A DNA stretch of 22,600 bases from a virus: IMG/VR virus record IMGVR_UViG_3300044695_004113, positions 1 to 22,600 of that record. The stretch is one strand, 5' to 3'. This document shows, in pieces, positions 1-22,600 of this stretch. Numbering within the stretch: position 1 is the first letter of the stretch; each line of letters opens with the position of its first letter. The translations under genes were made by a program, and so were the position numbers. The notes beneath the pieces were generated by a model that ran no database searches, was not told the DNA's origin, and worked only from the letters and a program-made list of their open reading frames with translations.

Positions 1-31
1 GTCAGGGAGGGTCGAGGCGTTGCCAGTCCAG

Positions 32-56
32 CCCCGCCCCCCCCGTTGAGGCGGGG
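32..56 (-). terminator. GC-rich hairpin after the HNH gene (possible terminator)
   Basis: CCCCGCC (32-38) and GGCGGGG (50-56) pair over seven bases, with alternative C-run/G-run registers. It lies just after the HNH stop in transcription order. There is no T tract after it, so it may be an RNA-stability or factor-dependent signal. No start codon for a further gene is visible between it and the window edge. Confidence 0.35.
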
Positions 57-62
57 GGTGCC

Positions 63-368
63 TCATCGAGGGCGCTTCGCGTTGCCACGTGCGGCATTGC
101 AGCTGCGATGGGCGGCCCGAAGCTCGGAGTCGTTTTTGCCTGGCTCGACGTGGTCTGCTTGGAATGGGTCGCCTTGCTTTGGTCCTTGTCCGCAGAGCCA
201 GCAGGTGGTTGCTGTGTCGCGTACTTGCTTTGCTCGTTGTGGGTAGTCGCCTTTGTAGTGCGTGCGTGTTTGGTTGCGGTTCCTGTCCCAGGCGGTTTGG
301 CATGGGTCGCATCGTTTGATGTTTGTGGTCAGGTTGCGGCAGGTTAAGCAGGGGCGTTGGATGGGCAT
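63..368 (-). CDS. HNH endonuclease
   Basis: 101 aa. A zinc ribbon CLTCRNLTTNIKRCDPC lies at the N-terminus and a second pair CWLCG comes later. The HNH core FQADHVEPGKNDSELRAAHR then CNAARGN gives the catalytic His in ADHV and the Asn/His pair. Small HNH nucleases in phages act in packaging or as homing nucleases; here it is free-standing, downstream of the primase by five bases. The ribosome site is weak. A strong GC hairpin follows its stop. Confidence 0.88.
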   Translation of the reverse strand: MPIQRPCLTCRNLTTNIKRCDPCQTAWDRNRNQTRTHYKGDYPQRAKQVRDTATTCWLCGQGPKQGDPFQADHVEPGKNDSELRAAHRSCNAARGNAKRPR

Positions 369-373
369 TGTGG

Positions 374-2494
374 TTACCAGTTTTCTTCGTCGTAGTTGAA
401 TGTGTCGGGTGTGTCTTCGTGGTGTATTGGGGGGTGGGAACCGTTGGGGTTCTGATGGGTGGTTTGGGTGGGCTGGTTCTGGTTTGGGTGGGTGGTGCCT
501 GGGGTGGGGTGGAACCGTCCCGTATCTTCGATACGGAGACTGGTTCCCTTACCCTCGTTGGGCTCTAGGGGGCGGTTCTTTGGCGGTTCTTTGGACGGTT
601 CCCACGGTTCCCATGTTTGGTCGCGGTTCTCGTCGTTGGTTGGGAACCGCTCTAGTGGGTCTGGTCTGGGTAGGTTGCGTGCCTGGTTTGCTCGTAGGAC
701 GGTCTTCTTGTGGGCGAGGGTGAGGCCTCGAAGTTTGGCGTCCTGCATGATGGCTGTTGCTGCCATGTCGCGTGGGTAGCCGAGCTCGTCGAGGCGTTTG
801 CCTAGGTCTATCTCTGCCTGGGTCCAGCCTTCCTGCTGCTTGTGTTTGAAGCGGATGGTGGTCGTGTTGTCGATGTCGTCAACGATGAGCTCGACGGTGT
901 CTGGTACCCAGCCAATCCGTGTGTGGGTTCGCTTGAGTCTCAGCCCGTCTTCTGTCTTGTCGAGGCGGTAGACGATGTCCACGTCGTCGTTCTTCGCGCT
1001 GCTTCCTCGTTGCCCTAGTTTCTTGCCGCCGTCTTTGCCTGCGTGGTCTGTGCGGACGCAGGCGACGCCGAGGCGTTTGAGGGTGAGGCCTGTGGTGCGG
1101 GCAAATTCTCTATATGAGTCTGCCGAGTTTTCTTCTCCGTCGATGGCGCGGCCTGTGGTGTCAATGATGACGACTTCTGCTTTGGTGAGCTCTACGAGCT
1201 TCTTGATGCTGTTGGCGCCTTCCTGGGTGTTGAGTGGTGGGAGGCTGGGAATGATGGCGTAGTGGAAGTGGGACCAGTCGTCGTCCTCGGTGTAGCCGAA
1301 TGTTTCGAGGCGTTCGTAAAGGTCCGCCTCAATCATTTCGTAGTCGAGGTATAAGACGTGCGTGGGTGGTTGCGCTGGTTGTCCGAGGATGGGCTTGCCT
1401 GTTGCTAGGGCTGCGACCACGTTGAGTGTTAGCCAGGACTTGCCTGTCTTCGCGCCTGCGAAGAGGGCGGTCTGTCTTCCTTTGGCGATGAGGGGTTTGG
1501 CGATCCATTCTTCTGCTGTGTGTTCCCCTTGCCAGAAGTCGTCCCACTTGATGAGCATGCTCAGCATCTCGTCTGGCGTTGGTTCTGTTGTTGGTTCGGG
1601 TGGGTTGGGGTGCTGATTGAGGTATGCCTTTGCTGCTTGCTTCCAATCGCCGTTGTGGTCGCGTGCTGCCACGTAGCCGAAGCGGTTGTATCCGCCTTCT
1701 GGTAGCCAGGGGATGCTCGAAGTGAAGACGATGAGTGCGTCGTTGCCGTTGTGTCCGATGGTTGCACTCGTTCCGTCACGTGGGTCTTTGCCTGGCCTGG
1801 TCCAGTGTTGTTCGCCGTAGCGGTCTGTCTTCGCAAGGGTCCAGCCGTCGTTGAGGAGGATTGTCTCCCAGTTTGTTTCTGCGTTGAAGCGGGCCGATGG
1901 GCTTGTCTGGTCCTGGATGAACGTGTCGGGTTGCTCTGGCGGTTTGACCATCGTTGGTTGTTTCGTGAGGAGCTCGATCATCCATGGTGGTGCTTGCGCT
2001 GGTTTGCGTTCGAGGGGCGATGCTCCGTCGACCCAGTTGTATTGCCGTCCGTTCGGATGGATGCTTGGCTCCGCTAAAACCTGGCCCCCTTCACCTCGAA
2101 TGTCTAAGCCAACGCCAAGGCGTGAGCCTGCGTCGTTGCGTATTTCGGTTGGGGCGTAGTAGTAGAGGTGTCTGCCGCCTGTTCCTGTGATGGCTTCGAC
2201 GGTGTCTGGTAGCGGGCCGTGTTTTGTTTCAAGGTCGTTGAGTGTGTCTGAGCCTCGGTATTCTTCTCTGTCGTCGACATCGAGTACGAAGATGTTGCTG
2301 TGTTTCGTTTTGCCTGTTGCGATGCCGATGCCGTGGTTCGCGTAGTCGTTGGTCCACCATTGTGTGATGGTGTTCGCGTTGGTTGTTGCTTTGTCTTGCC
2401 AGCCTTTGATGGGCGGGTGTTTCTTCCCTGGCGTTATCGGGATGACTCGGATGCCTAGTTTGGCGTAGGCGAGTGCTGCTTCGAGTGGTGTCAT
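374..2494 (-). CDS. PrimPol-helicase fusion (bifunctional DNA primase/polymerase with RepA-like ATPase)
   Basis: 706 aa from ATG 2494 (ATGA overlap); the longer frame upstream is shadow of the HTH gene. Residues 1-175 are a PrimPol domain: FVLDVDD (D72, D74), TGGRHLYYY (R108, H109), and LDIRGEGGQVL (D131) then PSIHPNG. Residues 195-290 form a linker domain. Residues about 330-540 are a RecA/RepA-type ATPase: Walker A GAKTGKSW (347-354), Walker B VVIIDTTG (D445), then RTDHAGKDGGKKLGQRGSSA. The end (610-706) is low-complexity, rich in Pro/Asn/Thr/His, with WEPWEP at 628-633. It likely primes and unwinds DNA for phage replication. Confidence 0.9.
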   Translation of the reverse strand: MTPLEAALAYAKLGIRVIPITPGKKHPPIKGWQDKATTNANTITQWWTNDYANHGIGIATGKTKHSNIFVLDVDDREEYRGSDTLNDLETKHGPLPDTVEAITGTGGRHLYYYAPTEIRNDAGSRLGVGLDIRGEGGQVLAEPSIHPNGRQYNWVDGASPLERKPAQAPPWMIELLTKQPTMVKPPEQPDTFIQDQTSPSARFNAETNWETILLNDGWTLAKTDRYGEQHWTRPGKDPRDGTSATIGHNGNDALIVFTSSIPWLPEGGYNRFGYVAARDHNGDWKQAAKAYLNQHPNPPEPTTEPTPDEMLSMLIKWDDFWQGEHTAEEWIAKPLIAKGRQTALFAGAKTGKSWLTLNVVAALATGKPILGQPAQPPTHVLYLDYEMIEADLYERLETFGYTEDDDWSHFHYAIIPSLPPLNTQEGANSIKKLVELTKAEVVIIDTTGRAIDGEENSADSYREFARTTGLTLKRLGVACVRTDHAGKDGGKKLGQRGSSAKNDDVDIVYRLDKTEDGLRLKRTHTRIGWVPDTVELIVDDIDNTTTIRFKHKQQEGWTQAEIDLGKRLDELGYPRDMAATAIMQDAKLRGLTLAHKKTVLRANQARNLPRPDPLERFPTNDENRDQTWEPWEPSKEPPKNRPLEPNEGKGTSLRIEDTGRFHPTPGTTHPNQNQPTQTTHQNPNGSHPPIHHEDTPDTFNYDEENW
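435..649. repeat. Cluster of TGGGAACCG 9-mers with a 7-bp palindrome
   Basis: TGGGAACCG occurs at 435-443 and 641-649 on plus, and at 596-604 and 605-613 on minus (in tandem). Between them, CCGTATC-TTC-GATACGG (520-536) is a perfect 7-bp hairpin. All are inside the low-complexity end of the PrimPol gene. The closely similar TGGGAACGG is tandem at 19897-19914. Confidence 0.6.
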
Positions 2495-2733
2495 GATGCT
2501 TGCTCGTCTTCGATGTCGAACCAGTCGAGCCAGACTTCGGATGGGTGCATGCCCATCGCGACGGCGTATCTGTCTGCGTCGTATTCCCAGATGAGGGCGT
2601 TGGGGTTGCGCCTCCATCTGACGACGGTTGTGCGTGCTACTCCGCAGAGGCTTGCGATGATGCTGTCGAAGCCTTCCTCTGGGAACAGGCGCAGCAGGGG
2701 TCGAGGGTCTAAGTATCTGCCGTGTTTTCTCAT
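2491..2733 (-). CDS. Helix-turn-helix DNA-binding protein
   Basis: 80 aa, with AAAGGAGGGCCA before the ATG. Residues 22-42 (FDSIIASLCGVARTTVVRWR) form a helix-turn-helix with recognition helix TTVVRWRR. Then ALIWEYDADRYAVAMGMHPS and EVWLDW follow, a phrase that recurs in actinophage small HTH proteins placed before the primase. It could be a regulator or a replication accessory. The stop overlaps the PrimPol ATG (ATGA), so it is coupled to that gene. Confidence 0.75.
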   Translation of the reverse strand: MRKHGRYLDPRPLLRLFPEEGFDSIIASLCGVARTTVVRWRRNPNALIWEYDADRYAVAMGMHPSEVWLDWFDIEDEQAS

Positions 2734-2753
2734 TGGCCCTCCTTTGGGCTGTT

Positions 2754-2969
2754 TTATCGTTCGTTGAATGATTTAGCGATGCGGTACTTCTCTGCTGCGC
2801 TTGCTGCTTCGAGCATGCCCAGGCTGACCGATGCGGTTTGGTTTTGCATCGTGCTAATGAAGAAGTCTGCTGTGCCGTCTATGTGTTCGATGGTTGCGAC
2901 GATGATGTAGGCGTTGCACATCCCGTTTGCGTGCGCTTCGATGTAGTCCGCGACTGGGTCGTCATTCAT
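2754..2969 (-). CDS. Hypothetical small protein (71 aa)
   Basis: 71 aa. ATG 2969 follows AGAAGAAG, a moderate ribosome site inside the previous small gene. It reads DDPVADYIEAHANGMCNAYI, IVATIEHIDGTADFFISTM, QNQTASVSLGMLEAASAAEKY. Mixed helix and strand with one Cys. No family recognised. It sits 20 bases before the HTH gene. Confidence 0.6.
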   Translation of the reverse strand: MNDDPVADYIEAHANGMCNAYIIVATIEHIDGTADFFISTMQNQTASVSLGMLEAASAAEKYRIAKSFNER

Positions 2970-3063
2970 CTTCTTCTACGCCTCGGTCGCCGCACCAGGG
3001 TTGAGTGGGCTGGGGTTGTTTGCATGGGCATGGGTTGAGTGGGTTGATGCCTGGTCGTGTCAT
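2962..3063 (-). CDS. Small Cys/Pro-rich peptide (33 aa)
   Basis: 33 aa. ATG 3063 overlaps the TGA of the PP-loop gene, and its own TGA lies eight bases inside the next gene. It reads MTRPGINPLNPCPCKQPQ, then PTQPWCGDRGVEEDE. Three cysteines (CPC and WC) with prolines suggest a small metal-binding or disulfide-linked peptide. Translational coupling directly behind the PP-loop protein hints at a partner, but this is inference. It is short, so some doubt remains that it is translated. Confidence 0.55.
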   Translation of the reverse strand: MTRPGINPLNPCPCKQPQPTQPWCGDRGVEEDE

Positions 3064-3851
3064 GATTCGTCGTCCATGAAACAGCCGCAGGCGCCCCAGT
3101 CTTCTTTGTCAAACATTGCGGGTTGGTCTTCGAGGCGTTCTCTGAATCTGCGCAGCGTTAGCGGCGTTGTTTTGCCCTGCTTAGTTTCTTTTAGCATTGC
3201 CACATCTTTTTTAAGGTATGCCCTTGTCTGTTCTTCCTCGTTTTCCCATTCAAGGAAGCGTTCGCGGTTCCAGTCGAGCAGCATTTTCCATGCTGCCTGG
3301 CCTCCTCGAACGCATGCGCCTCCGCAGTTTGCGTGGCTGAAACCGACCGAATATAAACGTGGGGGTTCAATTCCGAAGTCGCGGTATTTTTGAAGTAGCT
3401 CCGACTTTTCTACAAATGGTTCATGCATCAGCGGGGATTTGATTTTGTATGGTTCCCATAAGGGTGCTGCGCGTTCATGGCGTTGTGGTTCTGTCCAGTC
3501 GAAACCTAAATAGATGTAGCTGTCTTCTGGGTCGCAGTTGTGTTTGATCCATTTGTCTAAGGCTTTTCGTTTGAGGATTTTGCTGCAGACAGCCATTCTG
3601 TCGTTTGGTACGACGCGCTCGTCCCTTCCTACTTGCATTGGTGTTCTTCCGTCGCGTATCACGATCCATTCCCAACGGTCAGAAAGTTTTGCGACCACTT
3701 CTTTTGCGAACCGCCAATTGTCGTAGTCTTCGACCATCGTGTCTGCTGTGAGAAGTACGAGCCTGTCTCCTGGGGCCGCTTCATCTTGGACTCTGAAGGC
3801 AACTTCCGCCGATCCAATGCCTGTAGAAAATTGTACGCAGTGAACGGTCAT
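3060..3851 (-). CDS. PP-loop protein, PAPS-reductase/adenine-nucleotide alpha-hydrolase-like
   Basis: 263 aa from ATG 3851, chosen for its ATGA overlap and AAGGAGG site; the longer frame is shadow. The N-terminus CVQFSTGIGSAEVAFR resembles the nucleotide-binding PP-loop (SxGxxS). Then VLLTADTMVEDYDNWRFAKE and VCSKILKRKALDKWI give a second conserved region (C89). The C-terminal part has SVGFSHANCGGACVRGGQAA (C176, C180) and ends WGACGCFMDD (C255, C257), a pattern known in phage members of the PAPS-reductase family. Such enzymes activate sulfate or thiolate a substrate; here the substrate is unknown. The four late cysteines could bind a metal or Fe-S centre. Confidence 0.75.
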   Translation of the reverse strand: MTVHCVQFSTGIGSAEVAFRVQDEAAPGDRLVLLTADTMVEDYDNWRFAKEVVAKLSDRWEWIVIRDGRTPMQVGRDERVVPNDRMAVCSKILKRKALDKWIKHNCDPEDSYIYLGFDWTEPQRHERAAPLWEPYKIKSPLMHEPFVEKSELLQKYRDFGIEPPRLYSVGFSHANCGGACVRGGQAAWKMLLDWNRERFLEWENEEEQTRAYLKKDVAMLKETKQGKTTPLTLRRFRERLEDQPAMFDKEDWGACGCFMDDES

Positions 3852-4111
3852 TTTGTTCCTCCTTGTAATTCCATTCGCAGCGCGTGTAGTTCCCCGTTGC
3901 GTGCTTCTAGTTCCAATGTGAGGCCTTCGATGAGTTGGGCTCGTATGTTTGCGAGCTTCTCTGCGTAATCTGCACGTTTCTGTGCGGCTCGCATCTGCTC
4001 GAAGTAGTTGCTGGTCAGGTTGATGTTCGCGTCTATCTGTCCTTGCCCTTGTTTGAGCAGTCTGCGAAGTCGTCGCGGGTTCCATTCCCACCAAAGTTGC
4101 CGCACGCTCAT
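3848..4111 (-). CDS. Small basic coiled-coil protein (87 aa)
   Basis: 87 aa. The N-terminus is Trp/Arg-rich (RQLWWEWNPRRLRRLLKQG), possibly nucleic-acid or membrane binding. It is followed by a long helix: NINLTSNYFEQMRAAQKRAD, YAEKLANIRAQLIEGLTLEL, EARNGELHALRMEL. Its stop overlaps the start of the PP-loop gene (ATGA), so the two are likely made together. No family recognised. Confidence 0.65.
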   Translation of the reverse strand: MSVRQLWWEWNPRRLRRLLKQGQGQIDANINLTSNYFEQMRAAQKRADYAEKLANIRAQLIEGLTLELEARNGELHALRMELQGGTK

Positions 4112-4347
4112 CGCCTGTCCAGTTCTACTGGCGGGGACCAGGTTGCGTCCCAGGCGCTTCCTGGTTTGGTTGCGATGCTCAGCAGGCCGTTCTCGTCTAG
4201 TTGAACTAGAAGGTAAATGCCGCCAGCGATTGCTGCGCTTGTGATGTCATGGTTTTCTATTTTGCCTACCCATGTTGCATAGCCGCTCGTGTTCGCGAGA
4301 ACGGTCACTGTGTATGGGGCGTCTGGTATTCGCTCGGCGTAGCTCAT
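4108..4347 (-). CDS. Hypothetical beta-rich small protein (79 aa)
   Basis: 79 aa between ATGA overlaps at both ends. Unlike its neighbours it is beta-rich: APYTVTVLANTSGYATWVGK, ITSAAIAGGIYLLVQLDENG, LLSIATKPGSAWDATW, ending PPVELDRR. Aromatic and Gly residues suggest a compact barrel or sandwich. No cysteines, no membrane segment and no recognised family. Confidence 0.65.
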   Translation of the reverse strand: MSYAERIPDAPYTVTVLANTSGYATWVGKIENHDITSAAIAGGIYLLVQLDENGLLSIATKPGSAWDATWSPPVELDRR

Positions 4348-4499
4348 GCTTTGTGCTGCTCCTTGAGTTGTGCGATCTCGTCGAGAAGTTCTGCGACTCG
4401 TTTCATCGCTTCGTCGTTGACGATTTTTTGTATTTGGTTTTTGACGGTGAGGTCTTTGATGATGCCTGCGACTTTGTCGCTCAAAATCATCGGGTTCAC
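4344..4499 (-). CDS. Small helical protein (51 aa)
   Basis: 51 aa from GTG 4499, which overlaps the previous stop as GTGA. An internal ATG at 4490 would give a 48-aa form. The sequence is helical with MILSDKVAGIIKDLTVKNQI and QKIVNDEAMKRVAELLDEIA, then QLKEQHKA. Its TGA overlaps the next ATG. Coupling on both sides makes a real gene likely despite its size. No family recognised. Confidence 0.65.
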   Translation of the reverse strand: MNPMILSDKVAGIIKDLTVKNQIQKIVNDEAMKRVAELLDEIAQLKEQHKA

Positions 4500-4705
4500 A
4501 ATTCTGCGCCTTGTGCGAGCCAAACGCGAAGGCGTGAAATGTCTGAGTTGGCTTGGATGAGTGTCTTCCTGCAGAGTTCGAGTTCTTCCATCAGCGAGTT
4601 CGCGGCGTCTTTGAAGTTGTCGCGTTCTGCTGTCACTCGTTCTAATGCGTTGGTGAGGTCGTTGACTCGTAGTTCGAGTTCAGCGAATTGGTTTATGTCG
4701 ATCAT
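4496..4705 (-). CDS. Small coiled-coil protein (69 aa)
   Basis: 69 aa with AGGAGGGCC before ATG 4705. It is a near-continuous heptad pattern: FAELELRVNDLTNALERVTA, ERDNFKDAANSLMEELELCR, KTLIQANSDISRLRVWLAQG. Leu, Val and Ile occupy a/d positions, so a parallel or antiparallel coiled coil is likely. The TGA overlaps the GTG start of the next gene. Function unknown; such proteins often serve as adaptors or inhibitors of host complexes, but that is not shown here. Confidence 0.7.
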   Translation of the reverse strand: MIDINQFAELELRVNDLTNALERVTAERDNFKDAANSLMEELELCRKTLIQANSDISRLRVWLAQGAEL

Positions 4706-4833
4706 TTTTTGGCCCTCCTTATGAGCTCTTGTTTTAATGACTCGATGGTTTTGAAGAGGCGCTCCTGGTCCCCTTGTCCTACGAATGTGCGTTCTAAGAA
4801 TTGGATTGCGTTTTGTAGGTCTTGCTTTGTCAT
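4702..4833 (-). CDS. Small hypothetical protein (43 aa)
   Basis: 43 aa, starting at ATG 4833 after CAGGAGACAA, and ending in a TGA that overlaps the next ATG (ATGA). The sequence MTKQDLQNAIQFLERTF then GQGDQERLFKTIESLKQELI is amphipathic helical with a basic end RRAKK. Good ribosome site, tight coupling and no better frame support a real gene. It is the first of a run of small helical proteins (4833 down to 3848). No family recognised. Confidence 0.7.
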   Translation of the reverse strand: MTKQDLQNAIQFLERTFVGQGDQERLFKTIESLKQELIRRAKK

Positions 4834-4855
4834 TTGTCTCCTGTTGGATACTGAA

Positions 4856-4904
4856 TTGCTAGGTGGGGTTCAACGGTTCGGGGGAGCGGCTCCCCACCTA
4901 GCAA
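4856..4904. other. 13-bp perfect inverted repeat with nested hairpin
   Basis: TTGCTAGGTGGGG (4856-4868) and CCCCACCTAGCAA (4892-4904) pair over 13 bases around a 23-base loop. Within it, GGGGAG-CGG-CTCCCC forms an alternative 6-bp hairpin that shares the second arm. The element lies in the 93-bp gap after the SSB-like gene. On the minus strand no T run follows; on the plus strand CCTTTTATTT follows. It may be an RNA-processing or attenuator structure, or a terminator for antisense transcription. Confidence 0.7.
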
Positions 4905-4926
4905 ACCTTTTATTTGTGGCTGGCTG

Positions 4927-5325
4927 TTACCACATTGATTCGGAGTCGTCTTTGACTGGCAGTTCGACTTTGGCTTTGTAAAGTTTCGGGGCGTTGAAGC
5001 CTTTTTTCTTTTCGCCTTCTCCGATGAATTTGACGGCCAGTTGTGCGCCGACCATTGTTGTGGCTCCTGCTGCTTGAGCTGCTTCTCTTATGGCCTTCAC
5101 CATGTTGCCTCGCGCCCAGAGGGAACCGATGCCTTCGCTGGTTGCCATTGTGAAAACAAAGACGAACTTCGGGTCTCCGTTGGGCCATGTTTTGAGTTCG
5201 CCGTTCGGGTCGCGGTCTTCAAGCTTCGTTACTTCGATTACTTTGCCTGCGTGCGAGTCGTTAATCGACTCGAACTTGAGGGCGGGGTGTTTCGAGCCGC
5301 CTTCGCTTAGGAATATGTCAGACAT
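4927..5325 (-). CDS. Single-stranded-DNA-binding-like protein
   Basis: 132 aa, with AAGGAGGACAGCA before the ATG, the ribosome site lying within the previous gene. The middle is beta-rich like an OB fold (HAGKVIEVTKLEDRDPNG, PKFVFVFTMATSEGIGSL), followed by a helix MVKAIREAAQAAGA and strands VGAQLAVKFIGEGEKK and KAKVELPV. The C-terminus is acidic and ends in a bulky residue, DDSESMW, like the tip of bacterial SSB that recruits partners. Actinophages often carry such a protein beside the exonuclease. Assignment is from the overall pattern; no strict motif proves it. Confidence 0.6.
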   Translation of the reverse strand: MSDIFLSEGGSKHPALKFESINDSHAGKVIEVTKLEDRDPNGELKTWPNGDPKFVFVFTMATSEGIGSLWARGNMVKAIREAAQAAGATTMVGAQLAVKFIGEGEKKKGFNAPKLYKAKVELPVKDDSESMW

Positions 5326-5746
5326 TGCTGTCCTCCTTCATGTGTGTGTTGTTGGTTTTTGGGTTATAGACCAGTTGAATTGTTCCCGCTTTTATTTGCT
5401 GGCATGCGTACGCGAATGCTTCTGCTTGTGCGCAGTCAAGGTTGGCGAGTCCTTCTCCTGGTTTGTTGTATTGCTTACTTGTGATGTCGGAGCAAAGTCC
5501 TATCACGAGTCCTTCGTCGTACTGGTTGTCTTCTAACAAGAGGACGAGGCCTCGTGCTATTTCGAACCGTCGATGAGTTTTCTGTTCGCTCATGCTAAAT
5601 GAGCGGCCTGCTTGTCGTGCTTGTTCGAGCAGCATTGTGTATCGAGCTCGGTCTGGCCCTGGAAGGTTTGCGATGCGTCCGCGCAGTATATCGATTGCGA
5701 TCTTGTCGTAATGCTCGACGTCGTATGCGCGTCCTTCAATGCTCAT
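5318..5746 (-). CDS. Hypothetical protein between exonuclease and SSB-like gene
   Basis: 142 aa, no family recognised. It starts with an ATGA overlap with the exonuclease gene. Predicted mostly helical: DVEHYDKIAIDILRGRIANL, PGPDRARYTMLLEQARQAG, RSFSMSEQKTHRRFEIARGL, then a hydrophobic LVLLLEDNQYDEGLVIGLCS segment and a C-terminal AQAEAFAYACQQIKAG. Three cysteines are spread through the C-terminal half. Coupling on both sides to DNA-processing genes suggests a role in recombination or replication, but nothing in the sequence shows what it is. Confidence 0.6.
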   Translation of the reverse strand: MSIEGRAYDVEHYDKIAIDILRGRIANLPGPDRARYTMLLEQARQAGRSFSMSEQKTHRRFEIARGLVLLLEDNQYDEGLVIGLCSDITSKQYNKPGEGLANLDCAQAEAFAYACQQIKAGTIQLVYNPKTNNTHMKEDSNV

Positions 5747-6879
5747 CGTGTTTCCTCCACTGGGTCAAAGGCTGCGAGTTTGCGTCGCTTTGGTTTTGGT
5801 TGTGTTGGGTCTGGTTCGAAGAATGGGGCGCTTGCGTCTGCTTCAACTGCTTCGATGGTTTTGATGAGTGCGTCGAGCTGTGCGTTGTTGCAGTCCTGGA
5901 GGCGTGGCACGCCTTGTGGCCATGCGAGGATTAGTTTGGCTTGTGCTGCTCGGTCGAGTGTGCTGATGCGTCGCTTGAGCCATTCCTGTCGTGTCTCTAA
6001 TGCTTTGGGTGAGGCGGCGATGTCGCCCGACGCCTTTTCGGTTGGCATCGGTGCGACATCCCTCCGCTTCTCAGCAGAGAATTTGTAAGGCGTGAATAAG
6101 TCTTTTCGTTTGCGCCAGTCGCGTGTGCGCATGCTCATCTGCGCTGCGTCCCATCCTGCTTCCAGGTCTACGTTGAAGAATTCGCATTTGCCTTCGCCTG
6201 CTGGAAGGTGGCAAATGATCCCGCTTGTCTTGTCGATGTCTGGGAGTGGTGTTCGTTCTCCTGTGCGCCAGTCGTATATCCATTCGGCTTGTGCGTAAAG
6301 GGCGAGCTGGACTGCGATGCTGCCGTAGCTGTAGGAGAGGTCTGTGCCTGTTTTCAAGTCGAAAATCACCAGGCGTCCGTCGCGTGTTCGAACGATGCGG
6401 TCTGCTGTTCCCGCGTATTCGAGCTCGTCGTTGATGAGCAGCACTTCGATCCAGTCTTTGTTCATCTGCATGTCCCATGCGGCGATGCTCGTGATGTAGG
6501 TTTCGATGTCTTGTTGAAGTCCTGGGAGAATTTGTGGCTTCATTCCGAGGTCTATTTGCTGGGTCAAATTGTGAAGGGCGGTTCCGAGGTTGGCTCGCGA
6601 ATAGGCGCCTGCTGCTTCGACTGCGTCGCCTGCAATTTTGTTGAGGCGTGTTCTGTCGTCGATTGCTGTTGATGCTTGTGCGAGGAGGTCTGGTCGTTGA
6701 ACGATGCCAGTGATTGCCATCCGCACTTTCCAGTCTGCGAGTGAGGCTGTGTCGTCTAGCGTTTTCGCGATGGTTGTTACGCGTGTGTAGCCGCGTTCTT
6801 TTCCTGTTGATGGGTTGTTTATTTTGTAGCGACCCCATCTGTCTTTGGGTGCTTCGAGTAAGTCGAATTCGGCGGTCAT
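5743..6879 (-). CDS. Cas4/RecB-family exonuclease
   Basis: 378 aa. The nuclease core is visible: LGTALHNL (H103), GTADRIV (D160), LVIFDLKTG (D174, K176), then SYSYGSIAVQLALYAQ (Q191). This is the order of RecB-like and Cas4-like PD-(D/E)xK nucleases widely carried by actinophages. Four Fe-S cysteines of true Cas4 are not evident, so a RecB-like exonuclease without a cluster is likely. The N-terminal part (YTRVTTIAKTLDDTASLADW) fits the family. The C-terminus is basic with KPKRRKLAAF. It would process double-strand ends in replication or recombination. Confidence 0.85.
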   Translation of the reverse strand: MTAEFDLLEAPKDRWGRYKINNPSTGKERGYTRVTTIAKTLDDTASLADWKVRMAITGIVQRPDLLAQASTAIDDRTRLNKIAGDAVEAAGAYSRANLGTALHNLTQQIDLGMKPQILPGLQQDIETYITSIAAWDMQMNKDWIEVLLINDELEYAGTADRIVRTRDGRLVIFDLKTGTDLSYSYGSIAVQLALYAQAEWIYDWRTGERTPLPDIDKTSGIICHLPAGEGKCEFFNVDLEAGWDAAQMSMRTRDWRKRKDLFTPYKFSAEKRRDVAPMPTEKASGDIAASPKALETRQEWLKRRISTLDRAAQAKLILAWPQGVPRLQDCNNAQLDALIKTIEAVEADASAPFFEPDPTQPKPKRRKLAAFDPVEETR

Positions 6880-6922
6880 GGTGCAGGGCTCCCTGTGTTT
6901 TAGGTTTTGGAATTTTTACCGT

Positions 6923-6938
6923 ACCAGGTTTGCCTGGT
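6923..6938 (-). other. Small inverted repeat in intergenic gap
   Basis: ACCAGG-CAAA-CCTGGT on the minus strand, a perfect 6-bp stem and 4-base loop, in the 74-bp gap between the resolvase and exonuclease genes. There is no T tract after it, so it is more likely an operator or RNA-stability hairpin than a terminator. Confidence 0.45.
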
Positions 6939-6953
6939 CTAGTTGGTGATGGT

Positions 6954-7322
6954 TTAGTCGATGGGTGTTGTGGGGATTTTGGTGGGCTGGTCCAGCATGG
7001 CGAGGAGCTCTGCCCAAATGCGGGCGGGCATAACGGCGTACCAGTCGTTGACGTCGATGCTGCCTCGGCGTTTGATGATGACGGCGCCTGTCCAGGCTTC
7101 CGCGTTGTCTATCTCAACTTCAAGCTCGGCAAGGTAGCCAGGGATGTTTATGCGCTTCTCGTTCTTCACTTCGATGCACACGCCTGGCATCCCGTCGATG
7201 TCGCCTCGGTCGTCTGTCCAGCCTGCGCGGGATCGTTCCGCATGTATCCATCCCCACGTGCGCAGCCACTTCGCGACGGCAAGTTCCGCGCTGTTTCCTT
7301 TACGCTTCTGTGGTGATGTCAT
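6954..7322 (-). CDS. Holliday-junction-resolvase-like nuclease (PD-(D/E)xK, Hjc-type)
   Basis: 122 aa. The N-terminus KRKGNSAELAVAKWLR carries E13. Then AERSRAGWTDDRGDIDGMPG carries the metal Asp D41, and CIEVKN gives E51 and K53, in the right spacing for a resolvase-type nuclease. Related phage proteins with 'GDIDG...IEVKN' are called Holliday junction resolvases and would resolve branched replication or recombination intermediates. The ATG follows GAAGGAGAGG within the WhiB gene. A 74-bp gap with a 6-bp hairpin follows before the exonuclease gene. Confidence 0.78.
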   Translation of the reverse strand: MTSPQKRKGNSAELAVAKWLRTWGWIHAERSRAGWTDDRGDIDGMPGVCIEVKNEKRINIPGYLAELEVEIDNAEAWTGAVIIKRRGSIDVNDWYAVMPARIWAELLAMLDQPTKIPTTPID

Positions 7323-7602
7323 GGCCTCTCCTTCGAGCTCGTCGTATCCGTTCTCGTTCCATCGTAGTTGTGGCTCCCCAAATGCCGACCTCGTCGTTGT
7401 CTATCGCGAACTTCAGGCAGATGCGTCGTGCCGAGCATTGGTGGCATATCTGTTTCGCCTGCTCCACTGAAGTTGTCGATTGCTCATGAAAGAATAACTC
7501 GGTTTGGCTTTTGCATCGTGCGTTCTCTTGCCATCTGGGGCGTTGTGGTCTGAAGACGTTTTCCCCTTCTGACCAGAAGTCGACGACGTGACCGTTGCTC
7601 AT
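7300..7602 (-). CDS. whiB: WhiB-family transcription factor
   Basis: 100 aa from ATG 7602, which overlaps the previous TGA. Upstream residues in the same frame are shadow. Four cysteines that hold a [4Fe-4S] cluster are present: C30 (ARCKSQTELFF), then C53, C56 and C62 in ICHQCSARRICL. The GIWGATT turn (73-79) and the basic C-terminus ERERIRRARRR complete the family signature. WhiB proteins occur in actinobacteria and their phages and bind the main sigma factor to change promoter use. The gene probably helps shift host transcription. Its end overlaps the next gene by 23 bases. Confidence 0.95.
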   Translation of the reverse strand: MSNGHVVDFWSEGENVFRPQRPRWQENARCKSQTELFFHEQSTTSVEQAKQICHQCSARRICLKFAIDNDEVGIWGATTTMERERIRRARRRGHDITTEA

Positions 7603-7868
7603 TCGTAGCTGTGGTGCGTTGGGTGGTCTTGCATCGAGCGGCGCCGCTCGTGTGCTTCGCGTGCTTCCTGGCGCCACTGGCGTCCGATGCGCACGTTGTA
7701 GAAATGGACCGCTCCGATGGCGATGATGTTAATGCCGAGCCAAATCTTCCACTCGTTGGGTGTCGCTGGTTCCGCGCCTGGCAGGTCTTCTGCCGTTGGT
7801 GCCAGCCAAAATATCCAGCCCAAAGCGACGAGCGCGATAATCCAGCTTTGCTTCATTCGGTCTGTCAT
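7599..7868 (-). CDS. Small two-span membrane protein
   Basis: 89 aa, with AAGGAGG upstream of ATG 7868. The first hydrophobic segment is WIIALVALGWIFWLAP (about 9-24), followed by an acidic linker (TAEDLPGAEPATPNEW), a second segment IWLGINIIAIGAVHFYNV (about 42-59), and a strongly basic/charged end with His near the C-terminus. Such proteins are common in actinophages and usually uncharacterised. The gene follows the secreted hydrolase after a 63-bp gap and is coupled by ATGA overlap to WhiB. A role in envelope remodelling or signalling is only a guess. Confidence 0.65.
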   Translation of the reverse strand: MTDRMKQSWIIALVALGWIFWLAPTAEDLPGAEPATPNEWKIWLGINIIAIGAVHFYNVRIGRQWRQEAREAHERRRSMQDHPTHHSYE

Positions 7869-7931
7869 GGTGTTCCTCCTTGTTGGTGTTTCTTCAACGG
7901 TAGAGGATGGCTGTCCGCTAGTGGTGGATGG

Positions 7932-8465
7932 TCACTGGCCCCACGTGGAAGGCGTCCAAGGGTCCCAGCCTGCTGCTTTGAATAAGGCGAAGCCTGCGCG
8001 TAGGTTTGTCGTTGCGTCGAGGAGGGGTTCCTGTGTGCAGGCAATTTTTTCACGGCAAACCAGCGCCCATTGGTTCCTCGTCTGGTCGTAGTTGACGCCG
8101 TTGATCTGAAGTAGGCCCGTGTCCGATCGGTGGTTGCTGCCGTCGTGTCCTGTGATGTTGCAGTTCTTGTCGACTTTGTCGCCGCCTCGTCTGTTCGGGC
8201 AGCCGCCTGACTCGCGCAGAATTATCTGCCCAAGTTTGCGCCATGTCTTTGGGGGCCAGCCTGCTTCTGCTGCGAGCTGTGGAAGCCATGCGATGCTGCC
8301 GTGTCTGAATTGGATCGGTTCCTGGGGCGCTTCTCTGAGGTGCCTGTCGTGGCCTGTGGTGGTCGCTGGGTGGGTTTGGTGGGCTGTGGTGGGTGCTGCT
8401 GCTTTGGCTGTTGCTGCGCCGAGCAGGAGGGTTGCTGTGACAATGCTTGCGGTTATCCGTCGCAT
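7932..8465 (-). CDS. Secreted lysozyme/transglycosylase-like peptidoglycan hydrolase
   Basis: 177 aa. Residues 1-24 form a signal peptide (MRRITASIVTATLLLG core, cut near AKAAA). After a His/Thr-rich linker, the catalytic domain begins near residue 55. ILRESGG gives the likely catalytic E85, SDTGLLQIN (114-122) is the typical GLxQ motif of SLT/goose-type lysozyme folds, and NLRAGFALFKAAGWDPW (154-170) matches the domain's last helix. Cysteines at 89, 102, 137 and 143 could form disulfides in an exported enzyme. It would cut the glycan strand of peptidoglycan outside the membrane. The gene lies away from the lysis cassette, with its own upstream hairpin region and GGAG ribosome site. Confidence 0.8.
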   Translation of the reverse strand: MRRITASIVTATLLLGAATAKAAAPTTAHQTHPATTTGHDRHLREAPQEPIQFRHGSIAWLPQLAAEAGWPPKTWRKLGQIILRESGGCPNRRGGDKVDKNCNITGHDGSNHRSDTGLLQINGVNYDQTRNQWALVCREKIACTQEPLLDATTNLRAGFALFKAAGWDPWTPSTWGQ

Positions 8466-8500
8466 GTGTCTCCGTTCTGTGCAGGGGTGTTGGTGAATAA

Positions 8501-8548
8501 CGCCATCACAAGGAGGGGGGTGATGGCGGGCTGCTCGAAGCGCCCGCC
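8501..8548 (-). promoter_or_regulatory. Two mutually exclusive hairpins (possible attenuator/terminator)
   Basis: In minus-strand order, the first hairpin is GGCGGGC / GCCCGCC (8548-8525, 7 bp, 10-base loop). The second is CGCCATCAC / GTGATGGCG (8528-8501, 9 bp) with loop CCCCCTCCTT, followed by TTATT. They share bases 8525-8528, so only one can form fully at a time. The second loop contains CCTCCTT, matching the anti-Shine-Dalgarno end of 16S rRNA. The element lies in the 110-bp gap between the ribbon-helix-helix gene and the hydrolase gene. The T tract is weak for a standard terminator. Confidence 0.6.
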
Positions 8549-8575
8549 GAGGTCGCTGAACTAGCCGACTTCAGT

Positions 8576-8740
8576 CTAGTGGTCGCCTGTTCCTTCGTGC
8601 TGTTGCTCAAGGTAAAGGGCGAGCGCTTGTCTGACAATGTCAGCGGTGCTTGTTTCGTATGCCTTGGCTTCTGTGCGCAGCCAGTCGAGAGTTGTTTGTG
8701 GAAGTCGAAGGCTCACCATCGGGTATTTGTTGTTGCTCAT
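8576..8740 (-). CDS. Ribbon-helix-helix (CopG/Arc-type) DNA-binding protein
   Basis: 54 aa from ATG 8740, preceded by ATGGAGGCACAGCA. The short beta strand MVSLRLPQ followed by TTLDWLRTEAKAYETSTADI and VRQALALYLEQ is the classic ribbon-helix-helix layout: the strand pairs in a dimer and inserts into the DNA major groove, and STADIVRQAL forms the second helix. Such small proteins are transcription repressors. Upstream of the frame, residues that read in the same phase are shadow of the Cys-X-Cys gene. The strong hairpins at 8501-8548 follow directly, before the hydrolase gene. Confidence 0.8.
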   Translation of the reverse strand: MSNNKYPMVSLRLPQTTLDWLRTEAKAYETSTADIVRQALALYLEQQHEGTGDH

Positions 8741-8958
8741 TGCTGTGCCTCCATAAGTTGCTCGTGTTGTTCCTGGTAGCTGTCCATGCTGATGCTTCCT
8801 AAGTATTCGTTTTCGCCGCATGCGCAGTTGAACTTTGTCGTCTTTGTAATTCGTAGTTCTCCTGTTGCTGTGTTGCGCATGTGCCGTTCTATGACTGTGC
8901 GTTGCACGTTGTGGCCCTTCGCCACTTCGCGGCTTGTGGTGTAGATGAGTTCGCGCAT
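8737..8958 (-). CDS. Small Cys-X-Cys protein, copy B
   Basis: 73 aa, paralogue of the 83-aa protein at 9209-9460. It carries FNCACGENEYLG with a CxC pair and ends HEQLMEAQQ, the same C-terminal phrase as copy A. The N-terminal half (RELIYTTSREVAKGHNVQRT) keeps the GH followed by a basic/hydrophobic strand seen in copy A (EGHEITKT). The start junction TAGGAACGACGATG is identical to that of copy A over 14 bases. Its TGA overlaps the next ATG (ATGA). Function unknown; metal binding possible. Confidence 0.65.
   Translation of the reverse strand: MRELIYTTSREVAKGHNVQRTVIERHMRNTATGELRITKTTKFNCACGENEYLGSISMDSYQEQHEQLMEAQQ
8738..8760. repeat. 23-bp direct repeat at gene junction, copy 1
   Basis: Identical to 9216-9238. 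On the minus strand it codes the QLMEAQQ end of a Cys-X-Cys gene and supplies the GGAGG ribosome site and ATG of the next gene. Confidence 0.9.
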
Positions 8959-8969
8959 CGTCGTTCCTA
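8956..8969. repeat. 14-bp direct repeat (TAGGAACGACGATG junction), copy 1
   Basis: On the minus strand this contains the stop TAG of the upstream gene, a GGAACGACG spacer and the ATG of Cys-X-Cys copy B. The same 14 bases occur at 9458-9471 before copy A. Confidence 0.85.
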
Positions 8970-9218
8970 CTTGCCTGCTTCGTCGTTGCTCATGTTTTCG
9001 ATGAGCTCGAATGCCTCATCTGAAATGTCGTAGTAAATCTGCCCGCTATCTTCGCCGACTTTGATGAAGCCCTTTTTCACCAGGTCAGTGAGGTTGCCCT
9101 TTTCTTTTTGTGTCAACGGCTCGTCTAGCCATTCGTGCCAGGGGCAGGTGCTCCCGTATAGGTTCGCCATCGTTACGATTTTCGTTAGCAAGTTTTGTGT
9201 TCCTTGTGTCAGTTGCAT
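8967..9218 (-). CDS. Small winged-helix-like protein
   Basis: 83 aa from ATG 9218, whose ribosome site (TATGGAGGCACAGCAATG) lies in the end of copy A. It reads LTQGTQNLLTKIVTMANLYG then PLTQKEKGNLTDLVKKGFIK, VGEDSGQIYYDISDEAFELI and ends NDEAGK. The pattern of helix, helix, 'LxKKGFIKxxxD...YYxIsdeAfeli' is like winged-helix domains with a beta-hairpin wing, common in small phage regulators. DNA binding is plausible, not shown. It lies between the two Cys-X-Cys copies. Confidence 0.6.
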   Translation of the reverse strand: MQLTQGTQNLLTKIVTMANLYGSTCPWHEWLDEPLTQKEKGNLTDLVKKGFIKVGEDSGQIYYDISDEAFELIENMSNDEAGK

Positions 9219-9460
9219 TGCTGTGCCTCCATAAGTTGTTGGTGTGCCATCCATTGTTCGTGCGCTTCGTTGATTGTTTTGTTGGTGAGTTTGGCGGTCC
9301 ATGAACTCTGCCATCCGCAGCTGCACTTCATGGTCGTTGACCAGGCGTACCACTTTGTCGCTGAAACGTAGCCCGCTATCGATGAGTCGCCTTCGAGTGT
9401 CTTTGTTATTTCGTGGCCTTCTGAAATGGTCCACGTGGTCGTTTTGATTGTTGTGCTCAT
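9209..9460 (-). CDS. Small Cys-X-Cys protein, copy A
   Basis: 83 aa. Central KCSCGWQSSW gives a CxC pair followed by Gly-Trp, then a helix EAHEQWMAHQQLMEAQQ. A related protein (8737-8958) has NCACGENEYLG and QEQHEQLMEAQQ, so the two are paralogues. The cysteine pair and His-rich helix could bind a metal, though only two Cys are visible. The ATG follows the junction TAGGAACGACG. The stop overlaps the next gene's start by ten bases. Function unknown. Confidence 0.65.
   Translation of the reverse strand: MSTTIKTTTWTISEGHEITKTLEGDSSIAGYVSATKWYAWSTTMKCSCGWQSSWTAKLTNKTINEAHEQWMAHQQLMEAQQCN
9216..9238. repeat. 23-bp direct repeat at gene junction, copy 2
   Basis: Identical to 8738-8760 and in the same relation to its genes: the end of Cys-X-Cys copy A and the ribosome site and start of the winged-helix-like gene. 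Confidence 0.9.
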
Positions 9461-9471
9461 CGTCGTTCCTA
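9458..9471. repeat. 14-bp direct repeat (TAGGAACGACGATG junction), copy 2
   Basis: Same stop-spacer-start arrangement as at 8956-8969, here joining the coiled-coil gene to Cys-X-Cys copy A. Confidence 0.85.
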
Positions 9472-9723
9472 GTTTGCTGCAGGCGTGTGGTCGGCTTCGA
9501 AGTCTTCTGCCATGAATTCGATCATCTCGGTTGCCATCTGCTGGTCTGTTCGCAGCTGCTCGCGCACGTTTTTGAGTTCGGTGATTGTGTCCTGGTATTC
9601 GAAGCCGAATTCTTCCTCAAGTTTTTTGAGTTGGTCTGCTGCGATGATCAGGCTGTTCCGCACTTGTGTGTAGCGGCGGTTCAGTTCTCGCTTCTCGTAT
9701 TCGATCTCGGTTGCTGTGTCCAT
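9469..9723 (-). CDS. Small charged coiled-coil protein
   Basis: 84 aa from ATG 9723, with AGGAGG seven bases upstream; the frame is open further up but without a better start. The sequence is mostly helical and charged: TATEIEYEKRELNRRYTQVR, SLIIAADQLKKLEEEFGFEY, DTITELKNVREQLRTDQQMA, TEMIEFMAEDF. Heptad spacing suggests a coiled coil. It has no recognised family. Its stop TAG is part of the TAGGAACGACGATG junction that precedes the next gene. Confidence 0.65.
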   Translation of the reverse strand: MDTATEIEYEKRELNRRYTQVRNSLIIAADQLKKLEEEFGFEYQDTITELKNVREQLRTDQQMATEMIEFMAEDFEADHTPAAN

Positions 9724-9811
9724 GCTGTTCCTCCTGTTTGTGTGGGGCTTGTGCTCCACGACTTGAACAGTACGGGGTTTTGTATGACAAAGCAACCACC
9801 CGATATTCCCC

Positions 9812-10072
9812 TTATTTCACTAGGGTTTGCGGGCCGCAAATCTTGAGCTGCCGAACCATCCCCACGGGAATGTTCAGCACGCCGTCCACTTCGTCGTCTG
9901 GCGTCCTCGACTGGTAGACAGTGATGTGTTCGGGCTTCCCTCCGTCGCACGTGGGAAGAAGAAAGCCGCAAGTTTCGACCAGGTATTCCTCCTGGTCTAA
10001 GTCCTCGATGGGCGTCCATGTCTCTGTGCTCGTGTGCGCGTCTGCCCAGACGACGATGACTGGCGTTGTCAT
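9812..10072 (-). CDS. Conserved phage small protein, function unknown
   Basis: 86 aa. It reads VIVVWADAHTSTETWTPIED near the N-terminus, then EEYLVETCGFLLP, HITVYQSRTPDDEVDGVLNI and PVGMVRQLKI. I recognise the combination of DAH-(S/T) at the start and IPVGMVR near the end from small proteins scattered through actinophage and other phage genomes, without known function. It looks like a compact all-beta domain. The ATG overlaps the metallophosphoesterase TGA. An 88-bp gap follows before the next gene. Confidence 0.65.
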   Translation of the reverse strand: MTTPVIVVWADAHTSTETWTPIEDLDQEEYLVETCGFLLPTCDGGKPEHITVYQSRTPDDEVDGVLNIPVGMVRQLKICGPQTLVK

Positions 10073-11043
10073 GGCTGCTCCGTCATGAAATCCTGGCCTC
10101 GGTATCTGGCCCAGCCGTCGCGAATGGGTACGAGCTCAAGGTTGAAGTCGCCGTCGCCTGGGAAGTATTCGACGATCGCGATGCCTTGCTGCCAGTCTTC
10201 TGCTCGGTAAAGGGGGCGCCCGTCGAGGTCGTGTCCTCCGCGTGTGCTCGGTACTTCGCCTGAAATCTTCGCGAGGCAGCCTGGGCTTGCTGCGAGGATG
10301 GTTCGAGCTCCGTCGTGGTCGTCGCGTGTTCGTTCTGCCCATTCGCGTCTGTGGATGTGTCCGTAAATGACGGAGGTTTTTACGGTCGCCAGGTACTTAT
10401 GGGCGGTGCTGCCGCCGCTCGCGACTCGGTCCCCGTGGATGACGTGGAGGCGCTCGTTAATCCAGTGGGCGCCCGTTGGGTAGCCAGGCAGGTATTCGAC
10501 TTCTGTCTCGTCTAGGCGGCACAAATAGGGGACTGAAAGTACGGGCCATTCCTGTGGGGTGTTGCCTCGTCGAAGCCCGTAGGCGGCTCCTGCGCTGTCC
10601 AGGATCATGTTGCCGAGGCGTTCTTCGTGGTTGCCTGCTATCCAAACGATGCGGGCTTGTGGGGCTAGTTTGCGGAGCTGTGCGCATAGCTCGGTTGCGC
10701 GGTCTATGGCGGCTTGCGTGGTCCTCGCGAACGCTGGGGTGTATCGGTATTTGCCGAACTCGCAGAGGTCCAGGTTGTCGCCCACGAGGATGATCTGGTC
10801 TGGTTTGGCTTTGCGCACGAGCTGAAGTGCGACGTCGATTGCTGCTTCGTCGTGGATGGCTTCGAGGGTGTTGTCGCCTGTTCTGAAATAACCGAGCTGC
10901 ATGTCTGGAAGAATGACGGCGGTGCGCATCGTGTCGCGCTTCTCGTCGCTTGGCTTCAAGGCAGGCACTTGGTATCGCTTGCCTTGTTGAATGATGGGCC
11001 AGGCTGGTTGCACGCCGTAGCGAATGTCTTTAGCGAGTGACAT
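10069..11043 (-). CDS. Calcineurin-like metallophosphoesterase
   Basis: 324 aa. The metal-binding motifs are in order: LPDMQ (D47), GDNLD (88-92), GNHE (137-140), HGD (203-205) and GHIH (228-231). The first motif has Gln where many family members have His (D-x-H), a variation also seen in phage members. Family members cleave phosphomonoesters or phosphodiesters; in phages the substrate is usually unknown, with nucleic-acid or nucleotide processing possible. Residues 1-38 are an extension before the catalytic fold; an internal Met at 39 (DTMRTAVILPD) could be an alternative start. The C-terminus is coupled by ATGA overlap to the next small gene. Confidence 0.88.
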   Translation of the reverse strand: MSLAKDIRYGVQPAWPIIQQGKRYQVPALKPSDEKRDTMRTAVILPDMQLGYFRTGDNTLEAIHDEAAIDVALQLVRKAKPDQIILVGDNLDLCEFGKYRYTPAFARTTQAAIDRATELCAQLRKLAPQARIVWIAGNHEERLGNMILDSAGAAYGLRRGNTPQEWPVLSVPYLCRLDETEVEYLPGYPTGAHWINERLHVIHGDRVASGGSTAHKYLATVKTSVIYGHIHRREWAERTRDDHDGARTILAASPGCLAKISGEVPSTRGGHDLDGRPLYRAEDWQQGIAIVEYFPGDGDFNLELVPIRDGWARYRGQDFMTEQP

Positions 11044-11260
11044 TGTTTGTCTGTCGCCAGCGTGTAATGATCGAACCCGACATGGTTATTCCTCGCGCTT
11101 GTAGCGCTTTGAGGATTTGTGTTGGTCGAATGGTTGGGTCTGCTAATGCGGCTCGGAAGTCTTCGCCGTCTGTTTTGCCGAGTTGTTCCGCTATCTCGTT
11201 GATGCGGTTCAGTCGTTTATTGAGTTCGGTATTTTTTACCTCTGTTAGAAACTTGCCCAC
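11030..11260 (-). CDS. Small helix-turn-helix-like protein
   Basis: 76 aa from GTG 11260, chosen because AGGAGG lies six bases upstream; there is no better start. The N-terminal half is Lys/Glu/Asn-rich and helical (LTEVKNTELNKRLNRINEI). The C-terminal half reads FRAALADPTIRPTQILKALQ then ARGITMSGSIITRWRQTNNV, which resembles a helix-turn-helix with a recognition helix ending RWRQ. This could bind DNA; terminase-small-subunit-like HTH or a simple regulator are both possible. It overlaps the lysis membrane protein (44 bases) and the next gene (14 bases), so it is part of the same transcript. Confidence 0.6.
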   Translation of the reverse strand: MGKFLTEVKNTELNKRLNRINEIAEQLGKTDGEDFRAALADPTIRPTQILKALQARGITMSGSIITRWRQTNNVTR

Positions 11261-11459
11261 TCGACGCCTCCTTTAAGTGCCAATCAATGTGTGAGTCAAG
11301 TTTAGAGTCGATGCGTTCAACATTTCCACCTATCTTGTTGATGGCTTGCATCACGCTTGCGTGGTCTGTTGCGTTTTCTTTTCTGAAACGGACGAGGAGG
11401 GTTGTAATAATTCCGCCGATGCTGGTCAGCAATGCTGCGAGAACAACTCCCCAGTCCAT
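11217..11459 (-). CDS. Single-span membrane protein downstream of endolysin
   Basis: 80 aa starting one base after the endolysin stop. Residues 4-23 form a membrane helix (GVVLAALLTSIGGIITTLLV), followed by a basic RFRK and an amphipathic stretch (NATDHASVMQAINKIGGNVE, RIDSKLDSHIDWHLKE) that looks like a short coiled coil. Such N-terminal-TM plus coiled-coil proteins are common in actinophage lysis cassettes, where they are treated as second holins or lysis accessories. The last 44 bases overlap the start of the next gene, whose ribosome site lies inside this coding region. Confidence 0.72.
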   Translation of the reverse strand: MDWGVVLAALLTSIGGIITTLLVRFRKENATDHASVMQAINKIGGNVERIDSKLDSHIDWHLKEASSGQVSNRGKKYRTQ

Positions 11460-11460
11460 T

Positions 11461-12021
11461 TCAAGCCTGGGCTGCTTTGTTTGCCAGCCAGTCCTTTACG
11501 CGTTGTGGCGTGTTATCGCCTGCGACGTAGCGAAGATGCCATGGTTCCTGTGGCACGACTTCCCATGAAAAGCCAAACGAGACGGCGTTTGCCTTGAGCC
11601 ATTCGAGGCGCTTCCCATTGGCGTTCGCGATGTCTATCGCAATGCCGAGGTTGTGCTTCGATGTGCCTGGTACCGCAAGCATCGCCATGCCCTTCTTCAA
11701 GTACCACGCTTGCCCTTTGTAAACGCGAGGCTTCTGGCCTGCGATGACGTTGGTTGTGTAGCGCTGGTAGAAGCCGTACTCCTGTGTCTCCAGGCTGCGA
11801 TATGTGTCTGCTTGTGAAGTCGGGGCTAGGTCGATTCCTTCTGCGTTTGCTGCCGCATCCATTGCCTCGTATGCGTCTGCTGCGCAATGGTGCAGTCGTC
11901 CTTTGCCTTCAACGGCTCGCAGTAGTTTTGCTGGTAGTTCGCCTGGTTTGGCGTTCTTTAAGTGCGAGCAGAGCTGTACTGGGATGATGGGCAGCGATGC
12001 TGCCTTCTTTCCTGATGCCAT
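11461..12021 (-). CDS. Endolysin, M15-family (VanY/DD-carboxypeptidase-like) peptidase
   Basis: 186 aa, no signal peptide, so it would need a holin to leave the cell. The zinc site is clear: TSKHNLGIAIDIA gives H123 and D130, and QEPWHLRYV gives the catalytic E159 and ligand H162. These are the SxHxxGxAxD and ExxWH motifs of M15 peptidases, which cut peptide links in peptidoglycan. Residues about 60-115 (SQADTYRSLETQEYGFYQRY and KPRVYKGQAWYL) match the usual region before the catalytic core. No separate cell-wall-binding domain is visible. The gene follows the holin with a one-base overlap, a standard lysis cassette arrangement. Confidence 0.9.
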   Translation of the reverse strand: MASGKKAASLPIIPVQLCSHLKNAKPGELPAKLLRAVEGKGRLHHCAADAYEAMDAAANAEGIDLAPTSQADTYRSLETQEYGFYQRYTTNVIAGQKPRVYKGQAWYLKKGMAMLAVPGTSKHNLGIAIDIANANGKRLEWLKANAVSFGFSWEVVPQEPWHLRYVAGDNTPQRVKDWLANKAAQA

Positions 12022-12260
12022 TACTTGGCTCGTGGTTTTCCGTTGCCTTCGAATGCTGCAGCAATTTCTTCTTGTGTTAGGTCGCCGTCAACCATGGAGC
12101 GAAGGAGTTTTTCCATCACTTGTGCGGTTGCCATAAGTCCTGCGAGGGCTGCGCTTTTCCAAAGTTCAACGCCAATGAGGGCGCCGCCTGCTACTGCTGC
12201 CAATGCCGATGAGCCGAATAATGCGCCGATGCGGAATGTCACGTTCTGGATTTTTTTCAT
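12021..12260 (-). CDS. Putative holin
   Basis: 79 aa from ATG 12260, preceded by GAAGGAAG at good spacing. The frame is open upstream, but that part is the coding region of the 55-aa gene in another frame. The N-terminus is basic (MKKIQNVTFR), followed by hydrophobic segments at about 11-32 and 34-50 (IGALFGSSALAAVAGGALIG and WKSAALAGLMATAQVMEKL), then DGDLTQEEIAAAFEG. The last motif recurs in actinophage holin-type proteins. Stop TAA shares its last base with the endolysin ATG. Holins form membrane pores that time lysis; here this is inferred from topology and from adjacency to the endolysin. Confidence 0.7.
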   Translation of the reverse strand: MKKIQNVTFRIGALFGSSALAAVAGGALIGVELWKSAALAGLMATAQVMEKLLRSMVDGDLTQEEIAAAFEGNGKPRAK

Positions 12261-12424
12261 TGCTGGTCTTCCTTCTTCGTTAAGGCACCAGCCAAATGAA
12301 GCGCAAGCGTCCCGATGGTTACCCAAATTGCGAGCTGCTGTGTGAAGCCCGACAGGGTTCCTATCGTGATAATGGACGCGCCGATGGTCCAGAGCAATGC
12401 GTGTATCTCGCCCCAGAATTTCAT
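12257..12424 (-). CDS. Small two-span membrane protein, holin-like (55 aa)
   Basis: A 55-aa gene. ATG (12424-12422) overlaps the TGA of the Thr-rich gene as ATGA, and its own TGA (12259-12257) overlaps the next ATG the same way, so it is tightly coupled on both sides. It has two hydrophobic segments, ALLWTIGASIITIGTLSG (about 9-26) and LAIWVTIGTLALHLAGAL (about 31-48), with a short turn between them and a charged end TKKEDQQ. A two-helix hairpin of this size directly before a holin and endolysin fits a class II holin or a holin partner. No homologue was recognised, so the role rests on topology and context. Confidence 0.8.
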   Translation of the reverse strand: MKFWGEIHALLWTIGASIITIGTLSGFTQQLAIWVTIGTLALHLAGALTKKEDQQ

Positions 12425-13788
12425 CGTGTTCTCCGTGTGGTTAGTGCAGGGCTTGCGCTCAATAATACTGCACTCAACGCAACCATCGCTCGTCGCTGCG
12501 CCACTGGGATCGTTGAGTTTGATGCGATGTAGTTATCTGCAAAACCAGAGAAAATGTTTAGCGCTGCTTCGAATGCTTGTTTGATTGCTGTTGGCGCATC
12601 TTGAACGGCTGCGACGACGGCTTCTGCCTCGTCTGCTGTTAGTTCGTCTGTGTTGATTTGCTCGAAGAGCTGCGTCGCCTGGTCCTGTGTGATGGTTGCC
12701 AGAACTTGTGGGCTTGTCACAATCGCTGCGACTTGATCTGTCTGAAGTTCCTTTTCGAGCACGTCATCGATGATGGCTGCTATCTGTTCTGGTTCTGCCT
12801 CAGCCAAAGCGACGACTGTTTCTGCTATCTCGGCGTCTGAGGCTTCGCCTGGTTTGGGCGGCTCAGGTGGGAGGGTGGTTGGCGTGGGCTGGGTAGTCTG
12901 GGGTGATGTCGTTGTTGGTGGGGTTGTTGTCGTTGTTGTGGTTGGTGGTGCTGTGCTTGTGGTGGTCGTTGCAGTTGTGGTGGTTGTGGTTGTTGGCTGA
13001 TCCGTTGTGGTGGTTGTCGTTGGTGGTTCTGTTGTGGGCGGTACGGCAATGGTGGCGGGCGGCTCGTAGACGGTCGTACTGGTCGTCGAGGTAGTTGATG
13101 TTGTCGTTGTGGTGGTTGTCGTGGTGGTTGTCGTTGAAGTGGTCGTCGTTTCGGGGATGGTTGTCGAAGGGGCGCTAGTTGTTGTTTGAGGCAGGGTGCT
13201 TGTTGTCGTGGGCAGGGTGGTCGTTGGGAGGGTTGTTTCTGGCAGGGTGGTGGTCGCCTCGGTTGTGGTGCTCGGCTCGGTTGTGGTTGTCGTTGCCTGT
13301 CCTGTTCCGTAGTTCAGGTTGCTAATCGTCAGAATTCCTGGGGCGCAGCAGCTGTCAGTCGAAGCCTGGCGAATGGCGAAGGTGTCTCCTGGTTGAACGG
13401 GCGCTTCAATGGTCCCTGTCGCGTTGTTGTTCTGGGTGGGGTCTTGGAATGAAACCAGGCCCGTTGCGGCTCCGTTGATGGCGTATTGGGGTGGGTCGTA
13501 CCAGGCGCCGTCTGTCGTTTGGTAGGCCCACGTGAACGCGATGAGGGTGATGCCTTCTGGGATGGTTGTTTCGAGCTGCGTGTGGTTGGCCCGTCCCGCG
13601 CAAGTTCCGCCGTCTGGTCCAACGATGATGAAGCCATCGGCGGTTGGTGTTGCGTTGCCGCCTTCTGCTGCGATGCAGGTCTTACTGAATGTCCAGGCGC
13701 CTAGCGCGTCTGCTTTGGTTTTGGTTGGTATGAAAAGGGCGAGGAGGCTTGCTGGTATGACAATCAGCCAGCGGCTGTTTCTACCCAA
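12421..13788 (-). CDS. Secreted Thr/Pro-rich protein with C-terminal hydrophobic anchor
   Basis: About 455 aa from TTG 13788. GTG 13809 is an alternative giving 462 aa. No ATG sits near the signal peptide; the ATG at 13854 would add upstream residues that are only shadow of the previous gene. Residues 1-27 look like a signal peptide: Arg near the start, hydrophobic core IVIPASLLALFI, then a KADA cut site. Residues about 28-160 are a beta-type domain with paired cysteines, 165-315 are almost only Thr/Pro/Ser, and 320-430 are acidic and helical. The end, VALSAVLLSAS then TTRRTR, resembles a C-terminal membrane anchor with basic tail. It is ATGA-coupled to the holin-like genes. It could be a surface, lysis-linked or exclusion protein; function unknown. 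Confidence 0.75.
   Translation of the reverse strand: MGRNSRWLIVIPASLLALFIPTKTKADALGAWTFSKTCIAAEGGNATPTADGFIIVGPDGGTCAGRANHTQLETTIPEGITLIAFTWAYQTTDGAWYDPPQYAINGAATGLVSFQDPTQNNNATGTIEAPVQPGDTFAIRQASTDSCCAPGILTISNLNYGTGQATTTTTEPSTTTEATTTLPETTLPTTTLPTTTSTLPQTTTSAPSTTIPETTTTSTTTTTTTTTTTTSTTSTTSTTVYEPPATIAVPPTTEPPTTTTTTDQPTTTTTTTATTTTSTAPPTTTTTTTPPTTTSPQTTQPTPTTLPPEPPKPGEASDAEIAETVVALAEAEPEQIAAIIDDVLEKELQTDQVAAIVTSPQVLATITQDQATQLFEQINTDELTADEAEAVVAAVQDAPTAIKQAFEAALNIFSGFADNYIASNSTIPVAQRRAMVALSAVLLSASPALTTRRTR
12845..13290. repeat. Low-complexity GTTGTGGT-type repeat encoding the Thr-rich region
   Basis: ACC and ACA codon runs on the minus strand give imperfect repeats of GTTGTGGT-like sequence on the plus strand. 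They code the mucin-like stalk of the protein. Length is likely variable between relatives. Confidence 0.85.
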
Positions 13789-14111
13789 GCCTGCGCGTCT
13801 TCTTCCCACTCGTAATCTTTCCCATCCGCAGGGCGTTCTACTGGTGCTTGCCAATCGTAGTTGCTATCTAATGACCACGATGGGTATGGCTGTGGTGCGA
13901 TGAAAACGTCAGCGGTTTGCTCGTATGTGTATCCGATGGATGCGTATTGTTTTCTAATGTTGTTGTTGTATGAAGTTCGCACGCATTTTTGTTTGCGAAA
14001 ATTTCCATACCAGTCTTCTGGTGTAAGTCCATCGATAAGTTCGTTTTCGTCTTTGCCAGTAATAACTTCAGTGACGATGTTGCTTTCGTTTAAGAATGCG
14101 TAGTGTGCCAT
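13764..14111 (-). CDS. Conserved phage appendage-associated small protein
   Basis: 115 aa, acidic and aromatic. It reads MAHYAFLNESNIVTEVITG at the start, then CVRTSYNNNIRKQYASIGY, YEQTADVFIAPQPYPSW and a C-terminal EWEEDAQAWVE. I recognise this pattern (TSYN...IRKxYASIGYTYD...FI.P.PYPSW) from proteins carried by many cyanophages and other aquatic phages, usually near fibre genes. Its function is not established; fibre or appendage association is inferred from location. The ATG shares one base with the stop of the glycine-rich gene, indicating coupled translation. Confidence 0.7.
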   Translation of the reverse strand: MAHYAFLNESNIVTEVITGKDENELIDGLTPEDWYGNFRKQKCVRTSYNNNIRKQYASIGYTYEQTADVFIAPQPYPSWSLDSNYDWQAPVERPADGKDYEWEEDAQAWVETAAG

Positions 14112-14947
14112 TAGACAGTGACCGTTCCTGTTCCAGCTGTAAATGTGTAGACGCGATAACCAGGTCGACTTGCTGTGCTCACTGAATAAGTAAGTCCTCC
14201 GCCGATTGTGGTCAAGGCATCGTAATCAGCAAGGTAAGCGATGACGACAATTCCTGAACCACCATTTCCTCCACCAGCAAAAGCAAATCGACTTTCTCCA
14301 GCACCGCCACCGCCACCGCCAGTATTCGGTGTTCCAGAACCACTGTTGCCATTGCCACCGCCACCTGAACCACCTGAACCAACAGTGCCACCGTTGTATG
14401 TTCCACCGCCACCGCCACCGCCACGAGTGACTGAAGAACCTGTTATTGATGATGCGCTTCCTGCACCGCCAGTACCGCTAGCAGCGCCGCCACCATTTCC
14501 GCCAACTGCACTAGCACCGCCGCCGCCGCCTCCTCCACGTGCAGGGTCACTGAAACCTCCACCGTTTCCGCCAGCATTTCCTTCTCCTGCTGTTCCGTTT
14601 GATGGACCGTTTGATGATGGTGAACCATTTTGACCACCGCCAGAACCTCCGACGGTTGAGTTGATGTAAGTTCCACCGCTATCTCGACCAGCACCGTAAC
14701 CGCCGCCAGTTGAAGTGATTGAACTAAAAACGGAATTTACGCCTTGACCAAATCCACCGCCACCAGCTCCAACGGTTACCGTGAAACTTGCAGGAAGTGC
14801 CAAAGTGTTAGAGCGGTAGCCACCAGCACCACCACCACCAGCTGTGCTGTTGTTGCAACCGCCACCGCCACCGCCACCAGCAATAACTAGATATTCAACT
14901 TCGGTTGGTTTGCCACCAATAGCTCCCACTCCTGCGAGTAGTTGCAT
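14111..14947 (-). CDS. Glycine-rich tail tip / adhesin-like protein
   Basis: 278 aa. After a short N-terminus with VEYLVIAGGGGGGG comes a long stretch (about residues 24-225) dominated by Gly runs broken by Ser, Asn, Ala and Thr. Then GNGGSGIVVIAYL and a C-terminal RPGYRVYTFTAGTGTVTV. This layout (EYLVVAGGGGGG at the start, GSGIVIV near the end, YTFTxxGT at the C-terminus) is a recurring phage and bacterial domain. The Gly runs may pack as polyglycine-II helices, as in T-even gp38 adhesins, with variable loops contacting the host. Its position after the appendage gene supports receptor binding. The DNA is low-complexity CCACCG-type repeat, prone to slippage. Confidence 0.75.
   Translation of the reverse strand: MQLLAGVGAIGGKPTEVEYLVIAGGGGGGGCNNSTAGGGGAGGYRSNTLALPASFTVTVGAGGGGFGQGVNSVFSSITSTGGGYGAGRDSGGTYINSTVGGSGGGQNGSPSSNGPSNGTAGEGNAGGNGGGFSDPARGGGGGGGASAVGGNGGGAASGTGGAGSASSITGSSVTRGGGGGGGTYNGGTVGSGGSGGGGNGNSGSGTPNTGGGGGGAGESRFAFAGGGNGGSGIVVIAYLADYDALTTIGGGLTYSVSTASRPGYRVYTFTAGTGTVTV
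14240..14900. repeat. Low-complexity CCACCGCCA-type repeat within the glycine-rich gene
   Basis: Repeated Gly codons give runs of CCACCGCCACC on the plus strand across most of this interval, for example around 14300-14320, 14405-14430 and 14865-14880. The repeat is coding, but it could drive in-frame expansion or contraction between related phages. Confidence 0.85.
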
Positions 14948-14949
14948 CG

Positions 14950-15333
14950 CTATGCCTTAACGTTGCCGAGCATTACCCATGCGTCGGTATCAATTTTTAG
15001 AACTGTGCAGACTGCGTATTGGTCTGCGAGTTTTAGTTTGCTGCCTGCGCTTCGAATGACTGCAGTTCCTCCTGCTACGAATGTTGCGGTTCCTGTTGAC
15101 AAATTGAAGAAGTTAACTTGATCGCCAATCGCAAATGCAACGCTCGCGTTTGCTGGGATTGTGATGGTTTCTGCAGCGACGTTGTTCAGCGTGACGAGTT
15201 TGCCGACGTCTGCTGTGCCGATTGTGTATGCGGTTCCTGTTTGCGCGTTAATTGAAACGAGGCTATTTGCCAGGATGTTCATGTTCGCTGCGGTTAGGGT
15301 GTCGCCTGGGTTGAAGCTGGGACGTAGTGCCAT
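14950..15333 (-). CDS. Small tail-appendage structural protein
   Basis: 127 aa. It begins LRPSFNPGDTLTAANMN, a phrase common at the N-terminus of phage tail-tip or fibre proteins. Then comes a beta-helix-like repeat of short strands (TITIPANASVAFAIGDQVNFF, GTATFVAGGTAVIRSAG). The C-terminus LKLADQYAVCTVLKIDTDAW ends in MLGNVKA, matching a widespread receptor-binding/appendage domain in phages of aquatic bacteria. It is placed between the hub protein and the glycine-rich tip protein, which supports a role at the tail end. The exact structural role is not visible. Confidence 0.7.
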   Translation of the reverse strand: MALRPSFNPGDTLTAANMNILANSLVSINAQTGTAYTIGTADVGKLVTLNNVAAETITIPANASVAFAIGDQVNFFNLSTGTATFVAGGTAVIRSAGSKLKLADQYAVCTVLKIDTDAWVMLGNVKA

Positions 15334-15340
15334 AATGCTT

Positions 15341-16594
15341 CTAGGTTATCGCATATGTGGCATCGTCGAGCGTGCTCGTATCCAGAATAAATGGCAGCAG
15401 CAAGTCAATCTTCCCGAGGCCCAGAATTATTTGATGTCGGCTTGGGGTTATCTGGCGTCTAAGCGATTCGATAACGACGTTTTGTGTAACGCTGCTTGGT
15501 GTTCCTGTGCCGAATGTTTTGGTGACCGAGAGGATGTCTCCGATTTCGAAGCACGCCACTTGTTCCTGTTGTGCTGTTGTGAGTCTGTTAACAAGGATGC
15601 CGACTTCTGTAAAATAGACCTCGGGCGTTTGGAATGTGGTTAGGAGGTTAGCTGCGAGGGCTGAGCCTGATGCGTTGTCAACTAGTGGCACGTCTGTTAG
15701 TGAGAAGTTTTTAATTCCGTATTCGGTTTGGCTTGCTGTTCCATTTGCAACGCTTGAGGCTGTTCCTCCTGCTATCTGTACTGAGATGCGGTTCAGGACT
15801 GTTTCTGCGCCGTAGACAGTTTGCAGCGCTTCAATCGGTATTGCGGTTGTTGCTGTTCCTCCGAGTGTTGCTATTGCTGTTCCGAAGGATGTTGTTATGC
15901 GTGGGTCAAATTGGACCAGGCCTTCTCTATCTGCGAAGAGGCGACCGTTCTCTGCAATCTGTACGGCTTGTAAGGCTTGGAGGGTGTTGGTGTTGTCTTC
16001 GTATGCAATGGTTCCACAAGTTGCGACGCCTGTTCCTATGCTTCGTAGCGCTGTTGCCCAGGAGACTTCGTTGCGATTAAGGATGGCTTCGACGCGTTGC
16101 GATGTGAGTTGTTGGCTCGGGTTGAATGCTGCGAGGTTGGTTTGGCTTAGTTGGGCTAAGGCATCAACGGCGAGGATGGTTGCTGTTGACAGGTTTGGTT
16201 CGTCGTATTCAATGTTTAAGTCGTAAATGTAGCCTTTGTACATGGCGGCCGTTCCTGCGCTGCCTCCATAAACTTCGACTTTGCGTCGTGGTGCTATTCC
16301 TAATGTGCCTTGGTACCAGGGTGATGCTGTGTTCAACGGGTCGAAGGAGCGGCTGCTTGCTCTGTCGTCTGCTGTGATGTTGAGGGTGCCTGGGTTGAAT
16401 GTGTCTAGTTGGCTGTTGCGTCCTCGGTTGATGTTTATTGTTTGGACGTATTGGGTGATGTCTACGAAGTCTGTCGTTCCTTCGATTTTGTCTGGTCCGT
16501 CGAGTGTGCTGCTGTCTAGTTTGAATATGTCTGTGAGAAATCCCACGTCGAGCTTGATTGCGAGTGTTTCGCCCCAGTTGGTTTGTTGCGCCAT
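15341..16594 (-). CDS. Minor tail protein (tail hub / distal tail-like)
   Basis: 417 aa, first large gene after the tape measure, where the distal tail and hub proteins sit. Sequence features fit beta-rich hub proteins: DFVDITQYVQTININRGR near the N-terminus, LNITADDRASSRSFDP, PRRKVEVYGG, then KGYIYDLNIEYDEP and a domain with QIAENGRLFADREG. The C-terminal third (VLNRISVQIAGG and QVACFEIGDILSVTKTFG) repeats beta patterns. Similar proteins in actinophages are called minor tail proteins; I cannot separate Dit from Tal roles from sequence alone. Stop is followed closely by the small appendage gene. Confidence 0.78.
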   Translation of the reverse strand: MAQQTNWGETLAIKLDVGFLTDIFKLDSSTLDGPDKIEGTTDFVDITQYVQTININRGRNSQLDTFNPGTLNITADDRASSRSFDPLNTASPWYQGTLGIAPRRKVEVYGGSAGTAAMYKGYIYDLNIEYDEPNLSTATILAVDALAQLSQTNLAAFNPSQQLTSQRVEAILNRNEVSWATALRSIGTGVATCGTIAYEDNTNTLQALQAVQIAENGRLFADREGLVQFDPRITTSFGTAIATLGGTATTAIPIEALQTVYGAETVLNRISVQIAGGTASSVANGTASQTEYGIKNFSLTDVPLVDNASGSALAANLLTTFQTPEVYFTEVGILVNRLTTAQQEQVACFEIGDILSVTKTFGTGTPSSVTQNVVIESLRRQITPSRHQIILGLGKIDLLLPFILDTSTLDDATYAIT

Positions 16595-16597
16595 GGG

Positions 16598-19105
16598 CTA
16601 TATCGATCCGAAGTTGAAGGTTGTCCCGTTGAGGCGTTGGTAGTCGCGGAGGTATTGGTCGAGTTCTTGCCCTACTTGGATGCCGCTTGCTCCGAGTCCA
16701 GCGTTGATAGTTATTTGTGGTCCTGCTTGTGCATAGACGAGGTCGCGGTTTCTGTTTCCGATGGTGCTGTTTGGTTGGGTAACTACCGAGGCCATCGGGT
16801 TGGTTATCCCTGCCGTTATCTTTGGGTAAAGTTTCGCAATCTCAGCGGCCTTCTCGTTTGCTGTGTTGAGGCGCTCCTGGGCTTCTGCTTCACGGTCGAT
16901 GGCGTCTGCGACTCGAATGGTCGCTTCTTCCTGGCGTCCCTTTGCTTCTGTGAGGGCGTCGCTGAATTGGGCATAAAAGTCTGAGCCAATAACGGCCCCA
17001 TAAATAAGTTCGTTCAGGGTGCTCTGTGACGTGGCCAGGTCATCTGTTGCGTCCTTCTGCTCGTCTGTGGCGTCCTTTGCTGAAAGCTTCGCCTCAGCCA
17101 GCGCTATCTCGGCTTCCCGTATCGCCTGTGGGGAGGACTCTGGGTCTAGGCGTATCTCTGCGAGCTGTCGTTCCGCATCCGCGATGGCGAAGACGGACTC
17201 CTCAACGCGGTAGCCAGCTCGTTCCACGCCTCGTTGCGCCTGGTCCAATTTGCGTTGCGCTGCGATGGCTTCTGGGGAGGCTGCTCCGTATCCAGAGACG
17301 GCTTTGTCGAGGGCGGCTTGTGCTGTCGCCACGTCGAGTGTTGCCTGGTTGAGGTCTGCTTGTGCGTTCTTCGTGTCGGTCTGTGCCTTGCTAAATGCCT
17401 TCTGTGCTGAGGTTGAAGTCCTCAGCGCGTCTGTGTATTCCTTCAGTTTTTCTTTGGCTGTCTTGATGGTTTTTGCTGCGCCGCTCGATGATGCTCCTGC
17501 GTCGTCCGATGCGTCTGTGAAGCCGTTGAGTGCTGTCTTGCTTACTTTGAGGGTGCCGTTTACGCCATCGAACTTTGCGTTGACTTCCTGGAGTTGTGCT
17601 CCTGTTAGTCCCATCTGCGTTCCTAGCTTCTTTGTGTCCAGCGTAATTTTCGGGATGTTTGGTACAAGCGGTATCTTGTTGAAGACGTCGATGAGGGTAT
17701 TAACTACCGAGACGGCAATGTTTGCGAGGGCGGTTTTCATCTCGTCGAATTTTCCGACGAAGCCTTTAACGGCGTTTACTGCAATGTTCGCGATGCCTTT
17801 AATGAAGCCAACGAAAATGTCGGGAAGTGCTGCGACTAATGCGACGATGGCTCCGCCAAGTCCCGCGATGAGTTGGCCTCCGATTGTTAGCGTCCACTTA
17901 ATAAGTGAGCCTGCGAGTCTTGTTCCTGCTGAAAGCAGCGCAGGGATTCCATCTGAAAGTACCCACTTTGCGATGTCTGCCAGGAACGTTACGAGTTGTG
18001 CGGGAAGTTGTCGCGCTGCTTTACCAACGAATGACGCGAGGGTGTCTCCTAGTCCTTGCACGACGGTCACCAGTTTTGGCAGTCCTTCTTTGTATATCCA
18101 TTCGTAGCCTTTGAGGAGGAAGTCGCGCAGTTCCCCAATGAACATAGGGATGCGTGGTTCAATCCAGCCCGTCAGCGCTTCTGCCCATCGTTGAAGTCCT
18201 GCAGCGAACGCTGGGGCTCCTGTCGTTACTGTCCAGTCGATTGCTGCTGTTATCAATTCTTGAAGTGCGTTTACAAGTATTGGGGCGCCTTCTTTGAATT
18301 TGTCAGCGATGAATTGGATGCCGCCACCTATTCCGCCTTCTGAAAGTGCGCTACCGAACTCATTAAGGACTGGCATCACTTTGTCTGTGATGAGGCTCAT
18401 CGCTCCTTCGAGTGCTGGCATAAGTGCGTAGCCGACTGATTCGACAACTTCTCCGAAGCCTGTCTTCAATCGTTGCAGTCGTCCTGAGAATGTGTCTGCT
18501 GCGACTGCTGCTGCGCCTCCGAATTGTTTATTCAATTCAGCCGTCACCAGGTTCATGTCTTTGGACTTCTTGATGTTGTCGCTCAGCGGTATTCCAAGTT
18601 TGCCAAGCGCTGCGAAGTTGCCAGTCGCGGCTTTGCTCAGGGCTGCAACTGTTGACGTCAGATCTTTACCGCTGCCTGCTGAAACGTCGAGGCTCAATTT
18701 CATGAGGTCGTTGGCTTCTGTTACCGAGCCTGTTGCACGTACGAGCTGTGCGAAGGCTGGGCGCAGGTTGTCGTCTGCGATGCCTGTCGCCAGCATCATC
18801 ACGTTGATCTGTTCTTCAACTGCTGCTATCTGACTCAAGGTTGCGCCTGTGGTCGCTTTGAGTTGTTGTGCGAGGAGGGCTTGGGACTTCTGATCTTGTG
18901 CTGCTCCTTCGACGGCTTTGTATGCGGCTGCTGCTGTCGCAGTGAAAGCGGCGGCCCCTGTTATCGCCATCGTTTTGAATGATGGCAGTAGTCCTGTTAC
19001 GCCTTTTTTGAGGGAGCCCATTCCTCCGCTTACGCTGGCGATGCCTTTGTTGAAGCCGAGGGTGTCTGAAATGAATTTAACTAAGAAGGTGCGCTCGCCA
19101 GCCAT
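16598..19105 (-). CDS. Tape measure protein
   Basis: 835 aa, the longest gene in the window. It sets tail length and is threaded through the tube by the chaperones. The N-terminus has the TP901-type pattern: FLVKFISDTLGFNKGI, an AAAFTATAAAAYKAVEGAA helix, AQDQKSQALLAQQLK, then a region with LSLDVSAGSGKDLTSTVAAL and GKLGIPLSDN, and SGRLQRLKTGFGEVVESVG. Hydrophobic segments occur near residues 400-440 (LIAGLGGAIVALVAALPDIF), likely membrane-active on DNA entry. Residues about 540-760 are Ala/Glu/Lys/Gln-rich and predicted coiled coil. At 835 residues it implies a fairly short tail. It follows the AEP gene by ten bases and ends three bases before the hub gene's start. Confidence 0.92.
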   Translation of the reverse strand: MAGERTFLVKFISDTLGFNKGIASVSGGMGSLKKGVTGLLPSFKTMAITGAAAFTATAAAAYKAVEGAAQDQKSQALLAQQLKATTGATLSQIAAVEEQINVMMLATGIADDNLRPAFAQLVRATGSVTEANDLMKLSLDVSAGSGKDLTSTVAALSKAATGNFAALGKLGIPLSDNIKKSKDMNLVTAELNKQFGGAAAVAADTFSGRLQRLKTGFGEVVESVGYALMPALEGAMSLITDKVMPVLNEFGSALSEGGIGGGIQFIADKFKEGAPILVNALQELITAAIDWTVTTGAPAFAAGLQRWAEALTGWIEPRIPMFIGELRDFLLKGYEWIYKEGLPKLVTVVQGLGDTLASFVGKAARQLPAQLVTFLADIAKWVLSDGIPALLSAGTRLAGSLIKWTLTIGGQLIAGLGGAIVALVAALPDIFVGFIKGIANIAVNAVKGFVGKFDEMKTALANIAVSVVNTLIDVFNKIPLVPNIPKITLDTKKLGTQMGLTGAQLQEVNAKFDGVNGTLKVSKTALNGFTDASDDAGASSSGAAKTIKTAKEKLKEYTDALRTSTSAQKAFSKAQTDTKNAQADLNQATLDVATAQAALDKAVSGYGAASPEAIAAQRKLDQAQRGVERAGYRVEESVFAIADAERQLAEIRLDPESSPQAIREAEIALAEAKLSAKDATDEQKDATDDLATSQSTLNELIYGAVIGSDFYAQFSDALTEAKGRQEEATIRVADAIDREAEAQERLNTANEKAAEIAKLYPKITAGITNPMASVVTQPNSTIGNRNRDLVYAQAGPQITINAGLGASGIQVGQELDQYLRDYQRLNGTTFNFGSI

Positions 19106-19115
19106 GCGCGTAATT

Positions 19116-19820
19116 CTACTCTGGTCCTCCGACTTGGTTCATGAGTGCAGTGAAGTCTTCGAGCATCGCCTTGTATTTTGCTTTGCCGTTGAGTTCGCTG
19201 TATCGGTTTGTTCCTGTTGCGCTGTTCCACCATTCTTCTGAAAGCATGACCGATTGTGGTTTGCGTTGTCGTGGTTGTCGCGCTGTTCTTGTTTGCCCTG
19301 GTTCGATGTTGTGTTCTGTTTCCCAGTTGAAGTCTGCGTCGAGGAGCGCTCCGTGTCCCTCATGGAATTCGTACGGTTGATCTGGCGCATGTTGCGGCAA
19401 GTAAAAGAGGCGGGCTGGGTCTTTGGTTTGCGGGTCGCCTTCGAGCTGCAGGCGTTGGTGAAGCCCCAGCCAAACCGCCCGCCATAATCCTGCTGGCACT
19501 CGTTCCGCCAACGGGAGGACGAGGTGGTAGTGCGGGTCTTCGTTGCTGTGCGAATAAGTGGAATATGCGAACCACTCCAGCCCGTCGAGTCTGGCGTTGT
19601 CGAATGCTTCGCCGTCCATGTCTACGACGAGGGCTTCGATGAAGCGGACGCCTTTGTTGCCTCGTTTGGTCCCTGGGTAGTATTCGACTGGCGACCAGAG
19701 GGCGCCGTCTGTTTTGTTCGGGTTTTCTTCGTGGTGTTGAAGGAGGGCTTTGAGCTCTGCCCAAGTGTCTGCGAGCGGCTTTGGTTGGGTCGCTTTGATG
19801 GATGCGAAATAGACGGGCAT
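19116..19820 (-). CDS. Free-standing archaeo-eukaryotic-type (AEP) primase-like protein
   Basis: 234 aa. AEP enzymes make primers or extend DNA with two metal-binding acidic residues. Here motif I is ALVVDMDGE (D67, D69). Motif II is the HYHLVLPL segment (H97-x-H99) after YSTYSHS, and the later DPARLFYLPQ segment (about 134-143) is characteristic of BT4734/RepB-like primase domains. Residues 165-234 form a basic, low-complexity tail and a short helical end, with no helicase domain. The ATG is preceded by AAGGAGG, a strong ribosome site. It lies between the gp10-like and tape measure genes, ten bases before the latter, which is an unexpected place for a replication enzyme. A second, larger PrimPol is at 374-2494. 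Confidence 0.72.
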   Translation of the reverse strand: MPVYFASIKATQPKPLADTWAELKALLQHHEENPNKTDGALWSPVEYYPGTKRGNKGVRFIEALVVDMDGEAFDNARLDGLEWFAYSTYSHSNEDPHYHLVLPLAERVPAGLWRAVWLGLHQRLQLEGDPQTKDPARLFYLPQHAPDQPYEFHEGHGALLDADFNWETEHNIEPGQTRTARQPRQRKPQSVMLSEEWWNSATGTNRYSELNGKAKYKAMLEDFTALMNQVGGPE

Positions 19821-19847
19821 TGGTCCTCCTTCCTTTTACCTTACTGG

Positions 19848-19950
19848 GTTCCCACCGTTCTGGCCCGCTTCGGGTTGGTCCCTCGTGGGGCTTCGACCGT
19901 TCCCACCGTTCCCACCGTTCTGGCCCGCTTCGGGTTGGTCCCTCGTGGGG
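19848..19950. repeat. 60-bp-period tandem direct repeat (two copies of a 43-bp core)
   Basis: Positions 19848-19890 and 19908-19950 are identical over 43 bases, offset by exactly 60. The core contains CCCG-CTT-CGGG (a small hairpin) and the 9-mer CCGTTCCCA. Between the copies the 9-mer is repeated head to tail (19897-19905, 19906-19914) and then partly again. The repeat abuts the stop of the gp10-like gene and fills most of the gap before the AEP primase gene. It could be a regulatory or origin-type iteron region; no function is shown. Confidence 0.85.
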
Positions 19951-19951
19951 G

Positions 19952-20482
19952 CTAGTCGTTGGCGAGTTTGGTAAGCACGTCCTGGATGGCTTTGAGGTAC
20001 TCGGTCGCTATCTCGTCGCGCTTCTTGCGGACGGTCTGCCAGAAGAAGTAGCCGCTTCGTCCCCTGTGCCTTAAGAATTGGCGTGTGCTCGGCCTTGCCT
20101 GGCCTCCGAACTCGGCGCCGAAGAAAACATCCCCACGTGTCACTTTGCGTTTGCGGAGGCGGTTAGGCCTGCTCACTGAAACGAAGCCCTCCTTCGCTGA
20201 AAGGGCGACGGTTGGGATGCGGTCGCTTCTGGCCTTCATGCCCTTCATCACCTGCTCCGCCTGGCGGTTCCTGCTCACTGTGGAGGCCTCCACTTTGGCT
20301 CCGTCAACTACGAGCTGCGCGACTTGTTTGGCTGCGAGGCGCATCTCCTTGTTGAAGTTCTCGTCCGCCTTCGAAGCGGCTCGTAAGAATTCTGCGATGC
20401 CTTCAACAACTATCGGGTTGTTTCCGCTCGGCGCAATTGTTACCTGGCCTGCTCGTCCGAGAGGTAGTCCTGTTACTGCCAT
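19952..20482 (-). CDS. HK97 gp10-like neck/tail-completion family protein
   Basis: 176 aa, basic. It opens with a short beta region, then a helix (GIAEFLRAASKADENFNKEMRLAAKQVAQLVVDGAK) of the kind seen at the start of HK97-gp10-like proteins. A middle basic segment follows (RPNRLRKRKVTRGDVFFGAEFGG), and the C-terminus has the typical SGYFFWQTVRKKRDEIATEYLKAI helix. Members act in head-tail joining or tail completion. Its place after the GT chaperone, rather than between adaptor and tail tube, is unusual compared with lambdoid order. ATG 20482 is nine bases after the GT stop. It ends at TAG directly against the downstream tandem repeat. Confidence 0.65.
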   Translation of the reverse strand: MAVTGLPLGRAGQVTIAPSGNNPIVVEGIAEFLRAASKADENFNKEMRLAAKQVAQLVVDGAKVEASTVSRNRQAEQVMKGMKARSDRIPTVALSAKEGFVSVSRPNRLRKRKVTRGDVFFGAEFGGQARPSTRQFLRHRGRSGYFFWQTVRKKRDEIATEYLKAIQDVLTKLAND

Positions 20483-20491
20483 GCGTTCAGG

Positions 20492-20901
20492 TTACTTGTT
20501 TTGCTGGATGGCCTTCCATCGCAAGTACGCGAGCATGGTGAAAATCGTTCGCGGTGTTTCTGCCAGCAGCACTGACGGCGCTATTCCTGTTTCGCAGGAA
20601 AGGTACGCGATTATCCAGTGGGCTGACTGATCTCCAAAGGGACGATCGTGGCCTCCGCCTGGTCCGCAAGTTCTAGCGTTTCAATTTCATCGCACCATGT
20701 CTCGAAGTCGAGGCCTGTTTTCTTTGCGCGGTAGTCGCTGTTCCATGCGAGGAATGCGAGATCAGTGAGCGTCAGTTCTGTTTCGAATTTTGCGACGCTT
20801 CTGTTGAAGCGGTTTTCGAATGCGATGAAGTCTGGGAACGCCGCAACAATCACACGCTTCTTGTTGTCGTGTGTTGTTGTTACTTCGAGTGCGAGTTTCA
20901 T
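20492..20901 (-). CDS. Tail assembly chaperone, -1 frameshift product (GT-like, 136 aa)
   Basis: Joining residues 1-89 of the G frame to the -1 frame at the heptamer CCCTTTG gives a 47-residue extension ending at TAA 20494-20492. The extension begins GDQSAHWIIAYLSCETG and includes APSVLLAETPRTIFTML and LRWKAIQQNK. These are the features of T domains that contact the tape measure: HW-aromatic start, short helices, and a Leu/Lys-rich tail. In the -1 frame the nearest upstream stop is TGA over the ATT-GAA codons, so the slip must occur between there and the zero-frame stop. The heptamer is the only good X-XXY-YYZ site I found in that interval. The stop is nine bases before the next gene. Confidence 0.8.
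20611..20901 (-). CDS. Tail assembly chaperone, short form (G-like)
   Basis: 96 aa product of normal decoding. G-type proteins help assemble tail tube subunits around the tape measure and are made in excess over the frameshifted GT form. The N-terminus is beta (KLALEVTTTHDNKKRVIVAAF), followed by helices with FIAFENRFNRSVAKFE and LTDLAFLAWNSDYRAKKTG, a typical chaperone arrangement (compare the 'LAWhAlkR' helix of related proteins). It stops at TAA 20613-20611, just past the slippery heptamer, and lies between the tail tube and tape measure regions as expected. Confidence 0.8.
   Translation of the reverse strand: MKLALEVTTTHDNKKRVIVAAFPDFIAFENRFNRSVAKFETELTLTDLAFLAWNSDYRAKKTGLDFETWCDEIETLELADQAEATIVPLEISQPTG
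20635..20641 (-). other. Programmed -1 frameshift slippery heptamer (C CCT TTG)
   Basis: On the minus strand the zero-frame codons are CCT TTG preceded by C, giving C-CCT-TTG. Both tRNAs can re-pair one base back on CCC and TTT. The next codon is then GGA, opening the 47-residue T-like frame. The site lies 22 bases before the zero-frame TAA, as is usual for tail chaperone genes. Confidence 0.8.
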
Positions 20902-20935
20902 TCTGTTACCTCCGCAGGTAAGGGTTGGGAATTAT

Positions 20936-21361
20936 TTAAGCGCCAGTTCCTGTCTTCGTTACAACGCCATCGATTGGATAGGTGATTGAGGCTGTTGCCA
21001 GGTCACCTACGGCGCCCGCTACAGGGGTCCAGTTGACGGGCAGCACGTTGAATGCGTACTGCGGATTAGAAGAAGAAGCCGCGCCTGTTCCGTTTGGCTT
21101 CACTGTCATTGGTACTGAAGTTCCGTTTTGGAATGCGTCGTAGAACAATTTTTCGATCGTTGGGTAGTCCTGATGAAGTTCAAGAGTGACGCTGTGGTCC
21201 TTGAGTCCTTGGATGCGTGTGACTGCTCCACTTGAACCGAACGAGGTCGTAGCGATTTCTGCTGCCGTCAAGTTCAATGTGCATGATGCGACGTATGAGG
21301 TGATGTCGGTGTTCGCTGTTCCGAAAGTGACAGCCACGTTTGTGAGGACTTGCTTTGCCAT
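20936..21361 (-). CDS. Major tail (tube) protein
   Basis: 141 aa. It would polymerise into the tail tube. The sequence is beta-rich with alternating Thr and Val: an N-terminal strand MAKQVLTNVAVTFGT, a DITSYV segment typical of small tube proteins, then LNLTAAEIATTSFGSSGA and LKDHSVTLELHQDY, and a Gly/Ala/Thr-rich C-terminus. It lies directly before the G/GT chaperone gene, the normal position. The ATG is preceded by AGGAG eight bases upstream. The 81-bp gap before it shows no other gene, only a weak 5-bp inverted repeat. Short length puts it among the small tube proteins without an added Ig-like domain. Confidence 0.8.
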   Translation of the reverse strand: MAKQVLTNVAVTFGTANTDITSYVASCTLNLTAAEIATTSFGSSGAVTRIQGLKDHSVTLELHQDYPTIEKLFYDAFQNGTSVPMTVKPNGTGAASSSNPQYAFNVLPVNWTPVAGAVGDLATASITYPIDGVVTKTGTGA

Positions 21362-21442
21362 TTGTGTTGCTCCTGCCCTTCGGCACTAGAGGTGTTTGCT
21401 TTATGAAACTCTAACAGGGCGGAGTTCGTCCTGTAAATAAAT

Positions 21443-21850
21443 CTAGGCGTAGACGACAACTCTGAAATCCACCATGAGGTAGGTGGTGTCGTTTCCTTCT
21501 GTTGTTGAGATGTTGTTTGCCGACTCGACCAGCAAGTTCGAGACCACTCCGCCAAGGCTTCTGTCTGCTTCTAGCGCGGCTCGGATTGATGTCGCTGAGT
21601 CGTAGGAGACGTAGCCGTCGAGGGCGTTCTGTGCTGTGCGTTCTGCTGCCCTTCCAACGACAACGGTGACGGTGTAAACGTGGGTTATAAGCCCGCCGCG
21701 CATCGCTCCGTTGTATGTCACTGTGTCCAGCATGGGCCATGCGAATGGCGGGTTCAGGTTGTCTGGTTGAACCGCGTAGCTGCGAAGTCCTGGGATGGTT
21801 GCGAGGGCTGTTGCGATGCCTTGTTTTATTTGTGTGACGGTTGCGCTCAC
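21443..21850 (-). CDS. Tail terminator / tail completion-like protein
   Basis: 135 aa, starting at GTG (21850-21848), which overlaps the TGA of the adaptor gene as GTGA. The frame stays open further upstream, but that extension is Arg-rich shadow of the adaptor gene. The protein begins with a helix (SATVTQIKQGIATALATI), then beta strands including FAWPMLDTVTYNGA and THVYTVTVVVGRAAERTAQ, and ends in a strand MVDFRVVVYA. Length, alternating helix and strand, and position between adaptor and major tail protein fit tail-terminator or neck proteins that cap the tail tube. I see no separate head-closure (stopper) gene between this and the adaptor, so it could serve that role instead. Confidence 0.6.
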   Translation of the reverse strand: MSATVTQIKQGIATALATIPGLRSYAVQPDNLNPPFAWPMLDTVTYNGAMRGGLITHVYTVTVVVGRAAERTAQNALDGYVSYDSATSIRAALEADRSLGGVVSNLLVESANNISTTEGNDTTYLMVDFRVVVYA

Positions 21851-22470
21851 GCGAATAGCCGCATTCGTCTGTAGGGTTCTACGAGCTGCGCGACGTCTGG
21901 GTCGAGTGCGCGGCTCACTCGAATTGCTCCCAAGTCTCCGAAGCCTGCGACGCCTAGCGGGGAGTCGTATCGTTTGAAGATGCGCGATGCCTGGATGATG
22001 GTTGCTTGTGTCACTGGTTCTGGAATGGTTGGCCATCCGAAGATGGCGGTCAGTTTGACTAGCGCCTGCTCGCCGTAGCTTGTGTCAATGTTTGGAAAGA
22101 TGTAGTCGCCTGTTGCGCGGATGCGGTCGTATGACCAGGTGAGGCCGTCGAGGTTGCCGTTGAGTGGTTCGAGCTGGTAGTCGTTTGGTTGCCACGTCAC
22201 GTCGAATGTTCCATCCGCGTTGGTTGAACTTTGCAGCGTGATGGCTGTTCCTGCGATGTCGTCTATCTGGCAGACGTATGCGTTGCTTGCTGTGTAGAGG
22301 CGTGTCTCTGCTGTTCCGCTTGTCCAGAATTTGCGGCTGCAGTATCCGTCAATGAGGCGCGATGCTGCGCCTGCGCAGTTGTCGATCAGCTCGTCGTCGA
22401 TTGTGTCAGCGGTGCCGATGCGTAGTGCTGCTTTGATCTGGTTGCGCGTTGCGTAGTTTGGTCCGCTCAT
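21847..22470 (-). CDS. Head-tail adaptor (HK97 gp6-like connector)
   Basis: 207 aa. This protein would form the ring under the portal that starts the neck to which the tail attaches. The N-terminus (about residues 8-45) is helical with the pattern of connector proteins: an ATRNQIKAALRI start, an acidic DDELIDNC stretch, then a helix ending in DGYCSRKFW. A beta-rich middle follows (about 55-140). A C-terminal helix carries QASRIFKRYDSPLGVAGFGD and ends DPDVAQLVEPYRR, which is characteristic of actinophage adaptors. ATG at 22470 lies 12 bases after the previous stop. The gene ends in a GTGA overlap with the next gene, suggesting coupled translation. Family-level identity is from recognised pattern and gene order, not a search. 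Confidence 0.8.
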   Translation of the reverse strand: MSGPNYATRNQIKAALRIGTADTIDDELIDNCAGAASRLIDGYCSRKFWTSGTAETRLYTASNAYVCQIDDIAGTAITLQSSTNADGTFDVTWQPNDYQLEPLNGNLDGLTWSYDRIRATGDYIFPNIDTSYGEQALVKLTAIFGWPTIPEPVTQATIIQASRIFKRYDSPLGVAGFGDLGAIRVSRALDPDVAQLVEPYRRMRLFA

Positions 22471-22482
22471 GATGTGCCAATT

Positions 22483-22600
22483 CTAGTTGATGGTTGCGTG
22501 TCCTCTGTATGGTGTTCCTTCGAGGCTGTAATTGATGAACGGGTTTAGCGAGTATGTCTGGCATCCGTAGACCTGATTGAGGCGTTCCTTCATTCGTCGC
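22483..22600 (-). CDS. 3' end of an upstream virion gene (partial; possibly major capsid protein)
   Basis: An open frame enters from the right edge and ends at TAG (22485-22483), 12 bases before the adaptor gene. The visible 38 residues are polar and aromatic and end in RGHATIN. In siphoviruses the gene just before the head-tail adaptor is often the major capsid protein, so a capsid C-terminus is plausible by position. The visible part is too short to recognise a fold. Frame openness and tight spacing support a real gene; the product name is inference only. Confidence 0.55.
   Translation of the reverse strand, partial: RRMKERLNQVYGCQTYSLNPFINYSLEGTPYRGHATIN

Follow-up and report, generated by a model that had tools for sequence, protein, structure and literature searches.

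The question raised by this locus is why a stand-alone protein with the predicted fold of the AEP superfamily should be encoded within a tail-building cluster, which is an unexpected place for a DNA-copying enzyme. The AEP superfamily and the AEPs of mobile elements are already known, the viral ones having been described as fused to a helicase or adjacent to one. In the literature that we searched—most subscription journals and all preprints being outside that coverage—we found no description of a tail module with an AEP as a fixed member and, within the same coverage, no virion proteomes bearing on such a protein. Here we consider the identity of the protein, the history of the gene in its slot, and the functions that might be proposed for the product.

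Gene context within the window

The window, by which we mean the whole stretch of DNA analysed, is the entire 22.6-kb IMG/VR record IMGVR_UViG_3300044695_004113; the record is a linear fragment, and all its recognised genes are carried on the minus strand. Table 1 collects the features of interest.

Table 1. Positions of the stand-alone AEP gene, its motifs, and related features in the window.
Feature	Position	Strand	Remarks
Stand-alone AEP gene	19116..19820	(-)	ORF of 234 aa; ATG at 19820, stop at 19116
AEP protein layout			AF2 model: catalytic core 1-165; low-confidence linker 167-188; C-terminal helical tail 189-230
Motif I, D67-M-D69	19614..19622	(-)	Invariant in 31 diverse stand-alone members and in VapE-type AEP domains
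Motif II, H97-Y-H99	19524..19532	(-)	Invariant in 31 diverse stand-alone members; R-x-R in VapE-type relatives
Motifs III and IV, D129-PQTKDPA-R137-LFYLPQ	19392..19436	(-)	Third acid and motif-IV Arg
Tape measure (TMP) gene	16598..19105	(-)	PHROG tape measure, 4.4e-8
gp10-position gene	19952..20482	(-)	176 aa; immediate and conserved neighbour on the 5' side of the AEP gene
PrimPol-AAA_25 helicase gene	374..2617	(-)	Pfam Prim-Pol 4e-46, AAA_25 7e-24
Two perfect 43-nt direct repeats	19848..19950 (19848-19890 and 19908-19950)	(-)	In the gp10-AEP gap

The 234-aa open reading frame on which the original prediction was based does exist, and its location on the minus strand, which had been left out, may now be added. 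In the reading direction the genes follow one another as head-tail connector, tail terminator, major tail protein, tail assembly chaperone, gp10-position gene, AEP, and TMP; the last of these begins 10 bp past the AEP stop and is the next gene downstream in the relatives as well. The slot had been described as lying between a gp10-like gene and the tape measure, of which description the second half holds through the PHROG match, whereas for the label "gp10-like" we found no confirmation: Pfam and PHROG profile searches gave no family name for that gene, which stands after the chaperone. On the 5' side of the AEP gene we found a strong Shine-Dalgarno-like stretch (AAGGAAGGAGG), and within 18900-21000 no promoter-like site, which absence fits a read-through into the AEP gene without proving it.

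The 43-nt direct repeats occur in only the window and its near-copy L002, and for that reason are not part of the conserved AEP gene; they are a recent local duplication. Their candidacy as a regulatory or origin element was rejected on the grounds of that restriction and of an RNA folding worse than that of their own shuffles.

A PrimPol-helicase separate from the stand-alone AEP is encoded in the genome, as had been claimed, its gene extending from 374 to 2617 instead of to 2494; this protein is the candidate for the main replication primase of the genome. In addition, a WhiB-like gene, as read from the sequence at 7300-7677, is a pointer to an actinophage, since WhiB is regarded as an actinophage marker (PMC10202952).

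Other genes of the window deserve a brief description. A PAPS-reductase-family gene at 3060-4010 on the minus strand (PHROG 424, 3.6e-33) is a putative auxiliary or DNA-modification gene. On the same strand, beyond the tail genes in the reading direction, 14111-14947 and 12421-13854 encode Gly-rich and Thr-rich proteins of low complexity; these contain numerous internal repeats and are probably host-contact proteins. The tail assembly chaperone gene (20901-20611) contains an in-frame -1 slippery heptamer, CCCTTTG, at 20641-20635 on the minus strand, and the -1 extension, whose end is at about 20492 (...AHWIIAYLSCETGIAPSVLLAETPRTIFTMLAYLRWKAIQQNK), is conserved; with the heptamer present, alone or together with another one, in 203 of 208 relatives, a programmed frameshift in this gene is well supported.

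Fold and family of the stand-alone protein

PHROG DNA primase/helicase families matched the AEP protein at 9.6e-16 and 9e-10. Pfam gave no match for it; PF09250 (Prim-Pol) matched neither the window AEP nor any of 31 members of its family, in none of which was a helicase or PriCT domain matched by Pfam either; no zinc domain was found in the stand-alone AEP; and sequence searches of PDB chains gave no match. The AlphaFold2 model of the 234 residues had a mean pLDDT of 84, and of about 95 over residues 1-165, which confidence rests on a diverse 49-row alignment, 20 close homologues having given a pLDDT of 36. The sole PDB match of Foldseek under an E of 0.001 was the AEP domain of the cyanophage S-2L PrimPol, and this same structure (6zp9) stood at the top of the VIA-align results with a Z of 9.1 over 137 residues at 14% identity. 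Further AEPs in those results were RepB' (Z 6.8), Prim-PolC (6.6), CAPP (6.5), the archaeal primase (6.2), the human primase (5.8), and LigD-Pol (5.7).

A Z below 8 is weak if taken alone; we base the AEP identity on the circumstance that the leading VIA-align rows are mostly AEPs, on the continuity of the sequence family with the AEP domains of primase-helicases, and on the fitting catalytic residues described below. With the fold as modelled, the protein is confirmed as a stand-alone, core-only member of the AEP superfamily. A free-standing AEP had been predicted from the outset, with a non-AEP fold named as the result that would speak against it, and both structure prediction and fold search returned an AEP fold.

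The second rank of the VIA-align results was occupied by PDB 2atz (H. pylori HP0184; Z 7.7), which protein may itself be AEP-like. As a separate matter, we rejected close paralogy with the PrimPol that the genome encodes, there being no profile similarity between the two: the comparison by hhalign of the AEP family with an alignment of that PrimPol gave a probability of 0.9%.

The phages that carry this family form a large group, are uncultured, and infect aquatic actinobacteria; viral contigs hold 276 and 351 confirmed related stretches, which, with the PHROG primase match and the fold, put the gene beyond a chance reading frame. One member, A0A6J5S580 from an uncultured Caudovirales phage (BFVD), likewise has 234 aa, is 61% identical, and was deposited as uncharacterized. 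The GTDB species genomes that we scanned contained no stand-alone copy and one AEP-helicase-like protein only, in a Chloroflexi MAG.

Active-site residues

The D67/D69, H97-x-H99, and DPARLFYLPQ elements, the last of them from D134 onward, are present as originally read. A loss of the acidic and histidine residues among relatives, which might have undermined the assignment, was not what we observed, these residues being invariant in the 31 diverse stand-alone members; D129, K133, D134, R137, Y140, and Q143 are invariant there too, and in the distant pair L296/L282 K133 is replaced by S. The VapE-type AEP domains share D67, D69, D129, R137, and Y140. One correction concerns the third acid: in the alignment with the VapE-type domains the deeply invariant one is D129, just upstream of the DPAR motif. 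R137, followed by L, I, or M downstream of motif III, constitutes the motif IV Rh (Arg plus hydrophobic) as defined for the PrimPol-PV1 supergroup (Kazlauskas 2018, PMC5862659), whose Arg is essential for the activity of PolpTN2 (PMC5862659). Motifs I and III and the motif IV Arg of the window AEP match the pattern of that supergroup. Motif II, which varies among AEP families (PMC5862659), is R-x-R in the VapE-type domains and in the Chloroflexi MAG protein L276 versus H-x-H in the stand-alone family. Judged from the sequence, the active site of the stand-alone AEP is intact.

Comparison with known AEPs

Among the nearest known counterparts are the AEP domains of the VapE-, D5-, and DUF3987-type primase-helicases of phages and mobile elements, which are PrimPol-PV1-like; the VapE-type domains are 17-24% identical to the window AEP, and an AEP-D5 protein, L148, is 36% identical. 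The closest multi-domain relative outside viral contigs is L276 (3210-5930), a 906-aa protein with an AEP core at its N-terminus, which matches the window AEP at 41% identity over 159 aa, and with a helicase part that looks, by eye, DUF3987-like. The AEPs of the VapE, D5, and DUF3987 types are N-terminal domains of 780-1060-aa proteins located among replication genes, whereas the window AEP is core-only and located in a tail block; in the same manner, the replicative primase-helicases of mobile elements have the helicase or PriCT fused or next door, while the window AEP has the gp10-position gene and TMP for neighbours. The AEP domain of the S-2L PrimPol, although being the closest solved fold, is part of a replication protein, unlike the stand-alone window AEP. 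The mycobacterial Prim-PolC, the CRISPR-associated Prim-Pol, and LigD-Pol share the fold of the window AEP (Z 5.4-6.6), but they belong to a cellular repair or CRISPR context, and no sequence similarity between them and the window AEP was found.

The slot and its inheritance

In the 80 loci retrieved by searching with the window protein (identities of 62-99%), the AEP lies beside the gp10-position gene, the TMP, or both wherever those are on the contig; in about 50 more loci, recovered through a DPAR-motif pattern at about 35-45% identity, the same slot is occupied wherever the neighbours are on the contig; and the still more distant L296 and L282, which the tail tree places close to the Pontimonas phage, have the AEP in that slot as well. 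The survey of related phage genomes that had been advised for the gp10-AEP-TMP order therefore gave the same slot in every stand-alone relative examined, and none of the loci examined had a stand-alone relative beside replication genes.

The dN/dS of the AEP was 0.17 in the clade of the window and 0.11 in another clade, which values denote purifying selection. Its distances correlated with those of the chaperone (0.85), the tail terminator (0.85), and gp10 (0.82) to the same degree as the distances of those genes correlated among themselves; with those of the TMP the correlation was 0.33, and with those of the PrimPol-helicase 0.95 (9 genomes). Since the AEP tracks the tail genes and the PrimPol-helicase alike, the inheritance is vertical, and a link to the tail and a link to replication are indistinguishable by this approach; the AEP is, in any event, vertically co-inherited with the tail block. 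The PrimPol domain PF09250 was found in 8 of the 20 contigs searched, the remaining ones being possibly fragments, and one contig of 30-35 kb (G001) carries terminase, portal, capsid, tail, lysis, and PrimPol genes in one direction.

Of the origins initially suggested for the gene, a recent insertion is rejected because the slot is common to every stand-alone relative, down to about 35% identity, and the co-inheritance with the tail genes likewise speaks against such an event. A small independent replicon or a defence-like cassette finds no better backing, in that the PADLOC models recognised 0 families for four diverse AEP members and no companion cassette genes were present.

Lineages lacking the gene

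The Pontimonas phage phiPsal1, a cultured relative with respect to the tail block (connector, tail terminator, MTP, chaperone, g417), has no AEP between chaperone/gp017 and the TMP, and in the EBPR siphovirus 6 none was found in the gp10-TMP slot. In a sample assembled through a gp10 motif, 9 of the 232 motif-bearing loci were AEP-less (7 of the 9 being distant lineages), which ratio is not a frequency, since the AEP itself had served to retrieve the majority of these loci. Two AEP-less loci, L292 and L304, are nested in an AEP-bearing clade—the smallest well-supported mixed group, with an SH-aLRT of 100—in a quick tree with no bootstrap. Both retain the same tail genes, with gp10 at about 20 bp from the TMP, and the 24.2-kb record of L292 (the same as G021 and L313/L314), a contig that does not reach the replication genes, is devoid of an AEP throughout. 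With the AEP gene precisely absent, these two loci constitute a natural deletion for comparison.

The sharing of the slot, together with the nested position of L292 and L304, indicates a gene of long standing that is retained as a rule and for which parsimony implies one loss or more. The gene is not indispensable, the L292/L304 lineage being without it.

Possible functions of the AEP

Stand-alone AEPs that lack a helicase, such as Prim-PolC, CAPP, and LigD-Pol, prime or fill gaps in trans, which activity makes a late action on concatemers ahead of packaging, by re-priming or by the filling of gaps, the most economical reading of the locus. Tentatively, and with somewhat less than even confidence, we propose that the AEP may be a catalytically competent minimal primase-polymerase, made together with the tail proteins, that would perform late re-priming or gap filling on the phage DNA in an accessory capacity. 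The protein would share its message with the tail proteins and, for that reason, would be abundant late. With neither a helicase of its own nor a known DNA-binding domain, it would act in trans on single-stranded stretches of the phage DNA, where it would lay short primers or fill gaps in late concatemers; the terminase would then package a gap-free duplex. The main replicative primase would accordingly be another protein, the AEP serving as an accessory enzyme. We infer the catalysis, the late expression, and the action on phage DNA, and we draw the gap-filling role by analogy from stand-alone AEPs and not from the sequence; Prim-PolC, for its part, carries out short-gap repair synthesis (PMC7442782). 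Of the roles first suggested, the priming of late DNA synthesis and an action in packaging or recombination are likewise possibilities read from the gene order.

In favour of the proposal stand the confident AEP fold, the invariant motifs, the purifying selection, the constant slot, and the distances that track those of the tail genes. Against it count the distances that track the PrimPol-helicase as well and the lineage that does without the gene; moreover, nearly all the genes in the genomes of the relatives run one way, so that lodging among tail genes does not by itself imply expression confined to the late phase. The unidirectionality of the genomes also suits the idea of a general replication or repair AEP that was lodged in the tail block by chance, whose position would say little on timing and whose role would be to help the PrimPol-helicase; the distances that track the PrimPol as well as the tail genes, and the nearest multi-domain relatives, which are primase-helicases, point the same way. 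We nevertheless regard this idea as unlikely, albeit far from negligible, in that every stand-alone relative has the tail slot and none stands beside replication genes, and in that the slot is kept though the neighbouring genes get exchanged, as the low TMP correlation illustrates.

The adjacency to the TMP and tail protein genes may be taken to mean instead that the virion takes up the AEP via the TMP or the gp10-position protein and that the enzyme is injected to prime or repair the incoming genome, in the manner of the N4 virion RNA polymerase. The C-terminal helical tail outside the core, with its invariant Trp, could be a docking segment, and both conjugation-delivered primases and a virion RNAP among late genes are precedents (PMC5512222); the tracking of the TMP is weak, though TMPs vary in general, and we consider such packaging rather improbable. 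Iyer and colleagues indicated that solo primases occur in phages but that, among polyvalent proteins that are transferred, those with PrimPol domains are limited to conjugative elements (PMC5512222). A shade less credible still would be the corresponding proposal of a virion-linked enzyme that is produced and delivered together with the tail, attached to the TMP or the gp10-position protein, and that acts at injection or packaging, as a priming counterpart of the N4 vRNAP.

The tail-block position and the co-inheritance would likewise be explained if the AEP fold had been exapted as a structural or assembly factor of the tail, with catalysis being irrelevant. This explanation we hold to be very doubtful, because the catalytic motifs are all invariant in the 31 aligned members, which conservation a purely structural role would not need, and because the nested lineage with the same tail genes does without the AEP.

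Scarcely credible, lastly, is an HUH-type (rolling-circle Rep) nuclease in place of an AEP, a reading that comes from the P-H-x-H strand, from weak Pfam matches in some members (REP_ORF2-G2P, 0.016; Gemini_AL1, 0.01), and from HUH domains in the VIA-align list at a Z of about 3 only, and that we reject because the 31-member alignment has no conserved Tyr at residues 100-129, where the helix following the H-x-H strand would hold the catalytic one of an HUH nuclease, while AEP structures score far higher (Z 5-9) and the pattern of D67/D69 plus R137 is that of an AEP.

Returning to the accessory primase-polymerase made together with the tail proteins, a DNA-synthesising enzyme that selection has kept in the tail block with its active site intact would, if that proposal is true, tie DNA synthesis or repair to the assembly of the particle or to the delivery of the genome, which coupling would concern a common group of aquatic actinophages.
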